DNA of 64,000 nucleotides from positions 62,001-126,000 of the forward strand of contig DUQH01000114.1 of NCBI GenBank assembly GCA_012837895.1. Reading direction: 5' to 3'. The number at the start of each line of letters is the position of its first letter. Within the stretch, counting starts at the first letter, position 1. A model generated the notes under the pieces. The model was not told the origin of the DNA, ran no database searches, and saw nothing but the letters and a program-made list of their open reading frames with translations. This DNA is from Candidatus Fermentithermobacillaceae bacterium (GTDB lineage Bacteria > Bacillota > Sulfobacillia > Fermentithermobacillales > Fermentithermobacillaceae). The translations under genes and the position numbers were made by a program. Of the stretch, positions 1 to 64,000 are shown piece after piece.

Positions 1-134
1 CAAGGACAAACCCATGCCACTTTAGTCCTTATCTTGCTGCTACACCCCTAAACCGCTTGTTATTTCCATATGTGGCATTTGATCCTCGCCTGACTCTGAG
101 CCTGAGGACTGGGATTGTATGAATTCTTGCGCGG

Positions 135-579
135 ATGTATGAAAAAGCTACAGCACCTTCAAGAAGCTGCTCAATTTTCGTGCAGGTTTGAACGGGAACT
201 GCGTAAGTTTCAGACGGCTGTATGAAAAAACTGCGCCTTCGCAAAGGACCTGTCTGATTTTGCTGCAGGTTTCCGAAAAGCTGCAGCTTTTTTGAGCAGG
301 TTAGATGAGGACCTGTATCGATATTGTACGGCTGTATGAAAAAACTGCGCCTTCGCGAAGGACTTGTCTGATCTTGCTGCAGGTTTCCCGAAAAGCTGCA
401 GCTTTTTTGAGCAGGTTAGATGAGGACCTGTATCGATATTGTACGGCTGTATGAAAAAACTGCCCGTTCACGGGAAACCTGCCTGGTTTTCCCACAGCTT
501 TTCGAAAACCTGGATCCTTTTTGTACAGGTTGGAAAGGGAACCGTGCAAATATCAAACAGCCGCTAAATAAAGGCGCAG
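135..579. repeat. Array A1: 16 phased CTG-N13-CAG palindromic boxes
   Basis: Boxes of 19 bp with outer arms CTG and CAG (or close variants) are centred at 144, 176, 208, 227, 259, 290, 322, 341, 373, 405, 437, 456, 488, 519, 551 and 570; a weaker one may sit at 602. Steps run 32-32-19-32-31-32-19 and so on, so four boxes make a 114-115 bp unit. Units 217-330 and 331-445 are almost identical; the flanking units have diverged. Box centres are A/T rich and the idealised box is CTGTAT-n7-ATACAG. No convincing ORF crosses the array. It lies just beyond the 3' end of the minus-strand gene at 627. Bases 1-134 hold nothing else recognisable. A protein-binding array is inferred; no function is known. 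Confidence 0.85.
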
Positions 580-626
580 CTTCCCAAAGGAGCTGCGCGT
601 CGAACAACCCGGCCTGGTCCTGGGAA

Positions 627-2249
627 CTAAAACCCTAGAGCTACTCCCCCTATCCTGCTGTCAGAACCGGCCAGAAGTGCACCGGTTTCCTGGTCTTTCA
701 TTATAATCTGAGCTCCACCGCCCCCTGAATATGGGCCCACAACATGCACATCATGTCCCATATCGGCTAGCCGGGCTATGGTATCTACCGGAAACCGGGA
801 CTCGAGAGTAAGCTTGGGCGGCTGCTTGAGGGCAATCATATCTGTACCAGGGATTGAAATCCACCTCGGGAAATCTGCCGCTTCTTGCGGGCCTGCCCTG
901 TGATCCAGCATAAGGCTTAGCATCTGCATGTTCCACTGTGGTTGTCCGTCTCCTCCAGGGGTGCCGCCGACGATAAAGGGCACACCTTCTTCTAGCACCA
1001 TGTAACAGTTGAGAGTGTGCATAGGACGCTTCCCAGGCTCCAAGCAGTTCGGGTGGCCTGGAATCATGTTGAAAGACCTGCCTGCCCGGTTATTGAGAAT
1101 CACTCCTGTTCCAGGCACCACGACTCCGGACCCAAACGAAAACGCAATGCTTTGTATAAAGGAACAACAGTTGCCGGCTTCGTCCCATGCTACAAACGAA
1201 GTAGTATCGCCTTCTGCAGGGTTGCCCTGAGACATCATATATTGAGTCCCGTCCTGGATCCGCCCCACTGCCTCCCGGGCATATTCCTCTGATATAAACC
1301 TGGAAACATCGAAGCCGGATACTGCAGGATCCCCTGCAAAGGTATTGCGATCCGAAAATGCTACCTTCTTAATCCGGACCATGAGGTCAGTTGAATCAGC
1401 CGACTTAGGGTCAAGTTTTTCTACATCGAAATGCTCCAAGAGATTCATTTGCTCTAAGACCATGAACCCGGCAGACACAGGAGCAGTCTCCAGCACAGTA
1501 TAGTTTCTATAATCAGTCCTTATGGGCTCGTACCACCCAGGTGAATCCTCAAGATGTCTTGCAAACTCGCCTCCCAGGAAAGTCCCGCCCATCCGCCTAC
1601 TCATCTCATAGAACTTCTCCGCAAACGCTCCTTTATAGAAGTACCCTGCGCCTTGAGCCCCGAACTCGCGGAGGGTACGCGCAAGGTCCTCCTGTCTGAA
1701 CAAGGTCCCTGCTCTGGGTGGATTTCCACCGGGCAGGAAAACCCGGAAAGTTTCTTCGCACTGCGACAACTTATTCTTCCCCGCGTAAACCGCTTTCTCA
1801 AAACGGTCAGATACCACAAAGCCCTCTTCTGCGATTTTTGCCCCTGCTTCGAAACACTGCGCCAGAGAAAAGGTGCCAAACCTCCTGCAGGCAAGATCGT
1901 ACACCAGAGGCGCCCCGGGGACGGCAACCGAATGAATTCCATGTTGCGGCAAGATCTCGCCTTGGCCGGCGAACCTCTCCAGCGTAGAATCGTCACCGGG
2001 AATCCCGCTTCCGTTGAGTGCAACCGTATCCCCAGTGGCAGCATCGTAGTAGATCAGAAACGCGTCCCCGCCTAGCCCGCACATGTGGGGAAGCACTACT
2101 GAGGTAACACTTGCCATGGTAAGACATGCATCCATTGCATTTCCTCCGGACCAGAGAGCTTTGAGGCCCGCCATGGCAGCCAAGGGGTGAGCAGCCGCAA
2201 CCATGCCTTTTTTCCCAACCTGGCAATTCTTGAAGCGCGACTCAAACAT
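627..2249 (-). CDS. gamma-glutamyltransferase family protein
   Basis: An Ntn-hydrolase of the gamma-glutamyltranspeptidase family, 540 residues, close to the usual length. The N-terminal part has the family signature around residues 18-65 (AAHPLAA, GGNAMDA, GLGGDAF). The autocatalytic site is GDTTSF, where Thr349 would be the new N-terminal nucleophile after self-cleavage. The GTPGGDGQPQWN segment is a typical substrate-loop region. There is no signal peptide, so the enzyme probably acts in the cytosol, unlike secreted GGTs; many such clostridial paralogues act on gamma-glutamyl compounds or related amides rather than glutathione. ATG start with GGGGGAT eight bases upstream. It stands alone, divergent from the MBL gene at 2485. 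Substrate unknown. Confidence 0.88.
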   Translation of the reverse strand: MFESRFKNCQVGKKGMVAAAHPLAAMAGLKALWSGGNAMDACLTMASVTSVVLPHMCGLGGDAFLIYYDAATGDTVALNGSGIPGDDSTLERFAGQGEILPQHGIHSVAVPGAPLVYDLACRRFGTFSLAQCFEAGAKIAEEGFVVSDRFEKAVYAGKNKLSQCEETFRVFLPGGNPPRAGTLFRQEDLARTLREFGAQGAGYFYKGAFAEKFYEMSRRMGGTFLGGEFARHLEDSPGWYEPIRTDYRNYTVLETAPVSAGFMVLEQMNLLEHFDVEKLDPKSADSTDLMVRIKKVAFSDRNTFAGDPAVSGFDVSRFISEEYAREAVGRIQDGTQYMMSQGNPAEGDTTSFVAWDEAGNCCSFIQSIAFSFGSGVVVPGTGVILNNRAGRSFNMIPGHPNCLEPGKRPMHTLNCYMVLEEGVPFIVGGTPGGDGQPQWNMQMLSLMLDHRAGPQEAADFPRWISIPGTDMIALKQPPKLTLESRFPVDTIARLADMGHDVHVVGPYSGGGGAQIIMKDQETGALLAGSDSRIGGVALGF

Positions 2250-2484
2250 AACACACTATCCCCCAGTTTCCCGTTAATCACTAATATCTAGCGAACAAAT
2301 ATCCAACGAACACTCTCAGAATATCAATCATGGGTGTGAAAAGGAAGAGTTTGAGAAGTACCGGACAAGGTTTTCCCCGTATGAAAGTGTGGCTTCGCTA
2401 TACCTGTGGGAACTGTCTTAAAGGATTGGCAGAATCCCCTCCATGGTCTACCATGATTGCAGGACATTATACCGGAGGTACACA

Positions 2485-3426
2485 ATGACTAGAACAACCA
2501 GTCCAGGGACTAACGAAAAGGGTTACAGCACTGAAATCATGAAAAAGGAAGGACTGTGCCTTCACAGACTGACGCTCCCGGCACCTGCACCGGGCTTTAC
2601 AGACTTCATCACTCCGTGGCTCCTTCATACAAAGCAAGCCACTTTACTCGTAGACCCAGGCCCTTCGGCGACAATTCCTGACCTTGTAGAAGTGCTGAAG
2701 GACCAAGGAGTAGATGAGATCGACTTTGTGCTCCTCACCCACATACATATAGACCATGCTGGCGGCATAGGAGACTTCCTGTCTGCCTTTCCAAATGCCA
2801 GGGTGGTAAGTCATCCCAGATCCTTTAGGCACCTTGTTGATCCTGGCAAGCTTTGGGCTGGAAGCCTGCAGGTTCTCGGCGACCTAGCTAATCAGTACGG
2901 ACCTATAGAGGCTGTTCCTGAAAAAGCATTGTTAGAAAGCGCCGGGGGATTTGTCCCGGGATTCGGTGTAATACATACGCCAGGCCATTCGTCCCACCAC
3001 CAATCATATCTCTATACTTACGGAGATACAAAGATACTGTTTGCCGGAGAAGCCGCGGGTGTGTACTTAGGTGAAAACTATCTGAGGCCTGCTACCCCTC
3101 CCCGGTTCTTCTTTGACGTTGCATATGAGTCCCTTCAGAAACTTATTGCAGTTGAACCCACTCTCATATGTTACGGCCATTTTGGATATACACATGACAC
3201 TGGATGGCTCAGGAATGCTGCTGAGCAAATGCAACTGTGGAGGAGAGTTCTACAGGACCTGCTCATGAGAGACGTTGAGACTGCACAAGCCTTGTCAGTA
3301 TTAGAGCAGCAAGACCGGTATCTCACACGTCGTCACCGGTTTGATGGGCAAATCGCGTCAAGAGAGCGGTATTTCATCGAAAACAGTATCAAAGGGTTCC
3401 TGCAATCTCTCAGTGAAGGTACTTAA
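2485..3426 (+). CDS. MBL-fold metallo-hydrolase
   Basis: Metallo-beta-lactamase fold hydrolase, 313 residues from the chosen ATG. The metal-binding motif THIHIDHAGG (His86, His88, Asp90, His91) is followed by later ligands in HTPGHSSHH and in the CYGHFGY segment, so both zinc sites look complete. The reading frame is open 42 bases further upstream, but GGAGGT ends five bases before the ATG at 2485, which decides the start. The C-terminal ~70 residues form a helical extension often seen in MBL proteins that process thioesters or small organic esters. No signal peptide. It is divergent from the gamma-glutamyltransferase gene and has no operon partner, so the substrate cannot be inferred. Confidence 0.88.
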   Translation: MTRTTSPGTNEKGYSTEIMKKEGLCLHRLTLPAPAPGFTDFITPWLLHTKQATLLVDPGPSATIPDLVEVLKDQGVDEIDFVLLTHIHIDHAGGIGDFLSAFPNARVVSHPRSFRHLVDPGKLWAGSLQVLGDLANQYGPIEAVPEKALLESAGGFVPGFGVIHTPGHSSHHQSYLYTYGDTKILFAGEAAGVYLGENYLRPATPPRFFFDVAYESLQKLIAVEPTLICYGHFGYTHDTGWLRNAAEQMQLWRRVLQDLLMRDVETAQALSVLEQQDRYLTRRHRFDGQIASRERYFIENSIKGFLQSLSEGT

Positions 3427-3559
3427 GTGACTTCCCATGGCCCAGTAATCCCAGTACCCGTGCAAAAAGCGCATGAGCGCAGCAACCCCGTCTCATTCCA
3501 TATACTAAGTAGGCAGCCATTATAGATAAGCGTAAGAGCTTTGCGGGTTGTTCAAATCT

Positions 3560-4390
3560 CTACAGCCCGCTTACCCTCACAACTTCAATCCCCATAGATT
3601 CCAGGCGTTCAATGTAAGGATTTATGCCTACGGCATCTGAGACGATATGCCCTGAGATGATCAGGTTCTTGCCCAGGGGGAATTCCTCTTTTAGCTTTAG
3701 GAATTCGCCATAGCTAATGTGGATATAGATGACGGTATCGACACCGTGGTTGTAGTAAAGCCTGGCCAGAGCGGCCCCGCCGTTGGTACCGGCTCCGTGG
3801 ACGACAACGGTTTTGCCTGCAGGATTGTCAAGCTTACCTATGCGGACTTCGATGCTTGTGGGTGCCTGGGTGAATTCAGGCAAGGTGTACAGGGCGTCAA
3901 CCACATCTGCAACAGTTGAACCATGACTACAGTGAGTATCCACTGCCTGCTGCATCCGCTGGCGGCCTATCTCATCCAGAGGGTTATGTATGTTCATAAA
4001 AGGCATGTTAAGCAGCCTGGCAAAAGACGGCGCATGATCGTAATTTGCGGAATGCCTGACAAACGCGTTTCGCTCCTTCATAGCATCCACTGCTGCCCTG
4101 GCTTCGTTCTCTGGAACCCCGTTTTTCACGGCCAGTGGCACGTGCAAGTCGAGCACATCAGGAAAAGTAAGAACGCTCGGGTCAGGGTGATGGGCTACTA
4201 CGCAATCCACCCCAATCTGCTTACCAACATGCAGTTCAGCCACGCCAATGTCGATACCAAAAAGGGTTTTCTTGATGTTTTTTCCAGGAACATAGATGCG
4301 CGAATCGGCAGGGAACTGGGTTTGGCCTGCCATTTTGATGGCTAAATCCATCAACTCCTCAGTGGTTAATCCCCTGAAAGGTTTGTCCAT
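3560..4390 (-). CDS. Nif3-like dinuclear metal centre protein
   Basis: 276 residues resembling the NIF3/YbgI family of hexameric proteins with a dinuclear metal site. Visible hallmarks are an N-terminal VAHHPDPS segment (the family's HHP metal-binding motif) and a C-terminal block with SGHIVSDAVG followed by a short strand, as in the family's second metal-binding half. The middle carries a glycine-rich VVHGAGTNGG turn. Family members are proposed hydrolases, and one is linked to GTP cyclohydrolase I, but the cellular role is unsettled. ATG start with GGGAGGAT nine bases upstream. It may be cotranscribed with the membrane protein that follows upstream at 4463-5155 only by readthrough, as that gene lies after a 72-bp gap. 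Confidence 0.72.
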   Translation of the reverse strand: MDKPFRGLTTEELMDLAIKMAGQTQFPADSRIYVPGKNIKKTLFGIDIGVAELHVGKQIGVDCVVAHHPDPSVLTFPDVLDLHVPLAVKNGVPENEARAAVDAMKERNAFVRHSANYDHAPSFARLLNMPFMNIHNPLDEIGRQRMQQAVDTHCSHGSTVADVVDALYTLPEFTQAPTSIEVRIGKLDNPAGKTVVVHGAGTNGGAALARLYYNHGVDTVIYIHISYGEFLKLKEEFPLGKNLIISGHIVSDAVGINPYIERLESMGIEVVRVSGL

Positions 4391-4462
4391 TGATAGATCC
4401 TCCCCAAAGTCAAGAATTACCTCGACTAAATGTCACCGTGGTTAAACATTGCCGTGTTATTT

Positions 4463-5155
4463 TCAACTTCCGGTATTTACTTCGTCACATGCTTCCAATA
4501 CCCTGTCAATGAAGCCGCCAATCCCATCAAGACCTTGCCATCCCTCAAAGAACACCCTGACCATAATAGGCACGTATAGAAACCCGTCTTCAGAATGGGA
4601 AAGCGCCTGAGCATGTGCGCGGGCAAGAAGATGAGACAATCCCGACACCAAGACCTCGCTGTCTTCGGTAATATTAAGAGCTTTACCGGCTTCCAAACCG
4701 CAGGAGTGGGCAGCAATAACGCACGGACCATCATCTGGCATGTAGAAACACGCGGTTACCCATGACGTTCTGACTTCTGTCTTGGTGCGTTGCTCAACCA
4801 CGGTCGACCATTTGAAGAGCTCACCGCCTGGAATGACCGAAACATCCAGTGCCGGAAGAGCTTGATGCGGTGCTTCGGAAATCATCTCGTACATGAACAC
4901 GTCCCCGCTCAGTGCGTATAGGCTTATTACGAGGGCCACAACGAAAGCGATTACCGGCGCCCACCAGCGCCTGTGAAGGGTATAGGCGCAATAACTGAAA
5001 ACGCCTATGAGGATTACTAAACGTTCTCCCACACGCAGAAACTCAAAAGGTAGCGCAAACATTGCTACTATGCACAGAACCATCACGATCCCTGCAATAA
5101 CCTTCCGCGTGCTTTGCGAAATCCGACCCCCCTGCCTGCTTACCTGATCAGACAT
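4463..5155 (-). CDS. Membrane protein of unknown function
   Basis: 230 residues. I do not recognise a family. The first ~30 residues are polar, then three hydrophobic stretches follow (about residues 20-40, 45-62 and 66-85), after which comes a soluble domain of ~145 residues with several cysteines and histidines (CFYMPDDGPC, AHSCGL). The topology suggests a membrane-anchored domain. A TTG lies two codons upstream, but AGGAG is ten bases before the ATG at 5155, so that ATG is preferred. It lies downstream of the six-tRNA cluster on the same strand, separated by 285 bp (5156-5440) in which I see no gene. Confidence 0.65.
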   Translation of the reverse strand: MSDQVSRQGGRISQSTRKVIAGIVMVLCIVAMFALPFEFLRVGERLVILIGVFSYCAYTLHRRWWAPVIAFVVALVISLYALSGDVFMYEMISEAPHQALPALDVSVIPGGELFKWSTVVEQRTKTEVRTSWVTACFYMPDDGPCVIAAHSCGLEAGKALNITEDSEVLVSGLSHLLARAHAQALSHSEDGFLYVPIMVRVFFEGWQGLDGIGGFIDRVLEACDEVNTGS

Positions 5156-5440
5156 ACACAATCAGCTCCTGGTACAAGGGAAATAACTTCCTGTGGTGCC
5201 AACATACGCCTCTGCTGGTTGATTCGCCACCTCTCCGGCTGAATCCTGTTCCAGTCGGCATAGTAAGCTGTTACTGTGGGCCTTTGGAAATATGTGAAGT
5301 TTACCTGCTTGTATCAGTTCCAGTATTTCGGGTTTTGTGGTGCATGTACCTATGGGGGTCTTTTGCACGCAAAGCACAATACTGGACTCCCGGCTCAACA
5401 TGTGGACGTTGCTTGGAGCGAAAACTCTGTGGTCATCATA

Positions 5441-5517
<77 letters not shown>

Positions 5518-5524
5518 GCGTCTG

Positions 5525-5598
<74 letters not shown>

Positions 5599-5625
5599 AT
5601 GTGTTTAGTACCCTTAAGTTAATAA

Positions 5626-5700
5626 TGGAGCGGAAGACGGGATTTGAACCCGCGGCCCTCGCCTTGGCAAGGCGATGCTCTACCACTGAGCTACTTCCGC
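5626..5700 (-). tRNA. tRNA-Gly(GCC)
   Basis: 75-base cloverleaf with encoded CCA. GCGGAAG acceptor stem, anticodon stem CGCCT closing the loop with anticodon GCC, and TTCAAAT T-loop. Confidence 0.96.
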
Positions 5701-5707
5701 TCGTTGA

Positions 5708-5783
<76 letters not shown>

Positions 5784-5812
5784 ATGAGTTGTTGCCATTT
5801 CTGATGATGAAA

Positions 5813-5890
5813 TGGCGGAGGCGACGGGATTTGAACCCGCGATCTCGTGCGTGACAGGCACGTATGTTAGGCCAGCTACACCACGCCTCC
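5813..5890 (-). tRNA. tRNA-Asp(GTC)
   Basis: 78 bases with encoded CCA. GGAGGCG acceptor stem, a D-arm of the GTGTAGC type common in aspartate tRNAs of Firmicutes, anticodon stem CGTGC/GCACG with loop CTGTCAC (anticodon GTC), and T-loop TTCAAAT. The discriminator base is G. Confidence 0.95.
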
Positions 5891-5899
5891 GCGTTCTTC

Positions 5900-5974
5900 T
5901 GGTGGGCGAAACAGGGATTGAACCTGTGACCCCCTGCGTGTAAGGCAGGTGCTCTCCCGCTGAGCTATTCGCCC
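5900..5974 (-). tRNA. tRNA-Val(TAC)
   Basis: 75 bases with encoded CCA. GGGCGAA acceptor stem, anticodon stem CCTGC/GCAGG with loop CTTACAC (anticodon TAC), T-loop TTCAATC. It is the first gene of the cluster in transcription order; with the GAC isoacceptor at the other end, the cluster serves both families of valine codons. Confidence 0.96.
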
Positions 5975-6201
5975 AAGTGCATTGCCACTTGAGTGGCACC
6001 GAAACATAGTATACCTAAGAGAAAAGCTTTAGTCAAACCAATTTATGAGATATTCAGCAGATATTCAGTGGATATTCAGGCGCTTTCTGCTGAGTTCCGT
6101 AAGGCGGTCTATCATGACCGGCCGTCATACCCACCTGAGTCTGATACTCAGCAATATGATCTACCAAAATGCTCAAGGCGCCTGCAGAGGAGTGCATAGA
6201 A

Positions 6202-6699
6202 ATGTGGCGGATAAGGAAATCCAGGGACGGCATCGTCAGCACATGTGCTTGCCGGAAAATCCGGACCATTGAATTGCTCACGACAGCCCGTAAACGTGTA
6301 AAAAATCCATCCCTCAAAGAAGCGGCGGCAGGCAAAATCCAACCCCTCCAAACACAGTGTCCGACGGGCATTATGTGGACTGTACAGCCTGGCGATACCC
6401 TTTTCAACATCGCACGAGCCACAGGCACTACAGTGGAGCGGATCGTGGCTCTCAACCCCAACCTCCAACCTGAAAATCTTGAACCTGGCATGCAGATCTG
6501 CCTGCCTGAAGAAACAGCATTGCCGAGAGGGCCGATTCCACCGTGTGCTTCAGGCTTGTACTGGGTGGTGGCACAAGGAGACTCCCTGTTCTCAATAGCC
6601 AGGACATACGGTACAACAGTTGAGCGCCTGCTTGAGCTTAACCCTGGGATTGACCCGTTAAACCTTCAGATCGGGATGAGCATATGTTTGCCGGGCTAA
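6202..6699 (+). CDS. Protein with two LysM domains
   Basis: 165 residues. Two LysM repeats are clear: one begins at MWTVQPGDTLFNIA and ends ICLPE, the other begins at YWVVAQGDSLFSIA and ends ICLPG; each is ~45 residues with the usual GDTL..IA, LNP and GM.ICLP features. LysM domains bind peptidoglycan or spore cortex glycans. The first ~55 residues are basic and unlike any domain I know; there is no clear signal peptide. GAGGAG lies nine bases before the ATG at 6202, so this start is preferred to the ATG 33 bases further upstream. It precedes a surface-protein gene in the same direction. A spore-coat or wall role is inferred only from the domain. Confidence 0.8.
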   Translation: MWRIRKSRDGIVSTCACRKIRTIELLTTARKRVKNPSLKEAAAGKIQPLQTQCPTGIMWTVQPGDTLFNIARATGTTVERIVALNPNLQPENLEPGMQICLPEETALPRGPIPPCASGLYWVVAQGDSLFSIARTYGTTVERLLELNPGIDPLNLQIGMSICLPG

Positions 6700-6852
6700 T
6701 ATGTCAGACTCAGCCAAGGAAGATGAAGGGAATCTAGTCCCCACGTAGAATGTAGCACGTTGAATGCAGGGCATATCTGTGCAATAATCAGATTCTCAAG
6801 TCATGTGACTAACGCCCTTAAGACCGCTATTCCCCCATTGGGTGGTGTTGTT

Positions 6853-8607
6853 ATGAGAAAAGTTTCCTTTCCGGATCATATTAAGCGCAGGGCAATTCCC
6901 ATGATTCACCCACGGATTCGCGTCTCGGGTATCTTGCTGTTATGCTTAGCTGTCACAATAACCGTTATCCATGTACAACCAGTGAGAGCGCAGCTTAATC
7001 AACCTCAAACAGTCACTCTCAATTTCGTCGGTGATATTCTGCTCGCCAGCCGGATTCAAGACCTCATTGAGGCGGAAGGCCCTATGGCTCCGTGGATTGG
7101 AGTCAAGGATATGCTGCAAAGCGCAGATTTCACCATAGGTAACCTGGAATGCGCCGTTGGAACAACAGGTTCTCCCATGCCCGACAAACAGTATACTTTC
7201 AGGGCAGCTCCTGAAACCCTTCAAGGATTGAAAGAAGCAGGCGTGGACGTAGTATCCCTTGCCAACAACCATACCCTTGATTTCGGTGTCGAGTGCCTGC
7301 TGGAAACCATTGAAAACGTCAAGAAATACGGCCTAGTCCCGGTAGGCGCAGGATCCGATGAAAACACAGCCCGGGCACCTGTGATTCTTGAGAAGAATGG
7401 TATCAAGATAGGCTTATTCGCCACATCCATGGTGATACCTGTAGTTGAATGGGCAGCTGAAGGTAACAGGCCAGGGATGGCTGTAGATTACAGCATGTGG
7501 AATCACAACATTGTGACCAGAATTCAAAAACTACGGCCTCAAGTTGACTACATCATTGTGTACCTCCACTGGGGCGAAGAGAGAACTACCGCTCCTGAAG
7601 ACTGGGTGTTGCGGATGGAAGGGGTCTTGAGGCAAGCCGGTGCAGACATAATAGTGGGCAGCCATCCTCATGTGCTGAGAGGGTTCAGGTTCGACGGCAG
7701 AGTCCTCACTGCGTTCAGCCTTGGCAATTTCATATTCACTACCCGTCCTGAAATGCCAGCTTGCCAAATAGGCGCAGTGCTAAGCGTAACCCTGTCGAAA
7801 ACAGCTATTGAAGATGTGGTCATACATCCCACAAGAATTGTTTGGGGCAAGACGGTCATGATGGAAGGCCAAGAAAAGCAGGATGTTCTCGCCACGCTAA
7901 ACTGGCTTTCCCAGCCTTTTGACACGGACATCATACCATCCGGGCAAGTGTTGGAACGGGTTTTCCCGGATGTGCTGAATCACTGGGCAAGAGTGCACAT
8001 AAGCAAACTATCACGCCGGGAAATTGTGAGAGGGTTTGAAGACGGCAGCTTCCTGCCAGATAAATCTGTGACCAGGGCTGAATTCGCTACTACCCTTGCA
8101 CGGGTGGTTTCCGGGAAACTTGAACTGGGCATTGCAGATGTTCCAATCCTTGGGCCTGATGAGTTCACCCTGTGTGAACCTGATCATTGGACATATCCAT
8201 ACTTATCCTACTTGGCCGACTTGTCCATCCTTCCCGCCCACGATCCTGAGTGGATCCCTGATGAATCCTGCCCAAGGGCCGAGATGTGCACACTGCTTTG
8301 GAAAACAGTTGTGAGAGACAATGCAGCTAATGACACGGGCGAAAACGGCAGCAACGATGACGCCGGTGAAAACGCCCGCGAAGACGGCACAGTCACAACA
8401 AGCATAACAGACCAAGTCTGGTCTCAGTTCCAAGATGAACTGGAACCTCTGGAGCCAGAAAGGCAGATAGCCGTACTATGGTGCATAAATGAGTCCCTCT
8501 TGAAGGGGTATGACGACGGGACACTCAGGCTAGATAACCCGGTTACAAGGGCTGAAGCTGCGACCATCATACTAAGATTCATGAACCTGCAAAACAACGG
8601 GAATTGA
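6853..8607 (+). CDS. CapA-family phosphoesterase-like protein with three SLH domains
   Basis: 584 residues from the chosen ATG. A signal peptide or anchor lies at about residues 20-45 (GILLLCLAV, cut near VRAQ). The CapA/PgsA (poly-gamma-glutamate biosynthesis, metallophosphatase-like) domain spans about 50-350, with NFVGDILLA, GNLECAV, SLANNHTLD and VGSHPHV motifs carrying the metal-ligand Asp, Asn and His residues. Three S-layer-homology repeats follow (FPDVLNHWA..., DHWTYPYLSYL..., and a last one ending TRAEAATIILRF), which should hold the protein to a secondary cell-wall polymer. A low-complexity Asn/Asp/Gly linker separates the second and third SLH. The frame is open back to 6760; the ATG at 6853 is preferred because it starts a normal signal sequence, but its ribosome site is weak. 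Surface localisation is well supported; the substrate is not. Confidence 0.87.
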   Translation: MRKVSFPDHIKRRAIPMIHPRIRVSGILLLCLAVTITVIHVQPVRAQLNQPQTVTLNFVGDILLASRIQDLIEAEGPMAPWIGVKDMLQSADFTIGNLECAVGTTGSPMPDKQYTFRAAPETLQGLKEAGVDVVSLANNHTLDFGVECLLETIENVKKYGLVPVGAGSDENTARAPVILEKNGIKIGLFATSMVIPVVEWAAEGNRPGMAVDYSMWNHNIVTRIQKLRPQVDYIIVYLHWGEERTTAPEDWVLRMEGVLRQAGADIIVGSHPHVLRGFRFDGRVLTAFSLGNFIFTTRPEMPACQIGAVLSVTLSKTAIEDVVIHPTRIVWGKTVMMEGQEKQDVLATLNWLSQPFDTDIIPSGQVLERVFPDVLNHWARVHISKLSRREIVRGFEDGSFLPDKSVTRAEFATTLARVVSGKLELGIADVPILGPDEFTLCEPDHWTYPYLSYLADLSILPAHDPEWIPDESCPRAEMCTLLWKTVVRDNAANDTGENGSNDDAGENAREDGTVTTSITDQVWSQFQDELEPLEPERQIAVLWCINESLLKGYDDGTLRLDNPVTRAEAATIILRFMNLQNNGN

Positions 8608-8736
8608 CAAGACGACTGTTAACGGCCCTGTCCAAGGAGCTGCGTCTCACCGCCCAAGGTATGTCCTACTGATACCCTGCATAGATCTATTTCTGAGCAT
8701 TGATTTTGATTGTGTTAACCCGGGAGGAGGATATAA

Positions 8737-9114
8737 ATGGAGGAAATGCTGACTCAACTCATGGAGCAAGAGAAACAGACCGTTGAGAAGTACAAGGACA
8801 TATCACAAAAGGCGAGGAGCTCCACTGAGCATGATCTGATAAACCGCATTTTGGCTCAGAAAAAGTTCGAGATTGAAACTCTAAGGCTTCTATGTTCAGG
8901 CAAGGTACCTGACCGGTTTATTGCCTTTGGGACAATAATCGAAGACGAAGTCAACTTCAGGGAATCGCCCAGCCCCTCAGGCAGCCTTATGGCCGTTTTG
9001 AGCAGGGGAACCCCTGTAATCCTGACGGAACGCAGGGGCAATTGGGTAGGCCTGCAGCTGTATGACGGCAAGAGCGGTTGGGTATTCAGGGACTACGTCA
9101 GAGTTAACGACTAG
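8737..9114 (+). CDS. Small SH3b-domain protein
   Basis: 125 residues. The first ~55 residues form a charged helix (EEMLTQLMEQEKQTVEKYK...), and residues ~60-123 form a bacterial SH3 domain with the usual VNFRESPSPSGSLM and GKSGWVFRDYVRV ends. Bacterial SH3 domains bind peptidoglycan peptides. No signal peptide is present, so an intracellular, forespore or mother-cell location is possible. A strong GGAGGAGG precedes the ATG. The same SH3 type ends the SPOCS protein at 10466, which hints at a shared wall or spore theme. Confidence 0.78.
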   Translation: MEEMLTQLMEQEKQTVEKYKDISQKARSSTEHDLINRILAQKKFEIETLRLLCSGKVPDRFIAFGTIIEDEVNFRESPSPSGSLMAVLSRGTPVILTERRGNWVGLQLYDGKSGWVFRDYVRVND

Positions 9115-9241
9115 GGTCAATAATCATGTCAGTAACTGTTTCATGCAAGCCGGCACCTGCATCTATTTGGCACTAATTTGTGTCATAAGTCACCTTCTAG
9201 ACATAACATGTTAACGCAACTACTTGTGGAGGTGAACTTAG

Positions 9242-9331
9242 ATGGCAGGAACCAAAAGCTTCGGCTTGGACATGTGTCTTTGTCTGCTTCTGATCATCAT
9301 CCTTTTCTTCTGTTTCTGTGAGGGTTTCTAG
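9242..9331 (+). CDS. 29-residue hydrophobic Cys-rich peptide
   Basis: Short ORF of 30 codons with a strong ribosome site (GGAGGTG, nine bases upstream). After a polar start (MAGTKSFGLD) come about 16 hydrophobic residues containing four cysteines (CLCLLLIIILFFCFC), ending EGF. Size and shape resemble the tiny membrane peptides made during sporulation (YjcZ-like), but the cysteines are unusual and I would not assign it to that family. Upstream, TCATAAG (9183) and CATAACAT (9202) loosely resemble a mother-cell sigma promoter; this is weak. Its coding status rests on the ribosome site and composition. Confidence 0.6.
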   Translation: MAGTKSFGLDMCLCLLLIIILFFCFCEGF

Positions 9332-9358
9332 CAGGGCAGAAGTGGCAGACCACCTCTC

Positions 9359-9410
9359 ACAGAGGTTGGGCCAAGAAGATGGGGGTGGGGCCCGGGGACC
9401 CCACCTCTGT
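9359..9410. terminator. Nested hairpin between convergent genes
   Basis: GGTGGGG (9384-9390) pairs with CCCCACC (9399-9405), and ACAGAGGT (9359-9366) with ACCTCTGT (9403-9410). The two pairings overlap, so they could be alternative structures. It lies between the plus-strand small peptide and the minus-strand CAP gene and could terminate both. No T-run follows on either strand, so intrinsic termination is uncertain. Confidence 0.4.
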
Positions 9411-9430
9411 CAGAACTCTCCATTGAGCAT

Positions 9431-10216
9431 TTAGAAACCGGGCAAGCCGATAAACATCTGGGTGAACATCATCCCGTACGGACCGCCTTTGATAATACCC
9501 ACACCTATGTGGGCAAAGGCAGGGTTCAGGATATTCCGCCTGTGGCCGTCGCTCTGCATTAGTGCATTATGTGCACGTTCAACAGTGGATGCACCTGCCA
9601 GATTCTCGCCTGCCGTACGGTATTCCACTCCAGCTTGCTTCATCATATCGAAGGGAGAACCGTATGTAGGAGACGTATGGCTGAAGTAATTAAGGTCGAT
9701 CATGTCCTGGCTTTTCAGCCTGGCCAGCTCAACCAGCCTCATATCTACCTCTAGAGGTTTCAACCCACGTTGCGTCCTTTCCTTGTTTACGAGATCGACC
9801 ATGAGTTGCTCCTCAGACGTTAGCCCGTTCTCAGGATCCGGTTCCGGGGTTGGCTCAGGTTCGGGCTCGGGTTCGGGTTCCGGTTCTGGCCCGGGTTCCG
9901 GCTCAGGTTCAGGCTCAGGCACCGGGTCCGGAACCGGTTCTGGTTCAGGCTCAGGACAAGGTTCTTCAAAGCCCCAGATTTCCGGTATCAATATCTTGAG
10001 CAGCTTCTGAAGTTCGACGCTATCTTTGTATATGTCAGCCAAAAGCAACCCAAGACTGCCACGTGACGGACCTGCAAACAGGAATACCCTGCCTCCATCA
10101 GGACCAGGAAGCACATATCGTTGGTACGATGATGCTAGAAGTCGCCCTGCCGGCATGACTAACCCTAAGATCAGGGTAGTGACGGCTATTGCAGCAATTC
10201 TGTTTCTGAACTTCAT
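9431..10216 (-). CDS. Secreted CAP-domain protein (YkwD-like)
   Basis: 261 residues. A signal peptide is clear at residues 1-28 (basic start, [15 protein letters not shown] core). A mature N-terminal part of ~60 residues is followed by a Pro-Glu repeat linker of about 45 residues (PEPEPEP...), then a CAP/SCP-PR1 domain from about 130 to the end. CAP motifs include [33 protein letters not shown] and [10 protein letters not shown]. Such bacillota proteins are secreted or wall-associated; some are spore-associated, and their biochemical role is unknown. The gene converges with the small peptide gene at 9242. Confidence 0.88.
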
Positions 10217-10418
10217 CCGACTCCTCCTTCCAGTTTTACGTGCTTTGAGCCAACTCTACCCATATAATACAACTTTGGCCTAAGGCTTGGAAAATGTATA
10301 ATCTGCCAGTGAAGCGTCGAGTAATCCCCATGCCTTGACATTCATATGTTCGCATCTAGCTTGGAGTTTATTGTCCGTCAGCTTGGGGCGGGCGAGGAAT
10401 AAGCGAAGTATTATGCAC

Positions 10419-10453
10419 GGAGGCCAGGTTTGCTTTTACGTGCCCCGGCCTCC
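10419..10453 (-). terminator. Hairpin after the SPOCS gene
   Basis: GGAGGCC-type arms (10419-10425 and 10447-10453) enclose a loop with a short run of A residues. It starts 13 bp beyond the stop of the minus-strand SPOCS gene. No clear U-tract follows, so it is a weak terminator candidate. The remainder of 10217-10465 shows nothing recognisable. Confidence 0.4.
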
Positions 10454-10465
10454 CCACTTTGTTAC

Positions 10466-12058
10466 TTAACCACGAGGCATACAATCGTGTCTGACATACT
10501 GCGCGGATATCCAGCCTATCTGGCCGGAAGGCATCTGTACTTTGAGCCAGTCGCGCTGGATCTCAATCACGCGGACTTGGGTGCCGGCATTTACCTGGGC
10601 TATGACTGCAAATGTCAATCCCGGGCCCTGCCTTACATTAACCAGGTGGGCTGTGACCGTGCCCGAGCATTTGGCCTTTCCTTTCTTGACCTTGACAACT
10701 ACGTGTACATGCCTGGTCCGGAAGACCCTTGCAGTGAGCACGATGATCTTAGTCACCATGATGGGCTCCCCGGCAGGTGGGACCTCGAAACTGGCATGCT
10801 CTACGTCCACTGATACTCTGGCTGTCATTCCAGGCTTTGCTTCAGGAAGTACCACAAACTCAGAGAACGGTACGGTGAAGTGCAACGTGTGTACTGTTTG
10901 TGTAGGATCCATCAGAGGTTCGTAGATGATCCGCTGTGCAATGGTCCCGTCAACTATGACCTTGCCAGGTGCTACAATAACGCGACTCACTTCGGGCGTT
11001 GAAGAGAAATCGAGGATTTCCCTTGCCAGGGGTTTCTCTTCCGGTATATCGACGATCTCCCTGACGATTCCCTGAGACTTGCTGTCACCCAGTACTTCTT
11101 GTACCCTCACCAGTTCTTTTTCCAGTTCAAGGCCGGGAACTCCGGTAATATTCGTGACCACTTGGATCTTCTGGACCCTGATGACCTTGACCGTTATCTC
11201 AATGATTATCCTGGCAGTGATCGCCCTTCCGTTTTGTGCAACATCGATTGAGATGAACTCTATTTCCGCATTAGCCACTACTGTCATACCCGGCTGTACA
11301 CCTGGCACTTCTACGAACCGCTCAAAAGGAATGGTGTGGTGTACCACATGTACTGTCTGATAAGGACTTCTGGCTTCATAGATGGTCCTTAAGCTTATAG
11401 TTCCGTTGACTATCACCTTGTTTGGAAGAATCGTCGTTGAGTTCACTTGAATGGTAGCTACCTGGTCGATTATGGACACTACGTCCGGCTTGATTTCCGG
11501 GATGAACAGATGCTCCCGTACCACTGCCTGGGCCGAAGACTCGCCCAGCACTGTTTCTGCCTTGATCATCTCCTTTGTGACCTGCAAACCTGGAACTCCG
11601 CTTACATCAGTCACTACATCCAGAATAGCTGTCCTCGAGACGCGTACAGTAAGCATCACTACAGCCCTGACTACTATGACCATACCATCGGGCCTGACTT
11701 CAAATGATGCATGTTCGATGACAACATTGGGAATTGCCACCATACCAGGCTGCACGCCAGGAATCTCTACAAAGGTGCTGAACGGGATTTCTGCATGGAA
11801 CACGTGGACGGTCTGATATGGAACGGCAGCTTCGTAAATAATGGCCAGCTCCAGGATGCCATCGACAATCACCTTCCCGGGCAGCACAGTCACCTTAGTA
11901 ATCTCGGGCCTGCCGGCAAAATCGATAACTGATGCCACAGGTGGCTTCGGCTCAGGGACTGTCACAGGTTCTGATATCACCACCTGTGACGTCCCTTCAC
12001 CTATAGTTTCCTCTAGTCTAATCTCCTCGGTCTTTACTTCGAGGGTATCCAGACTCAA
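10466..12058 (-). CDS. Triple SPOCS (DUF3794/SipL-like) protein with C-terminal SH3
   Basis: 530 residues. Three homologous blocks of ~150 residues start near 1, 155 and 305; each runs from a charged LEV/GLQV/GLEL segment through an EPKP or EIKP turn and a PGKVIVDG strand to a block with PYQTVHV and VQPGM. This is the SPOCS domain of SipL and related spore-coat morphogenesis proteins. A bacterial SH3 domain covers about 463-525 (VNVRQGPG, WLKVQ, GWISAQYV). In SipL the C-terminal module is LysM; here SH3b takes that place. TTG start with AGGAGGG six bases upstream. No signal peptide, as expected for a mother-cell protein. A sporulation role is inferred from the family. Confidence 0.82.
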   Translation of the reverse strand: MSLDTLEVKTEEIRLEETIGEGTSQVVISEPVTVPEPKPPVASVIDFAGRPEITKVTVLPGKVIVDGILELAIIYEAAVPYQTVHVFHAEIPFSTFVEIPGVQPGMVAIPNVVIEHASFEVRPDGMVIVVRAVVMLTVRVSRTAILDVVTDVSGVPGLQVTKEMIKAETVLGESSAQAVVREHLFIPEIKPDVVSIIDQVATIQVNSTTILPNKVIVNGTISLRTIYEARSPYQTVHVVHHTIPFERFVEVPGVQPGMTVVANAEIEFISIDVAQNGRAITARIIIEITVKVIRVQKIQVVTNITGVPGLELEKELVRVQEVLGDSKSQGIVREIVDIPEEKPLAREILDFSSTPEVSRVIVAPGKVIVDGTIAQRIIYEPLMDPTQTVHTLHFTVPFSEFVVLPEAKPGMTARVSVDVEHASFEVPPAGEPIMVTKIIVLTARVFRTRHVHVVVKVKKGKAKCSGTVTAHLVNVRQGPGLTFAVIAQVNAGTQVRVIEIQRDWLKVQMPSGQIGWISAQYVRHDCMPRG

Positions 12059-12215
12059 CCGTTACCCTCCTCCCTTGGTAACAAGAATGCCTTCAGTGCT
12101 AAAACATCTATATGCCACGGGGATTAACAATGTGACCGTGCAATTTCTCAAGATATTCTCATACTATGTTTGTGTGAGTGCTTGATCGAAGCTGTGATAT
12201 CTGATGGAGGACAAA

Positions 12216-13022
12216 ATGAACCTGTGGTCTGTTATCCCGGCGCAAGATGAAGAGCGCACCATAACTCATGTGATCAGGGAGTGCTTAGCGGCAGGCTCAA
12301 CCCGGGTTATCGTTGTATGCAACGGTACTTCAGACGGGACGCTCGACTTAGTGGAGGGCTATCCTGACAACAGAGTGAGTGCTTTTTGGGAGCCTGAACC
12401 TTTGGGTATAGATGTGCCAAGGGCGATTGGGGCGGTAATCGCATACAGGCAAGGTGCCGATGGGATCTTGTTTTGCGACGGCGATCTGTCCGGCAACATT
12501 GCATCCCATCTTTCGGCCCTTCTTGCCACCACCGCGTGGGGTTATGACCTATCGCTGACTGACTGCTACCCCAAGGGATTTCCCTCGGGAGGTATAGCGG
12601 GCAGGGTGATCAAGGCCCGGTTGGACCTTAATAGCGGCATAGGCAGGGAAGACTTGGGCGCCGCTGTAATGTCCCACGGCCCTTCATGCATATCCAGGAA
12701 GTTCATGGAGTCAGTGCCATACCAAGCCTTGGCGATTCCCCCACTGGCCCAGGCGCTGGCTGTAAAGCAAGGGCTGAACGTGAAAATCGGGGCTAGCATA
12801 GCTCACGGGCTCTTGGGGTCGCGTGAAAGGCGGGGCAACCATCCAGACAAAACCGCCGATTTGATAATCGGCGATTGCATACTAGCCAAATCGGTATTTG
12901 ACGGACACCTGCCTGTAAGATGTGCCAACCGGCGTGCCTATATAGGATTGGACAACACCAGGCGTTGGGATCTCCTACAATATCACGTTGACAGGATTAT
13001 TGCACAGACTGGACCTCTTTGA
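12216..13022 (+). CDS. Family 2 glycosyltransferase
   Basis: 268 residues, GT-A fold. The N-terminal VIPAQDEERTI, the VVCNGTSDGT turn and the LFCDGDLSG motif (metal- and nucleotide-sugar-binding DxD) are all visible. There are no membrane segments. An ATG exists four codons upstream, but GGAGG overlaps it and lies five bases before the ATG at 12216, which is the real start. Its 3' end overlaps the convergent nfu-like gene by 26 bp. Acceptor and sugar donor are unknown. Confidence 0.82.
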   Translation: MNLWSVIPAQDEERTITHVIRECLAAGSTRVIVVCNGTSDGTLDLVEGYPDNRVSAFWEPEPLGIDVPRAIGAVIAYRQGADGILFCDGDLSGNIASHLSALLATTAWGYDLSLTDCYPKGFPSGGIAGRVIKARLDLNSGIGREDLGAAVMSHGPSCISRKFMESVPYQALAIPPLAQALAVKQGLNVKIGASIAHGLLGSRERRGNHPDKTADLIIGDCILAKSVFDGHLPVRCANRRAYIGLDNTRRWDLLQYHVDRIIAQTGPL

Positions 13023-13221
13023 CCTCCGGAATCTCCCTCTTGAGTATGCGTTCAATCCCGCCTTTAAGGGTCATCACGGCAAACGGGCAAGTACCACACG
13101 CACCTGTAAGCCTCACTTTGACCACACCGTCGTCAGTAATCTCAACCAGTTCCACGTCTCCCCCATCTGCCTGGAGTGACGGGCGAATCTGGTCAAGAAC
13201 TTCTTTCACTCTGCTTTCCAT
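12997..13221 (-). CDS. NifU C-terminal-domain (Nfu-type) Fe-S protein
   Basis: 74 residues, the length of stand-alone Nfu domains. The conserved LQADGGDVELV segment and the CGTC motif (Cys42, Cys45) that carries a transient Fe-S cluster between subunits are intact. Nfu proteins deliver Fe-S clusters to target enzymes in the cytosol. It lies 52 bp downstream of the Ycf46-like gene on the same strand and may be the last gene of that operon. Its 3' end overlaps the plus-strand glycosyltransferase by 26 bp. Confidence 0.92.
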   Translation of the reverse strand: MESRVKEVLDQIRPSLQADGGDVELVEITDDGVVKVRLTGACGTCPFAVMTLKGGIERILKREIPEVKEVQSVQ

Positions 13222-13273
13222 GAATCATTCCTTCTTTCATATGGAATATGGACCGTCATCTACGACCGCGAAC

Positions 13274-14971
13274 TTACAAGTTCTTTTCAACATTGTCATC
13301 TATTTTATTCTCTTCTTCAATAGCATCAAGGAAAGTTTGGTCATCTGTATATTTCCTGGCCTGCATCATGCATGTTTCTACAACCCTTTTCCTGTACGCA
13401 CTGTCAATCCGGAAAGTCCTGGTTGCTTCAAGCAGCTCCTGGCTGCCTAAAGCGTCCTTGTCCCTGTCAAAAGCTATCCTCTTTGCTCTGGTCACCAGTT
13501 CCTCAAGTTCGGCGCAAGAGAAGTTCTGGGTCAAGGGCACAATGTCCCGCCACAGCATCTCCCTGACTTCTTCATCTCCCATCTCCAAGGGGACTCTTCT
13601 CCTGGTGGTGCCTTTTGAAAGGCCGAGGTGAACCAGGAGGATTTCCAGCCTGGCCTGGGGCCCGGGATAGAGAAACGGTATCTTGTAATCAAACCTGCCT
13701 GCCCGCAGGAACGCGTCATCCAGGTGCTCAGGTACGTTTGTTGTACCCACTATTATGGCGGTCCTGTCAGGCTTGCCAAGCCATTCTAGGAACTGGGAAA
13801 AAACACGCTGAGTTTCTTCTTCAGCCGACCCTGCGGCAGTCCCTGTCCTTCTACCGAACCTGTCAATCTCATCTACAAATACTATGGCCGGCGACATTTT
13901 TTCAGCCAGGGTGATTGCATTTTTCATGTTCTGGCCTGATTCGCCCAACCATTTGGAGTAAATGTTTTCAGTAACCAGGTTGATGAAAGGGAGCTGGACC
14001 TCGCTTGCCAGGGCGTGGGCAAAAAGGCTCTTGCCGGTTCCCGGCGGCCCGAAAAACAGAAGCCCTTTGGGTAAGCCCAAGTCGAAGTGCCTTGCTTTCT
14101 CAGGTCGCTGAAGTACATTGATTATATACTTTGATATGAATGTTTTTATCGCATGGTATCCGCCTATGTCCTGGAAGTTGTACTGGGGATCCTCCACTTC
14201 TAAGATCTTTGATCTCTTCACCATTTCAGACTTGAGTTCTTTCATGATATCAGGGTCAAAATTCTTGGACCTCTGGTATGATTCCAGCAAAATGCTTTCC
14301 ACCTGATGAAGGTTTAGCCCCGACAGGGTTACAGTGGCCGACTCCAGCTTGGTGTGATCCATAGGGACATCGAGCGCTGAAGCAGTAGCTTCTATGAGCC
14401 GCGCCCGTTCCTCCCAACTGGACGGATCGACTGACACAACTATCGTGAATTCTTTGGTGAACTCGTCCATCAGCAGCGCTGCATCTTGGGTAAGGATCAT
14501 CACGCATGATCCTTTGGCCATGATCTGGGGATTTATCGCCCAGGATCTCAAGGCCGCCTGGAAACCTGTATCGTATTCCTTCACCTCTGAGATGTTCTGC
14601 ATGATAAATACGGTCCTGGAGGTCTTGAGGTGGGAGTCCACTTCCTTGAGCACTGCTTTAAGGGCGTGAAGTTCAACACTCCCTTCAGGGCGCATGCGTG
14701 ACGAAAGTGGACTTGAACTTGGTATACGCTTCTTGTAGGGCTCAAACTGGGGTCCCTCAGGCCCGGGCCTCAAAGTGCCAAGGCCATCCCATGGATCGTA
14801 GAGAAACACATGTTCAATGTGATCAAATTCAGGATCCGACAGTACAAACCGCTTTAGCTGATAGATCCTCTTGGGATCAACCGTCTCGAAACAGATGATA
14901 GGCGAATAATTTGCCTGGCGTTTAAGCACTCCCAACTTGATCCAGGAATCATCGAGATAATCGTGTGCCAC
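13274..14971 (-). CDS. Ycf46-like AAA+ ATPase
   Basis: 565 residues. The N-terminal ~230 residues match the regulatory half of Ycf46 proteins, with VFIMQNISEVKEYD and CVMILTQDAALL segments. The AAA+ core has Walker A GPPGTGKS at about 308-315, Walker B AIVFVDEID, a sensor-1 VGTTN and an arginine-finger region RAGRFDYKI. The frame is open to a TTG at 14986, but GAGGAGG lies seven bases before the GTG at 14971, which is preferred. It is the last gene of a tight operon with DUF2997 and DUF1257 proteins, an association also known in cyanobacteria and plastid genomes (Ycf46, Ycf35). The cellular role is not established; a membrane-linked remodelling ATPase is a guess. Confidence 0.85.
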   Translation of the reverse strand: MAHDYLDDSWIKLGVLKRQANYSPIICFETVDPKRIYQLKRFVLSDPEFDHIEHVFLYDPWDGLGTLRPGPEGPQFEPYKKRIPSSSPLSSRMRPEGSVELHALKAVLKEVDSHLKTSRTVFIMQNISEVKEYDTGFQAALRSWAINPQIMAKGSCVMILTQDAALLMDEFTKEFTIVVSVDPSSWEERARLIEATASALDVPMDHTKLESATVTLSGLNLHQVESILLESYQRSKNFDPDIMKELKSEMVKRSKILEVEDPQYNFQDIGGYHAIKTFISKYIINVLQRPEKARHFDLGLPKGLLFFGPPGTGKSLFAHALASEVQLPFINLVTENIYSKWLGESGQNMKNAITLAEKMSPAIVFVDEIDRFGRRTGTAAGSAEEETQRVFSQFLEWLGKPDRTAIIVGTTNVPEHLDDAFLRAGRFDYKIPFLYPGPQARLEILLVHLGLSKGTTRRRVPLEMGDEEVREMLWRDIVPLTQNFSCAELEELVTRAKRIAFDRDKDALGSQELLEATRTFRIDSAYRKRVVETCMMQARKYTDDQTFLDAIEEENKIDDNVEKNL

Positions 14972-14982
14972 AGTGTTCCTCC

Positions 14983-15150
14983 TCAACCACAGGGGGCATC
15001 CACGTTGACCTTTAAGTTCAAGCCGTACTTCTTGAGTAAGTTGACGATCTTCTTGGTCTGTCCATGACCGGCTCTTTCGAGAACGCTTATCTTCCCCTTG
15101 TTTATCTCTATCTCAAAATATGATTTGAGGTTGCTTTTCGCAGTGGTCAC
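14983..15150 (-). CDS. Small protein in the Ycf46 operon
   Basis: 55 residues, basic, with an ~18-residue strand-rich start (SYFEIEINKGKI) and a helical LVNLLKKYGL-like middle. I do not recognise a family; it resembles a short DUF2997 relative in size only. The GTG start overlaps the stop of the DUF2997 gene by four bases (GTGA), a classic translational-coupling arrangement. Its own stop lies 11 bp before the AAA+ start. The frame is open further upstream inside DUF2997, but the coupled GTG is the likely start. Confidence 0.65.
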   Translation of the reverse strand: MTTAKSNLKSYFEIEINKGKISVLERAGHGQTKKIVNLLKKYGLNLKVNVDAPCG

Positions 15151-15374
15151 GAATGTAACACCTTCTTCTTCTCCACCACGTCTGTGGCTGTCTCCTTGGC
15201 AATTTGTGAAGAAGTCTTGGGCGTCACTGTCACTGATATTGCCCAAAGCCCCAGCTCCTTAAGCGCACTTTTTAGGCGGTCTGCCTCGTCAAAGCATGAT
15301 TCGCCCGGAAACCCTGAAAATTCTACTTTGATCTCCCTCTTGGGGCCGATCTCCGCCTTTATTGTCCTTGCCAT
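15147..15374 (-). CDS. DUF2997 protein
   Basis: 75 residues. The first ~50 match the small DUF2997 family (IKAEIGPKREIKVEFSGFPG followed by a conserved cysteine-containing ESCFDEA helix and LKELG). The extra ~25 residues are charged. DUF2997 proteins often sit beside DUF1257 and a ferredoxin or Ycf46 gene; their function is unknown. The ATG overlaps the stop of the DUF1257 gene (TAATG), implying coupled translation. Confidence 0.78.
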   Translation of the reverse strand: MARTIKAEIGPKREIKVEFSGFPGESCFDEADRLKSALKELGLWAISVTVTPKTSSQIAKETATDVVEKKKVLHS

Positions 15375-15814
15375 TACAACACACCTTTCACTAGCACCTT
15401 CTTACCGTCAACCGGGTGCTTCACTTCCTCGACCTCCACCTCGTAATTCAAAGCTGAAAGAGCTCTTGTGACACAAAGGGCGATGTAGTTCTGGATCACC
15501 TTTTCCTTGATCTCTCCCGAAATCCGCTCATAGCCTCCATAACTGTCACAGATGAACACCACGTCTCCAGTGTCCCGGTTGACATTTATCCCAATCCCCC
15601 TGTCGAAAGCGGGGCCCGATAATGACCAATCGCAATACACAAGCCTGCCGTAATAGTCACGGATACTGTGTCCTACATCCAGATCCATCTCTTCTGCACA
15701 TGCCCAGATAGCTTCATTGAGTATTTCCCAACCGGGATCTTGCTCTACAGACTTACCCTCTTCGAGAGCAGTCTGAAGCCTTATGTCAGCGTAATAGGAG
15801 CTAATGTGACTCAT
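15374..15814 (-). CDS. DUF1257 (Ycf35-like) protein
   Basis: 146 residues from the chosen ATG, which begins MSHISSYY like the family (MSHFS...). Mid-protein YCDWSL and FDRGIGINV and a late VIQNYIALCV helix also fit DUF1257, the family of plastid Ycf35. GGAGGG lies seven bases before this ATG; a start five codons upstream lacks one. Its ATG overlaps the stop of the membrane/coiled-coil gene by four bases (ATGA). Function unknown. Conserved clustering with DUF2997 and Ycf46 suggests one complex. Confidence 0.8.
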   Translation of the reverse strand: MSHISSYYADIRLQTALEEGKSVEQDPGWEILNEAIWACAEEMDLDVGHSIRDYYGRLVYCDWSLSGPAFDRGIGINVNRDTGDVVFICDSYGGYERISGEIKEKVIQNYIALCVTRALSALNYEVEVEEVKHPVDGKKVLVKGVL

Positions 15815-16659
15815 GACCGAACCCTCCATCCAAGTCTTACTTTACCCCTCAAATAGTCACGTTTCTGGGCCTCAACCAGTTGAAGCTCACCGTGGATGTC
15901 CTGCAAACGCCTTCTGATTGCTTCCGGGCCCCTCTCTGTGCTCCTCTCACCTGCACCCCTGTCTTGCAGCTCGGTCCTTGTCTTGCGGGAAGTCTCCCGG
16001 CTTAGAAGTTCCATCTGAAATACTGCCAACCTGGCTTTCATCTGGTCTTTTCTGGTTGCGTCCGTTTCTTCTTCAGCCAGCGCATTAAGCAGGTTTATTT
16101 CGCCTCTTAGCCGGTCATCTTCCCACTGTCCCGCCAAAGACTTCCACTCAGTGACTTTTATTGAACGAACCCTGGCAGCGCTGCCTGCTTGCTGCCAGGT
16201 GTCAATGAACTCCTGCAACCGCTCAATTTCGTCTGAAGGCGGTCGTGGCGAAACCAGCTTTTCTTGCTGGTACTCAAATGGAACGCCCTGGGTAATATGC
16301 CTCCATCGCAGTACATCAATCTGCCTTTGAAGATTGTCTTTTTCCTCCTCCAGCGCCGCGATCTTTTCGTCAAAATCCCTGGTGAGAAACGAACACCACA
16401 GGTTAACTGCAACGTAAGAGAATCCGACAAACATGACAAAACCAATGGGCAGCATAATCAACAGCCTGGGCCATATGTTGAGTACAGGAATCATCACATA
16501 GGTCAGCCGCAGGCTGGAGTAGTTGGCAAGGATAAAAAGCACGGCGAGCACCACAAACGATTCAGTGGTGTGTTCGTATTTTGTGATGAGCGTCTTTGTC
16601 CATCTATACCCGACCCAGCTCAGGACCACGAAGGTTATAAGAGTCCACACAAACCACAT
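15811..16659 (-). CDS. Membrane-anchored coiled-coil protein
   Basis: 282 residues. Three hydrophobic helices lie at about 3-20, 36-58 and 63-90, followed by a long charged coiled-coil-like tail of ~190 residues with many heptad-compatible Leu, Glu and Arg positions. I do not recognise a family. It is the first gene of the five-gene operon and overlaps the DUF1257 start by four bases, so it probably anchors the complex at the membrane; that is inference. ATG start with a GGTGGG about eight bases upstream. Confidence 0.7.
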   Translation of the reverse strand: MWFVWTLITFVVLSWVGYRWTKTLITKYEHTTESFVVLAVLFILANYSSLRLTYVMIPVLNIWPRLLIMLPIGFVMFVGFSYVAVNLWCSFLTRDFDEKIAALEEEKDNLQRQIDVLRWRHITQGVPFEYQQEKLVSPRPPSDEIERLQEFIDTWQQAGSAARVRSIKVTEWKSLAGQWEDDRLRGEINLLNALAEEETDATRKDQMKARLAVFQMELLSRETSRKTRTELQDRGAGERSTERGPEAIRRRLQDIHGELQLVEAQKRDYLRGKVRLGWRVRS

Positions 16660-16723
16660 CAGCGACCCACCTCGAGTCCTTTGTAAACATTATAGCATCC
16701 TGCCCAAAGGCTTGATGTTTCAT

Positions 16724-17749
16724 TCACCGCCTTTGAGTAATGGTTTCCAGATACCTTCTGGCTTGCCACAAGTGATCCGGACCGGGAGAACCTAAGGCAA
16801 ACTTGTTTCCTGATTGCACAACCTCCCTGGCTTCGCGGACTATTTTCCCCACCACCGTGGCGTTTACGCCCGCTTTGTGATATGCCTTACAGAGTTCCTC
16901 CCCATCAGGAGCGGTGACTATAAGGCATCCTGATGAAATCAGACGCAAAGGATCAATCTTGCAAAACTCTGCTACTCTTAATGTAACCGGAAGCACCGGG
17001 ATTTTATCGGCATATATCACAGCTCCCAATCCTGATGCCTGGCAGATTTCATAGATTGCCCCCAAGACACCGCCTTCAGTGGCATCGTGGCAGGCATTTG
17101 CACCGGCCTCTGAGGCTATCTTGCCATCAAGGGTCACACTTATCATTGAAAACAGATTCCTGGCTTGCTCAATCGAAGCTTCATCCAGCACATCAACAAA
17201 AGCTTCTGGAAAATCCCTTACCAGTATTGAAGTACCCTCCATGCCCGCCCATTTGGTGACTAGGATGTCATCGCCGACTTGAGCATTGGATGAACTGAGT
17301 ACTTTTCTGTTCCTCGTCTTGCCAAGAGCTGTTACGCTTATGATCGGCTGCTTCAGACCCTGTGTGACTTCAGTATGGCCGCCTGCAACCTGTACTCCTT
17401 CTTCCATGCAAGCTTCGTTTATGTCGTTTATTATCTGCTCCAGGTCTGACAACAGAGCAGTCTCGGGCAACATCAGCGTAACCAAGATGCATATAGGCTC
17501 TCCGCCAGTAGCTGCTATATCGTTGATCGCTACTTTTACAGCTAACCAGCCAGCCTTGTCTTCTGCGCCTGTGATTGGATCAGTGCTAGCCAGAAGCAGC
17601 TCATTAGCTAAATCCAAAGCTGCCGTATCTTCACCGATCGCAGGCGTAAGCACTAGCTCTTTCCTAGGGTAGCCCAGACGGCTGAATACTATTTGCTCCA
17701 GCAACTCAGGGGGTACTTTGCCTACTACAAGAGACTCATTCTTCTTCAT
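16724..17749 (-). CDS. AIR synthase-related (HypE-like) protein
   Basis: 341 residues. ATP-binding N-domain features are GEDTAALD, ASTDPITG and a VKVAINDIAATGGEP motif, with AGGHTEVT later; the C-terminal domain has HDATEGGVLGAIYE. This is the AIR synthase/HypE/SelD superfamily. HypE ends in a conserved PRIC cysteine used for carbamoylation, but this protein ends without it, so it is not a hydrogenase maturase; the reaction is unknown. The frame extends four codons upstream, but GGAGG five bases before the ATG at 17749 decides the start. No hyp genes are nearby. Confidence 0.8.
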   Translation of the reverse strand: MKKNESLVVGKVPPELLEQIVFSRLGYPRKELVLTPAIGEDTAALDLANELLLASTDPITGAEDKAGWLAVKVAINDIAATGGEPICILVTLMLPETALLSDLEQIINDINEACMEEGVQVAGGHTEVTQGLKQPIISVTALGKTRNRKVLSSSNAQVGDDILVTKWAGMEGTSILVRDFPEAFVDVLDEASIEQARNLFSMISVTLDGKIASEAGANACHDATEGGVLGAIYEICQASGLGAVIYADKIPVLPVTLRVAEFCKIDPLRLISSGCLIVTAPDGEELCKAYHKAGVNATVVGKIVREAREVVQSGNKFALGSPGPDHLWQARRYLETITQRR

Positions 17750-17960
17750 GACTGCCTCCAAAATTGCAAGTATAATATGTTTCGCAGTGAGGTTTTCACG
17801 GCAATGCTAGTTCAGAGAACGAAACAACCGTCTCATAGAAATTATACCAGTAATGGGCTATATGATAAAATGCCGGCGGAACCTGATTCTAAGCCTGCCC
17901 TGTTCCGGTAGACCCGCCAGGGCCAGCCGCAAAAACCGATTAGACCAAGGAGGCATCCTA

Positions 17961-18515
17961 GTGCTGAGAATCACAGGAGGGTATCTGGCAGGAAGAACGA
18001 TATCCTCTCTCCCGGGCGAAGATACCCGGCCTCCCCTTACCAGGGTAAGGGAAGCAGTAGCTAATATTCTAAGTTCCTACATTGAAGAAGCAGTGGTTCT
18101 CGACCTTTTTGCCGGCACCGGCAGTTTCTCCTTTGAACTCTTGTCCAGGGGCGCAAGATCTGCAGTGCTGATAGATAAGAACCCTAAGGCTGTACAAGTG
18201 CTGCGGAAAAATGCAGCCAAGCTGGGCGTGGAACACTTGGTGCAGGTAGTTAGAGCCGACGCCTTGCAGGTGATAGAGAGATTCAAGAAGATAGGTGACC
18301 GCTTTGACGTTATCATTGTTGCGCCCCCGTATTTTACAGGATTAGACCAGGAAGCCATGGCGGGACTTGCCTCGGGAACGCTCCTCAACCCAGGCGGGAT
18401 TGTGGTGCTGCAACAAGCAAAACAAGAGAGGTTTAGCGATAAGTATGGTGTGCTGGCCCTCAAGAGAACTTACCGCTACGGCGATACACGGATATCTACA
18501 TATATAAAGGACTGA
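17961..18515 (+). CDS. rsmD: RsmD-like 16S rRNA methyltransferase
   Basis: 184 residues, normal RsmD length. The N-terminus LRITGGYLAG and RPPLTRVREAVANIL match the family that methylates G966 of 16S rRNA; motif I is DLFAGTGSFSFE. Motif IV reads VAPPY where RsmD and relatives have DPPY, so the acidic residue is replaced by alanine. GTG start with GGAGG seven bases upstream; the frame is open back to 17853 without a good site. The usual partner coaD is absent; the gene stands alone, convergent with dnaE at 18614. Assignment to the family is firm; activity is less certain. Confidence 0.82.
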   Translation: MLRITGGYLAGRTISSLPGEDTRPPLTRVREAVANILSSYIEEAVVLDLFAGTGSFSFELLSRGARSAVLIDKNPKAVQVLRKNAAKLGVEHLVQVVRADALQVIERFKKIGDRFDVIIVAPPYFTGLDQEAMAGLASGTLLNPGGIVVLQQAKQERFSDKYGVLALKRTYRYGDTRISTYIKD

Positions 18516-18613
18516 GGGTGCTGACCGGCCTTGACGCAATCCCCTGCACTCCTGAATTATCTGCCCGTTTAGAAAGCTATGGTCGTGTAATCCTTGCAGC
18601 ATAATGGTGGGTG

Positions 18614-21600
18614 CTATGACAAAACATACGACAACGGAAACACTGTCTTTGCCGTAACAGAAAACCCGTTCCCACGCTTTTGGACCTGTCCCCATACTCC
18701 CAGAGGCATAAGTTTTCCGGGAAATAGGAATTTGCCGTACTTGGCATAGACGTTTTCGAAACAGGTTATATCGGTTAAGCCGTATTCGTCTTCAAGGGAA
18801 AGAAACACAACAGTCCTTCCGCTCTTGGTAGGAGGCCTGTGAGGCCTTACAGGGATGCCTCCGGCTTTCACAAAATCACCTGGTTTTATACTGGAAAGCT
18901 CACGGCTTGCTATAAATCCCTGCTTTCTGAGCTTGCCGCGCCATATTTCCATGGGATGGGCAGAAACCCCGGTACCGAGGATTTGGTATTCAAAAGCTAC
19001 TTTTTCCCCAAGGGAAAACTCCATTTGCCCAGGGACACCTGCAGCCTTGTGAGTGCAGTAGACGGGATCAGGAAGTGCCAAAAGCATCTCTGCCTGCGGG
19101 GGCGTACTGTCTGCTACCATGCAGGCATCCTTTGCTTGCCACAACAGTGATTTCCGGGAAATCCCAAACTCGTCAAAACAACCGCATAAAATAAGGTTGC
19201 GCAAAATATCCGAATCTAACTTGACGCGCCTGGTGAAATCGTAGAAAGACTTGAACTTCCCTTTTGCTCTTTCACGGATTATAGACGTGATGGCATTTTG
19301 TTTCATGCCACTTATCATTTTGAATGGAATGCGTATGCTCAGACCTGTCACCGCCACATCTTTGCCTGAATGGTTAATTGACGGGCCAAGTACCTCTACC
19401 CCGTGGTTTTTCGCTTCAACACATATAGTGGACACAGGATAGAACCCCATAGGTTGGTTGTTCAGTATAGAACCGTAGAATTCTGCCGGGTAATGCTCAA
19501 TCAGGTATGCGGTTTTGTACGCAGTGGTGGCAAAAGCCCGTGCATGGGCCTCACAGAAACCATAGCTTGCGTAACCCCGTATGCATTTAAATATTTCAGC
19601 CGCAACTTGCTCTGTTACTCCTCTTTTCACAGCTTTTTCAATGAAAAGCCTGCCTATCTTCTCCATTTCATCAAAGGACCTGCCGTGGGTCATAACCCTG
19701 CGCAGCTTATCTGCTTCCCCGGGAGTAAAGCCTGCAATCACTGAAGCGATTTCGATTACCTGTTCCTGAAACAACACCACCCCGTAAGTGTTTTTCAAAA
19801 TCGGCTCAAGCCTCGAGTCCAGGTACGTTATGTCTTCTTCGCCATGGCGCCGCCTGATAAAAGGTTCCACCATATCCCCTTTGATTGGGCCCGGGCGTAT
19901 CAGCGCAACGCTCGCTACTATATCCTCGATGTTCTCAGCGCCAAGCCTTGCCTGGAGCCCCCTTTGTGCCGGGCTTTCCAATTGGAAGATCCCTATTGTA
20001 TCTGCATATTGCAACCGCCTAAACGTAGCTTTGTCGTCCAGGGGTATGCGGTCATAGTCCAATTTCGTGCCCTCAATGAACCCTAGGGAATCTTCAACTG
20101 CCCCCAATGTCCGCAAAGACAGGAGGTCTATTTTGACAAGGCCTAAGTCTTCTACGTCATCTTTGTCGAACTGCAGGATGTTGACGCCCTTGGCCGAAAG
20201 TTCAAGCGGGGAAAGCCAGGTAACAGGAGTCTTGGATATGACGACACCGCCTAAATGAGTGCTTAGAAACCTGGGAAGCCCCGATAATTTGCCTGCTGTT
20301 TCAATGAGGGTTTTGAGCCGCTTTTCAGGGATATCCAAACTCTTTAATTCAGGCAGTGACTTAAATGCGTTCTCAATCTGATAGCCGGGGATATGGGGTA
20401 ACCGCTTAGCTATTATGCCAATCTCATCCTGGGCGTAACCCATAGCTTTCCCTACATCCCTTACAGATGAACGTGCCTGAAAAGTATTGTAAGTGGCCAC
20501 TGATGCCACATGGGCATCCCCGTATTTTTTGTACACATAGGCAGTCACTTCGTCCCTCCGCCTGGCATCGAAGTCAACGTCTATATCCGGCTTTTCACCC
20601 CGTTCAAGGCTCATGAACCTCTCGAACAAAAGATTGTGGGCAATGGGATCCACATCAGTGATTCCAAGGCAGTAAGCTACAGCAGAGTCTGCGGCTGAAC
20701 CCCTGCCTGCATGACGTATGTTTTGTCTAGCGGCAAAATTGACAAGATCCCACACTACAAGGAAATAATCTTCGTAGCCTAACTGTCCTATTATGCTTAG
20801 TTCGTGTTCAAGCCGGGCTTTAACTTCATGCGTTATCTTGCCGTACCTGCCGCCTGCCCCTTGAAACACCAGATGGCGCAAAAAGTGGTTTGATGATTTG
20901 AAGCCCTTTGGATATGCAAAGGCAGGGAAATTCTGAACTCTCAGTTCTAAAGGGCACTCACATTGTTCGGCCAGGGCCCGGGTCATATAAAACGCTTCAG
21001 GATAACCTTTATACTCTGCTTTCATTTCTTCAGAGGATTTTAGATAGTTTTCTGAGTTCAGCCGCCTTTCCGGATGGACGTCTTCAAGTTTGGTCAGCGT
21101 ACGTATACAAGTCAAAATATCGTGGATTTGAAAATCTTCCTTGGTAGCATAGTGCACATTGTTTGTAACCACGGTGGGTAGATTCAGGGATGCTGCCAAT
21201 TCCGAAAGCGATTTGTTCAAGCTCATAGAGCCAGGAAGAAGGGATTCTGACAGTTCAATAACAAACGATTCTTGCCCAAAAATATGTTTGTAGTATTCAG
21301 CAGTTTGCCTGGCTTCTTTGAACCTTTTCTGCAGTATCAAAGACGGGATTAATCCTTTTCTGCATCCTGAGAGCACAAATAACCCTTCCTTGTGTGATGC
21401 CAGCGTATGTAAGTCCGCCATTGGGGACTCACGCTCGTTTCCCAAATGGGCTTGGGTTAAGACGGCACACAAATTCCTGTAACCGGTGTTGTTTTGGCAA
21501 AGCACCGTGAGATGAAAGCCGCCTTCCATAGTTACTTCGCAGCCGATTATGGGCTTAATGCCCGCTTTTTGGGCAGCTTTGATGAACCTTACCGAACCTG

Positions 21601-21730
21601 AAAGTTTGTTATGGTCGGTTAGGGCGATGGCAGGCATGCCCAGGTCAGCGGCCCTTTCCACAAGTTTGGTTATGCCAGAAGCCCCGTCCAGAAAAGAATA
21701 CGGGCTGTGTACATGTAGATGTAAGAACAT
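18614..21730 (-). CDS. DNA polymerase III alpha subunit, error-prone DnaE2-like
   Basis: 1038 residues. The order is PHP domain (HLHVHSPYSFLDG, ALTDHNK), palm (GRGSAADSAVAY; catalytic PDIDVDF with Asp382, Asp384 and Asp386), helix-hairpin-helix region, and C-terminal OB-fold (SGRTVVFLSLEDEYG). The protein stops soon after the OB-fold, shorter than replicative DnaE1, as in DnaE2. Its neighbours, an ImuB-like Y-family protein and a DUF6504 protein, are the partners seen in mycobacterial-type mutasome cassettes, so it is called the mutagenic polymerase rather than the replicative one. Only 3 bp separate it from the DUF6504 gene. A housekeeping role cannot be fully excluded, since no other dnaE is visible here. 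Confidence 0.87.
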   Translation of the reverse strand: MFLHLHVHSPYSFLDGASGITKLVERAADLGMPAIALTDHNKLSGSVRFIKAAQKAGIKPIIGCEVTMEGGFHLTVLCQNNTGYRNLCAVLTQAHLGNERESPMADLHTLASHKEGLFVLSGCRKGLIPSLILQKRFKEARQTAEYYKHIFGQESFVIELSESLLPGSMSLNKSLSELAASLNLPTVVTNNVHYATKEDFQIHDILTCIRTLTKLEDVHPERRLNSENYLKSSEEMKAEYKGYPEAFYMTRALAEQCECPLELRVQNFPAFAYPKGFKSSNHFLRHLVFQGAGGRYGKITHEVKARLEHELSIIGQLGYEDYFLVVWDLVNFAARQNIRHAGRGSAADSAVAYCLGITDVDPIAHNLLFERFMSLERGEKPDIDVDFDARRRDEVTAYVYKKYGDAHVASVATYNTFQARSSVRDVGKAMGYAQDEIGIIAKRLPHIPGYQIENAFKSLPELKSLDIPEKRLKTLIETAGKLSGLPRFLSTHLGGVVISKTPVTWLSPLELSAKGVNILQFDKDDVEDLGLVKIDLLSLRTLGAVEDSLGFIEGTKLDYDRIPLDDKATFRRLQYADTIGIFQLESPAQRGLQARLGAENIEDIVASVALIRPGPIKGDMVEPFIRRRHGEEDITYLDSRLEPILKNTYGVVLFQEQVIEIASVIAGFTPGEADKLRRVMTHGRSFDEMEKIGRLFIEKAVKRGVTEQVAAEIFKCIRGYASYGFCEAHARAFATTAYKTAYLIEHYPAEFYGSILNNQPMGFYPVSTICVEAKNHGVEVLGPSINHSGKDVAVTGLSIRIPFKMISGMKQNAITSIIRERAKGKFKSFYDFTRRVKLDSDILRNLILCGCFDEFGISRKSLLWQAKDACMVADSTPPQAEMLLALPDPVYCTHKAAGVPGQMEFSLGEKVAFEYQILGTGVSAHPMEIWRGKLRKQGFIASRELSSIKPGDFVKAGGIPVRPHRPPTKSGRTVVFLSLEDEYGLTDITCFENVYAKYGKFLFPGKLMPLGVWGQVQKRGNGFSVTAKTVFPLSYVLS

Positions 21731-21733
21731 GAC

Positions 21734-21973
21734 CTAATCAAACACCCTGTAAAGATTCCAATGTTTTTGATTTAAGTAAAGCTCGTAAACGCCGCCTTCG
21801 CCGGCCAGGACCCGGTAAAAAGTCTTTTCCTTTTCATCTTCCCACCATCTGCCTACTTCGTTCCATTTATCTATCACGGCTTTTACAGTTACCCATTTCT
21901 TTATCCAGAAAAACCGCTTTGGGTTCCCTTTTTCGCAAACTACCAAAACCGGCTGGTCCACTATTTTTGACAT
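21734..21973 (-). CDS. DUF6504-like protein of the ImuB cassette
   Basis: 79 residues. The segment from VIDKWNEVGRWWEDE to FYRVLAGEGGVYELY and a final LYRVFD matches the small DUF6504 family, whose members in actinobacteria sit beside dnaE2 and imuB. The first half is a strand-rich FFWIKKWVTVKAV block. The frame is open to a TTG at 22099 inside imuB; the ATG at 21973 fits the family length, though its GGAGG is about 12 bases away. Function is unknown; cofactor of the mutasome by association. Confidence 0.72.
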   Translation of the reverse strand: MSKIVDQPVLVVCEKGNPKRFFWIKKWVTVKAVIDKWNEVGRWWEDEKEKTFYRVLAGEGGVYELYLNQKHWNLYRVFD

Positions 21974-22070
21974 GATAAACCTTACCCTCCTTCCTTTGAT
22001 GTCGCATACCCGCGCACCTGGATTTCTGGAGTCGTGACTAGAGTCCTGAGGGCCAGCTTGAGCCTGAAAG

Positions 22071-23363
22071 CTAGCTTGCAGGCACCTGAGTTTTGCCAAA
22101 CCTTACAGGATCCCAAAAGGCGAGCATTCTTTCACGACGCAGTATCTCAGGCGTAAAAATCTTGCTGTGTTTATGCCCCCATATCAAAGCTGAATCCCCG
22201 TATTTTTGTTCTATGCCGGTTAAAGCTAGTTCAAGGGAAACAGAGGTTTGCGCAATATTCCGGTTGGCAGATTGGCCCAAAACCATCTGGGCCACCGGCA
22301 CCCTGTCGATATCTTTGAATGTAAGTAAAATAGCTGAAACCCGGCACAAAACCTCATGATCCAATTCAGACACCATTTCCTCAAAAAGATGGAAAACCAA
22401 AACCTTCAACGCTTCAAACCTGCACACAGGCCGTACCGACCTCTTTTCCCTGACCACAGGCTTAAGAGCGCCTGATAAAGTTATGATTAAATGCTTGAAT
22501 CCTGTACCACTTTGGATCAATCGCTCTGATACTTCCCGTAACGCAGGCTCAAGTATCTGAGGTGTCAAAGTATCCATAGGGTTTTCTATGGTGACTGCTT
22601 TTTCAATATACGGCTTTGGATACAAAGGCTTCACCTGGGAACGATCCCGGCCGTTTACCCAGTCAATAACCGGATATGCCCAATCACCTATTTGTGACGC
22701 AAGCCGGTTGGCCTGTATTTGCTGCAAGTCTTTGAAAGTACTAAACCCTAAAGCATACAGATGGGATATCATATCCGGTGGCAAGAGCCATAACAGGGAA
22801 AGGGGCATGCCGGTTGAATAAACTGCTTCTTTTCCCTGTTTAATGTCTATGAAGATATAATTTGCGCCTGTCCCTACGTATCCCCACGGCTTTTTACCCG
22901 GCGCTATTTGACGTTCCTGGAATAACTTTTGAGCAATCCACACAGAAGAAGCTTTCGCCAGGAACTTTGACCGGCTTTTTGTAACGATGGCGATATGGAA
23001 CATGCCATCCAACAAGGCAAAAATTTCATCTAATGATTTGCCGTCGGAAATTTCCAGAAAAATCCCGCAACCTTCTTTATCCGGCTCAATAAACGGGGTC
23101 ATTGTTGCAAAGGCATCAAGTATATGCTTGAGCTCATTTGAAGTTGAGTCAGACACCTGGACTATCCTGCACAAAGGCGACGCCAATTTAGCTTGCCTTA
23201 CTGTGTCACCCGGCCTTACTCCATCTTTATATGAGTTTTCGTCACAATCTAAAATGCTGTCTTGAAAAGACACGGCAAGCGGGAGGCCAGGATCGATTTT
23301 GCGGTTAACTTTTTCCTGATACGCCCTTGCCCCTATGAGTTTGAAATAATAAATATCTGGCAT
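22071..23363 (-). CDS. imuB: ImuB-like catalytically inactive Y-family polymerase
   Basis: 430 residues. The Y-family palm start is present but lacks the catalytic acidic residues (the first strand reads DIYYFKLIGAR), while GVRPGDTVRQAKLASPLCRI is the ImuB-type finger signature. A helix-hairpin-helix follows (LYALGFSTFKDLQQIQ, ASQIGDWAYPVIDWVNGRD), then a little-finger-like region. ImuB is an adaptor that brings DnaE2 to the sliding clamp during SOS mutagenesis. AGGTGAT lies four bases before the ATG at 23363; the frame is open upstream to 23483 but that would cover the promoter. No ImuA gene is adjacent. Confidence 0.8.
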   Translation of the reverse strand: MPDIYYFKLIGARAYQEKVNRKIDPGLPLAVSFQDSILDCDENSYKDGVRPGDTVRQAKLASPLCRIVQVSDSTSNELKHILDAFATMTPFIEPDKEGCGIFLEISDGKSLDEIFALLDGMFHIAIVTKSRSKFLAKASSVWIAQKLFQERQIAPGKKPWGYVGTGANYIFIDIKQGKEAVYSTGMPLSLLWLLPPDMISHLYALGFSTFKDLQQIQANRLASQIGDWAYPVIDWVNGRDRSQVKPLYPKPYIEKAVTIENPMDTLTPQILEPALREVSERLIQSGTGFKHLIITLSGALKPVVREKRSVRPVCRFEALKVLVFHLFEEMVSELDHEVLCRVSAILLTFKDIDRVPVAQMVLGQSANRNIAQTSVSLELALTGIEQKYGDSALIWGHKHSKIFTPEILRRERMLAFWDPVRFGKTQVPAS

Positions 23364-23380
23364 GCGATCACCTGTTCGAT

Positions 23381-23394
23381 AGAACACTTGTTTG
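23381..23394 (-). promoter_or_regulatory. LexA-like (Cheo) operator upstream of imuB
   Basis: Read on the minus strand the 14 bp are CAAACAAGTGTTCT, which agree with the Bacillota LexA consensus CGAACRNRYGTTYC at 12 of 14 positions. It sits right after the predicted -10, at about +1 to +14, where LexA would block transcription. Distance to the imuB ATG is 17 bp. A search of this strain's lexA and recA promoters for the same motif would test it. Confidence 0.6.
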
Positions 23395-23400
23395 GTCATT

Positions 23401-23429
23401 ATCATAAATCCCATGGAGGGCGAAGTCAA
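23401..23429 (-). promoter_or_regulatory. sigma-A promoter of the imuB cassette
   Basis: On the minus strand TTGACT (23424-23429) and TATGAT (23401-23406) are separated by 17 bp, a near-consensus housekeeping promoter. Transcription should start near 23394. The rest of 23430-23687 holds no convincing gene. Confidence 0.75.
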
Positions 23430-23687
23430 GGAGTTTCTCAATACTAAAACTTGGTTGTTGAGATAGTCACAATCAGATATCACTACTTAGATATCACGAG
23501 ATTAGGCAGCTATTCATCCTGCTGAAGGAGACGAAGAACGAAGTGACGAATAAAGCATACCCTAGCGGGAAGCACGGCGGTTATGCTGCAACCTTTAGTA
23601 TCGCTCAAGGAAAAGAATACAAGATGGGTAGAAAAGGACGGATGGTATTATTTCCTATTGGATGTGTGATGATAACTGAAAAGAAGG

Positions 23688-24980
23688 TCAAGTCCCGCCT
23701 CTTGTATCTGAAGAAGGTACAGCTTTTTCAGGCGGATACCAACTTGAGTTGAGTTTTTCCATCTTCACCACGTTGCCATCACGTATATACTTCCGCCAAG
23801 TTTCAACCATAAAGCCGCTTCGCAACTTAGGGGTATTCCCGGCGTCACCGTTCCCGCCATCCTCACCGTTTATGCCGTCGCCACCTGTAACGCTATCTGA
23901 AACAGGCTGGGCAGGGATTTCTTTAACCACTCTGGCTTCCAACTCGATAACCAGATCTGGAACCTTTTTGCCGAATACCTTAACTGTCAAACACCCGTCC
24001 TTGGCCTCTGTTTTCAAAATACATGGTGCATCCAAGCAGTTTTTCATTTTGAGGTCCAAAATGTCATAGGCTACCGTGGCATCCAACCCAAGGGGCACGT
24101 AACTTACAGGCATTCCATGGTTATACCGCTCGACGATTTCAAAGCCGGCCTTGAGCAAGGCCACATACAGGGTGGTTGAGACCTGACACACTCCTCCTCC
24201 GTAATCGTCAACCACTTGATCTCCTATGAATACCCCGGCTTTCCTGTATCCATTCTCCTTTGACCTGGGCCCGGTGATCTGGTTAAAGGACAGCACCTGA
24301 CCAGGGCTAATCGTAAGTTCATCCAGAACACTGCTTGCGAGTGATATGTTGTGCGCCCGGTCATTCGTGTCCTGATAATAAGTGGAATAGGAAGATATGA
24401 CCTCAAGAGGAAGATGACTTTCCAGCTGTTCAGTAGTCACTTTGGGCTCTATATAAACCAGAGGCAGGTAAAGCCGGGCCGGGATCTCAGCCCATCCGTC
24501 ACCGGAAACAGATTCAGCCAGTGCATCTTTGTCAACAACAACACCGGGCCTGCTACTTATCACCTCTACCCTGTCATCTTGGGTGATATTGAACGAAGCA
24601 TCGAGGGGATCCTGTCTGAAACGTTCCGCTACCGCATCGAGCCAAGAAGCTTTCCGTTCTTGGTCCACTTGAAGCAAGAGGGGATATCGTCTCTTAGATA
24701 TAAGCCATAGAGGGCGCCTGAGCGCCCTGACGGTATTTTCGATATCAGGGCTAATCCCAATAGATGCCATGGGATATTTCTGTGAATCCCGGTCAAGGCC
24801 TACAAGCTCAAGGGAACGTGATTCCCAAGACAGGGCTTCTTCCAGGACTGAAGCAGCTTGGCTGAAACTCAACCAACCTAAGTCAATTCCACATACCTGG
24901 GTTCCCGGCAACACTACCAGGTAACCTAGGAGGGACATGGATATCAGTACCGCAAGAATGACCCAAAACCGTCGTTTCAT
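23688..24980 (-). CDS. VanW-family protein with peptidoglycan-binding-type N-domain
   Basis: 430 residues. An N-terminal membrane anchor (FWVILAVLISMSLLGYLVV) is followed by a ~200-residue region of the putative peptidoglycan-binding type found in YoaR-like proteins, then the VanW domain from about 235 (DRAHNISLASSVLDE, LSPGQ..FN, YGGGVCQVSTTLY). The C-terminal ~70 residues contain a Gly-Asp-Asn-rich linker. VanW proteins are wall-associated and of unknown activity. The frame is open 57 codons upstream, but GGAGATGGG lies just before the ATG at 24980 and that start gives a normal anchor. It shares strand with, and lies upstream of, the imuB cassette. Confidence 0.85.
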   Translation of the reverse strand: MKRRFWVILAVLISMSLLGYLVVLPGTQVCGIDLGWLSFSQAASVLEEALSWESRSLELVGLDRDSQKYPMASIGISPDIENTVRALRRPLWLISKRRYPLLLQVDQERKASWLDAVAERFRQDPLDASFNITQDDRVEVISSRPGVVVDKDALAESVSGDGWAEIPARLYLPLVYIEPKVTTEQLESHLPLEVISSYSTYYQDTNDRAHNISLASSVLDELTISPGQVLSFNQITGPRSKENGYRKAGVFIGDQVVDDYGGGVCQVSTTLYVALLKAGFEIVERYNHGMPVSYVPLGLDATVAYDILDLKMKNCLDAPCILKTEAKDGCLTVKVFGKKVPDLVIELEARVVKEIPAQPVSDSVTGGDGINGEDGGNGDAGNTPKLRSGFMVETWRKYIRDGNVVKMEKLNSSWYPPEKAVPSSDTRGGT

Positions 24981-25151
24981 TACCCATCTCCGATAATGGA
25001 TTTCCGCCGCTAACAAGACGGGGCCGCCGATCCATATATATTCTGACGCCTGGTGGAAGGATTCCGGGTACAGGGGTATTTGGAAGATGCTCATGAAGGT
25101 ATTCGCGAGGGGTAGATTTGGGTCAGGTATTGATGCACCTCCCGGCCTCAC

Positions 25152-25429
25152 CTGTCCGATAAAGACACAGCTTTTTGGAAACCTGTATGAAAACTAGGCA
25201 GGTCTTTCGGAGGACCGTACCTTTTTGATACAGCTGTCTAGAATCTATACAGCCTCCATCAGAACCTGTACAAGAAAGATACACCTTTTCCAAAACCTGT
25301 ATGAGAATCAGGCAGCATCCCTGCAGAGATGTAGTTTTTTCATACACCCGTTCAAAATTTACACGGCTTCGGGAAAATCTGTAACAAATTCATACAGCTT
25401 TTCTAAGAACCTGTTCGAAAATCAGCCAG
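25152..25429. repeat. Array A2: ten phased CTG-N13-CAG boxes, same family as A1
   Basis: Boxes of 19 bp are centred at 25161, 25192, 25224, 25243, 25275, 25306, 25338, 25357, 25388 and 25420, giving steps 31-32-19-32-31-32-19-31-32 and a 113-114 bp unit. Arms are CTG/CAG or close variants (CCG, CAC), with A/T-rich centres, as in A1. The reverse complement of about 25291-25366 aligns with part of A1, so the two arrays are in opposite orientation. It fills the gap between the sigma-factor 3' end and the VanW start. Confidence 0.82.
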
Positions 25430-25446
25430 ACGGCTGAGACCTTTTA

Positions 25447-26109
25447 CTAAAACGACGCAGCTCTTGCAGAGCCGGCACACTGCCAACCTGAATCCACAGC
25501 CATTCCGGAATCCACGACCATTGCCTGCAACACATTCCTTGCCCTGGACAGCCTGGACTTAACAGTGCCTACAGGGCAGGACATCCGCTTGGCCACTTCC
25601 TTACCCGGGTATTCCAACACGTCGTGGAGCATTACCGTATCCCTGTAGTAGTCAGGCAGAGACTCTATAGCTTTCAGGATAGTATCCCGGCCATCTTGCG
25701 CCTCCAGCAAGTCCAACAATTCATGCTCATCGTCAGCAAACTCAACAGGCTGCTCGTCCCCGTCTCTGCTTATGAGGACCGGCCACGATACTGTGGGTAC
25801 TCTCTTCTTCCTCATCTTGTCTATGCACAGGTTTGTCGCTACCCTTCTCATCCACCTGCCCAAAGAGGCACGCCCCGAATATGTACCGATTGAGGAATAG
25901 ACCCGCAAGAACACTTCCTGGGTCAGGTCTTCTGCGTCCTCCCTGGTTTTCACCATTCCGGACACATGCAGGTAGATCTGTTTGTAGTAGCGGTCATACA
26001 GTATTTCAAAAGCTTCTTCATCCCCCTGGGAAACCTTCCGCGCAAGGGCCAAGTCTTCGTCCACCACGTATTCTGTCGGCTGATATGAGGCTGTTAATTC
26101 TAGAGCCAT
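25447..26109 (-). CDS. ECF-type RNA polymerase sigma factor
   Basis: 220 residues. Region 2 covers about 20-95 (FEILYDRYYKQIY, DAEDLTQEVFLRVY, RRVATNLCIDKMRKKR), a linker of ~35 acidic residues follows, and region 4 covers about 135-205 (LPDYYRDTVMLHDVLEYPGKEVAKRM, GTVKSRLSRAR). No anti-sigma gene with a zinc finger follows: the next downstream segment is array A2. ATG start with a GGAGGGT about six bases upstream. Target promoters are unknown. Confidence 0.88.
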   Translation of the reverse strand: MALELTASYQPTEYVVDEDLALARKVSQGDEEAFEILYDRYYKQIYLHVSGMVKTREDAEDLTQEVFLRVYSSIGTYSGRASLGRWMRRVATNLCIDKMRKKRVPTVSWPVLISRDGDEQPVEFADDEHELLDLLEAQDGRDTILKAIESLPDYYRDTVMLHDVLEYPGKEVAKRMSCPVGTVKSRLSRARNVLQAMVVDSGMAVDSGWQCAGSARAASF

Positions 26110-26187
26110 CGTGCAACCCTCCAGTTATAACTCTCGTCACCACTAATAGTAGAAGGTTCAAGCGGGGAATTCGTCAGCCAAGAGAGC

Positions 26188-26220
26188 AAACTGCCTAGGC
26201 ATTTTGGCCTAGGCAGTTTT
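26188..26220 (-). terminator. Hairpin after the histidine-kinase gene
   Basis: A perfect 13-bp stem, AAACTGCCTAGGC and its complement, closes a six-base loop. It lies 100 bp beyond the kinase stop and before the sigma-factor gene. The stem is symmetric and only a short T-run follows on either strand. Confidence 0.65.
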
Positions 26221-26319
26221 GCGGAGACAGTTGTGAGTAGTCAGTCAGCAGACCGTCAGTAGACTTCTTATCCAATGGATTTGGATTTATGAGCCTGTTG
26301 ATCAGCCTGAATGATAAGA

Positions 26320-27954
26320 TTAGTCAGATTGATTACTAAGTCGCTCAGAGGAAGACTTCTGGCCAACAGGAACTTCCAAACTTAGGAAGGTGCCGTTCCC
26401 GGGTTCAGATGAGATTTCCAGCGATGCTCCGAGCAGTTCAGCCCGTTCGAACATGCCCACCAGGCCCATCTGCCCGGCGGCTACTAAAGAGCCAGGAGCG
26501 GCCTTAGGAGGGTCAAACCCTTTACCGTTGTCCCTTATCCCTATTCTGAACACATCTTCTTCAAATGCAAGCCTAAGTTCAATCAAATCCGCCCCCGAGT
26601 GTTTCACCGCATTGGACAGCCCTTCCTGGACTATCCTGAACACCAACGCCTCTGTTTCCCGGGGAAGCTCCTGGATAAGGCCGGATACATCGAAGACCAC
26701 CCGGAAACCCTCCCTTTCCGCCTGGTCACATAACCATTCACAAGCGGACACAAACCCGAAATCGTCAAGCACCGGCGGCCTCAGGTTCCTGGCAAACTCC
26801 CTCAAGTCTGCGATAGTCTCATCTAACAGCGAATCCATATCGCTAATAAGCTCTTTAGTATTGCGATGAGGGGCTTGGCTTAACGGAAGGGTCTTCTCGA
26901 GGAGGTCAAGTTTCCTCCTGAGCGCCACCAAGTACTGAATCGCCCCGTCGTGAAGCTCCCTGGCGATCCTGGCTCTTTCTTCTTCCTGCACCAGATCTGC
27001 CACTGAAAGGTACTCGCGCATCATCTCTTCACGGCTCCTGGATACATCCAGCGCCTTTTCCCTCTTCTCGATTTCTTCCCAGAGGCGTTTTTCAGTGGAA
27101 GTATCCCTTGCGATTCCCTGGTGATGTAGCAGTTCAAAACCTTGATATATCAGGGATGCGCGCACATCCAGTTTCACCATATGCCCGTCTTTCGGCTGTA
27201 TTGTCCAGGAGTATTCGATGTGCTTCTGACGGTTACGCACTGCATTTTTCAGGGTAGACACAGTGGTCGCCCATGACTCGGGAGTCACAAACTCCCCGAA
27301 ATACCTTCCGCACAGTTCTTCAGGCTTGTATCCAAGCATGTCCATGCTCTGAGAATTCACATACAGAAACCGGCCGCCCCTGTCCAGCACAAACACGAGA
27401 TCGCCTGCGTTTTCCATAAGCATGTGATATCTTTCTTCAGACTGCTTGAGGTTCTCGATCAAGGCTGCTTTGGAAGCTATCATAGCTGCCTGACTGGCAA
27501 CAGCCATAACGAACTCAGGATCTGACTGGAAAAACGGGAAGTCATCTTGACGTGCCAGTATCATGAAACCTGTTAGTTCTTGCCCAAGGCTCATCGGGAC
27601 TATAGCTGCAAAGGAAAACGTTAGTCTTCCCAACACCGAGTCGCTGTGTCCCTTGGTTACGATAAGGGGACGGTGAGGGTTGAGGGCAGACTGCATTAGA
27701 CAAGAATCAGCGTCTACGCGTAAGGTGATATCCGGCGATACTAGCAGATTGTGCTTGCCAACTGATGATACTACGTAGGCCGACTTTGAAGCCGGTTCAT
27801 AAACAAGGATGGCCACTGCATCAATATCAAAACTGTCTAATATGAGCCGGGCGATCCTGTCGAGTGCTTCATCGCGTGTAAGATTGCCACGGGTTATCCT
27901 CCCCATCTCAAGCAATAGAAAAGTACCCGCCTTCCATCCGGGCATATCACCCAT
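26320..27954 (-). CDS. GAF-PAS sensor histidine kinase (NarL-type)
   Basis: 544 residues, no membrane segments. A GAF domain covers about 15-165, a PAS domain about 170-290 (ERYHMLMENAGDLVFVLD, GYKPEELCGRYF), then a HisKA_3 helix with the phosphoacceptor in ARELHDGAIQYL and an HATPase_c domain (EGLSNAVKHSG, RIGIRDNGKGFD). This is the NarX/DegS class that works with NarL-type regulators. It overlaps the response-regulator gene by 8 bp, so the two form one system. Cytosolic location implies sensing of an internal or diffusible signal. Confidence 0.9.
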   Translation of the reverse strand: MGDMPGWKAGTFLLLEMGRITRGNLTRDEALDRIARLILDSFDIDAVAILVYEPASKSAYVVSSVGKHNLLVSPDITLRVDADSCLMQSALNPHRPLIVTKGHSDSVLGRLTFSFAAIVPMSLGQELTGFMILARQDDFPFFQSDPEFVMAVASQAAMIASKAALIENLKQSEERYHMLMENAGDLVFVLDRGGRFLYVNSQSMDMLGYKPEELCGRYFGEFVTPESWATTVSTLKNAVRNRQKHIEYSWTIQPKDGHMVKLDVRASLIYQGFELLHHQGIARDTSTEKRLWEEIEKREKALDVSRSREEMMREYLSVADLVQEEERARIARELHDGAIQYLVALRRKLDLLEKTLPLSQAPHRNTKELISDMDSLLDETIADLREFARNLRPPVLDDFGFVSACEWLCDQAEREGFRVVFDVSGLIQELPRETEALVFRIVQEGLSNAVKHSGADLIELRLAFEEDVFRIGIRDNGKGFDPPKAAPGSLVAAGQMGLVGMFERAELLGASLEISSEPGNGTFLSLEVPVGQKSSSERLSNQSD

Positions 27955-28726
27955 CAGGGTTCACCTCAATGTCTTCACGCTTGATGATACCTTGTTTGAG
28001 CCCGGCGACCACCGCCTGGGTTCTGGAAGTAACCCCCAATTTGTCGAATACTGAACTCAGGTGTGACTGGACAGTCCTGGGGCTCAGGCTGAGTTCAAAA
28101 GCGATCTCTTTGTTTGAAAGCCCTTTGGCTGCAAGTTTGAGGATGTGAGCCTCCCTGGCTGTAAGCAGCCGGTCAGCTCCCTCGCCTGTATGCTCCAAAC
28201 CTCCGTCAGGCAAGCCGGCCTCACTTCTAAAGGACTGGTCTCCACTTACTTCTCCTTGATGTTCTGCCAGGAGACCGGACCGCCTGGCTATCCTGGCAAA
28301 CACTTCCCTGGCAATGTCAGGATGGAGGATACATTCGCCCAGGGCGGTAGCTCTTATGGCTTGAATCAGCTCTTCTGAACGGACGCTCTTCAATATGTAA
28401 CCTGAAGCTCCGTTTTCAATCAGGCGCGAAACGTAAGCAAAATCGTCGTAGGCAGTAAGGGCTAGGATGAATATGTCCGGAAAATGTCTCTTGATCTCCC
28501 TGGTAGCTTCTATGCCGTTCATACGGGGCATTGATACATCCATGGCAATAACATCAGGGGAAAGCTTCCTGGCCAGTTCAATCGCTTCAAACCCGTCAGA
28601 AGCTTCCCCCACCACTTCAATGTCCGGTTCTCCTTCCAGCAACCGCTTGGTGCCCTCTCTCACAAGGGCATGATCGTCACACAGGAGAACCCTTATTTTC
28701 CCCTTACTTGGACCCTTGGAGGGCAT
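27947..28726 (-). CDS. NarL/LuxR-type response regulator
   Basis: 259 residues. Receiver domain residues 11-125 with acidic pocket in LLCDDH, phosphoacceptor Asp in VIAMDVSMP, and conserved ALTAYDD and YILKSV. A spacer of ~50 residues leads to a LuxR-type HTH (LTAREAHILKLAAKGLSNKE, LSPRTVQSHLSSVFDKLGV). It overlaps the FMN-binding-protein gene upstream by 23 bp and the kinase downstream by 8 bp. The start ATG lies inside the upstream gene. Confidence 0.92.
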   Translation of the reverse strand: MPSKGPSKGKIRVLLCDDHALVREGTKRLLEGEPDIEVVGEASDGFEAIELARKLSPDVIAMDVSMPRMNGIEATREIKRHFPDIFILALTAYDDFAYVSRLIENGASGYILKSVRSEELIQAIRATALGECILHPDIAREVFARIARRSGLLAEHQGEVSGDQSFRSEAGLPDGGLEHTGEGADRLLTAREAHILKLAAKGLSNKEIAFELSLSPRTVQSHLSSVFDKLGVTSRTQAVVAGLKQGIIKREDIEVNPDG

Positions 28727-29807
28727 TTTTCACCGCCTCAATAACTCCTTCACTTGTGAAGGTTGCCCCCGAAACCGTATCAACGTCAAGGGTTTGCTTT
28801 TCAATTATGTCCTTGGGGACATACGTAAAAGCCGGATCGGATATTCCTGCGGTTTCCTTGTGTTCAAGCACTTTGATGTCTGTAATCTTGCCACCTTGCA
28901 TGGTTACTGACACCTTTATCGGGCCGAACAATCCCTTGCCTGAGCCTTCATACGTGCCGTCAGGCAACTTGGTGATGTCGACAGGCCCACTTGCCTCGTC
29001 CTTCCTTACAGCAAACGGCATTAATGCATCCTTGACTGCGTTGATAATGCCTTCGCTTGTAAAGGTAGCTCCTGAGACAGCATCCACGTCAAGTGTTTGC
29101 TTCTCAATCATGGACTTAGGAACTCCGTTAATGGCCATATCGGCAATCCCTTGAGTCTCACTGTGTTCCAAGACCTTGACTTCTGTAATCTTACCGTCCT
29201 TTACGGTTACAGATATCTTTATGGGACCGAACAGCCCCTTACCTGTGCCTTCGTATGTCCCGTCAGGAACGGCCGCAAGGTCTATCACAAGCTCTCCGCC
29301 TGGAGCGACGATTGCCGACAAGAAGCTCAGGGCCTTGCTCACACCACCCTTTACTGCCCCTGAAGACACAGTAGCCCCTGAAATGCCGTCAACCCCGGCG
29401 GGATCGCTGTTACCTCTAAACCGGGACAAAAAGGCTTCATCTTTAACACGAGTGCCAATGCCGGGCGTTTCAGACATGGCAACGATTTTCACGTCTGTAA
29501 CAGTACCGTCTGTATCAACACCAACCATCATTTGAATTGGCTCAGAACCGTAACCCTGGGCTTCCACCTGCATAGCTGCTCCTGCTAGTTCAGAGCCCTT
29601 CTTGCCAATCCAGTACCTGGTACCATCAAGTTCTTGCTGTTCAATAGCAGAAGCTCCGGGAATGACTTCTCTCGCCGCGTTCAGAAGGTCTTCCTCAGCT
29701 CGTTTATCGATTATAGGCTTGGTCTTAGCGTACACTGCCGCCAGTCCTAGGGCGGCAACAGCACATATAAGCGCCAGAGTCAAGCCCAGCTTGGCCACCT
29801 GCTTCAT
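28704..29807 (-). CDS. Membrane-anchored protein with three FMN-binding domains
   Basis: 367 residues. A signal anchor lies at residues 7-28 (LGLTLALICAVAALGLAAVY). The first FMN-binding domain resembles RnfG/NqrC and carries SGATVSS; two further near-identical domains (about 195-270 and 285-365) carry SGATFTS. In this family FMN is attached through a phosphoester to the Thr of the SGA(T/S) motif by ApbE. AGGAGGT lies eight bases before the ATG at 29807. It is the first gene of an operon with the response regulator and kinase, which suggests the pair senses or controls extracytosolic flavin electron transfer. No apbE is in the window. Confidence 0.88.
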   Translation of the reverse strand: MKQVAKLGLTLALICAVAALGLAAVYAKTKPIIDKRAEEDLLNAAREVIPGASAIEQQELDGTRYWIGKKGSELAGAAMQVEAQGYGSEPIQMMVGVDTDGTVTDVKIVAMSETPGIGTRVKDEAFLSRFRGNSDPAGVDGISGATVSSGAVKGGVSKALSFLSAIVAPGGELVIDLAAVPDGTYEGTGKGLFGPIKISVTVKDGKITEVKVLEHSETQGIADMAINGVPKSMIEKQTLDVDAVSGATFTSEGIINAVKDALMPFAVRKDEASGPVDITKLPDGTYEGSGKGLFGPIKVSVTMQGGKITDIKVLEHKETAGISDPAFTYVPKDIIEKQTLDVDTVSGATFTSEGVIEAVKNALQGSK

Positions 29808-29969
29808 GTAGCCTACCTCCTCAAAATTGCAGACTTCACACTGCATGGGTCACCACTTTGAATGATAACATATCGGCGAACGTTTGTGCAGGAGGAACCA
29901 AACCTGAGGGTGTAATATTGTATATTAATATATTGAAGCTACCGGCAGTGCCCGCTATTGGAGGATGAA

Positions 29970-30782
29970 ATGGGAAGAGTAGAGTTTGAACACGGATTGG
30001 TCAAATATGTTGTCGACGATGAAATATACTATGTCAAACAGCACTTTGAACCAACTCTCATGCCCAAACGTTCCTCCCGCAAATTCTTGGTACATGAATC
30101 CTTCTTCAGCTACGGGCCTATCGAGAAAATCGTGAGCCTTCTGGGAATAGGCAGAGTCAACGTTGTATCTGTAAAACTCGAACACGAGTTGAAACTAAGC
30201 CGGGAGAACAGGGACAAACTAACAGAATTGGTCGGACCTAAGTTCTACTTCTCAAAAGCTGCTTACCAATACGATAAGAGTTCCCTGCCTCATAAGGACC
30301 CTGAGACTGCCATGGGATACCAGGTGGTGTTCGACACCCTGGTAAGGAACTGGGATGATGGTGAGAGGAATATATGGTATGTGTCAGGCATTCCGGTTTG
30401 GTTTGATTTTGGTGCCAGCCTTGATCCCCGCTGCCAGAACATATACCGCTTCCTGCTGAAGCTCCAGGACGCCGCAGATACCGGACGAGTCTCGACGATT
30501 AAACGCTACTTCGAAGACTTCTCGCGGCACAGGGACAATATCCTGAAACGTGCAACAAGCATGTTTAAGAGAATAACGCTAAATGAAATCAGGACCATTG
30601 TTAGATTTGCTGAACAGGACTACGCCGGGTACTTCGCTGAATACCTTGCTAAGAACCTATCGCAAATAGACGAAGACATTGATATGATGAGGGGAGCTTT
30701 TTTGCCCAAAGAGCTCAGAAGCGATCGTTCCCTTATTTTCTCGTCCATACCCAGAGAAGTATTCGGGCGTCAGGTTAAGTAA
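29970..30782 (+). CDS. Kinase-fold protein, HipA/PI3K-like (putative)
   Basis: 270 residues. I do not recognise a named family. Residues 120-150 read VFDTLVRNWDDGERN followed shortly by VWFDFGASLD; this arrangement (Asp129 or Asp130, Asn134 and a DFG at 146-148) resembles the catalytic loop and metal-binding motif of HipA and PI3/4-kinase-like folds. An N-terminal lysine in YYVKQHFEP could be the nucleotide contact. GGAGG is five bases before the ATG at 29970. It stands alone and is divergent from the FMN-protein operon. Kinase activity is inference. Confidence 0.5.
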   Translation: MGRVEFEHGLVKYVVDDEIYYVKQHFEPTLMPKRSSRKFLVHESFFSYGPIEKIVSLLGIGRVNVVSVKLEHELKLSRENRDKLTELVGPKFYFSKAAYQYDKSSLPHKDPETAMGYQVVFDTLVRNWDDGERNIWYVSGIPVWFDFGASLDPRCQNIYRFLLKLQDAADTGRVSTIKRYFEDFSRHRDNILKRATSMFKRITLNEIRTIVRFAEQDYAGYFAEYLAKNLSQIDEDIDMMRGAFLPKELRSDRSLIFSSIPREVFGRQVK

Positions 30783-30899
30783 GCCCGGTCCCATAGACAG
30801 AAACCCTGGTGTGACGGAAACCCTGGTGTAGCGATTTAGACGGCAGGCATGTAAGTATGTAACGCAAACAGGCCAAGTCTTGTAGACCGGAGGAGACTC

Positions 30900-31562
30900 T
30901 TGGCTAGGAAACAAACCTTCCGAATTGATTTACACGTACACTCAATTTACTCGGGAGAATCTTTGGCAGATCCCCGGGACATCCTGGAGGCGGCCCTTGA
31001 GAAAGGGCTTGATGGCATTTGCATCACCGAACACGAGAGTATGTACGCCAGCCGCCCATTTGAAGAGCTGAGGAAAGACTACCCTTCCCTGGTCATCCTC
31101 AGGGGCGTAGAGCTTTCAACAGACGCAGGCCATATGCTTGTCTATGGGATCGACGACACCGAATGGAACGACTGGGGCAAGTATAAGATGTGCAATGGCC
31201 AGGAACTGATAGACCGCGTCAGGAAACTTGGGGGTATTGCCATCCCGGCGCACCCATGGCAGGTCATGGAAAGTTCAGGCAGCCAAGAAGGCCTGCAATT
31301 CACTGTAGACGAGAGGATTACCGCCCTTAGCAATCTTGCAGCCATAGAAGTGTGCAACGGCAAACAGCTGGGACACCCGGTTATATGTGAGATCCTAGGC
31401 GCTTTTGCCAAACAAAATGGGATTGGCGGGATTGGCGGAAGCGACGCCCACACGCCTGAAAACGTTGGCAATGCTTACACTGTCTTCAGGGCGCCCGTTT
31501 ATTCCTCCAGGGATCTTGTCAGAGCCCTCCTTTCAAAGGTGTACTATCCGCAAACCTTGTAA
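30900..31562 (+). CDS. PHP-domain phosphoesterase
   Basis: 220 residues. PHP motifs are complete: DLHVHSIYS, TEHES, GVELS, IPAHPW and GSDAHTPENVG, giving the His/Asp/Glu set for a trinuclear metal site. Stand-alone PHP proteins are phosphoesterases (histidinol phosphatase-like or 3',5'-nucleoside bisphosphate types); the substrate cannot be told. TTG start with CGGAGGAG seven bases upstream. A 17-bp tandem repeat (30801-30829) lies in the gap before it. Confidence 0.85.
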   Translation: MARKQTFRIDLHVHSIYSGESLADPRDILEAALEKGLDGICITEHESMYASRPFEELRKDYPSLVILRGVELSTDAGHMLVYGIDDTEWNDWGKYKMCNGQELIDRVRKLGGIAIPAHPWQVMESSGSQEGLQFTVDERITALSNLAAIEVCNGKQLGHPVICEILGAFAKQNGIGGIGGSDAHTPENVGNAYTVFRAPVYSSRDLVRALLSKVYYPQTL

Positions 31563-31645
31563 TGAGATTCAAAATTCTGAACATCTAACCCCTACTCTCC
31601 TAATACACCTATAAAGACCCAAGGATTTTGTCGTGAGGAGACTGG

Positions 31646-32704
31646 GTGTTGGACAAATCCAGGATTTCGGTTATAGCTATGGCCGGCACTTACATTGGCA
31701 CTGTGGTAGGGGCAGGTTTTGCATCAGGCCAAGAAGTGCTGCAATTTTTCGGCATGTTCGGCCCCCTGGGGATTCCAGGAGTAATCGCAGCTGTAGCAGG
31801 GTTCTTCGTGTTCGGGTTCGCTTGCATAGAAGTCGGAAGGGAAACGGGTGCTTCCTCACACAAACCTGTGTTCAGTAAAGCAGCCGGTAAAGCCCTGTCC
31901 CCGTTGCTTGACTTGGTGACAGTATTCTTCCTGTTTGGCGCCTTGTCAGCCATGATTTCGGGTGCCGGCTCAGTGATCAGCCAGGAATTCGGTCTGCCAT
32001 GGCTTGCCGGAGCTTCTGCCATGGCAATCGCTACGTTTGTGACTGTGCTTACAGGGTTTAGGGGCATGGCATACGCCATCGGCTCTGTTGTGCCCTTTCT
32101 TCTAGCCGGGGTTTTTCTCATTTCAGCTAAGGTGATACACACAAACGGGTTACACATCGGGCTGCCGCCGCCTGACTGCAAGCCTCCAGTAGGGCATTGG
32201 GCAGTGTCCGCATTCAATTACGTTTCTTACAACATCCTTATGGCTGCCCCTGTCCTGTCTGCTGTAGGAGGTACACTGGACAGCAGGAAGCAAGCTTTAG
32301 TCGTAGCCGGTTTCGGGGCTTTAGGACTGGGACTGGGCCTCTTGCTTGTGTACTTGACTATAGCATCTTCCCTTCCTGATATAGCTAGGTTTGAGATCCC
32401 CCTGGCCAGGCTGGCATCCCAGGTGTGGAGGTTTGGGCAACCGCTGTACGTTACGATTTTCGCAGCTGAAGTGTATACTACCGCTGTGGCCAACCTTTAC
32501 GGGTTTTCTGCAAGGCTGATCCCTCCTGGAAACAGAGGATTCCTGATTGCTGCGTTTGCCACAACCGGAGGTGCTCTAATGGCCGCTTCAGCCGGTTTTT
32601 CCAACCTGGTGAGAGTAGTGTATCCCCTATGTGGCTGGGCCGGTACAATCTTCATCGCAGGCCTGGCCGTTTACCTTGCAAAAGCAATTATTGTGGAACG
32701 GTGA
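31646..32704 (+). CDS. YkvI-family membrane transporter
   Basis: 352 residues with about ten hydrophobic helices. The first helix carries AGTYIGTVVGAGFASGQE, typical of the YkvI family in the amino-acid/polyamine/organocation superfamily. The substrate is unknown. GTG start with GAGGAG five bases upstream. It ends 99 bp before the convergent cyclodeaminase gene; the PHP gene upstream is 83 bp away. Confidence 0.82.
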   Translation: MLDKSRISVIAMAGTYIGTVVGAGFASGQEVLQFFGMFGPLGIPGVIAAVAGFFVFGFACIEVGRETGASSHKPVFSKAAGKALSPLLDLVTVFFLFGALSAMISGAGSVISQEFGLPWLAGASAMAIATFVTVLTGFRGMAYAIGSVVPFLLAGVFLISAKVIHTNGLHIGLPPPDCKPPVGHWAVSAFNYVSYNILMAAPVLSAVGGTLDSRKQALVVAGFGALGLGLGLLLVYLTIASSLPDIARFEIPLARLASQVWRFGQPLYVTIFAAEVYTTAVANLYGFSARLIPPGNRGFLIAAFATTGGALMAASAGFSNLVRVVYPLCGWAGTIFIAGLAVYLAKAIIVER

Positions 32705-32803
32705 AAACTACAGGGAGTGGTTGATGCCACTCCCCAAGACTCTTGCCTGAATATAGTTTCGAGTTCGAGAATACCGTGCCTGAAAGCCTATCGGGCAGCC
32801 GGC

Positions 32804-33439
32804 TTAAATGAGCGGCCCAAGTCCTGCTTGTTCCAGCGCTGCACTTAGCTGGGGCCTGTAAGATACCGCTTGTTCCCGGGCGATCTTAAGAGCCCCGGCA
32901 CTAGCTTTCTTGAACTCTTCATCTTTTACGGAAGCAAGGTTAACTTCCGCGTTCATGGCCGCCCCCGACAAGGCGGCCTCCAGCAACACGAATCCGACGG
33001 CAATGTCGGTAATCGCATTTGGATTGCCGTACTCGAGCAGGCCTGGTAAGAGTGCCATTGCTTCAATGCATGCATCCACCGTTTCCAAAGGGGACTTGGT
33101 TGCCTCAATGAACGCCTCTTGTATTGCCTTCCTCCGACGGGTCTTTTCTTCAGGAGTAGCTTTGGGCAACCTAAAAGCATTTTCCACACCCTTATAGGCT
33201 TCGGCATCTTCATCAGCCAGAGCCAGAAGCCTGGCATGTAATCTGCCAGCGGCTTGCCGGATTTCGTCAAGCTTGTCACGGCCCTGAGTGAACCTGGGCA
33301 ACTTCAACGTAATGCCTGCCACCATCTGGAATAAGGCACAACCCATGGCACCTGCAACTGCAGAGGCCGCACCTCCCCCCGGTGCACTGGTATCAGCTCT
33401 TAAGTCATCCAGGAAATTCGATAGGTCCAAGAGCCCCAC
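32804..33439 (-). CDS. Cyclodeaminase/cyclohydrolase family protein (folate)
   Basis: 211 residues with the family start TSAPGGGAASAVAGA and a C-terminal NPNAITDIAVGFVLLEAA block. Family members are formiminotetrahydrofolate cyclodeaminase or methenyl-THF cyclohydrolase. It is the last gene of the histidine operon, 71 bp after ftcD, so cyclodeaminase activity is likely: it would release ammonia from 5-formimino-THF to give methenyl-THF. GTG start. A paralogue of the same length lies at 59685 beside folD. Confidence 0.88.
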   Translation of the reverse strand: MGLLDLSNFLDDLRADTSAPGGGAASAVAGAMGCALFQMVAGITLKLPRFTQGRDKLDEIRQAAGRLHARLLALADEDAEAYKGVENAFRLPKATPEEKTRRRKAIQEAFIEATKSPLETVDACIEAMALLPGLLEYGNPNAITDIAVGFVLLEAALSGAAMNAEVNLASVKDEEFKKASAGALKIAREQAVSYRPQLSAALEQAGLGPLI

Positions 33440-33510
33440 CCCCCAACTTCTTGTGACTTAAACACAATCCACTCAGATTCGACGTTTATTGTGCTCGCCA
33501 AGTTATGTCG

Positions 33511-34404
33511 TCAGGTGATTAGATCCAGGATCCTTTGTCTAGAGAACCCTTCCAGCTTTAGACGCGCAAATGCCACATCCAGCAGGGCATCCAATGGAAC
33601 CAACCCTATAAGCTCAGAATTGACGATCTCTACCCCTCTGCGTGCCGCTTCTTCCTCAATCTTGCTGAACACAAATTCCATGGAAGTCACCCTGTAGTCC
33701 AATAGGTTCATGGTAACCTGGGCAAGCCCGGTGTCTTCCATGGTTACCCCCATAGCTTGGACGTGTGGAAGACCACCTGATGACTCCCTTATCCGCCTGG
33801 CAATGGCACGCGCAATTTTCACATTAGTTGTATTGAGGTTAACGTTAAATGCTATAAGAGGAGGCCTTGCCGCCACGGCAGTAGCTCCTGCCGTTGGGTG
33901 GAGCTCCCCGGGCCCGAAATCAGGTTTTCTGTCAGGGTCGGTTTTGATGGCTTCTTTGAGCCCTTCGTATTCGCCTCTCCTGACATCGGGCAGGCGCACA
34001 CGGTCAGGCCTGGCTGCGGCCTTGGCGTAAAGATACACAGGTATGCCCAGCTCGTCACCTATCCGCTTGCCTGTACGCTTTGCCATCTCCACACAGTCTT
34101 CCATGGTAACTCCCAGGATGGGAACAAAAGGTATCACATCAGTAGCGCCAATCCTAGGATGTTCGCCATGATGTTTTTCCATGTCTATGAGCTCGCTCGC
34201 TTTTTTCGCAGCAGCAAACGCCGCCTCTTCAACGTCATCAGGCGCCCCGACAAAAGTGACAACTGAACGGTTGTGGCTTGGGTCCATGGATGCGTCCAAT
34301 ACATTGCACCCTGACTCCTTGATCACACCGACTATTGCATCCAGGACCGATTGGTCCTTGCCCTCGCTGAAGTTGGGTATGCATTCGACTACCTGCTGTT
34401 CCAT
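33511..34404 (-). CDS. ftcD: Glutamate formimidoyltransferase
   Basis: 297 residues. The N-terminal ECIPNFSEG, SHNRSVVTFVG and HPRIGATDVIPFVP blocks are the transferase half of FtcD; the cyclodeaminase half is a separate gene at 32804. It transfers the formimino group of N-formimino-L-glutamate to THF, the last step of histidine degradation. AGGAGG eight bases before the ATG at 34404 decides the start over an ATG 12 codons upstream that overlaps the amidohydrolase gene. Confidence 0.93.
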   Translation of the reverse strand: MEQQVVECIPNFSEGKDQSVLDAIVGVIKESGCNVLDASMDPSHNRSVVTFVGAPDDVEEAAFAAAKKASELIDMEKHHGEHPRIGATDVIPFVPILGVTMEDCVEMAKRTGKRIGDELGIPVYLYAKAAARPDRVRLPDVRRGEYEGLKEAIKTDPDRKPDFGPGELHPTAGATAVAARPPLIAFNVNLNTTNVKIARAIARRIRESSGGLPHVQAMGVTMEDTGLAQVTMNLLDYRVTSMEFVFSKIEEEAARRGVEIVNSELIGLVPLDALLDVAFARLKLEGFSRQRILDLIT

Positions 34405-34432
34405 ATATCCAGCCTCCTTACAAGTTGATAGC

Positions 34433-35845
34433 TTACTCAAAAGGCAAGGGTGGTACCTTTATCTCAGGCGGAATCAAGCTTTCATACTTCCTCCCCTTTA
34501 GCTGGTGCTCCCATTCAGCCCGCGCCTTATCTCTAAGCCCCGCGCAGGTCATGAACCGGTAACCTGTTATGCCTAGAATCTTGGCGGCATACAGCATTCC
34601 CTTGTGGCCTATGCTCATCCCGGAACACGAAGTTACTGCCCAGCTGTGCCCGGGAATGCCCAGCGCATAGCATGCGGTAGTAAATTGGGCAGTCGGCACT
34701 ACCCAAGACACATCACCAACGTCAGTAGAGCCCCTCCCACCTTCAATTCTGTCGCTATATGGCACGACAAAGTCACACAGTTTGGTCTGGCCCGGCGTTA
34801 TGCCTGTTTCCTCAAATTGCTCAACAGTCCTGGTGATAAGTTCAGGCTCAAACTGGGACTGCATCTTCCCGGCAAACTTGAGTTCTTCCTCGTTCCATTC
34901 AGGCACGCCAAGCTGTTCCATGACCGAGTGTAGTATCCTCGCAATCACCCTGTTAGGAATCACATTAGCTGCATAACCTAAGAACACTTCTTCAAACCGT
35001 GTCTGTGTCATCAGCGCAGCGCCTTTGGCGATATCCAAGACCCAACTGTGCATTCTTTTGAGCTCAGGGATGTCAGCTGCACGAACGTCGAAAAAGTTCT
35101 GGGCAAAATCAGGCACCACATTGGGAGCTCCTCCCCCGTGTGAAATCACGTAATGCACCCTGCTGTCCAACCGCATATGCTCCCGCATCCGCTCAATGCC
35201 TGCGTTCATCAGTTCAACCCCGTCGAGAGCGCTCCGGCCATTCCATGGGTCGCCGGCAGCATGGGCGGTCTTGCCGTAGAAATTGAACTTCAGAACGAGG
35301 TCAGCAAGGCTCGAGCTGTTCCTAACTGCGTTAGTGTTCCCAGGATGCCAAGTCAGCGCAATATCTACATCATCGAATGCCCCGTCCCTGACCATCCAAG
35401 TCTTGCCGAAAGAACTTTCTTCAGCAGGGCATCCGTAGTAACGCACTGTACCTGGCAGTCCCTTGCTCTCCATGACTTGTTTGAGCGCGACAGCACCGCC
35501 CATGGATGCTACACCCAGGAGGTTGTGCCCGCACCCGTGCCCTGGAGCTCCTTCAGCCAGCGGGTCCTTGTAAGGCACAGCTTTGTTGGACACCATAGGC
35601 AGAGCATCAAATTCACCAAGGAAACCAATTACAGGCTTACCTTTGCCCCAGGAAGCCACGAAGGCAGTTGCCATACCACCTACACCCGCTTCAATCGTGA
35701 AGCCTTGCTCTTGAAGGTATTCCATTTGGAGTTTGGATGATTTGTGCTCGGCCAAACCAAGTTCGGCATAGGCCCAAATCCCATCAGATATTGAAGTCAG
35801 TTCTGACTTGTTTGCCTCTATCCAGCGTTCAATCGATGGCTCCAT
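34433..35845 (-). CDS. M20 amidohydrolase, AbgB-like
   Basis: 470 residues, M20D peptidase fold. Metal ligands are in GHGCGHNLLG, AEESSFGKTW and GHKGM near the end; the lid domain spans about 200-310 (FYGKTAHAAGDP). It resembles the p-aminobenzoyl-glutamate hydrolase B subunit and indole-acetyl-amino-acid-type amidohydrolases. In this operon it could recover glutamate from p-aminobenzoyl-glutamate or cleave an N-acyl intermediate, but it does not replace HutI, whose fold is different. GGGAGGG lies before the ATG at 35845. The next gene, ftcD, starts 28 bp downstream. Confidence 0.85.
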   Translation of the reverse strand: MEPSIERWIEANKSELTSISDGIWAYAELGLAEHKSSKLQMEYLQEQGFTIEAGVGGMATAFVASWGKGKPVIGFLGEFDALPMVSNKAVPYKDPLAEGAPGHGCGHNLLGVASMGGAVALKQVMESKGLPGTVRYYGCPAEESSFGKTWMVRDGAFDDVDIALTWHPGNTNAVRNSSSLADLVLKFNFYGKTAHAAGDPWNGRSALDGVELMNAGIERMREHMRLDSRVHYVISHGGGAPNVVPDFAQNFFDVRAADIPELKRMHSWVLDIAKGAALMTQTRFEEVFLGYAANVIPNRVIARILHSVMEQLGVPEWNEEELKFAGKMQSQFEPELITRTVEQFEETGITPGQTKLCDFVVPYSDRIEGGRGSTDVGDVSWVVPTAQFTTACYALGIPGHSWAVTSCSGMSIGHKGMLYAAKILGITGYRFMTCAGLRDKARAEWEHQLKGRKYESLIPPEIKVPPLPFE

Positions 35846-35944
35846 CCTTGTCCCCTCCCAGTTTCGTCGACCATCAGTCATTAGCCGTATTCCTCATCCA
35901 CTGCATCGCAAACCCCAAATACGCTCATCCGGCCGCAGCTGACT

Positions 35945-37465
35945 CTAGCGCAGCTGCTCAATCACCTGCAAAACTGCGTTCTCCAAAGATCCTGATACAA
36001 TCAAGTTCCTGGCCTGCTGTATGTCACGGTGCATTTCCCTGTCTTCGTGAAGCCGAGGTACGTGGACACGCAAGAGTTCATGCGCAGCCTTGCCCGCTTT
36101 GGACAGGAGTACCGGACTCCGGAATTCAAGTGCCTGGCAGGCACCGAGATACTCAATTGCCAGGATGTAAGACACGTTGTTAACTATCTCCCTGGCTTTT
36201 CTGGCGGCAGTTGTGGACATACTCACATGATCTTCCTGGTCAGCTGAAGTGGGGATAGTATCCACACTGGCAGGATGAGCCAGTGACTTGCACTCAGATG
36301 CTAAGGAAGCAGCTGTATACTGCATAATCATGAACCCCGAGTTCAGCCCGCCGTGTTCGGTGAGGAAAGCAGGCGACCCCGTCTTGTTGTGGTCCATCAT
36401 CCTGGCAATACGCCTCTCTGACATATTGCCAAAGGAACACAGGGCTAAGCCTAGATAATCACCGGCAACAGCCAGAGGTTGTCCATGGAAGTTGCCGCCG
36501 GACACCACCCTGCCGTCAGGCAAGACTAACGGGTTGTCAGTGGCGGAACCTGACTCGATTTGAACTACAGATTTCGCATGGTCCAGTGCTTGCCTCACAG
36601 CCCCGTGGACCTGAGGTATGCACCGCAACACGTAAGGATCCTGAACTCTTATCTCACCCGAAGTTGTTGTCAATCGCGACCCTTCAAGCAAAGCCCTGAG
36701 GTTTTCGGCTACTGCTTGTGCTCCTGCGTGGGGCCGCAATGATGTGATCCATGGGTCGTAAGCATCCCGCACTACTTGCAAAGCTTGACCCGTCAAACTT
36801 GCAATAATATCAGCTGCCCTTGCCAGCTGATATCCCATATGTACCGCGAGGGCAAGCACTCCGGCAGTCATCTGAACCCCGTTGGTCAACGCCAACCCTT
36901 CTTTTGCTTCAAGCTGAACCGGTGCAATCCTGGCACGGTCTAGAGCATCCTGCCCGGAAAGCAATTCCCCCTCGTAAAACGCGTGACCCTTGCCCAATAG
37001 CACCAAAGAGATATGGGAAAGAGGGGCTAGATCGCCGCTGGCTCCCACTGAACCCTGTTGAGGCACATGCGGCACGACATTCTTGTTCAGCAGGTCGCAA
37101 AGGGTTTGCACCACCTCAGGCCTGATGCCTGACATCCCTTTGGCAAGGGCATTTGCCCTGAGAAACATTGCAGCCCGCACTTCAGCTTCAGAAAACACCT
37201 CGCCTACAGCTACTGCATGGCTTAAGACCAGGTTGGTTTGGAGTTTTCTTATGTTTTCAACTGATATGGCCACGTCAGCAAACTTCCCAAACCCCGTGTT
37301 AATCCCGTATACCCGGTTCTTATGGGATACGATATCTTCAACGATCTGGCGTGAGGCTTGCATCTTGTTCCAGGTCTCCGGGGGGATCTCAACCTGTTCC
37401 CGGTCAAACGCCACCTTAGCTATTTCTTGAATTGTCTTAGGATTTCCGTCTACCGCAATCGTCAT
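35945..37465 (-). CDS. hutH: Histidine ammonia-lyase
   Basis: 506 residues. The MIO prosthetic group forms from the ASG motif in GSVGASGDLAPLSH (residues 142-144). YGINTGFG and a C-terminal SADQEDHVSM block are typical. It deaminates L-histidine to urocanate. GGAG lies ten bases before the ATG at 37465; an ATG three codons earlier overlaps that site. It is 41 bp downstream of hutU in the same operon. Confidence 0.96.
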   Translation of the reverse strand: MTIAVDGNPKTIQEIAKVAFDREQVEIPPETWNKMQASRQIVEDIVSHKNRVYGINTGFGKFADVAISVENIRKLQTNLVLSHAVAVGEVFSEAEVRAAMFLRANALAKGMSGIRPEVVQTLCDLLNKNVVPHVPQQGSVGASGDLAPLSHISLVLLGKGHAFYEGELLSGQDALDRARIAPVQLEAKEGLALTNGVQMTAGVLALAVHMGYQLARAADIIASLTGQALQVVRDAYDPWITSLRPHAGAQAVAENLRALLEGSRLTTTSGEIRVQDPYVLRCIPQVHGAVRQALDHAKSVVQIESGSATDNPLVLPDGRVVSGGNFHGQPLAVAGDYLGLALCSFGNMSERRIARMMDHNKTGSPAFLTEHGGLNSGFMIMQYTAASLASECKSLAHPASVDTIPTSADQEDHVSMSTTAARKAREIVNNVSYILAIEYLGACQALEFRSPVLLSKAGKAAHELLRVHVPRLHEDREMHRDIQQARNLIVSGSLENAVLQVIEQLR

Positions 37466-37506
37466 GGATACCATGCTCCTTCAGGCCTAACCGCTGGCTT
37501 TAACAC

Positions 37507-39159
37507 CTACTCTAACATGGGGATCTTTACACCCTTCTCTTTCGCAGTCTGTATGGCTTTTTCATAGCCTGCATCAACGTGGCGCATTACACCTGTACCC
37601 GGATCAGTGGTCAGAACCCTCTCCAGTTTGGCTGCAGCGCGCTCAGTGCCATCTGCCACTACTACCATACCTGCATGGATTGAGTATCCAATCCCGACCC
37701 CGCCGCCATGATGTACGGATACCCAGCTGGCGCCCGCCGCAGTATTGACCAGTGCATTGAGGATGGGCCAGTCGGCAATGGCATCTGAACCGTCTTTCAT
37801 TGATTCGGTTTCGCGGTTTGGAGAGGCCACGCTTCCGCTGTCCAGGTGGTCCCTGCCGATGACTATGGGCGCTTTAAGCTCGCCTTTTCTTACTAGTTCA
37901 TTGAAGATAAGCCCTGCCTTTGCCCGCTGGCCGTAGCTTAGCCAACATATCCTTGAGGGGAGTCCCTGGAACTGCACTTTCTCCCGGGCCATCTTGAGCC
38001 ACCTGATCATGCTCTCGTTCTCGGGAAACGCTTCAATGAGGGCTTCATCTGTGCGGTAAATGTCAGCCGGATCTCCCGACAACGCGACCCACCTGAAAGG
38101 CCCGCTGCCTTCGCAGAACATGGGACGGATAAACGCAGGGACAAATCCGGGGAAGTTAAACGCGTCTTCGAGTCCTGCTGAAAACGCCTGTTGCCTTATA
38201 TTGTTGCCGTAGTCAAAGACGATGGAGCCCTTCTTCTGCCATTCAAGCATGGCCTGTACGTGAACTACCACGCTTTCAGTAGCCCTGCGTATATACTCAT
38301 CAGGGTCGCTATCGCGCAGGGCATACGCTTCTTCCAAGGTCAGGCCCGCCGGAACGTACCCGCCAAGCAGGTCATGGGCCGATGTCTGGTCTGTCACCAG
38401 ATCCGGTACCACACCACGTCTTACAAGCTCAGGGTGGATTTCTGCAGCATTCCCCAGTACCGCCACTGACTTGGGCTCACCTTTAGCCAAAGCATCTTCA
38501 ACAAGCTGGAGCGCGTGATCCAAATCCCTGGCTTGCATGTCGCAGTAACCAGTGTCTAACCGGCGCTTGATCCTCCACGGATCAACTTCCACAACAAGCG
38601 CAACACCTTCATTCATGGTGATGGCAAGAGGCTGGGCACCACCCATACCGCCCAATCCGGCAGTGACAACCAGTTTACCTTTCAAACTTCCTCCGAAATG
38701 CTGCCTTGCAGCTTCTGCGATCGTCTCGTAAGTACCCTGGAGAATCCCCTGAGCTCCTATGTAAATCCAGCTTCCCGCAGTCATCTGCCCGTACATGGTG
38801 AGTCCTTGCCGCTCAAGCTCACGGAACTGCTCCCAGGTTGCCCAGGCCGGAACGAGCAATGCATTAGCTATAAGGACTCTTGGTGCCTGCTCGTGGGTCT
38901 TGAAAACCCCAACCGGCTTGCCTGACTGTACAAGAAGGGTCTCATCCGACTCAAGTTGCTTGAGGCTCCCGATAATGGCGTCAAATGCCTCCCAATTGCG
39001 CGCTGCTTTGCCTGTGCCACCGTAGACTATAAGTTCATCAGGCTTCTCTGCCACATCAGGATCAAGGTTGTTCATTAGCATTCTCATCGCGGCTTCCTGT
39101 TCCCAGCCTTTACACGACAATGCTGTTCCCCTTGGTGCCCTTACTACACGTTTTGTCAT
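37507..39159 (-). CDS. hutU: Urocanate hydratase
   Basis: 550 residues, full length. NAD-binding and catalytic features include [29 protein letters not shown], and GGGVGIGYS near the end. It hydrates urocanate to 4-imidazolone-5-propanoate using tightly bound NAD. GGAGG eight bases before the ATG. It is 123 bp downstream of the four-gene membrane cluster; two similar GGATTCCTA segments (near 39199 and 39229) lie in that gap, of unknown meaning. Confidence 0.96.
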
Positions 39160-39282
39160 ACCAACTACCTCCCCTGCTCTTGATCATCAGGCTTATAGGA
39201 ATCCCCGACTCTGTTCCCAGAATTGTAGGAATCCTCAGACCTGCGCAACACAACTCTTCTACTTCAACATATCAAATATTAC

Positions 39283-39891
39283 CTATTTGATCAGCTTAAT
39301 CCAGTCACCAAACAGGAACTGCAACCGGCCTATGAGAAGCGAATATCTTCCCATGACAGTGGTTCCAAGAGAAGCACCGAAAGCCACCATCAGAAAGTAC
39401 CTGCCTATACGACTTGTAGCACTTAGAACCCTCGACTCACGAAGACGTTTGAGATACAGGAAGTAGGTAGCAACTGTGACTACGCCTATTAGAAATATCA
39501 GATCGCTAAGCTCGAGAATATTCAACTCAGTAGTAGCTGCAATCTGGCTGACAAATTCAGCGTGAAGTGTCCCGCGTATCTGCGCAGCAGACACTATGGC
39601 AACCATTATCGCAACAGGAAACCTAGATAACCATGATATACTGGGCACGTAACGGGCAAACAGGAACACCCCAAGAATGATAGGGATTATCCATGACACC
39701 TGGCCTTCCTGCATAGGCCGTACTGCCATGTTGATTATATTGTGGTACCCTTCCACAAAAAAGTGGGCTGCCGAAAAACCTATGAAAGTGTGTTCTGCGA
39801 ACTCAAAGACGATGTTTCCTTTGAACAGGTAACTGAAAATCGCAAGGGTGAAAAAGGCACCGACCCATACGCCAAAATCACTACTTATCAC
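39283..39891 (-). CDS. Membrane protein of a four-gene cluster (1)
   Basis: 202 residues with about six hydrophobic helices. I do not recognise a family. A conserved-looking FAEHTFIGFSAAHFFVEGYHNI segment lies between helices 1 and 2 and is rich in His and Phe. GTG start with AAGGAGG seven bases upstream. It is the last gene of a tight cluster (gaps 15-20 bp) with two DUF6754-like proteins. Confidence 0.68.
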   Translation of the reverse strand: MISSDFGVWVGAFFTLAIFSYLFKGNIVFEFAEHTFIGFSAAHFFVEGYHNIINMAVRPMQEGQVSWIIPIILGVFLFARYVPSISWLSRFPVAIMVAIVSAAQIRGTLHAEFVSQIAATTELNILELSDLIFLIGVVTVATYFLYLKRLRESRVLSATSRIGRYFLMVAFGASLGTTVMGRYSLLIGRLQFLFGDWIKLIK

Positions 39892-39911
39892 CTAGCTACC
39901 TCCTTCCTACC

Positions 39912-40748
39912 TCAATTGCCCTTGTTATTGCTATCTCTTTTCAGCAGAAAAGCACTGATATTGCCGAGCGCAACAAGTATCAACAAGACCATGTGACCTA
40001 ATGATTGCGCATCCATCCCTGAAGTTCCTGCTCCAGGCACACCGGCTAGGTACTCGTAATCAGCGGCTCCCCCAAGCCCCGATATGATGCCCACAAACTG
40101 CCCTGAGCTATAGAAGGGAACCACGAAGGTTGTCATTACTGCAGTACAGCCCACTATCGTGGGGAGCCCTGTGGGTGCCTGGATATGCCTTACCACCCAC
40201 CGGTATAATTCTGCGCCTCCTATAGACACAACTAAGTCGACATCTTCTATGTCAGAAATCCCCTGCATTATCTCCATTCCAGCCAAAGAGTCACCGCGAT
40301 AGTCTTGATCGTACAATCCTCCAAAATTCTGCCCGATCTGAACCACAACAGACTCGCCGCCTGCCCTGAAGGGCAGAATCACCACATCTTTGCCATACTC
40401 ATAGGAATACTTTTCCTGCCAGTCATTGACCACGCCCGTTAAGAAGGGGGGCGACCCCGGACTGGTACAAGCATAGATTACGCGTACCCCCTTGGACATA
40501 GCGTGCCGGTGAACCGCCACCAATTGAGGAAAGAGTTCTGCAGCAGTGGTTGGTTCGACTTCAGTTATGAGAAACATCCTGGAACCTGGCGGCATAGAGT
40601 TGATTGCCTCAAAAGCATCCATCGACATATCGCTCGGGCTTAATGGCAGCTGAATTGGCCTGATTAGAGGAAGTAGAACAGACAACCCGATAATAACATG
40701 TATAATCCTATCGTCGATATCATCGAGTTTCCTTAGAAACTGCGTCAT
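39912..40748 (-). CDS. Membrane protein with DUF6754-like external domain (2)
   Basis: 278 residues. One N-terminal hydrophobic helix (IHVIIGLSVLLPLI), a soluble region of ~190 residues (FLITEVEPTTAAELFPQLV, VIYACTSPGSPPF, VVSIGGAELYRWVVRH), and a C-terminal helix (MVLLILVALGNISAFLL). Its C-terminal part resembles the paralogue at 41401. The likely fold is shared, so the two may pair. Function unknown. ATG start with AAAGGA upstream. Confidence 0.68.
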   Translation of the reverse strand: MTQFLRKLDDIDDRIIHVIIGLSVLLPLIRPIQLPLSPSDMSMDAFEAINSMPPGSRMFLITEVEPTTAAELFPQLVAVHRHAMSKGVRVIYACTSPGSPPFLTGVVNDWQEKYSYEYGKDVVILPFRAGGESVVVQIGQNFGGLYDQDYRGDSLAGMEIMQGISDIEDVDLVVSIGGAELYRWVVRHIQAPTGLPTIVGCTAVMTTFVVPFYSSGQFVGIISGLGGAADYEYLAGVPGAGTSGMDAQSLGHMVLLILVALGNISAFLLKRDSNNKGN

Positions 40749-40763
40749 TTGTACCGCGTCCTT

Positions 40764-41384
40764 TCACTCTGCTGAGCCTAGATAAGTCCTGTCGAGGCCT
40801 AGAATGATTCGCAACCCGGTCGATGCCAATCCTAAAGCTGCTGTTATGGTAATCCCACGCATGGCGGATGAATTGGGAACATTCATTATCCATGACTTAA
40901 TAGCCGGGAATTGGTCCCATATTGCAGTTCCTATACCTATTTGCCCCAACATCACCAAAACGCCTGCTAAGAGAAATATTCCCGATTCAAGGCTGGTGAT
41001 TCTAAAGGCCTTAAAGGCGGCAGCAGGTAGGAAAAAGGCATGGAGAGCAAACACAGTCGCACCGAGCGCAGTGTAAACGTTGTTGAACATAAACGAATAT
41101 ACTGGGCTCTGGGTTCCCTGCGTGATCCCAATCACAAAGGTCACGACCATCACGAGAATAAGCCAAACACTAAGCCCCCATTTGGAGCTCTTCATCGCTA
41201 TGTTCTTGGAGTGAACTTGAAGCAGGTTGATGACTCCTAAACCAAGGGCAAAACCAGAGAGTATCACTGCCCAGTTAATCAATGCTTCTGCTGTTACTTG
41301 CAGTGTGGGAATATTCAAGAAGTAGGACACCACGATTATGGTCCCTACAATGAAGGCAACCAAGACTGGCAATTCAGTTTTCAA
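40764..41384 (-). CDS. Membrane protein of a four-gene cluster (3)
   Basis: 206 residues with about six hydrophobic helices, no recognised family. It begins with a hydrophobic VLVAFIVGTIIVVSYFL and contains a loop NIAMKSSKWGL and a late SSAMRGITITAALG segment. TTG start; GGGGGAT precedes it. Together with 39283 it looks like the membrane partner for the two DUF6754-like proteins. Confidence 0.66.
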   Translation of the reverse strand: MKTELPVLVAFIVGTIIVVSYFLNIPTLQVTAEALINWAVILSGFALGLGVINLLQVHSKNIAMKSSKWGLSVWLILVMVVTFVIGITQGTQSPVYSFMFNNVYTALGATVFALHAFFLPAAAFKAFRITSLESGIFLLAGVLVMLGQIGIGTAIWDQFPAIKSWIMNVPNSSAMRGITITAALGLASTGLRIILGLDRTYLGSAE

Positions 41385-41400
41385 TATGGTATCCCCCTTA

Positions 41401-42165
41401 TCACAGCGACAACAAATTGCTGATAGCCTGAGAACCGAACAAGTTTAGGAGACATCCTAGTATGCAAAGGATGATGGCACCACACTTAGCCACATCCTGC
41501 GCAGCAACAGAAGCGATTTCCAGCGGTGTACCGGATAGGTAGGCACCGGCTACCATCATATCCTCACCTACGAGGGTATAGTCACACGTGGCAACCAAGA
41601 ATGGGACCTGAATTGTGACAGCTGTCCCGCCTATCTGCATAGCGCCTACCCGGCGTCCGGCAGTAGGAATTAACAGCGATTCATTGTAAAAGGGCCCGAC
41701 GGCGAAGTTTGCCGCAGGGCGTTCCCTCACCATTACGGCGAAAATGCCGGTTGTGTAGCTGAAACTGCGGGAAAGGTACCTGACAAAATCGGGCCGGCAT
41801 TTGTCCGTCTTACCTTCGTTTCGCCAAGCGTTTTTTACGATCTCTTCTGCCATGGGAAATTCCTCGGCCCAAGCAAGAGTCACAATCATACCTACATCCA
41901 TTTTGGCACACTTGGAAACTACATACCCGAGTATCTTGAACGAAGCAAAAACGCTGGCATCCATCTCTCCCGTCCCAAATGTGTAGTGGACGGGCCTTCC
42001 CATCTCTGCTGCGCGCCCAACCGCTTCATCCATTGCATCGAAAACGAGCGTCCTGGCCAAGGCTACTTCCCGCTTTCCTGAGTCTAATTCCCTGGCCAGA
42101 TACAAGATGGCTGCGGTGAATACTATGACGAGTACAAGAGTAAACACACGCCCTTCAATCAACAT
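41401..42165 (-). CDS. DUF6754-like membrane protein (4)
   Basis: 254 residues. An N-terminal helix (VFTLVLVIVFTAAILYLA), a soluble ~190-residue domain (GRPVHYTFGTGEM, IVTLAWAEEFPMAEEIV, PTAGRRVGAMQIGGT), then a C-terminal helix (GAIILCILGCLLNLF). The VHYTFGTGE segment is reminiscent of DUF6754 proteins of archaea and Chloroflexota; the assignment is from memory and tentative. GGAGGG seven bases before the ATG at 42165 decides the start over one 31 codons upstream. It is the first gene of the cluster. Confidence 0.66.
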   Translation of the reverse strand: MLIEGRVFTLVLVIVFTAAILYLARELDSGKREVALARTLVFDAMDEAVGRAAEMGRPVHYTFGTGEMDASVFASFKILGYVVSKCAKMDVGMIVTLAWAEEFPMAEEIVKNAWRNEGKTDKCRPDFVRYLSRSFSYTTGIFAVMVRERPAANFAVGPFYNESLLIPTAGRRVGAMQIGGTAVTIQVPFLVATCDYTLVGEDMMVAGAYLSGTPLEIASVAAQDVAKCGAIILCILGCLLNLFGSQAISNLLSL

Positions 42166-42504
42166 TGGTTTTCCCTCCTTTCGAAGAACCGATTGAATAG
42201 CATAATACTCCTTTCTTCCCATTGAAGGGAGACTTCTGTCCTGTGTCTTGGAGCCCATTGCGCGTGGAAGCAGTTGAGTAGCTCACTTTGGTAGACAGTT
42301 GGAGAACAGCCGGAGGATGAGATACGGTTACCTCGGACAGCAGCCAACTACCGTGAACTTGAGACCAGGGGTTGGCGCCAGAGAGGATCTAGTCACGAAA
42401 CCCATCAGACAGCCAGGGCTCACCCCATCACCCCATGGAGGAGTAGCATCAAGAAGGGGATGCCCTGGCCGTTCTTCACACTTCTATCTTCCTATGCTTG
42501 CAGC
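42166..42504 (-). other. Structured gap before the membrane cluster
   Basis: 339 bp without a convincing gene. GCCAGGGC (42412-42419) pairs with GCCCTGGC (42472-42479), with further CCCC/GGGG pairing inside; it lies 25 bp past the lipoprotein stop and could be a terminator. A second possible stem pairs GGTAG...GTTGG with CCAACTACC (about 42290-42350). The second half could be a structured leader of the membrane cluster. I could not match it to a known riboswitch. Confidence 0.4.
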
Positions 42505-43542
42505 CTATTTTCCGCCAAATCCCACGGGAACCTTGAGTTCTTCTATCCTGGAGCCGTCTTTTGCAGAGTAAGTCACAAAGATTATGGTGCCGTAGGGGCT
42601 GGTGGCAGACTCGAGATCCATCCAGAAGTCAAACCGCCCCCATCCAGGAGCACCCTCGGAAGCCATAACCTGCTTAATCCCTAGCACGTTGTGGCCGTCT
42701 TCAACTTCTACTATGAAGCTGGCCTCAAATACCCTTGCAAACCCTGTCATCCTGACCCTTTCAGTGAGGATGGAACCGCGTTCGGGCCTTAACAAGATGA
42801 TATTCTGGCCCTCTTCCACCACTGATACAGGCACGCGGGTCAAGTCATCGCCGCTTGCTCCAGTTTCAATCAACCTCACGTTTACATCTGCGTGCTTGGA
42901 CAGGGTGAAGCTTCCCACTGGGTAAGCAACAGTCTCTCCACTACCTTCAGTTGGGACGAGCCTTACGTCGACTGTAAGTTCGCCGTTGGAATAAGAGACA
43001 TTCTCCAAGTTCATGTTGTACTCACCCTGGGGTCTTTGTCCTGCCAGTACCGCAAGGATCGCCTGGTCGCCCCGTTCGAACAAGAGGGCAACCGGCTGTT
43101 CTACCTGGGCCAAGGTTTTGAGCCATCCTGCGATCTCCTCATCCTGAAATCCTGGAGTGATGACAGGCGGCAGCCCGCTTACCTGTGCCAGGAGCGTGTC
43201 AATGTTTGCTGAATACACACTCTTCTTGCCCTTTTCAATGAACATCAGGTATTTGCCCTGGGCGTCGTAATATACCTTGCTCTCGCCTGAATAAAACACG
43301 TACTCAGCCTCAATTTCGCTTCTTGCATCTTTAGGATCTTTCACAAGTTTCGCCGACTTGAACGCCGCGAGAAACTCATCAGGATTTTCTATCTTGACCT
43401 TGTTCCCGAATCTGTCGCCTACATACAGGTCTGCTTGGTCCAGGCCGGCCAGGGACACGAGATCTTTTGCCCCGCACCCTGTTGCGAATATGCTTAGCGC
43501 CAGCAAAGCTGTTAGAAAAAGAGGCCATTTTCTTCCTCTCAT
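42505..43542 (-). CDS. Lipoprotein with Gmad2-type C-terminal domain
   Basis: 345 residues. A lipoprotein signal ends in the lipobox FATGC (Cys about residue 22). The body has no recognised domain up to ~250; the last ~95 residues (ILLRPERGSILTERVRMTGFARVFEASF...) match the Gmad2 immunoglobulin-like domain common in spore-germination and surface proteins. AAGGAGGG precedes the ATG at 43542. It lies 339 bp upstream of the four-gene membrane cluster, so it may be a separate unit. Confidence 0.8.
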   Translation of the reverse strand: MRGRKWPLFLTALLALSIFATGCGAKDLVSLAGLDQADLYVGDRFGNKVKIENPDEFLAAFKSAKLVKDPKDARSEIEAEYVFYSGESKVYYDAQGKYLMFIEKGKKSVYSANIDTLLAQVSGLPPVITPGFQDEEIAGWLKTLAQVEQPVALLFERGDQAILAVLAGQRPQGEYNMNLENVSYSNGELTVDVRLVPTEGSGETVAYPVGSFTLSKHADVNVRLIETGASGDDLTRVPVSVVEEGQNIILLRPERGSILTERVRMTGFARVFEASFIVEVEDGHNVLGIKQVMASEGAPGWGRFDFWMDLESATSPYGTIIFVTYSAKDGSRIEELKVPVGFGGK

Positions 43543-43802
43543 GCTGTTCCCTCCTTGTAATCCCGTTAAGTGAATGGTTCCTTCTACAATCAACCTAATT
43601 ACTGTCTACCGGTAGTGTTTCCCATTTAGCTCCGGGTCGTTCCATCCTGGAGTCTTGTTTTACTGACGTGCCTTGTTACCCTTGAGTTCCTTATGAGCCC
43701 CTGCAGGCAAAATATATCATACACTCAAATACGTATTGACCATCTTCTTAAGACAAGATAGCCTAGTTAATGATGTAATTTTGAAGGCGAGTGATATTCC
43801 AG

Positions 43803-44942
43803 ATGGCCAAGTCAAAGGCGTCGGTTCTCATGCTCCCTATGAGCTTAGGTATCGGCGGTGCCGAAACCCACGTGATTAGCCTTTCCAAAGGCCTCAAGTC
43901 ATTGGGGTGGCAAGTGTACGTAGCTTCCCACGGAGGAGAAAGGGTAAGAGACTTGGAAGCAGCTGGAATCCCACATTTTCATGCCCCACTCCACTCGCGG
44001 TGGCCACTTAATATGGCCAAGGCACACAAGATCATCTCAAAGATAGTGGACACTTATGACATAGACCTGATTCACGCCCACGCCCGTATCCCAATATGGA
44101 TATCGGAAAGCATTGCAGCCAGGCGAACCATACCCCTTGTGGCAACATACCATTGGTGCTTCAAAGGAGGATTTCCGTGGGCTTTTTTCAGCCGTCAGGG
44201 TGACACGACGATAGCAGTGAGTGAAGTAATCAAGCAGTACATAGCGAGGGAGTTTGGTTTTGACCCAGAGAAGATCACAGTGATACCAAACGGCATCGAT
44301 GTCAGTGCCTTCTATCCCCCCACCCCCGAAACGAAAGCGAGTGCCAGATACAAACTGGAAGTGCCAGAAGAGAGAAATCCCCTGATTGTGTACGTCTCGA
44401 GGATGGACGGGAACCTGGCAGATGCAGCAATTATTGCCGCAGAAGCAGTATCGGAGCTTTCCCGGAAATATCCCGGTATAATGCTGCTCATAGCCGGCGA
44501 CGGCACTGACTTCGCCCAGGTGAAGGCTAAAGCAGGTGAAATAAACTCCTCTCATGACAAAGAGGTTATACGCTGCCTTGGATTCTTATTGGACACCCCT
44601 TCGCTATATGCTGCCGCAGATATCGTCATTGGGATGTCCAGGGTAGCATTGGAAGCCATGTCAATGGAAAAGCCGGTGGTGCTCTTCGGACCTGAAGGCT
44701 CCTTTGGCCCTGTCTCACCCGACAATTCTGACATCCTTGGAAAGAGGAATTACGTGTCATTGAATCCCCCGTATCCTCCCGGACCTGGCGTGCTGTGCAG
44801 ATTCATGGATGAACTCATCAAGGATCCTGCCAAATGCGCCAGCCTTGGCAAGTTCGGCCGGGAAGTTGTTGTCAAGCACCACTCTGAAGAAAGCGTGGCA
44901 AGAGCTACAGAGAAGCTCTACCGGCAGGTCCTCAAAAGCTGA
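43803..44942 (+). CDS. Family 4 glycosyltransferase
   Basis: 379 residues, GT-B fold. The N-terminal acceptor domain has GIGGAETHVISLSKGL; the C-terminal donor domain has VIPNGIDVSAFYPP, VYVSRMDGN, LLIAGDGTDF, and an E-x7-E-type GMSRVALEAMSMEKPVV motif. No membrane segments. The frame opens at a GTG at 43791, but a GAGTGAT eight bases before the ATG at 43803 favours the latter. The acceptor is unknown; a cell-surface glycan is likely, given the secreted protein that follows. Confidence 0.84.
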   Translation: MAKSKASVLMLPMSLGIGGAETHVISLSKGLKSLGWQVYVASHGGERVRDLEAAGIPHFHAPLHSRWPLNMAKAHKIISKIVDTYDIDLIHAHARIPIWISESIAARRTIPLVATYHWCFKGGFPWAFFSRQGDTTIAVSEVIKQYIAREFGFDPEKITVIPNGIDVSAFYPPTPETKASARYKLEVPEERNPLIVYVSRMDGNLADAAIIAAEAVSELSRKYPGIMLLIAGDGTDFAQVKAKAGEINSSHDKEVIRCLGFLLDTPSLYAAADIVIGMSRVALEAMSMEKPVVLFGPEGSFGPVSPDNSDILGKRNYVSLNPPYPPGPGVLCRFMDELIKDPAKCASLGKFGREVVVKHHSEESVARATEKLYRQVLKS

Positions 44943-45048
44943 TACCGGTAATATATTCAAGAACCCAGCATATTCAGGAACCCAACCAGCTTTCCTGCGT
45001 CCAGAATCATAGCGTAAAGCTCAAAACACCTTCCTTAGGAGGCAAATA

Positions 45049-47316
45049 ATGCTATCTTCGATTAGTGGTTCCCATGGTACCCGCAGGTTGAAAAAACGGT
45101 TTACCGCAGTAATCTTGGCTTTGGTCTTGGCAAGCATGGTCGTGAGTTTGCCAGGTGCTGCCCTTGCACACAACTCATCACATGAAGATCCTGCTTTCCT
45201 TGGCTACCTAAGCGGCGGGTATGGCAAGAAGCAATTCAGGTTCGTAGTGGCCACAGACAGCCATTTTGGATCATGGCAAGGCAACAAGAACTCACTCCTG
45301 GCGCTTGCCAACATCGCCCAACGCCACCCTGATGCAGCTTTTATGATTCACATGGGTGACATAACCGAAACAGGCGCAGATGAAGAATACGAATTGCTTA
45401 AGCAGGACATAGCCGGTTTGCCTTTCCCTGTAATGGCGACCATGGGAAATCATGAGTCTAGATGGCAAGACCCCCAGGGCTCGAAGTTCAGGAACCATTT
45501 CGGCCCGTCTACCTACTCTTTTGATTACGGCATGTGGCACTTTGTAGTCCTGGACACTTCGTACCCTGAGCAAACCTACGGCACGCTTGACCCGTCGGTG
45601 CTTGCCTGGCTGGAGCAAGACCTGGCATCCCAGCCTGCAAGCAAGCCAGTAGCTTTGTTCTCCCATCATCCTTTACTCTACCAGGAAAGAAACTTCCAGG
45701 ATTCCGACGACGCCCTGCTGGAGATCATCGGCAAGTATCCGGTTCACGCCATCTTCTCAGGCCACGGGCACTCGTTCATCACATGGAAAGTGCAAGGGTG
45801 TTCCTGTTTCATGAGCGGAGCCCTCATGGACAATGCTTACATAGCGGTGGAAGCAGATGGCTTGGCGCTTAGAGTATATTCTGTAACGCCAAGCAGCCCA
45901 AACGAAGAAGAAGCAGGGGTGCCCGGGCCAGATGCACCGGTTTACAGAGAATCGCTGCTTGGGGCAGTCTCAGCCCCGGCGCAGAGAGGCATGGATGAAC
46001 TTGTAAGCAGGTTGTCCGTTAGAGTGGAAGATGAAACCCTGAAAGCCAGCTTCTACCTATCGGAACCTGCATCTTTGTGGTTTCAAATTGACGGCGGCTA
46101 CTACAACGAACTGGGAATGAAAAAACGGGGAACCCACGAGTTTTCAGTTGATATTTCAGCCCATGCCCCTGGAACCCATACATTGAGGATCAAAGCGGTC
46201 ACTGGGGACGGGCAATATGTCACAACCAAGGAGTTTGAAAAAGACACGGATGAACTGATCCTGTGGAAACAAGATTTGGGGAGTTCCCTTGTGGCCCGCA
46301 TGCTTAAGGCCTCACCTTCCAACGTGATAGTTGGCACCAGGAATGGCATGGTATATTCCATTGATGCCGGGAAAGGTGACATCTTGTGGGAGTACGACGC
46401 CGGCGCACCATGGAGCGGCGGCGCAATTGACGGCCAAAAGCTTTATTTTGGAACCGCAGCTGGGGAGGTTCACTGCCTGGACAAGAACACAGGCCGCATG
46501 ACATGGAAGACCACCCTGGATCCTGCGGGGTTTGTGGAGCCTCCAGTGATATGTGACACAGGCAAAGGCCGGTGTTTGATCATAGGTTCGCCTTCAGGCA
46601 AGGTATATGCCTTGAGCACTGTATCCGGAGTTAACCGGTGGGATTACCAGGCATCAGGGGCTGTAACCAACACTCCTTCAACAGGGCTTGGCATGGTGTT
46701 CTTCGGGGACTGGGCGCAAAAACTGTACTCTCTAGATGTGACAACCGGGCAGGAGATTTGGGTAAAACACCTTGGCAGACAGATGTACTACTCTCCCGCA
46801 GGCAATTCCCTTTTCTACGGAAATACCCTGTTTGCGGTAACCCCTGCCGACACCCACAGCGGAGGTAGTTTCTTGTATGCTCTTAACCCACATAGCGGCG
46901 AGGAAAACTGGAAAGGTGTAAATTGGAGGTCTTTCCTAGAACCCTCCCTCCCATTGTACTCGCAAAACACAAGCGTAAGAAGGCCGTTCATTCTGGTTCC
47001 TGATTCAGGCGGGCGGATCACAGCATACTACAGGGCTTACGGAGAGATTCCCTGGCACCTGCAAGGTTACTCCACCTTATTCGCAGGCCTACCCAACCTT
47101 GATGGCATCTATGTGACCGGTGGCGCAAGAGGGGTCCTTGCAATCCACGCAGGTGATTCACAGCTCGACTTCAAGGTCCGGGATACGTTTCTGTTCGTAG
47201 ATCCCCTGGTACTTAAGTCCCAGGGTAACCAGGCGAAGACCGCAAACGAGTACTTCCTAGTCCAAGGGGATAACCGCGGCACCCTGTGGGGGATCAAGAT
47301 ACCCGTTTCACCATAG
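45049..47316 (+). CDS. Secreted metallophosphoesterase with PQQ-type beta-propeller
   Basis: 755 residues. A signal peptide covers residues 1-40 (FTAVILALVLASMVVSLPGAALA). A calcineurin-like phosphoesterase occupies about 60-290 with TDSHFG, HMGDITETG, MGNHESRW, SHHPLLY and SGHGHSF motifs, so the dinuclear site is complete. An Ig-like spacer follows, and from ~400 a PQQ-like propeller repeats (GMVYSIDAGKGDILWEYD, GEVHCLDKNTGRMTWK, GKVYALSTVSG). Both modules are secreted; the substrate is not clear. It ends 81 bp before array A3. Confidence 0.87.
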   Translation: MLSSISGSHGTRRLKKRFTAVILALVLASMVVSLPGAALAHNSSHEDPAFLGYLSGGYGKKQFRFVVATDSHFGSWQGNKNSLLALANIAQRHPDAAFMIHMGDITETGADEEYELLKQDIAGLPFPVMATMGNHESRWQDPQGSKFRNHFGPSTYSFDYGMWHFVVLDTSYPEQTYGTLDPSVLAWLEQDLASQPASKPVALFSHHPLLYQERNFQDSDDALLEIIGKYPVHAIFSGHGHSFITWKVQGCSCFMSGALMDNAYIAVEADGLALRVYSVTPSSPNEEEAGVPGPDAPVYRESLLGAVSAPAQRGMDELVSRLSVRVEDETLKASFYLSEPASLWFQIDGGYYNELGMKKRGTHEFSVDISAHAPGTHTLRIKAVTGDGQYVTTKEFEKDTDELILWKQDLGSSLVARMLKASPSNVIVGTRNGMVYSIDAGKGDILWEYDAGAPWSGGAIDGQKLYFGTAAGEVHCLDKNTGRMTWKTTLDPAGFVEPPVICDTGKGRCLIIGSPSGKVYALSTVSGVNRWDYQASGAVTNTPSTGLGMVFFGDWAQKLYSLDVTTGQEIWVKHLGRQMYYSPAGNSLFYGNTLFAVTPADTHSGGSFLYALNPHSGEENWKGVNWRSFLEPSLPLYSQNTSVRRPFILVPDSGGRITAYYRAYGEIPWHLQGYSTLFAGLPNLDGIYVTGGARGVLAIHAGDSQLDFKVRDTFLFVDPLVLKSQGNQAKTANEYFLVQGDNRGTLWGIKIPVSP

Positions 47317-47397
47317 TTTGAAACATCCAATGAAACATCCGGGCCGGTCCCGGGTGTTTCATTTTCTCACAAGAAGCCGTGGAATGCCGAAGTATAC

Positions 47398-47867
47398 TGG
47401 TTAAGTTCAGACCACGTCTTGCCTCGAGGTGGCCAATCCCAGACCAGTTCGAGTTAGTCGAGGGCCGGATTGGTCAATCTGCAACCAGGTTTAGGGCTAA
47501 AGTGGTCAATTCTAGGCCGCTTCTTGGGCCGAACTGAACAATTCCAAACCACTTCGCGAACCATCGAGGGCTGTATTGGCCAATTTGGAACCAGGTCTAG
47601 CCTGCAAGTGGTCAATTTCAAACCAGATTAGGCTCGTAACTGGATGATTTGAAACCAGCCCAAGCTTGCAGGAACGGAAACTGGTTAATTCCGAACCAGG
47701 TTCCGCCGTGAAGTGGTGAATTCTTGACCTGCGTACACTCCGAACTGGTCAAATCGGAACCAGTATGAGCCTCCGTGTAGGCGGAATGGCGAGTTTTTCA
47801 CCAGATGGACGAGATAGGTGGCCAATTCCTAACCAGGTTTCGCTAGGCAGTGGTCAATTTGAGACCA
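47398..47867. repeat. Array A3: 14 phased TGGT-N9-ACCA palindromic boxes
   Basis: 17-bp boxes with arms TGGT/ACCA or close variants are centred at 47406, 47438, 47479, 47511, 47543, 47585, 47617, 47649, 47690, 47722, 47754, 47795, 47827 and 47859. The steps are 32, 41, then 32-32-42, 32-32-41, 32-32-41, 32-32, a 105-106 bp unit of three boxes. A decayed box near 47932 fits the phase. The box consensus is TGGTCAATT-n4-ACCA, similar to the multi-repeat ends of some IS21-type elements, but no transposase is near. Intergenic, 787 bp in total, between the phosphoesterase and lactate dehydrogenase genes. Confidence 0.9.
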
Positions 47868-48049
47868 GCCCCGCTTTACAATCGGCAGATTTCTTGCCAT
47901 CGCCGGCCGACAGCAAACCGATCTGGCCCATTCCGAGGTTTGAGTGAGAACTCCCATGAAGCACAAGCGCCTGTTTGGGGAAGGTTAACTGTAGAGGAAC
48001 TCAATGCAAGCGGCTTAGTCGTAACAAGACTTAGGTAATACCATCTAAG

Positions 48050-48092
48050 GGCATATACGCCTGATCGGCGACAGGCATATAGGCCTGATCGG
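48050..48092 (+). promoter_or_regulatory. Two 19-bp direct repeats before the ldh start
   Basis: GGCATATA-cGCCTGATCGG (48050-48068) and GGCATATA-gGCCTGATCGG (48074-48092) are direct copies with a 24-bp period and one mismatch. The second ends in the ribosome site (GGAGGG) of the gene at 48104. A regulator bound here, or RNA structure, could control lactate dehydrogenase translation. Binding protein unknown. Confidence 0.5.
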
Positions 48093-48103
48093 AGGGAAAC
48101 CCG

Positions 48104-49282
48104 GTGACAAGTGTTTCATTTCAAAAGCCTTCTAAGGTGTCTATCATAGGCACAGGACGGGTTGGCAGCACCTATGCTTACACCCTCTTACTGAGGGGAA
48201 CAGCTGATGAGATTTGTCTAATCAATGAAAACAAGGAAAAAGCCCTTGGCGAATCCATGGATCTCAATCATGCCATGTCATTGGTAGAACGCACAACCAT
48301 TTGGGCAGGCAGTATGCAAGATGTGGTGGATTCAGACCTTGTGGTGATCTCCGCCGGCACAGCACAAAAACCAGGGGAAACAAGGATGGACCTCATCAAA
48401 AAGAATGCGGCAATAGTAGGCGACATAGCAGAAAAAGTGGGTAGACTTGCCCCAAACGCCATACTGCTCGTGGTAACCAATCCGGTAGACGTCATGTCTT
48501 ACGTAGTTTGGATACGCTCAGGGCTAGCGCCGGAACGGGTGATAGGATCCGGAACCATGCTGGACACTGCCAGGCTCCGTTACGTGATCGGGGATGAACT
48601 GGGTATCAACCCCCAAAGCGTCCAGGCATCCATCATCGGTGAACACGGCGATTCTGAAATCGCAGCATGGTCCCGGGCCACGATTACCGGAACCTCTTTG
48701 CGGAACTGGGCTTTATCCGAGTCTCATTTGCAGAGCATGTTCGAAGAAGTCCGGGATGCAGCTTACAATATCATCAACCTAAAGGGAGCAACTTTCTATG
48801 CAATAGCAGTTGCAATGGTCAAGATAACCGAAGCAATACTAAGGGATCTCCGGAGCGTCTACTCAGTTTCCTGTTATCTTGACGGTGAATACGGCGTTAC
48901 CGGCGTATACCTTGGAACACCGGCAGTAGTTGGCAGAGAAGGCATCTTGCGCGTAATTGAGCTCCCCCTTTCCCGGGAAGAGCTTGAAGCTTTCAAGAAG
49001 TCTGCCGGCACTGTAAAGCAAGCTATTCAGAGCCTCAACCTCAGACCGGCTTCACTTTATGGAAGAATGCTTAGGAAGGTTTCAGGATTTGGCTTTTCTA
49101 AGGAGCTGGATATTGAACCCCAACACCTACCGCCGCATCTCTCAACCGGCCAACCGGGCGATGTGGCTACATCAATAGAAACCGGGGTGCAAGACGTAGA
49201 AAACATCCAAAGCAAATCTCTGTACCTGAAGAAACCGAAACCCATCAACGCACGCAGGCCACGCAGGACGAAACATATGTAA
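48104..49282 (+). CDS. ldh: L-lactate dehydrogenase with C-terminal extension
   Basis: 392 residues, about 75 longer than usual LDH. The NAD-binding start is VSIIGTGRVGSTYA; the specificity loop SAGTAQKPGETRMDL has Gln as in LDH (MDH has Arg); catalytic His is in IGEHGDSE and the conserved TNPVDVM is present. The extension after about 315 is basic and low in order (IEPQHLPPHLS..., ending PINARRPRRTKHM). It reduces pyruvate to lactate. GTG start with GGAGGG upstream. A malate dehydrogenase role is less likely because of the Gln. Confidence 0.87.
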   Translation: MTSVSFQKPSKVSIIGTGRVGSTYAYTLLLRGTADEICLINENKEKALGESMDLNHAMSLVERTTIWAGSMQDVVDSDLVVISAGTAQKPGETRMDLIKKNAAIVGDIAEKVGRLAPNAILLVVTNPVDVMSYVVWIRSGLAPERVIGSGTMLDTARLRYVIGDELGINPQSVQASIIGEHGDSEIAAWSRATITGTSLRNWALSESHLQSMFEEVRDAAYNIINLKGATFYAIAVAMVKITEAILRDLRSVYSVSCYLDGEYGVTGVYLGTPAVVGREGILRVIELPLSREELEAFKKSAGTVKQAIQSLNLRPASLYGRMLRKVSGFGFSKELDIEPQHLPPHLSTGQPGDVATSIETGVQDVENIQSKSLYLKKPKPINARRPRRTKHM

Positions 49283-49340
49283 TAGCCGGAAAACAGACCA
49301 TAAGCCGGGGCTCAACCGGGCACGCCAGCCAACTGAACAA

Positions 49341-49366
49341 AGAGGCCGGGTAAATACCCAGCCTCT
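49341..49366 (-). terminator. Rho-independent terminator of the PLP-lyase gene
   Basis: AGAGGC-type stem (11 bp with one mismatch) and four-base loop; on the minus strand the stem is followed by TTTGTT. It starts 40 bp beyond the stop of the gene at 49406 and may act on the converging ldh gene too. Confidence 0.6.
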
Positions 49367-49405
49367 ATGAAAAGAATGGAACTCAAACATGAGGGTTAAC
49401 TGGTT

Positions 49406-50599
49406 TTAGAAGCCCGTGGCTTTCTCCAGCGCCTGGCTCAAATCAGCTATAATGTCATCTACGTGCTCAAGGCCCACTGAGACCCTTATAAGCCCGTCTG
49501 AAATACCGGCAGCTTGCCTGGCCTCAGGGGTCATAACTGAATGGGTCATAGATGCAGGGTGCTGGACCAGGGTGCTGGTTTCGCCAAGGCTTACAGCAAG
49601 ATGGCACAAGCGCACTGAATCCATCAGGGTCTTTCCGGCCTGGAACCCACCCTTGAGTTCAACGGCAATCATACCGCCGAAACCTGTCATTTGCTTCTTG
49701 GCAAGTTCGTGTTGGGGATGGGACTCGAGCCCCGGGTAATACACCCTTTCTACTCCCGGATGATTCTCCAAGAACTCAGCTACTTTCATGGCGTTGTATT
49801 CATGACGCTCCATCCGTACATGCAAGGTCCTAATACCCCGGAGTATCAGCCACGCGTCAAACGGGCCCAAGACTCCTCCTAGATCCTTCTGAGTGGTTGC
49901 CGCAACATGGTCCATAAACCCCTTCGAACCTACTGCAATGCCTCCGATGAGATCACCGTGCCCGCCAAGATACTTGGTAGCACTGTGCACTACCACGTCT
50001 GCGCCCCACTCAATCGGTCTTTGGAAAACCGGGCTCATGAAAGTATTGTCCATCATCGTCATGATGCCATGCTTCTTGGCTATCTGAACCATAGCTTCAA
50101 TATCCACCAGTTTGATGACGGGGTTAGCTGGAGATTCGAAGTATATCAGTTTAGTATTGGGCTTTACAGCTCTCTCAACCTGCTCAGGTTCAGAACAGTC
50201 AACAAAATCCACTTCGACCCCAAAACGCGTCAGGACCTCATCAAACAGGGTGTAGACGCTGCCGTACACGCATTTGTCCGCCACAATGTGATCTCCGGCG
50301 CTCACCATAGCTATTACCACCGAGGAAATGGCAGACATACCTGAGGCAAATGCTATAGCCTTTTCCCCGTTTTCCAGGGCGCTAACGCATTTTTCTAAGG
50401 CAGCAAGTGTGGGGTTACCTATCCTGGTGTAGATAAATCCGTCACTCTCTCCGGAGAATCTGGCCGCTCCCTCTTCTACGCTGGGAAACACAAAGGTGGA
50501 TGTCTGGTAAATCGGCGTGACTATTGAGCCTGTGTAAGGTTCAGGCCCCTGGCCTACGTGGGTTGCCTTGGTCTCAAGCCGCATGTCATCCTTATCCAT
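49406..50599 (-). CDS. Methionine gamma-lyase-like PLP enzyme
   Basis: 397 residues, Cys/Met-metabolism (transsulfuration) fold-type I. ETKATHVGQ opens the family, YQTSTFVFP follows, and the PLP lysine is in HSATKYLGGHGD; ESPANP and SLGETSTLVQHPASMTHS are conserved. The family includes methionine gamma-lyase, cystathionine gamma-lyase and O-acylhomoserine sulfhydrylase; the best guess from overall similarity is the gamma-lyase type that makes 2-oxobutanoate and methanethiol. It follows the nucleoside operon after 180 bp (50600-50779), where I see no gene or clear terminator. Confidence 0.85.
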   Translation of the reverse strand: MDKDDMRLETKATHVGQGPEPYTGSIVTPIYQTSTFVFPSVEEGAARFSGESDGFIYTRIGNPTLAALEKCVSALENGEKAIAFASGMSAISSVVIAMVSAGDHIVADKCVYGSVYTLFDEVLTRFGVEVDFVDCSEPEQVERAVKPNTKLIYFESPANPVIKLVDIEAMVQIAKKHGIMTMMDNTFMSPVFQRPIEWGADVVVHSATKYLGGHGDLIGGIAVGSKGFMDHVAATTQKDLGGVLGPFDAWLILRGIRTLHVRMERHEYNAMKVAEFLENHPGVERVYYPGLESHPQHELAKKQMTGFGGMIAVELKGGFQAGKTLMDSVRLCHLAVSLGETSTLVQHPASMTHSVMTPEARQAAGISDGLIRVSVGLEHVDDIIADLSQALEKATGF

Positions 50600-50779
50600 G
50601 ATTACGCCCCCATTACAAGACTTTGAATATCCACTTACAGTATTCTTCGCAACTCAAAATTTTCCTCTTAGAGGCGTATGAAGGCGTATGATTCCAAGAT
50701 TTGACTGCAAAATGGCCTGCGCGAGCCTTCGGATCAGGGAAATCAAAACCGGGCCTTGCCTGCGCCTATGTGCTTCCTC

Positions 50780-51748
50780 TCAGAACCTTCTCTGGGACTG
50801 CTGTTCAAGAGTCTTAACAGCATCGAAAATAAGGTTAATAAACCGCTCCCGGTCTACCCCCAACGCAACATCACAGTTGGGCTTTCTGCCGGTAACTCCC
50901 CTGAAATCAACCACCGTCCTGCCCAGGGTAAACTCGCCAGAGGTTTCTACACATACATTTAGAAGCCTGGTTGAAACAATATCAGATTCAAAAACAGCAG
51001 CGACTGCCAGTGCATCATGGACCGGGTTACCTTCAAACCGCTTGCGGTAGAAAACGCCGTAGAAGTCCATTAGTTCGGCAATGGCCATGCCGATTCGGCC
51101 ATGTTTGCGCAAGGCCTCGATTTCATCAGGATATATAAGCGCTTTATGGGTAACGTCGAGCCCTACCATGGTGATAGGCACGCCTGACTCAAACACAATC
51201 CTGGCAGCCTCAGGGTCTGCTATGATATTGAACTCAGCAGCAGGAGTCCTGTTGCCCTCCAACGCTGCCCCGCCCATGAGCACAATCCTCTCAATCTTGT
51301 GCTTTATTTCAGGCCGTGCAAGCAGTGCAATAGCTATATTGGTAAGCGGCCCTACGGGCACCAGGGTTACCTTTTCGCCGTGGTTTAGCAAAGTCTCGGT
51401 TATAAGATCAAGAGCGCTGCGCCCAGAAGTATCCCTGTCGTCGTCGTCCATACCGCTGTCTTCCGCGCCGCTAAGCCCGCCAAGCCCCGCCTTACCGTGG
51501 ACATCGGGAGCTGTAATCAGCGGCCTCAGGATGGGTTTGTCAGCCCCCCTGGCGACTTCCACATCGGCCCCGATAAACGACAAGAACCTCCTGGCATTAT
51601 GGTAGGTGTTTTCTCCTGTGGTATTGCCTGCAACAGTGGTCACTCCCAAAACATCTAGCTTCCCACATCCGAAGGCCAGGGCAAGAGCTACCGCATCATC
51701 GATGCCAGGGTCACAATCAATGATTACCGGGATCTTGGCGTTACTCAT
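50780..51748 (-). CDS. Nucleoside hydrolase (first copy)
   Basis: 322 residues. The calcium-binding IIDCDPGIDDAVAL motif (DxDxxxDD) is at the start, and HDALAVAAVFE carries the catalytic-region His/Asp. It splits purine or pyrimidine ribonucleosides to base and ribose. GGGAGGT lies before the ATG at 51748; the start overlaps the permease stop by 8 bp. It is the last gene of the nucleoside operon, about 37% similar by eye to the copy at 56508. Confidence 0.88.
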   Translation of the reverse strand: MSNAKIPVIIDCDPGIDDAVALALAFGCGKLDVLGVTTVAGNTTGENTYHNARRFLSFIGADVEVARGADKPILRPLITAPDVHGKAGLGGLSGAEDSGMDDDDRDTSGRSALDLITETLLNHGEKVTLVPVGPLTNIAIALLARPEIKHKIERIVLMGGAALEGNRTPAAEFNIIADPEAARIVFESGVPITMVGLDVTHKALIYPDEIEALRKHGRIGMAIAELMDFYGVFYRKRFEGNPVHDALAVAAVFESDIVSTRLLNVCVETSGEFTLGRTVVDFRGVTGRKPNCDVALGVDRERFINLIFDAVKTLEQQSQRRF

Positions 51749-52664
51749 TTGAAAACCTCCCTGACTTGAGCTGCCTGCCTGAATACACTGCAAGCACCAC
51801 TAGGGTGACTACATACGGGATCATCTGGATAAACTCGCCCGGGACCCTCAGACTTTGCATGTAATTGGACAGGGCATCAGTAAACCCAAACAGAAGCGAA
51901 GCGAAGAACGCCCCAACCGGGTGAGTGCGTCCCAGGGCTTTAGCTGCTAGGGCGATAAAGCCCCTGCCCGATGTCATATTGCGGGAAAACCAGCTTACAT
52001 ATCCCATGGAAAGGTGGACTCCCCCCATGCCCGCCAGTGCACCGCTTATGGCCAGGGCTATGAACCGGACCTTGTGGACTGAGATACCAACTGAATCGGC
52101 AGCATCAGGGTTTTCACCTACCACCCTGAGCCTTAGGCCGAAAGATGTCTTGTACAGGAACAGGTAGATCACTGCTACAGCAATAAGTGACAAATATGTG
52201 AGTACATTCTGCTTGCCAAGGATGGCCCCTATAACAGGGATGTCCTTGAGAATTGGGACTTGTATCTCAGGCATCACTTTGCTAGGCAATGAGCTTGAAA
52301 CACCTTTATCATGGGCCGCTGCATACAGCAGGAACACAGTACCTTGAGAAGCCAGAAGGTTGAGTGCGATCCCCGCGAGTATTACGTTGGTCCTCAGTTT
52401 GAGGTGGAAATACCCGAGCACCAGACCCACCACGATTCCTGCGGCTACGCCTGCCAGGAAACCAATCCAGGCTGACCCTGTGAAAGCAGAGGCAATGACC
52501 CCTGTAAGCGCCGAGATCAGCATCATACCTTCCAGAGCGATGTTTACTACCCCTGACAAGTCGGCAACCACTGCCCCAAGCGCCGCAAACAGGATTGGAG
52601 TTGTCACACGCAGAATAGATGCAGCAAATGAAGCTGAGAAAATTGCTTTAAGAAGCGGATGCAC
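51741..52664 (-). CDS. Nucleoside ABC transporter permease (NupQ-like)
   Basis: 307 residues with about eight to nine helices. GVVNIALEGMMLISALTG and the ENPDAADSVGISV motif are typical of the ABC-2 permeases paired with BMP lipoproteins. GTG start with GAGGTG seven bases upstream, overlapping the previous permease gene by 17 bp. Confidence 0.88.
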   Translation of the reverse strand: MHPLLKAIFSASFAASILRVTTPILFAALGAVVADLSGVVNIALEGMMLISALTGVIASAFTGSAWIGFLAGVAAGIVVGLVLGYFHLKLRTNVILAGIALNLLASQGTVFLLYAAAHDKGVSSSLPSKVMPEIQVPILKDIPVIGAILGKQNVLTYLSLIAVAVIYLFLYKTSFGLRLRVVGENPDAADSVGISVHKVRFIALAISGALAGMGGVHLSMGYVSWFSRNMTSGRGFIALAAKALGRTHPVGAFFASLLFGFTDALSNYMQSLRVPGEFIQMIPYVVTLVVLAVYSGRQLKSGRFSNE

Positions 52665-53706
52665 GTTGCTTCACCTCTTTCAGCGTTAAGCGGTGTCTGT
52701 AGCCGGCAAGGAAAGCTTCAGCGGTTACCAGCAATATGATCACAGCTTGTATAATGGATACCATTTCAGCTGATACGTCGGCGTACATAGCCATGACGTC
52801 AGCGCCTATGCGCAGGTATGCAAGAAACACCGCCGCCACAGGCACCAAAAGCGGGTTGTTCCTGGCCAGGATTGCTACAATCACCCCGTCAAAGCCGTAT
52901 CCGGGACTCGTCTGCCACTGGAAGCGCCGGTATATGCCCAGCATCTCAACTGCGCCTCCGAGCCCTGCTACTGCTCCTCCTAACACTTGAATGAGCAACA
53001 TGACTGTTAGTACAGGAACCCCGGAGTACCTGGCGAAACTGATGTTTTGTCCTGTCATCCTGGCCTCATATCCCCTGCTTGTCCTGTAGAGGAAATAATA
53101 GCAGAGGAAAACAACCAGAAACATCACAAATATACCTGCATGAAGCTTTGTGTTCCTGGTGAATTGGGGTAACCATGAAGTCTCCTTCAGGGGAAGGGAT
53201 ACAAGAGCTCCTGCTGAAGGATCCCTGAGGTGGTAGGTTATCAGATACATGCCGAGTTTGAGAAACACATAGTTAAGCATGAGCGATGCTACCAGTTCAG
53301 ACGCATTCCACCTGGCTTTCAGGATACCAGGTATCAAACCCCCTATGGCCCCGGCAATCATTCCCGCTGCCAAACATACAATAGTGTGCATAACAGGCGG
53401 CAGGTCCAACAAGATTCCGGCCGCTGTGGCAGAAACAGCTCCTATGAAAAACTGCCCCTCCGCCCCCATGTTGAACTGGCCTGCAGAAAACACCAGGGAT
53501 ACTGCCAGGCCTGTAAAAGTAAGGGGAACAGCCGCTTCAAGAAAAGACCCAAAGCGCCTGATACTTGTGAAAGGCCCCTTGAGGAAATACCCGAAGGCCT
53601 CCACAGGCGATTCTGAAACCAGTGAGGTCACAATGAAACCTATCACAAGTGCTGCAGCAATAGCTACTCCCGTCCTTAGAAGTTCAAAGCCAACATTTCT
53701 CCTCAT
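52648..53706 (-). CDS. Nucleoside ABC transporter permease (NupP-like)
   Basis: 352 residues with about nine hydrophobic helices; AGQFNMGAEGQFFIGA and TGQNISFARYSGV match the second permease of the BMP/NupNOPQ type. Its ATG overlaps the stop of the ATPase gene by four bases (ATGA). Confidence 0.88.
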   Translation of the reverse strand: MRRNVGFELLRTGVAIAAALVIGFIVTSLVSESPVEAFGYFLKGPFTSIRRFGSFLEAAVPLTFTGLAVSLVFSAGQFNMGAEGQFFIGAVSATAAGILLDLPPVMHTIVCLAAGMIAGAIGGLIPGILKARWNASELVASLMLNYVFLKLGMYLITYHLRDPSAGALVSLPLKETSWLPQFTRNTKLHAGIFVMFLVVFLCYYFLYRTSRGYEARMTGQNISFARYSGVPVLTVMLLIQVLGGAVAGLGGAVEMLGIYRRFQWQTSPGYGFDGVIVAILARNNPLLVPVAAVFLAYLRIGADVMAMYADVSAEMVSIIQAVIILLVTAEAFLAGYRHRLTLKEVKQRASAS

Positions 53707-55295
53707 TCAACCGGCCTCCCCATCATCGACGCAATAACCTCGTCAGGTTCTTGACGTTTCAGCCCCAACATGTACAGCCCGATTTCTTCCTCATCAAGCC
53801 CCTGAGCTTCGTCGAAATATGCAACAACCTGACCTTCGTACATCACAATCAGCCTGTTTGAAAGACTCATCACTTCAGTAAGGTCCGCTGATACCAAGAG
53901 CACGGCCGTCCCGATTTCAGTAGCTTCCACAAGATACTTGTGAGCGGATTCGGTAGCTCCTATGTCAATTCCACGGGTAGGCTGATTTGCAATTATCACC
54001 TGAGGTCCGGTTGAAAACTCCCGGGCTATGACAACTTTTTGAATGTTGCCGCCTGAAAGCGTACCAACCGGTTGCTGGGCGGATGAGGCCTTTATATCGA
54101 ATCTGCTGATGAGTTCCTGGCCTAACTTAGAAATCGCCTTGATGTCCAGCGAGAATCCATTGCTCACAGGCTGCTTATTGTACCGGGTTGAAATCAGGTT
54201 CTCTGATATGGAAGCCCTGGACGCCACCCCCAATACCATCCTGTCCTGGGGTATGTGCGAAAGGCCCATGTCCCTTATCTCCCCCGGGCTCTTCCCAGTT
54301 GCATCCTGCCCGCAAATCCATATCTCGCCTTTGTCACACGATGAAAGCCCGGTGATCACTTCTACAAGTTCCACCTGGCCGTTTCCCTCAACGCCTGCGA
54401 CCCCGAGGATTTCCCCTGTCCTCACCTGCAAGCTCACGTCTTTGAGTACATGGGTGCCGTCGCGCACAACATCCACGTTCTTTACCAAGAGTCTTACCTC
54501 ACTGGGACCATCTGCGGCTTTGGGCCTGAGAGCTCTAAGCACGACATCGCGGCCCACCATCATCCTGGATATTTCCTCAACAGTCACCTGGCTGGTGTCG
54601 CTGGTCCCAACAACCTTACCTGAACGCATAACGGTTACCCTGTCCGATAGCTCTTTGACTTCGCGAAGCTTGTGGGAAATGAAAATTATGGTATGCCCCA
54701 TCTTCTTGAGCGATTTGAGCGCCTCAAACAGTTCCTCGGTTTCCTGGGGCGTGAGCACAGCAGTAGGCTCGTCCAACACAAGGATATCCGAACCGCGCAT
54801 TAGCGCTTTGAGGATTTCCACCCTTTGCCTGATGCCTACAGGCACATCCCTTATCCTGGCGGCAGGATCTATAGGTAGGCCATACTTCTCCCCCAGCTCC
54901 CTGCACATTCGTTCCGCTTGTTTCCTGTCAAACCAAATCCCTTTTCCCGGTTCTGCCCCCAGCACGATGTTCTCGGCCACAGTAAGCGAAGGAGCGAGCA
55001 TAAAGTGCTGGTGAACCATGCCCACCCCGAACCTTATGGCGTCATTGGGCGACGTTATCCTCACTTCTTCGCCTTTGATGAAAATGTTTCCTTCATCTGG
55101 TTTCTCCAAGCCGAACAACACTTTCATCAGGGTGGTCTTGCCGGCGCCGTTTTCACCTACAAGTGCATGAATCTCCCCTTTGCGCACTTCAAATGTGACA
55201 TCGGAGTTGGCCACCAAGCCGTTGGGATATACTTTCGTGATTCCCTTCATCAACAAAATTGGATCTCTTGCTTGAGGTTCTGCTTGAGCCCTCAC
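53703..55295 (-). CDS. Nucleoside ABC transporter ATPase (NupO-like)
   Basis: 530 residues with two ABC domains. The first has GENGAGKTTLMKV (Walker A) and DILVLDEPTAVLTP; the second is degenerate at Walker A (AGVEGNGQVELVEV) but has LSGGNIQKVVIAREF and VIIANQPTRGIDIGA. This is the RbsA/YufO class. GAGGTG six bases before the GTG at 55295 suggests that start; another GTG lies three codons upstream. Confidence 0.9.
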   Translation of the reverse strand: MRAQAEPQARDPILLMKGITKVYPNGLVANSDVTFEVRKGEIHALVGENGAGKTTLMKVLFGLEKPDEGNIFIKGEEVRITSPNDAIRFGVGMVHQHFMLAPSLTVAENIVLGAEPGKGIWFDRKQAERMCRELGEKYGLPIDPAARIRDVPVGIRQRVEILKALMRGSDILVLDEPTAVLTPQETEELFEALKSLKKMGHTIIFISHKLREVKELSDRVTVMRSGKVVGTSDTSQVTVEEISRMMVGRDVVLRALRPKAADGPSEVRLLVKNVDVVRDGTHVLKDVSLQVRTGEILGVAGVEGNGQVELVEVITGLSSCDKGEIWICGQDATGKSPGEIRDMGLSHIPQDRMVLGVASRASISENLISTRYNKQPVSNGFSLDIKAISKLGQELISRFDIKASSAQQPVGTLSGGNIQKVVIAREFSTGPQVIIANQPTRGIDIGATESAHKYLVEATEIGTAVLLVSADLTEVMSLSNRLIVMYEGQVVAYFDEAQGLDEEEIGLYMLGLKRQEPDEVIASMMGRPVE

Positions 55296-55362
55296 GCCAT
55301 CCACCTCATCCTCTTCAAACTAGGTTAACGGGGCAGGAGGATTCCCCCTGCCCCTGAAACGC

Positions 55363-56484
55363 TTAAGGAGCTACTGAGTCACGGAGTTCCTTAACGGCAT
55401 CAGGGCCCAGTTCGAAAGCAGAAGGCACCTGTATCTCGCCTGACTTGACCTTTTCTGCAATCTCTTCCAGCTCGGCCCTCATCTCTTCGGGCACATTTCT
55501 CTCATAAAACTCATTGATGGCAAGCCCAACTGCGTCTTCTTTGAGTCCCAAGCTTTCAGCCTTACCAAACTCGAGCTTGCCTTCCTGGCAAAGCTTAGCC
55601 GCCCTGAGCAGGGAGTTGTCAACGCGCTTCAGCATGGAAGTAAGTACCAGTTCGGCCTTTTCAGGGTCTGAATCCTTGAACAACATGGCCTGGTCCGAGT
55701 CTACCCCGATGGCATACAGGCCCCGTTCCTTTGCAGCGTCAAGCTGGCCCAATCCGCTTCCACCGGCCACGTTGAACCCTATGTCTACGCCCATATCGTA
55801 CTGGGCCAGGCACATTTCCTTACCCTTAGCAGGGTCGCTGTAGGATTCAACGTAAGACACAACTACTTTGACTTCAGGGTCCACAGTCTTGGCGCCCTCG
55901 ATGTAACCCACCAGGAAGTCATTGATTACAGGTGCATCCATGCCGCCCAAGAAGCCGATGAGTTTCTGTTCATTTGCACGGGGGAGGTCAGAACCGGTCA
56001 CCATCGCAGCCAGCGCACCGGCTAGATAGGAGCCTTCGTTCTGCCTATAGAGAATCGAGTATACGTTACTGTAGTCGCCCTTTTCGTAGTCCACAGATAC
56101 GTCAAACAACACGTAGTTCTTCTCCGGGAACTTGGGAGCTACCTCCTCAATTTGCGTTTGCATGTTGAACGTTCCGGTGATGATGAGGTCCCAATCCTGG
56201 CTTGATACGTCTGTGAGGGTGGGTTCCCAGTTAGACGGATCGGTACCCATTTCGATCACCTTAATCTCCCAACCCAGTTCCTCTTTGATCATTTGCATAC
56301 CACGGTTGGCTGAATCCAGGAACGACATGTCGCCGAGGTTACCGGCGAGCAAGAGGACAGCTTTGTACTTGGATTCCTGGCCTTCACCGTTCTGAGGTTC
56401 CGGCTCTTCAGGCCCGCACCCAACCAGCATAGCAGACACAAGAAGCGCCGCTACCAACATTACTCCTATAAGTTTCTTGTTCAA
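55363..56484 (-). CDS. BMP-family nucleoside-binding lipoprotein (NupN-like)
   Basis: 373 residues. A lipoprotein signal with lipobox AMLVGC leads to the BMP/Med family fold (YKAVLLLAGNLGDMSFLDSANRGMQ, GSGLGQLDAAKERGLYAIGVDSDQAM). It would capture nucleosides outside the cell for the ATPase and permeases. TTG start with GGAGGTG seven bases upstream; a GTG three codons earlier overlaps that site. It sits 23 bp after the second nucleoside hydrolase. Confidence 0.9.
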   Translation of the reverse strand: MNKKLIGVMLVAALLVSAMLVGCGPEEPEPQNGEGQESKYKAVLLLAGNLGDMSFLDSANRGMQMIKEELGWEIKVIEMGTDPSNWEPTLTDVSSQDWDLIITGTFNMQTQIEEVAPKFPEKNYVLFDVSVDYEKGDYSNVYSILYRQNEGSYLAGALAAMVTGSDLPRANEQKLIGFLGGMDAPVINDFLVGYIEGAKTVDPEVKVVVSYVESYSDPAKGKEMCLAQYDMGVDIGFNVAGGSGLGQLDAAKERGLYAIGVDSDQAMLFKDSDPEKAELVLTSMLKRVDNSLLRAAKLCQEGKLEFGKAESLGLKEDAVGLAINEFYERNVPEEMRAELEEIAEKVKSGEIQVPSAFELGPDAVKELRDSVAP

Positions 56485-56507
56485 TCCTTGCACCTCCGGT
56501 TATCCGG

Positions 56508-57431
56508 TTATTGTTTTGCATTAATCGCATCCAAGAACATGTTTTCAATCTTGGTGCGATCGCAAGCGAGACACATTGAAACATTGCGTTTACTTCCGTC
56601 ATCCATGCGCTCGTCGATTACAGTGAGCCCTCTGCTGAACCTTCCGCCGGTCTCAACTGTAACCTTAGCTTTCACCTGTTGCGTAATCACAGTCGGGTCA
56701 ATTGCCGCGCATGCGGCCAGCAGGTCGCACAGCAGAAGCACTTCTGAGCCAAGGTAAGCTTTGGTTCTTCCCACCGAGTATTCCATAGCTTGAGCAAACG
56801 CCTTGCCCACTTCGGTTGAAGCTTTCCTGATACGGGCAATAGCTTCCGGTCCAAGCACTGTTTCAAGGCATGTCTCCCACGGGACCATAGTGATAGGTAT
56901 CCCTGACTCGAACACCACTGCAGCAGCTTCGGGGTCTGCAAATATGTTGAACTCAGCTAAAGGGCTTGTATTACCCCTGGCCCGTGAAGTGCCTGCCATC
57001 ATCACAATTTGCTTAATCCGCTTTTCCAGTTCCCTCTCTTTAGCTATAGCTAACGCCACGTTGGTAAGGGGACCTAGAGTAAGTAAGGAAACCTCGTGCT
57101 TCTTTGCAGATTCAATGATAAAATCTGCGGCATGCTGGTCTTTAGGTGCAATACCCGGTTCAGGCAGGGAGGTATTGCCGAACCCGTCTTCCCCGTGATA
57201 CTCGGCAGCATGCTCACGTTGTTGCAGAATAGGCCTGCTAGCCCCCTGATAAACCGGCACATCCGCACCCATCAGTTCAACGAGTTTGAGCGCGTTTCTG
57301 GTGGTGTGGCTTAGCCCAACGTTGCCGTGGACCGAGGTTATCCCTAAGATATCCAAAGCACCTGAGTTGACAGCCGTGATGATGGCAGAAGCATCGTCAA
57401 TGCCAGGGTCTGTGTCTATTATCCATTTCAC
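56508..57431 (-). CDS. Nucleoside hydrolase (second copy)
   Basis: 307 residues with IIDTDPGIDDASAI for calcium and ribose binding; the region after SEVLLLCDLLAACAAIDP replaces the HDALA motif of the first copy, so the two may have different nucleoside preference. GTG start with GGAGG nine bases upstream. It is the gene after ribokinase, so released ribose would be phosphorylated there. Confidence 0.87.
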   Translation of the reverse strand: MKWIIDTDPGIDDASAIITAVNSGALDILGITSVHGNVGLSHTTRNALKLVELMGADVPVYQGASRPILQQREHAAEYHGEDGFGNTSLPEPGIAPKDQHAADFIIESAKKHEVSLLTLGPLTNVALAIAKERELEKRIKQIVMMAGTSRARGNTSPLAEFNIFADPEAAAVVFESGIPITMVPWETCLETVLGPEAIARIRKASTEVGKAFAQAMEYSVGRTKAYLGSEVLLLCDLLAACAAIDPTVITQQVKAKVTVETGGRFSRGLTVIDERMDDGSKRNVSMCLACDRTKIENMFLDAINAKQ

Positions 57432-57586
57432 TTTGCTCAACCTCCGGAAATAAGCTTGTTGCATGCGTCCTCGGGAGTCTGCCTTGGTTTCCGCCTCCCA
57501 CCCCCCTTATCCCGAATCACGTTCTACCTGCTACTGAGCTATGTACCAGGTAACATCATGTTATCACATCCATGCAAAAACGAGGA

Positions 57587-58504
57587 TCAAACCTGGAGAA
57601 AAACCTCAAGCTCACGGCGTTCCGGCATAGATGTCTGTGCACCCTTGCGCGTAACTGCCAATGCACCTACTGCGTTGGCGAACCGACACGCTTCTTCCAG
57701 GGAGTTGCCTTCGCACAAGGCCACTGCCAGGCCCCCTGCAAATGCATCGCCGGCTGCAGTGGTGTCTACGGCTTGAACCCGGTGCCCGGGGATACTTCCG
57801 GAATTGCCCTCTTCAGCATAAACCAATCCCCTACCACCCAGTTTTATTACCACCGCTCTTGCACCTGCGTTGAGTAAGTCTGACGCTGCAAGTCTTGCGC
57901 TTTCCACATCCACTACTTGGCGTCCTGTCAGGAAAGACGCCTCATGCTCGTTTGGCGTGAGAATATCTATGCCCCTAAGCAACTCTTCTGACAGGGGAAC
58001 AGGCGGAGCCGGATCAAGCATTACCCTGGTGCCACACGACCTGGCAATGCTCACCGCATATTCCACTGTTTCAAGGGGTATCTCAAGTTGGAGCATGAGC
58101 ATCTTGGCTTTTTCCAGGTAGGGCCTAAGTGCGTCAACATCAGCCTTGCTGCAGTACCCGTTGGCGCCGGGGACAACTATAATCGAGTTCTCCCCTTTTT
58201 CATCCACTGTGATAAAGGCAGACCCAGTAGGTACGTCCTGCGTGGTAACGATAAGCTCATCACCCACACCGGCTGACGACAAGCTGTCAAGCACGACCTT
58301 GGAAAACACGTCGTCACCGATCCTGCCTGCCATGGCTACCTTACCGCCTAATTTCGCGGCTGCCACAGCTTGATTGGCACCTTTGCCTCCCGGAAAAATG
58401 GAAAACTCATAGCCTGGCACAGTCTCACCTTTGCCCGGCCGTCTCTTGACCGTCACTACAAAATCTACGTTCATACTCCCCAGGACAATAATGTCTCTGT
58501 TCAC
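57587..58504 (-). CDS. rbsK: Ribokinase
   Basis: 305 residues, PfkB fold. GSMNVDFVV and FPGGKGANQAVAAAKLG lead the family signature, and DTTAAGDAFAGGLAVAL carries the catalytic Asp. It makes ribose-5-phosphate from ribose with ATP. GTG start with AAGGAGG ten bases upstream. It is the first gene of the nucleoside operon and lies 155 bp before the second nucleoside hydrolase. Deoxyribose or another sugar is possible, but the context favours ribose. Confidence 0.92.
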   Translation of the reverse strand: MNRDIIVLGSMNVDFVVTVKRRPGKGETVPGYEFSIFPGGKGANQAVAAAKLGGKVAMAGRIGDDVFSKVVLDSLSSAGVGDELIVTTQDVPTGSAFITVDEKGENSIIVVPGANGYCSKADVDALRPYLEKAKMLMLQLEIPLETVEYAVSIARSCGTRVMLDPAPPVPLSEELLRGIDILTPNEHEASFLTGRQVVDVESARLAASDLLNAGARAVVIKLGGRGLVYAEEGNSGSIPGHRVQAVDTTAAGDAFAGGLAVALCEGNSLEEACRFANAVGALAVTRKGAQTSMPERRELEVFLQV

Positions 58505-58694
58505 ACCAGTGTCGCCTCCTTAGGTTAAATCTATCTCCTAAAAGAAGTCATAGGCAAGCTGTATCATCACACCAAGAGTAGACAGGCTATCCCCTCAATT
58601 CCCTCTCACTTACAGCTAAATAAGCAGTGCTCCGTGTGTCATATGTAAGTTTACGGGCATAGCGTTATGTGAAACGTTTTTTCGGAGGTGCGAC

Positions 58695-59165
58695 ATGCAC
58701 ATTCAAGGGATCTCAGCAACCATTTCCAAGGAAACCCTGGGCCGGTTCCTCAAAGGCACCAAATTTCCTGAAGGCGTAACTCTTGTGGATACCGTGCTTG
58801 CCGACAGAACCGTCATCCTGGTACTCAGGATGACGTCCTACTTCGGGATACCTGTAAGGGTCAGACTGGAGCTTGACTCTTTTGAAGGCTCAAGGATTAT
58901 TTTCAAGGCAACACCGCCTATGAAGTTTCCTGTCACCGATGTCTTGGAAATATCGCAGCCTAACGGGCCTGAGGCAACGTCCCACAACCGCTACACATTA
59001 GCTGAAATGGACCTGGTCAAACTGTCTAAGGGGATAATTAACGCAGCCACCATAAAAGACTTATCGATAAGCAGGAACGGCGTTTTCCTCCAGGTAGAAG
59101 GCATCCAAACAGATCCACACAGGCTACTTGCGCCTTTTCAGAGTTTGTCAACCAATCACAAGTGA
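58695..59165 (+). CDS. Conserved-looking protein of unknown function
   Basis: 156 residues, no recognised domain and no signal peptide or helix for the membrane. It starts MHIQGISATISKETLGRFLKG and has strand-rich stretches (VILVLRMTSYFGIPVRVRLEL) that suggest a small beta-rich fold. GGAGGTG precedes the ATG. It is divergent from rbsK and precedes the YmaF-like gene by 80 bp. Confidence 0.65.
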   Translation: MHIQGISATISKETLGRFLKGTKFPEGVTLVDTVLADRTVILVLRMTSYFGIPVRVRLELDSFEGSRIIFKATPPMKFPVTDVLEISQPNGPEATSHNRYTLAEMDLVKLSKGIINAATIKDLSISRNGVFLQVEGIQTDPHRLLAPFQSLSTNHK

Positions 59166-59245
59166 CACCAGGGTTTCATATTGTAGTTTGACATAAGTGC
59201 GATTACCGGTGCCGGCAATCCAGTGGCACCTAAGGAGGGAATTAC

Positions 59246-59710
59246 GTGGACAACACCGGCGAAGAAAGGAAAGATATTGCTGAACCATCAACCCCGAACG
59301 AGCACGTACATCATTACTACGGAAGAACCACCACAGATCATGATCACTTTCATGTGTTTGACGGTACTACCGGGCTCAATTTCGTAACAGGCGAAGGCCA
59401 CGCTCACCGCTTCAGCAACGAAACTTCAAGGGCTCACAGCCATACCCACAGAATGCACGGGAATACCTCGTTTCAGATCAGGTCATTAGGGGGGCACGTC
59501 CATCAGATTTCAGGAGCTACAAGCTTTGACGATGGGCACACCCATCGCTTTGATGTTTATAGCGGCCCCCCGGTCAGACCAAGAACGAGAAGACCCAGGC
59601 TCATGAGCCTGGGAAGATCCTCGCGGGAATCCAGAAGCGGGAAATCATCCCCGCACAGACGGCGGCGCCGCCGTTTCCGCAAGATCAGTTTATCCTCTCG
59701 GAAACGATAG
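59246..59710 (+). CDS. YmaF-like histidine-rich protein with Arg-rich tail
   Basis: 154 residues. Repeats of about 20-30 residues with HxH pairs (HVHHYYGRTTTDHDHFHVFDG, GHAHRFSN, HSHTHRMHG, HVHQISGATSFDDGHTHRFD) match the YmaF family. The last 45 residues are Ser/Arg-rich and strongly basic. Roles in metal binding or spore coat are guesses. GTG start with AAGGAGGG upstream. Its 3' end overlaps the cyclodeaminase gene by 26 bp. Confidence 0.72.
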   Translation: MDNTGEERKDIAEPSTPNEHVHHYYGRTTTDHDHFHVFDGTTGLNFVTGEGHAHRFSNETSRAHSHTHRMHGNTSFQIRSLGGHVHQISGATSFDDGHTHRFDVYSGPPVRPRTRRPRLMSLGRSSRESRSGKSSPHRRRRRRFRKISLSSRKR

Positions 59711-60317
59711 CGACTGTTTTTTCCCTAAGTTGGCAGGCCTGCTCCACCAGGCCTTCCTTTTCTTTGATCGCCTGACCGACGAAGTCCTGATCCTTGATCA
59801 TCGGGATGTTGATATCCACATTCAGCAACACAGCCCGCAAACCCGCCTCTGCAAGATATGCGGCCACGCCTGCATCGCTGATTGCCATGGTGTTTCCTAT
59901 GGGTGCCAGTTCGCACACAGTTTCAAGGAGCTCTACACACGCCCTGGCGACTTTGAGAGGAGTCTCTGTGGCTCCTTTAAGCGCTTGCTGCAGCACCGCT
60001 TCCCGTTTCTCTTTTTCTTCCGGGGTGTTCTTGGGAAGCCTGTATGCCTCCATGAACTTGCCAAACTGGCTGATATCTTCCTCAACCAGATTCTCAAAGG
60101 TTGACATAAGGCCAAGCGCCCTATCTCTGAGAGCTGTTACCTGCTCTTCCACATCCCTGTACTTCTTCTTACCGATTGTAAGATTGCCTACCATGGCTGC
60201 CATAGACGCCGCAAACGCAGCAGCTATTGCGGACACACTACCCCCACCAGGGGTAGGAGCGGAAGAAGCTGATTCCCGGAGTATTTCAGATAAACTCTTG
60301 TCAAAAAGACCGCCCAG
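59685..60317 (-). CDS. Cyclodeaminase/cyclohydrolase family protein, CTG start
   Basis: 210 residues. The family glycine motif APTPGGGSVSAIAAAFA lies at about 22-38 only if translation starts at the CTG at 60317; the first ATG/GTG in frame (60236-60242) would cut it off. GGGGAG is six bases before the CTG, and the resulting N-terminus aligns with the paralogue at 32804, also 211 codons. Its stop overlaps the YmaF-like gene by 26 bp; folD ends 15 bp upstream. Likely methenyl-THF cyclohydrolase or cyclodeaminase; which of the two is uncertain. Confidence 0.82.
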   Translation of the reverse strand: MGGLFDKSLSEILRESASSAPTPGGGSVSAIAAAFAASMAAMVGNLTIGKKKYRDVEEQVTALRDRALGLMSTFENLVEEDISQFGKFMEAYRLPKNTPEEKEKREAVLQQALKGATETPLKVARACVELLETVCELAPIGNTMAISDAGVAAYLAEAGLRAVLLNVDINIPMIKDQDFVGQAIKEKEGLVEQACQLREKTVAIVSERIN

Positions 60318-60332
60318 CGAAATCTCCCCTTT

Positions 60333-61193
60333 CTATGTTGACACTTGCTCCTTTTGCAGCTGGATTGCCTTAATCAGGTTGTTCTGCAAAAGGGCGGTAG
60401 TAAGGCTCCCAACGCCACCTGGGACCGGGGTAATCGCGGCTGCAACTTCAGACACCCCTTCAAAATCCACGTCGCCTACTGTCTTGCCATCAACCTGGTT
60501 AATGCCGGCGTCTACTGCTATCGCGCCAGGTCTGACCATATCTTTGGTCACAAGTCCGGCTTTGCCTGCTGCAGCGACAATCACGTCAGCTTTCTTTGTA
60601 TGCGAAGCAAGATCCTTGGTCCGGGTATGGCACACGGTTACAGTGGCGTTTTCATTGAGAAGCAGGAAGACCAAAGGTTTCCCTACCGTATCGCCGCGAC
60701 CGATAAGGCATACGTCCTTACCTTCTAAGGAAATCCCGTCTCTTTTCAAGATCTCGATGCAACTCTGAGGAGTGACTGGAAACAGGCCGGACTTCTGGGT
60801 AAACATCATCCCCCTGTTTGCCGGGTTTATGCCGTCAACGTCCTTCAGGGGGTCAACTGCCATCATTACACGCTGCTTGTCCATATGTTTCGGAAGCGGG
60901 AGTTCAACCATAATGCCATGGCAAGAAGGGTCTGCAGACAGTTCTTTGAGCTTGTCAATTACCTCTGATTCTTGAGCATCTCCGGGAAAAGTGAACAGTT
61001 CATAGTCTATGCCTGACTTGCGGCAAGCTCTCTCTTTCGACCTTGCATAAATCACAGAAGCAGGATCGTCCCCCACCAAGACCACACACAATTTCGGGGA
61101 AATCCCGCTTTCCTTTAACCCAGCTACCTTTTCCCTAACCTCAGACCGGATCTCAGACGCAATTTTCCGTCCGTCAATGATTCTTGCTGCCAT
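60333..61193 (-). CDS. folD: Bifunctional methylene-THF dehydrogenase/cyclohydrolase
   Basis: 286 residues with YARSKERACRKSGI (catalytic Lys region), VELPLPKHMD and the NAD(P)-binding GRGDTVGKPLVFLLL. It interconverts methylene-, methenyl- and 10-formyl-THF. AAGGAG nine bases before the ATG. It precedes the cyclodeaminase paralogue, which fits C1-folate processing. Confidence 0.95.
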   Translation of the reverse strand: MAARIIDGRKIASEIRSEVREKVAGLKESGISPKLCVVLVGDDPASVIYARSKERACRKSGIDYELFTFPGDAQESEVIDKLKELSADPSCHGIMVELPLPKHMDKQRVMMAVDPLKDVDGINPANRGMMFTQKSGLFPVTPQSCIEILKRDGISLEGKDVCLIGRGDTVGKPLVFLLLNENATVTVCHTRTKDLASHTKKADVIVAAAGKAGLVTKDMVRPGAIAVDAGINQVDGKTVGDVDFEGVSEVAAAITPVPGGVGSLTTALLQNNLIKAIQLQKEQVST

Positions 61194-61290
61194 GAACCCA
61201 AACTCCTTCCTTAACTTGTCAATTCAGTTAATTACTCGCCCGGATATCTGCTTTCGACACAGGATTGCCCCATACCTCTTGACAAAAATA

Positions 61291-61317
61291 CCGGGCCTCA
61301 TCAGATGAAAGGCCCGG
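61291..61317 (-). terminator. Rho-independent terminator after the zinc-ribbon gene
   Basis: CCGGGCCT and its complement form a stem around an 11-base loop; on the minus strand the stem is followed by TATTTTTGT. It lies 20 bp after the stop at 61337 and separates that gene from folD. Confidence 0.8.
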
Positions 61318-61336
61318 TGGCTACACGTACTCAAGC

Positions 61337-61798
61337 CTACAACTTGAGTTGATTTCCGCACTTAGAGCAGAACCTGTCATCCGCACCTGCCTGGGCGCCG
61401 CATTGGGAACAATACATGTGGGATATGACCTCATCCTGAGGCAGGTAGATATTATCAGATTCTTGTGGCACCGTTTCAGCTTCAGCTTTTTCTTCGGCAG
61501 GAGCTTTTTCAATCTCCTTCTTCTTGGCATCAATCCTGGCTTCAATATTATCTATCGCCTCAAAATGCTCGTGGAGCTGTTCAATGGTCCCGCCTTCCCT
61601 GTACAGGGTATGGGCCAAGCGGCCGATTTCTTCAAACTTTCTTGCCCGCTCGTTTTCCAGTGCCAAGAGCTCCACTTTCAACTTGCCAACCCTGGTCAAT
61701 TCCTTTGTTTCCTGTACCAGGGTCTCTGCACCGGTTCTGATCGTACGGGTCAATTTGGACAACAAGTCCCTTCCTTTGCTTTCATGCTCCTGGGACAT
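61337..61798 (-). CDS. Coiled-coil protein with C-terminal zinc ribbon
   Basis: 153 residues. A helical, charged ~105-residue part (KLTRTIRTGAETLVQETKEL, ERARKFEEIGRLAH, ARIDAKKKEIEK) precedes a zinc ribbon with two CxxC pairs (YCSQCGAQAGADDRFCSKCG). Such proteins are common but unassigned. The ATG at 61798 follows AGGAAGTGAT. A strong terminator follows. Confidence 0.75.
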   Translation of the reverse strand: MSQEHESKGRDLLSKLTRTIRTGAETLVQETKELTRVGKLKVELLALENERARKFEEIGRLAHTLYREGGTIEQLHEHFEAIDNIEARIDAKKKEIEKAPAEEKAEAETVPQESDNIYLPQDEVISHMYCSQCGAQAGADDRFCSKCGNQLKL

Positions 61799-61949
61799 CA
61801 AATCACTTCCTTTCTAACCTGTTTACCGGCTGCAGCGAAGGACTACCTCAGTAACTTCTATTTCAACTTTGCCCATTAAATTATCCATTATTGCAGCGCG
61901 TCCGGTAATCAGTCAGGCATATCCTGAGAAAATACAGCAGGCAGACTGC

Positions 61950-62159
61950 TTAAGACTTGCATGTACTGCATGTCCCGCCTGAACATGAGGCACATGAAGA
62001 TTGGCCCGCAGAACCTTTTCTCACGTTTGTTGAGAACATTGATATGAGTTTGGTAAGGTCTTGTGAGCCACACTCAGGGCAAACCGGAACGTCGTTCTTT
62101 CTGACTAGACATTCAAATACTTGGCCACAGTGCCTGCACCTGAATTCAAAGATTGGCAT
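61950..62159 (-). CDS. FmdB-family zinc-ribbon protein
   Basis: 69 residues. MPIFEFRCRHCGQVFECLV and VPVCPECGSQDLTKL give two CxxC pairs of the FmdB type, and a short Cys-rich tail (CASCSGGTCSTCKS) follows. FmdB proteins are presumed regulators or metallochaperones; the role is unknown. Confidence 0.85.
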   Translation of the reverse strand: MPIFEFRCRHCGQVFECLVRKNDVPVCPECGSQDLTKLISMFSTNVRKGSAGQSSCASCSGGTCSTCKS

Positions 62160-62213
62160 GAGATACCGCCTCCTGCCAATAGTTTAGATGGAGCTTGCCG
62201 GTTCTGCAAACTC

Positions 62214-62501
62214 TCATTCCAAACGTTTTTCACGTTTTTCTGCATCCTTGAGCAGTGTGTCCAGAAGGGTGATTACTTCCTCAGTGGTGCCTCCACCGGT
62301 GTAAATCAGGGGTTCACAATTCCACCTTGTGATCACGTTAAGCAATTCTTTTGCCATAGATTCAATGTCCTCAGCCAGTTCTATAGCTTTGGCCGAGTTT
62401 ATGTCTTCGCTTGATTTGACTGCCTCCGATAACAGGTTGGCAGCTTCTGCAATATCTTCCAACCGGTCAAGGAAAACTCCCACACGCAGAAACCTCGACA
62501 C
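62214..62501 (-). CDS. Small helical protein of unknown function
   Basis: 95 residues, mostly helical, with ERLEDIAEAANLLSEAVKSS-like stretches; no recognised family. The GTG at 62501 follows GGGGGG by seven bases and is preferred to one seven codons upstream. It is 54 bp upstream of fmdB on the same strand and divergent from the coiled-coil gene at 62624. Confidence 0.6.
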   Translation of the reverse strand: MSRFLRVGVFLDRLEDIAEAANLLSEAVKSSEDINSAKAIELAEDIESMAKELLNVITRWNCEPLIYTGGGTTEEVITLLDTLLKDAEKREKRLE

Positions 62502-62623
62502 TCTTCGACCCCCCTTTGTCACATTTCGCTGCCGTTGCTGGATTTCCTTTAGTTATGACCCGGTTTCCTAATAAGAAAACCAAAAAAGAAAACACTAAGA
62601 ATGACATAGAAAGGGGGGGTTTT

Positions 62624-63169
62624 GTGACCGAACATGAAGATTATGCAATAGGCAGCATAGATGGCAAGAGTTCTGCGTCCCACGTTGTCGAGGAGATGAA
62701 ACGCTCCTTCAAACCTCCAGGGGCCGGGGCGCCGACCACGCCTGCGGAGAAAATAGAGGCATCCCTCTCAGAAGTCCAAAACACTGTCCGGGAACAGCAA
62801 ATGCTCATAGAACAGGACTTACAGAGCGCCTTGAGCAAGGCTTCTACCCATGTAGCAGACTCCCAAACTGTGGACACGCTTCTGGCCCTCTCACAACAGA
62901 TCGCTTCAATAGTGTCACAGGGCAACGAGGCAGTGCGCTCCAACTCTCAGCAGTTAAGCGAAATGATCACACTGCTGGGGAACCAGTTGTCCATGCAACA
63001 AACCAAGGTAGACAGACAGGTCGCTCAAGCGCTTCAAAAAGCAGTATGCTCCCTGGCCGACGCTCAAAACGCAATGTTCCAAAGCATGGCCATTTCAGAA
63101 ATGTCCCATTACATCAAGGGCGCTGATCAGGCCATAAGAGACATTATTGCTCCGGGACAGGTTCAATAA
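62624..63169 (+). CDS. Coiled-coil protein of unknown function
   Basis: 181 residues. A Pro/Gly-rich stretch near residue 30 precedes a long coiled-coil-like region (EASLSEVQNTVREQQMLIEQDLQSALSKA ..., QQLSEMITLLGNQLSMQQTKVDRQV). No family recognised. GTG start with a run of Gs upstream; the frame is open back to 62516. Its 3' end overlaps the deacetylase-like gene by 26 bp. Confidence 0.62.
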   Translation: MTEHEDYAIGSIDGKSSASHVVEEMKRSFKPPGAGAPTTPAEKIEASLSEVQNTVREQQMLIEQDLQSALSKASTHVADSQTVDTLLALSQQIASIVSQGNEAVRSNSQQLSEMITLLGNQLSMQQTKVDRQVAQALQKAVCSLADAQNAMFQSMAISEMSHYIKGADQAIRDIIAPGQVQ

Positions 63170-64000
63170 CCGAAGTTGGGCTCAGGTTCTGAAAACCAAA
63201 ACCCATCCGTGCAAGGGACGGGATAAGTTCAGACAACGCTTCAGCCGTGTATGGAAAGCCTTCGTGAAGTAGGATTATGGCTCCGTCCCTTGCCCAGGCC
63301 AATACCCGCTCAACCACTTCCCGGGATGACTTGGCACCAATATCTGCGCCACCGACATTGGTCCACATCAATACCCTCATGCCAAGTTTCTGAGCCTCCC
63401 TTACCTGTGTCTCGTCGAGCATCCCGTGCGGGGGACGGTACAGGTAAGGCTTCTCGCCTGAAGTCTGAGTTATACAAGTTTGGGCCATCTGCAAATCGGT
63501 CCCGACTTCCCGCGCGCTGAGCCCGGCCAACACTTTGTGTTCGTAGCCATGCACCCCGATAACATGGCCCCTGTCAGCTATCTGCTTTACCAGTTCAGGA
63601 TGTTCCCGTGCCTTCTTTCCGATCACAAAGAAGGTAGCTTTGATCCCGTATTCATCCAACACATTGAGAATCGCTGGGGTAGTCGCAGGATCAGGGCCGT
63701 CATTGAACGTAAGGCAAATCCGTTTATCAGGTACAGGCAGGTTCTCAACAGGAGGCAAGACAGGTTGCACAGGCGGTGGATCCTCGTTTTTTGATGCCGG
63801 GGCTGTTTCGTCTGCTTTGATGACCAGGACGTCGCCTGGGAAAAGGCGGTCCGGGTCTTTCAGGTTATTCATCTTGATCAGCTGTGAAACACTCAGACCG
63901 TACTTGTTCGCGATAATCCATAGCGTCTCACCGGCTGACACCGTATGCTTTGCCGGAGGGTTGAGTTTCAAGAACTCCCCGTACAGGGCTTGCTTGGTCT
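63144..64000 (-). CDS. LysM polysaccharide deacetylase-like protein, 5' end off window
   Basis: At least 285 residues; the frame stays open to the window edge (TKQALYGEFLKL precedes the LysM), so the start is probably beyond it. A LysM domain (HTVSAGETLWIIANKYG, FPGDVLVI) is followed by a Pro-rich linker and a NodB-type polysaccharide deacetylase domain. Its motif 1 is TFNDGPDP, where active members have TFDDGP, so the catalytic-base Asp is Asn. HGYEH, RPPHG and ILLHEG correspond to the other motifs. The enzyme may be inactive or altered. Its stop overlaps the coiled-coil gene by 26 bp. Confidence 0.82.
   Translation of the reverse strand, partial: TKQALYGEFLKLNPPAKHTVSAGETLWIIANKYGLSVSQLIKMNNLKDPDRLFPGDVLVIKADETAPASKNEDPPPVQPVLPPVENLPVPDKRICLTFNDGPDPATTPAILNVLDEYGIKATFFVIGKKAREHPELVKQIADRGHVIGVHGYEHKVLAGLSAREVGTDLQMAQTCITQTSGEKPYLYRPPHGMLDETQVREAQKLGMRVLMWTNVGGADIGAKSSREVVERVLAWARDGAIILLHEGFPYTAEALSELIPSLARMGFGFQNLSPTSVIEPVPEQ

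Follow-up and report, generated by a model that had tools for sequence, protein, structure and literature searches.

We lean toward regarding the array of palindromic boxes at positions 135-579 of the window, the whole 64-kb stretch of DNA analyzed here, as the dispersed DNA part of a two-part system, the protein part being a winged-helix protein with a Vsr/EDxHD-type nuclease-like domain that would bind and cut at the boxes. As best we can read it, this would be an undescribed gene-plus-array system working in the manner of RAYT/REP. The observations behind this view are constrained modular arrays, a wHTH-nuclease gene as their neighbor, the parallel decay of the two within a genus and, throughout the gene family, an association with arrays, a common period and a bias toward the upstream side of the gene. 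Our partial coverage of the literature turned up nothing on the array, the protein family or their pairing.

The window derives from G000, a Ca. Fermentithermobacillaceae MAG that belongs to one genus with four sister species (G001-G004), and its features are listed in Table 1. That 16 boxes lie at 135-579, as originally predicted, holds: boxes 1-15 are recovered by a symmetric box matrix with free linkers (0-25 bp) and the last, which falls under the threshold of this parser, was read by eye. The CTG-N13-CAG form by which they had been described is, however, exact in only 6 of them, with ∼0.3 expected at the array and 41 matches in the whole window. Each box is a 19-bp palindrome with a 3-bp centre, and successive boxes start at steps of 32,32,19 / 32,31,32,19 / 32,32,32,19 / 32,31,32,19 bp, giving not the four full units that had been claimed but one short three-box unit, three four-box units and a last box that abuts them. 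Units 2 and 3 are almost identical in sequence, which we read as a recent duplication. R1, a sequence-only model of the array unit, matches the window array at G000:C64:62158-62561.

Table 1. Coordinates of the array and of neighboring features in the window
Feature	Positions	Strand	Description
Box array	135-579	+	16 palindromic 19-bp boxes, consensus CTGTATGA-NNN-TCATACAG, with 0/12/13-bp linkers
Unit 1	135-217	+	three boxes (135, 167, 199), 83 bp
Unit 2	218-331	+	four boxes (218, 250, 281, 313), 114 bp
Unit 3	332-446	+	four boxes (332, 364, 396, 428), 115 bp
Unit 4	447-560	+	four boxes (447, 479, 510, 542), 114 bp
Box 16, CCGCTAAATAAAGGCGCAG	561-579	+	abuts unit 4
Putative gamma-glutamyltranspeptidase-like gene (ggt)	627-2249	-	3' end faces the array; named from a reading of its sequence
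Possible intrinsic terminator of ggt	564-598	-	box 16 and the next linker; GCGCAGCT..AGCTGCGC hairpin, then CTTTATTT
Second array, of the same family	25152-25429	-	10 boxes; steps 31,32,19,32,31,32,19,31,32

The hairpin and the CTTTATTT that follows it on the minus strand make a plausible terminator for ggt; this hairpin appears in the computed fold of the array and was left unflagged by a simple terminator scan. In G002 a different long hairpin occupies the matching position beside ggt, so that arrays may start from, or replace, terminators. The second array of the window has an ECF-type sigma factor gene on one side and a VanW-domain gene on the other, and its ortholog is present in G002. 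The VanW-domain gene (23688-25151) separates this array from the next gene and is without counterpart there in G002. A minus-strand cluster of six tRNA genes lies at 5444-5974 of the window.

In order to establish how strictly the boxes are spaced, linkers were left free in parsing 29 independent arrays from four species, two loci duplicating window arrays having been removed. Of the 197 linkers, 195 are 0 bp (53), 12 bp (56) or 13 bp (86) long, the other two measuring 16 and 23 bp, with abutting boxes recurring every three or four boxes; the same parser returned no box clusters from shuffled sequence of all loci. The boxes themselves depart from their consensus, on average, at 3.5-4.9 of 16 positions, and between the same pairs of species intergenic DNA outside arrays shows 24 indels per 443 substitutions, or approximately one indel per 18 substitutions. 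Because linkers are invariant in diverged boxes while ordinary intergenic DNA gains indels, the comparison points to constraint on array spacing beyond what simple duplication would leave. Two claims of the original prediction are thereby borne out: that spacing is kept where box sequence has drifted, which is now seen genus-wide, and that it exceeds the regularity expected from tandem duplication. By arithmetic at 10.4 bp per turn, a step of 31-32 bp amounts to three helical turns, and units of 83 and 114 bp to ∼8 and 11 turns. We make no claim of intrinsic curvature, since the A/T-tract peaks at 16.25 and 10.25-10.5 bp both arise as harmonics from the 114-bp unit, and the 16-bp alternation that dominates would make bends cancel and not add up.

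Arrays of this kind were counted with R1 in the five genus genomes, 150 candidates being scored per genome so that the counts are lower bounds: at least 65 matches in G000, 32 in G003, 12 in G002, 8 in G004 and 1 in G001. Among the candidates scored, arrays or relics occur in 5/5 genus genomes and in 0/9 other genomes of the family. The R1 search places ∼11 diverged array loci in G000 (at least 10), and, judged by orthology of the flanking genes, at least 6 intergenic loci, including that upstream of polA, carry same-site arrays in two to four species. In this genus a single member of the gene family thereby has its arrays dispersed over many intergenic sites. Orthologous arrays vary in length between species: at one site G000 has 20 boxes, G004 two and G001 a relic with two. 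Their steps stay at 19/31/32 bp with few exceptions (35 and 30 bp in G002). Conservation in close relatives had been proposed as a check on function, and in the sister species orthologous arrays do follow the 0/12/13-bp grammar without drift in spacing. Presence of an array at the same locus gave a divided answer: seven sites have orthologous or same-position arrays in relatives, but the window site, on the 3' side of ggt, has only a one- or two-box relic in G004 and none in G002. Since a polA tree places array-poor G001 as sister of array-richest G000, the simplest reading is that G001 lost its arrays.

The genes that flank the arrays have no common function that we could find and include those for a sigma factor, VanW, His phosphatase, amidohydrolase, DinB-type polymerase, thiolase, D-serine dehydratase, CotJA, SpoVA and M50 protease, among others; array orientation relative to them is mixed, with no preference. 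Three near-identical units at C64:21336 reflect recent local duplication. Contigs C58 and C61 of G000 end in one array sequence (L053:1-344; L054:12-143), and because their flanks are joined upstream of polA in G004 and G002 the assembly must have broken inside an array. A phage or plasmid origin was considered and rejected, as phage and plasmid collections contain no similar DNA and the exact pattern is absent from viral contigs.

A gene for a 244-residue protein (G000:C64:27927-28658) adjoins the array at C64:28740, ∼33 kb to the left of the window. Its N-terminal winged helix is matched by the Pfam HTH_IclR/MarR_2 and MarR profiles. In the C-terminal nuclease-like domain, which is found in phage proteins as well, residues E139, D141, E151, G154, Q156, H157, T161, D176 and K179 are invariant in 17/17 aligned members, and the D, E, G, Q, H, D and K columns are invariant across chromosomal and phage members. 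An AlphaFold model built from 15 phage homologs (pLDDT 91.6) compares well with Vsr (Z 10.6, 110 residues, 2.9 Å) and with the catalytic domain of the EDxHD homing endonuclease I-Bth0305I (Z 10.4, 97 residues, 3.3 Å), so that the domain is predicted to be a nuclease of Vsr/EDxHD type, the fold being that of phage homologs ∼35% identical to it (32-45% in the alignment). A PDB sequence search with the nuclease profile gave no match, and NCBIfam and PADLOC hold HTH fragments alone and no full-length family. IMG/VR contigs L250-L288 encode Vsr/EDxHD-like domains joined to treble-clef zinc fingers (DUF4379) or to some different N-terminal part; these phage proteins are probably free-standing homing endonucleases.

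Encoded beside an array, and MarR/IclR-like in its winged helix, this protein is the natural candidate for a reader of the boxes, and we assume that its specificity is for CTGTATG. The syntenic gene (S4) is intact in G000 and G003, in both of which it adjoins a same-family array, and the two orthologs are 74% identical with dN/dS of about 0.12-0.2. G004 retains the C-terminal half of the gene, beside an array, G002 a 35-residue remnant between the same neighbors, and in G001 the gene is absent together with its segment. Over these five genomes array abundance falls with gene decay; G002 and G004 keep short arrays despite the broken gene. Weaker boxes where the gene is broken were looked for and the idea dropped, since G004 boxes score as high as those of G003. 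Relatives of the gene occur in genomes that lack window-type arrays, and the case for its pairing with this array type is therefore made by adjacency and decay. The closest homolog outside the genus, in G006 (L150:4625-5337), is 63% identical over its N-terminal part and frameshifted; it lies beside CotJA and is syntenic with a gene-less array on G000 contig C32, which suggests that some orphan arrays may stand where the gene once was. Upstream of a paralog in G001, two arrays of short period (about 18 and 16 bp) occupy L140:5414-5883, the second with CTGTCTTGC..CATACTG boxes at 32-bp intervals, similar to the lost boxes of the genus type.

Beyond the genus, the wHTH-nuclease family is present in 31/398 Bacillota genomes, in up to 7 copies each. 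Strong TRF arrays (score at least 150) lie within 1 kb of 19/58 genes and are absent from 133.6 kb of same-contig controls; in a held-out set they occur at 6/20 genes vs 0/60 control windows (p=1.3e-4), all controls being matched by contig or genome and not by intergenic fraction. With permissive TRF settings 33/58 genes have an array within 1 kb, vs 6/60 controls, and in 25/58 none is detectable; array divergence or contig ends account for some of these and may account for the others. Array coverage is 11.3% near the gene vs 3.4% far from it. The array sequences are unrelated between paralogs, yet a comb of 31-33 bp recurs at 13/58 genes vs 0/60 controls (p=4.5e-5) and at 3/20 vs 0/60 in the held-out set (p=0.014), together 16/78 vs 0/120, and no other period tested is significantly enriched beside the genes. 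Clear combs have a period of 32 bp in G002, G006, G010, G195 and G343, 31 bp in G005 and G021 and 33 bp in G008; periods of 37, 53, 72, 75 and 86 bp are found among the associated arrays as well, and not all of these are inverted repeats. Arrays lie upstream of the gene at 22/27 loci (p=0.0015). The complete genome G367 (3,566,135 bp) has seven wHTH-nuclease genes (L190-L195, L306), most of them beside different arrays, with periods of 37-250 bp and lengths up to about 1.1 kb; large arrays stand at 5/6 of the genes first examined and at the seventh, held-out gene.

A two-part system of this sort might work as follows. A protein dimer would bind each 19-bp palindrome through its winged helices, the half-sites being about 12 bp apart centre to centre, and boxes three turns apart would align on one face of the helix, leading to cooperative recruitment of the protein. 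Binding upstream of its own gene would control expression, while nicking or cutting at the sites could drive local duplication of units and, rarely, the spread of arrays through repair. Once the gene is lost, arrays would no longer be renewed and would erode. We put forward more tentatively, as a possibility we would not yet favor, the general form of this scheme, in which such gene-array elements are self-propagating and widespread in Bacillota, the nuclease cutting its own phased array and thereby promoting growth, dispersal and persistence of the gene, with paralog-specific arrays and with orphan arrays as former insertion sites.

Other explanations differ in what they take the boxes to be. 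A structured RNA or single-stranded DNA hairpin element is very improbable: the window array does fold better than its shuffled versions whichever strand is taken (z -5.3 and -5.6), which is to be expected of any array of palindromes, but RNAalifold finds no consensus pair in the arrays, Rfam has no match at the window array and in 193 distinct boxes the arms are, at every arm position, just as complementary as independent conservation of each would make them, a lack of covariation that makes folded RNA or single-stranded DNA unlikely. To judge from their sequences the half-sites are conserved singly, like the sites of a symmetric protein and unlike hairpin arms, in keeping with that part of the original prediction. 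Its suggestion of ordinary repressor operators fares less well. Symmetric CTGTAT..ATACAG half-sites would suit a cluster of operators for LexA or some other repressor, but 12/17 near-perfect boxes in the G000 genome lie within arrays (control 2), too few being left outside for an ordinary regulon, isolated ones are not in excess at genes, the box is 19 bp with a 3-bp centre and the flanking genes are unrelated. We find such a regulon scarcely credible; the same counts dispose of a MarR/IclR regulon with single operators at several promoters, and nothing connects the boxes to LexA, there being no CTG-N10-CAG within 1-620 and no Gram-positive GAAC-N4-GTTC in the consensus. A CRISPR array was likewise rejected, as the 0/12/13-bp linkers are mutually similar and the boxes diverged, in place of identical repeats with unique spacers. 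Passive repeats of REP/BIME type, spread by other machinery and bound by housekeeping proteins or serving as terminators, with the neighboring gene incidental, would account for mosaic arrays of palindromic modules scattered between genes and for the one linker that may terminate ggt. We consider them improbable, given an association of gene and array that is family-wide and replicated in held-out data, the missing hairpin covariation and the absence of a Y1/RAYT transposase from every genus genome; RAYT/IS200-type mobilization was rejected on this last ground (no Y1_Tnp, PF01797, in 5 genomes).

It is easy to see how a chance palindrome, tandemly duplicated, could pass its spacing on by inheritance and not by selection, and recent local duplications (window units 2 and 3; the three units at C64:21336) together with array lengths that vary freely between species are what such a neutral satellite would produce. 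Against this, linkers in diverged copies are never 10, 11, 14 or 15 bp although intergenic DNA gains ∼one indel per 18 substitutions, and the 32-bp period recurs in unrelated arrays beside genes of the wHTH-nuclease family; we give the satellite quite little credence. Unlikely, but deserving more weight, are arrays that serve the host as operators or nucleoid sites, the winged-helix protein regulating its own gene and organizing chromosome domains while the nuclease is inactive there or otherwise employed. Strict helical spacing, the mostly upstream position of the arrays (22/27 loci), intergenic positions conserved between species, purifying selection on the gene and the lack of any orientation preference would all be consistent with this. 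The catalytic-type residues are nonetheless invariant across paralogs, the distribution is patchy and multi-copy (31/398 genomes, up to 7 copies), G001 has lost both parts wholesale and the flanking genes share no function, and we prefer the gene-plus-array system in which the protein would act on its own array.

Were this reading right, it would supply a second answer, independent of RAYT transposases, to the question of how dispersed bacterial palindromic repeats originate and are maintained. Dozens of paralog-array pairs, matched but of different sequence, would then be material for tests of recognition, of three-turn cooperativity and of amplification, and sequence-specific winged-helix nucleases with array-encoded targets could serve as reagents.

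Several known systems share features with the one proposed. Pneumococcal BOX elements (PMC3049150) are also intergenic repeats built of modules, the internal ones variable in number, but appear to differ in the size of the modules and in sequence and grammar. Phased repeats upstream of a winged-helix gene are also a feature of the iteron or operator arrays that go with winged-helix Rep or MarR-type proteins; the present arrays are chromosomal and lie dispersed at many loci, and their protein has a domain of nuclease type in place of one for replication or ligand sensing. I-Bth0305I and Vsr resemble the C-terminal domain in predicted fold and catalytic-type residues, and I-Bth0305I binds as a dimer to a DNA target that is unusually long, at nearly 60 bp (PMC3943268), whereas here the domain is fused to a winged helix and encoded beside chromosomal tandem arrays, with no intron, intein or homing event seen. 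REP/BIME-RAYT (PMC2817692) is closest only as a functional analogue, its defining features, the Y1 transposase and hairpin covariation, having been looked for here and found wanting. The enzyme in our case is winged-helix plus Vsr/EDxHD-type, with a Y1 (HUH) gene in 0/5 genus genomes (PF01797), the 193 distinct boxes and RNAalifold reveal no hairpin covariation, the arrays are 32-bp phased and mostly upstream in place of two inverted flanking REPs, and the consensus of box and linker, CTGTATGAAATTCATACAG + CTTTTCGAAAAG, has no GTAG/GTGG head. What the two have in common are dispersed intergenic palindromes in mosaic arrays, the dedicated gene of a DNA-cutting enzyme, here a predicted one, beside its own repeats, repeat sequences that differ for each copy of the enzyme and, in general form, a gene with both an adjacent array and dispersed ones.

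Follow-up and report, generated by a model that had tools for sequence, protein, structure and literature searches.

A dispersed family of helically phased dyad arrays in Fermentithermobacillaceae and its candidate winged-helix nuclease partner

The intergenic region upstream of a predicted L-lactate dehydrogenase (LDH) gene in a Candidatus Fermentithermobacillaceae genome carries a long series of short palindromic boxes, and raises the question of what recognises these boxes and what keeps them in so regular an order. Here we report the analysis of this array in a 64-kb window (the whole stretch of DNA under analysis, G000:C64:62001-126000, from the 2.05-Mb draft genome G000) and of its relatives in other genomes. 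With a probability of roughly two in three, we read the window array as one of the dispersed copies that form the DNA half of a two-part array-plus-nuclease system, whose other half would be a winged-helix (wHTH) protein with a Vsr/EDxHD-like nuclease domain and whose arrays would be spread in trans. The array lies between a probable terminator and the leader of the LDH gene, and the features of the locus are as follows.

45049..47316, + strand: flanking gene, predicted 755-aa phosphoesterase/beta-propeller-like protein, identified by eye
47329..47363, + strand: inverted repeat followed by a T-rich tail, probably the terminator for the gene upstream; left bound of the array
47398..47899, + strand: whole array, 14 clear 17-bp dyad boxes and a weak 15th; consensus TGGTCAATTYYRRACCA; steps 32-32-41/42
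47398..47414, + strand: box 1, TGGTTAAGTTCAGACCA
47430..47446, + strand: box 2, TGGCCAATCCCAGACCA
47471..47487, + strand: box 3, TGGTCAATCTGCAACCA
47503..47519, + strand: box 4, TGGTCAATTCTAGGCCG
47535..47551, + strand: box 5, TGAACAATTCCAAACCA
47577..47593, + strand: box 6, TGGCCAATTTGGAACCA
47609..47625, + strand: box 7, TGGTCAATTTCAAACCA
47641..47657, + strand: box 8, TGGATGATTTGAAACCA
47682..47698, + strand: box 9, TGGTTAATTCCGAACCA
47714..47730, + strand: box 10, TGGTGAATTCTTGACCT
47746..47762, + strand: box 11, TGGTCAAATCGGAACCA
47787..47803, + strand: box 12, TGGCGAGTTTTTCACCA
47819..47835, + strand: box 13, TGGCCAATTCCTAACCA
47851..47867, + strand: box 14, TGGTCAATTTGAGACCA
47883..47899, + strand: weak box 15, CGGCAGATTTCTTGCCA, absent from the box list of the original prediction
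47924..47940, + strand: decayed box, TGGCCCATTCCGAGGTT, the fifteenth of the original prediction (centre 47932), read directly from sequence
48104..49282, + strand: flanking gene, predicted LDH, identified by eye

The steps between boxes 1 and 14 run 32, 41, 32, 32, 42, 32, 32, 41, 32, 32, 41, 32 and 32 bp, and the repeat unit is 105-106 bp, so that both the fourteen-box rhythm (47398-47867) and the unit length of the original prediction were confirmed. With the window's boxes and their orthologues left out of the position matrix, the longest box chain in the window comprised 14 boxes, and the maximum in 200 dinucleotide shuffles of the whole window was 1. Exact TGGT-N9-ACCA occurs six times in the 64 kb, always inside the array, with 1.15 matches expected. 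The same prediction placed a decayed fifteenth box at 47932, in phase with the others. A remnant does exist there, but the weak box at a step of 32 bp after box 14 had been missed, and the remnant sits 41 bp further, so that the terminal steps are 32 + 41 where the rhythm predicts 41 + 32. Between the remnant and the LDH gene, a 37-nt element at 47954-47990, CCATGAAGCAYAARCGYCTSTTTGGGGAAGGTTAACT, aligns in G000, G002 and G004, and partly in G001.

As the original prediction had suggested, we scanned the genome and its relatives for the motif at 32/41-bp steps. The window type occurs as seven arrays in G000, and 25 more were fetched from three of the four sister species (G001, G002 and G004), with none in the fourth, G003. 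The search of genomes from other genera returned none except one isolated match, and a scan of the whole collection gave matches only in Candidatus Fermentithermobacillaceae records and in one Bacillota MAG. Together the 32 arrays hold 423 boxes, separated by 256 steps of 32 bp, 84 of 41 bp and 29 of 42 bp, the remainder being mostly one or two bases off or near other multiples of the helical turn. The steps keep helical phase, with a mean vector length of 0.92 at 10.5 bp per turn, which bears out the earlier claim that the boxes occupy one face of the helix. Outside arrays, boxes in G000 show no excess over a reversed-pattern control. Every array is a single intergenic block of up to about 20 boxes, all in the same orientation. 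The flanking genes vary from array to array and, by inspection, are convergent at some arrays and divergent or codirectional at others. Several arrays are located at contig ends, and the arrays may therefore partly account for the contig breaks in these draft genomes.

The distribution of the arrays bears on the proposal that the boxes are decayed multi-repeat ends of an IS21-type transposon, which was based on a superficial likeness of TGGTCAATTT-type repeats and was to be accepted if spacings varied freely and copies were always tied to IS21. The ends of IS21 elements carry two repeats each, with istAB between them (PMC10122671), and the window array resembles them in having several repeated sites, for which binding is here predicted. 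However, most steps are 32, 41 or 42 bp, the arrays occur without IS21, and single blocks in one orientation differ from repeats at two inverted element ends. Transposase searches gave weak fragments in G000 and one strong and one weak match in the array-free G003; no IS21 transposase was found in G001, G002 or G004, three of the four array-bearing species. The boxes are absent from the IS21 loci examined in G000 and G003, and no istA/istB linkage to the repeats was seen at the loci searched. We therefore regard a transposon-end origin as practically negligible.

In G000, roughly 200 bp separate the window array from the LDH gene downstream of it, a position that would fit an operator array controlling neighbouring genes, here LDH. 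The gene at 45049..47316 is syntenic in G002, G004, G006 and G008 and is absent from this position in G001, and the LDH gene is syntenic whether or not the array is present. At this locus the array makes up most of the intergenic sequence that can be aligned between G000 and G002, and in G004 the gene order is unchanged across a gap of about 310 bp that contains no array. Convergent genes flank some of the arrays (L048, L053, L057, L066 and L067); this, together with the changing neighbours and the lack of a box excess outside arrays, makes control of adjacent genes very improbable.

The boxes themselves appear to be double-stranded sites. Paired arm positions vary independently among the 423 boxes, with Watson-Crick and mismatch counts equal to expectation, a pattern that favours recognition of double-stranded DNA by a dimeric protein; RNA hairpins were rejected for the same lack of arm covariation, and no Rfam family was found at the array. 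A replication-direction signal was likewise rejected, the orientation of arrays relative to the majority gene direction being mixed. In ten pairs of orthologous arrays, recognised by their flanking genes, the arms are 89-100% identical and the spacers 45-89%.

This contrast speaks against a neutral satellite, in which the rhythm would be kept solely by descent through tandem duplication of the 105-bp unit. Whole units are indeed gained or lost, the arrays L009 and L060 differing in length by exactly one 105-bp unit, and L011 contains near-identical units. However, the arms are retained while the spacers diverge, the unequal steps of a distant family (32, 41, 52 and 84 bp; see below) still fall near multiples of 10.5 bp, and arrays are eroded where the cognate gene was not found; the neutral reading is very improbable. 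Selection on spacing and tandem growth had been offered as alternatives by the original prediction, and both are upheld, the latter as growth by whole units. Its third element, a protein-bound array, is supported by the box structure, and binding is what we would predict. What that account lacked is that the arrays are dispersed, are kept at orthologous sites and are paired with a gene family for wHTH-nuclease proteins.

The candidate partner is encoded at G000:C52:3863-4663, where a window-type array begins 38 bp after the gene for a 267-aa protein. Orthologues of this gene adjoin arrays in G001 and G002. The G001 copy (L053:3979-4781) is split by a frameshift, either as a pseudogene or through an assembly error, and the G001 arrays look intact despite it. 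The N-terminus of the protein matches winged-helix families (MarR/HTH_36) and MarR structures. The C-terminus matches no Pfam or NCBIfam family above threshold; in all 26 aligned homologues it has matches among PHROG families annotated as homing endonuclease or HNH. Eight residues are invariant in these homologues (E149, D151, E163, G166, Q168, H169, D189 and K192), including the catalytic-type E, D, E, Q, H, D and K. A modelled viral relative of the nuclease domain gave Foldseek probabilities of 0.99 with Vsr (1cw0) and 0.75 with I-Bth0305I (3r3p), at E-values above 0.05, and a truncated wHTH-nuclease model of low confidence (pLDDT 67) gave only weak matches to MarR-type structures. The comparison of the viral domain supports, short of proof, a Vsr/EDxHD-like fold for the C-terminal domain. 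The protein would share a nuclease-like C-terminal domain with Vsr and with EDxHD homing endonucleases such as I-Bth0305I (PMC3943268), and differs from them in its wHTH N-terminus and in being encoded by free-standing bacterial chromosomal genes beside arrays. Most phage relatives found align over the nuclease part only, and a plasmid or phage vehicle was rejected, as matches in plasmid and phage records leave more than half of the protein uncovered and fall mostly on the nuclease part.

Homologues of the wHTH-nuclease occur in 13 of the 14 genomes of the Fermentithermobacillaceae family, and 18 of the 31 fetched homologue loci have a strongly periodic array within about 1.5 kb of the gene, with periods of about 30-33, 53, 59-64 or 105 bp and a distinct box for each. 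About 40% of the loci show no detectable array, in some cases where the contig ends. Comparing rounded counts (20/33 loci versus 6/58 control segments, with thresholds slightly unequal between the two sets), an approximate Fisher test gave p of about 1e-6; of the six positive control segments, two or more are themselves arrays of the wHTH-nuclease system. A phylum-wide sample contained strong homologues in many other families, and several of these loci again have arrays.

The subfamilies of the protein are matched by box types. L092, the closest paralogue of the L011 protein (64% identical), has a cis array with one extra central base and 33-bp steps. L093, a second paralogue in the window's own genome, has a 53-bp cis array of ATGGTGCA-N5-TGCACCAT, and this box has 163 matches genome-wide there versus 5 in the control. 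L120, which is 53% identical to L093, also has a 53-bp array with the same dyad layout and different inner bases. L095 does not fit this pattern: it is 81% identical to L093, yet the cis array nearest to it on the upstream side is different. In a distant family, the homologues at loci L128 and L130 are accompanied by TGGTCC-N5-GGACCA boxes at steps of 32, 41, 52 and 84 bp, in a 32-32-41/52 rhythm; the TGGT...ACCA arms and the 32-32-41 rhythm are those of the window type. The two proteins share 94% identity with one another and 38% with the L011 protein, and their genomes contain about 270-300 such boxes each, while three congeners have no such box populations, their best sampled proteins being at most 65% identical. 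From the linkage, the matched types and the loss described below, we infer that the G000:C52 protein binds the window-type array.

Array copies have been both dispersed and lost. In G435, non-orthologous arrays are about 80-92% identical in the best register over about 260-990 bp, with the similarity often running slightly past the boxes, which points to recent copies. At most orthologous sites checked between G435 and G181 the array is present in both genomes. One G181 array is absent from the matching G435 site, whose flanks are 90-95% identical; the 1.26 kb missing there is longer than the array and has no clean target duplication, so that insertion and deletion are indistinguishable at this site. 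A possible rearrangement breakpoint lies at L249:3707 and L269:3724, where G435 and G181 cease to be homologous close to the array on one side.

The search for close relatives of the L011 protein found none in G004, whose genome is only 80% complete. Arrays there have 4-11 boxes, versus 11-21 in nearly all arrays of the other species, and arm identity to orthologues is 0.60-0.68, versus 0.88-0.98 in control pairs. The missing gene could be an assembly gap in a genome of this completeness, and eroded arrays align less certainly; for these reasons, the association between array erosion and absence of the cognate gene is suggestive only.

The preferred two-part reading would work as follows. Dimers of the wHTH protein would bind the 17-bp dyads, all on the same face of the helix, and would coat the array cooperatively. 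The nuclease domain may help arrays to be copied, kept uniform and carried into intergenic sites, the simplest copying route being a cut followed by repair from an array-bearing template, and arrays would gain and lose whole 105-bp units. A driving role of the nuclease in copying is a guess based on the domains of the protein and on the dispersal of the arrays. That the nuclease is active, how copies are made and whether the host gains from them are matters of inference.

The main rival, which could coexist with the two-part system, is a host function, in which a domesticated wHTH protein would coat the arrays for chromosome organisation and bridging or for partition, its nuclease domain being structural or active only conditionally. 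The model is SopB on the F-plasmid sopC, where, as in other centromere arrays, tandem dyads at near-integral helical turns are expected to form a cooperative protein complex. Helical phasing across many turns, the near-confinement of boxes to arrays and the use of intergenic sites whatever the direction of neighbouring genes are all consistent with such a role, and the conservation of arms at orthologous loci could reflect host function instead. Yet array loci are gained and lost between sister species, as at the empty LDH site of G004, copies in G435 were recently dispersed, and the nuclease-type residues are invariant. The arrays also differ from sopC/SopB in their number per chromosome, in the architecture of the protein and in being dispersed as whole copies. 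We consider a host function rather unlikely as the full explanation. The original prediction had named a regulatory or partition array as its main alternative, which is possible but leaves the gene-array pairing and the dispersal unexplained.

The closest functional parallel to the two-part system is probably that of REPINs, which form single-strand hairpins, and RAYTs, the REP-associated tyrosine transposases (PMC8049555). As there, a dedicated enzyme gene adjoins its own repeats (L011 with the window type, L093 with the 53-bp type), intergenic DNA holds a large scattered population of related noncoding repeats, and these repeats are kept by vertical inheritance and are less numerous in genomes without the enzyme. 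Two defining features set the systems apart, and we do not file the arrays under REPIN/RAYT: instead of a Y1/HuH tyrosine transposase, the candidate proteins match only MarR/HTH_36 wHTH and Vsr-like nuclease families, and instead of maintained hairpin pairing, the 423 boxes form long double-stranded arrays of helically phased dyads. The likeness would thus be one of operation between unrelated systems.

Somewhat less firmly than for the window array itself, we favour the view that these loci represent an undescribed, widespread class of Bacillota elements, in which wHTH-Vsr-like nucleases each spread and maintain their own phased arrays, and box and period coevolve with the protein. The open-access literature searched, with incomplete coverage, contains no description of such a pairing. 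If correct, this would add a DNA-protein pairing unlike the systems compared above, in which a nuclease-linked winged-helix protein seeds its own tailored array genome-wide. It would also provide natural matched wHTH/operator sets for recognition studies, a test case for the persistence of noncoding repeat populations in bacteria, and a supply of phased arrays that imaging or DNA-scaffold work could use directly.

Further arrays were observed in the window and at related loci. Tandem 115-bp units at window positions 150-540, 97% alike over 2.2 copies, contain CTGTATGAAAA-type boxes of a different family and are probably one of the other arrays of the original prediction. A diverged array with 114-bp periodicity and CTGTATGAAAA/ATACAG-type boxes lies at 25140-25440, and is perhaps cognate to another paralogue of the wHTH-nuclease. 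At L009:1126-1222, three boxes of the 53-bp family directly follow a window-type array, so that two array types abut. Finally, a near-perfect 10-bp tandem repeat, TGGAACCCCC, lies at L083:2416-2495 in G008, between the nuclease gene and its 33-bp array.
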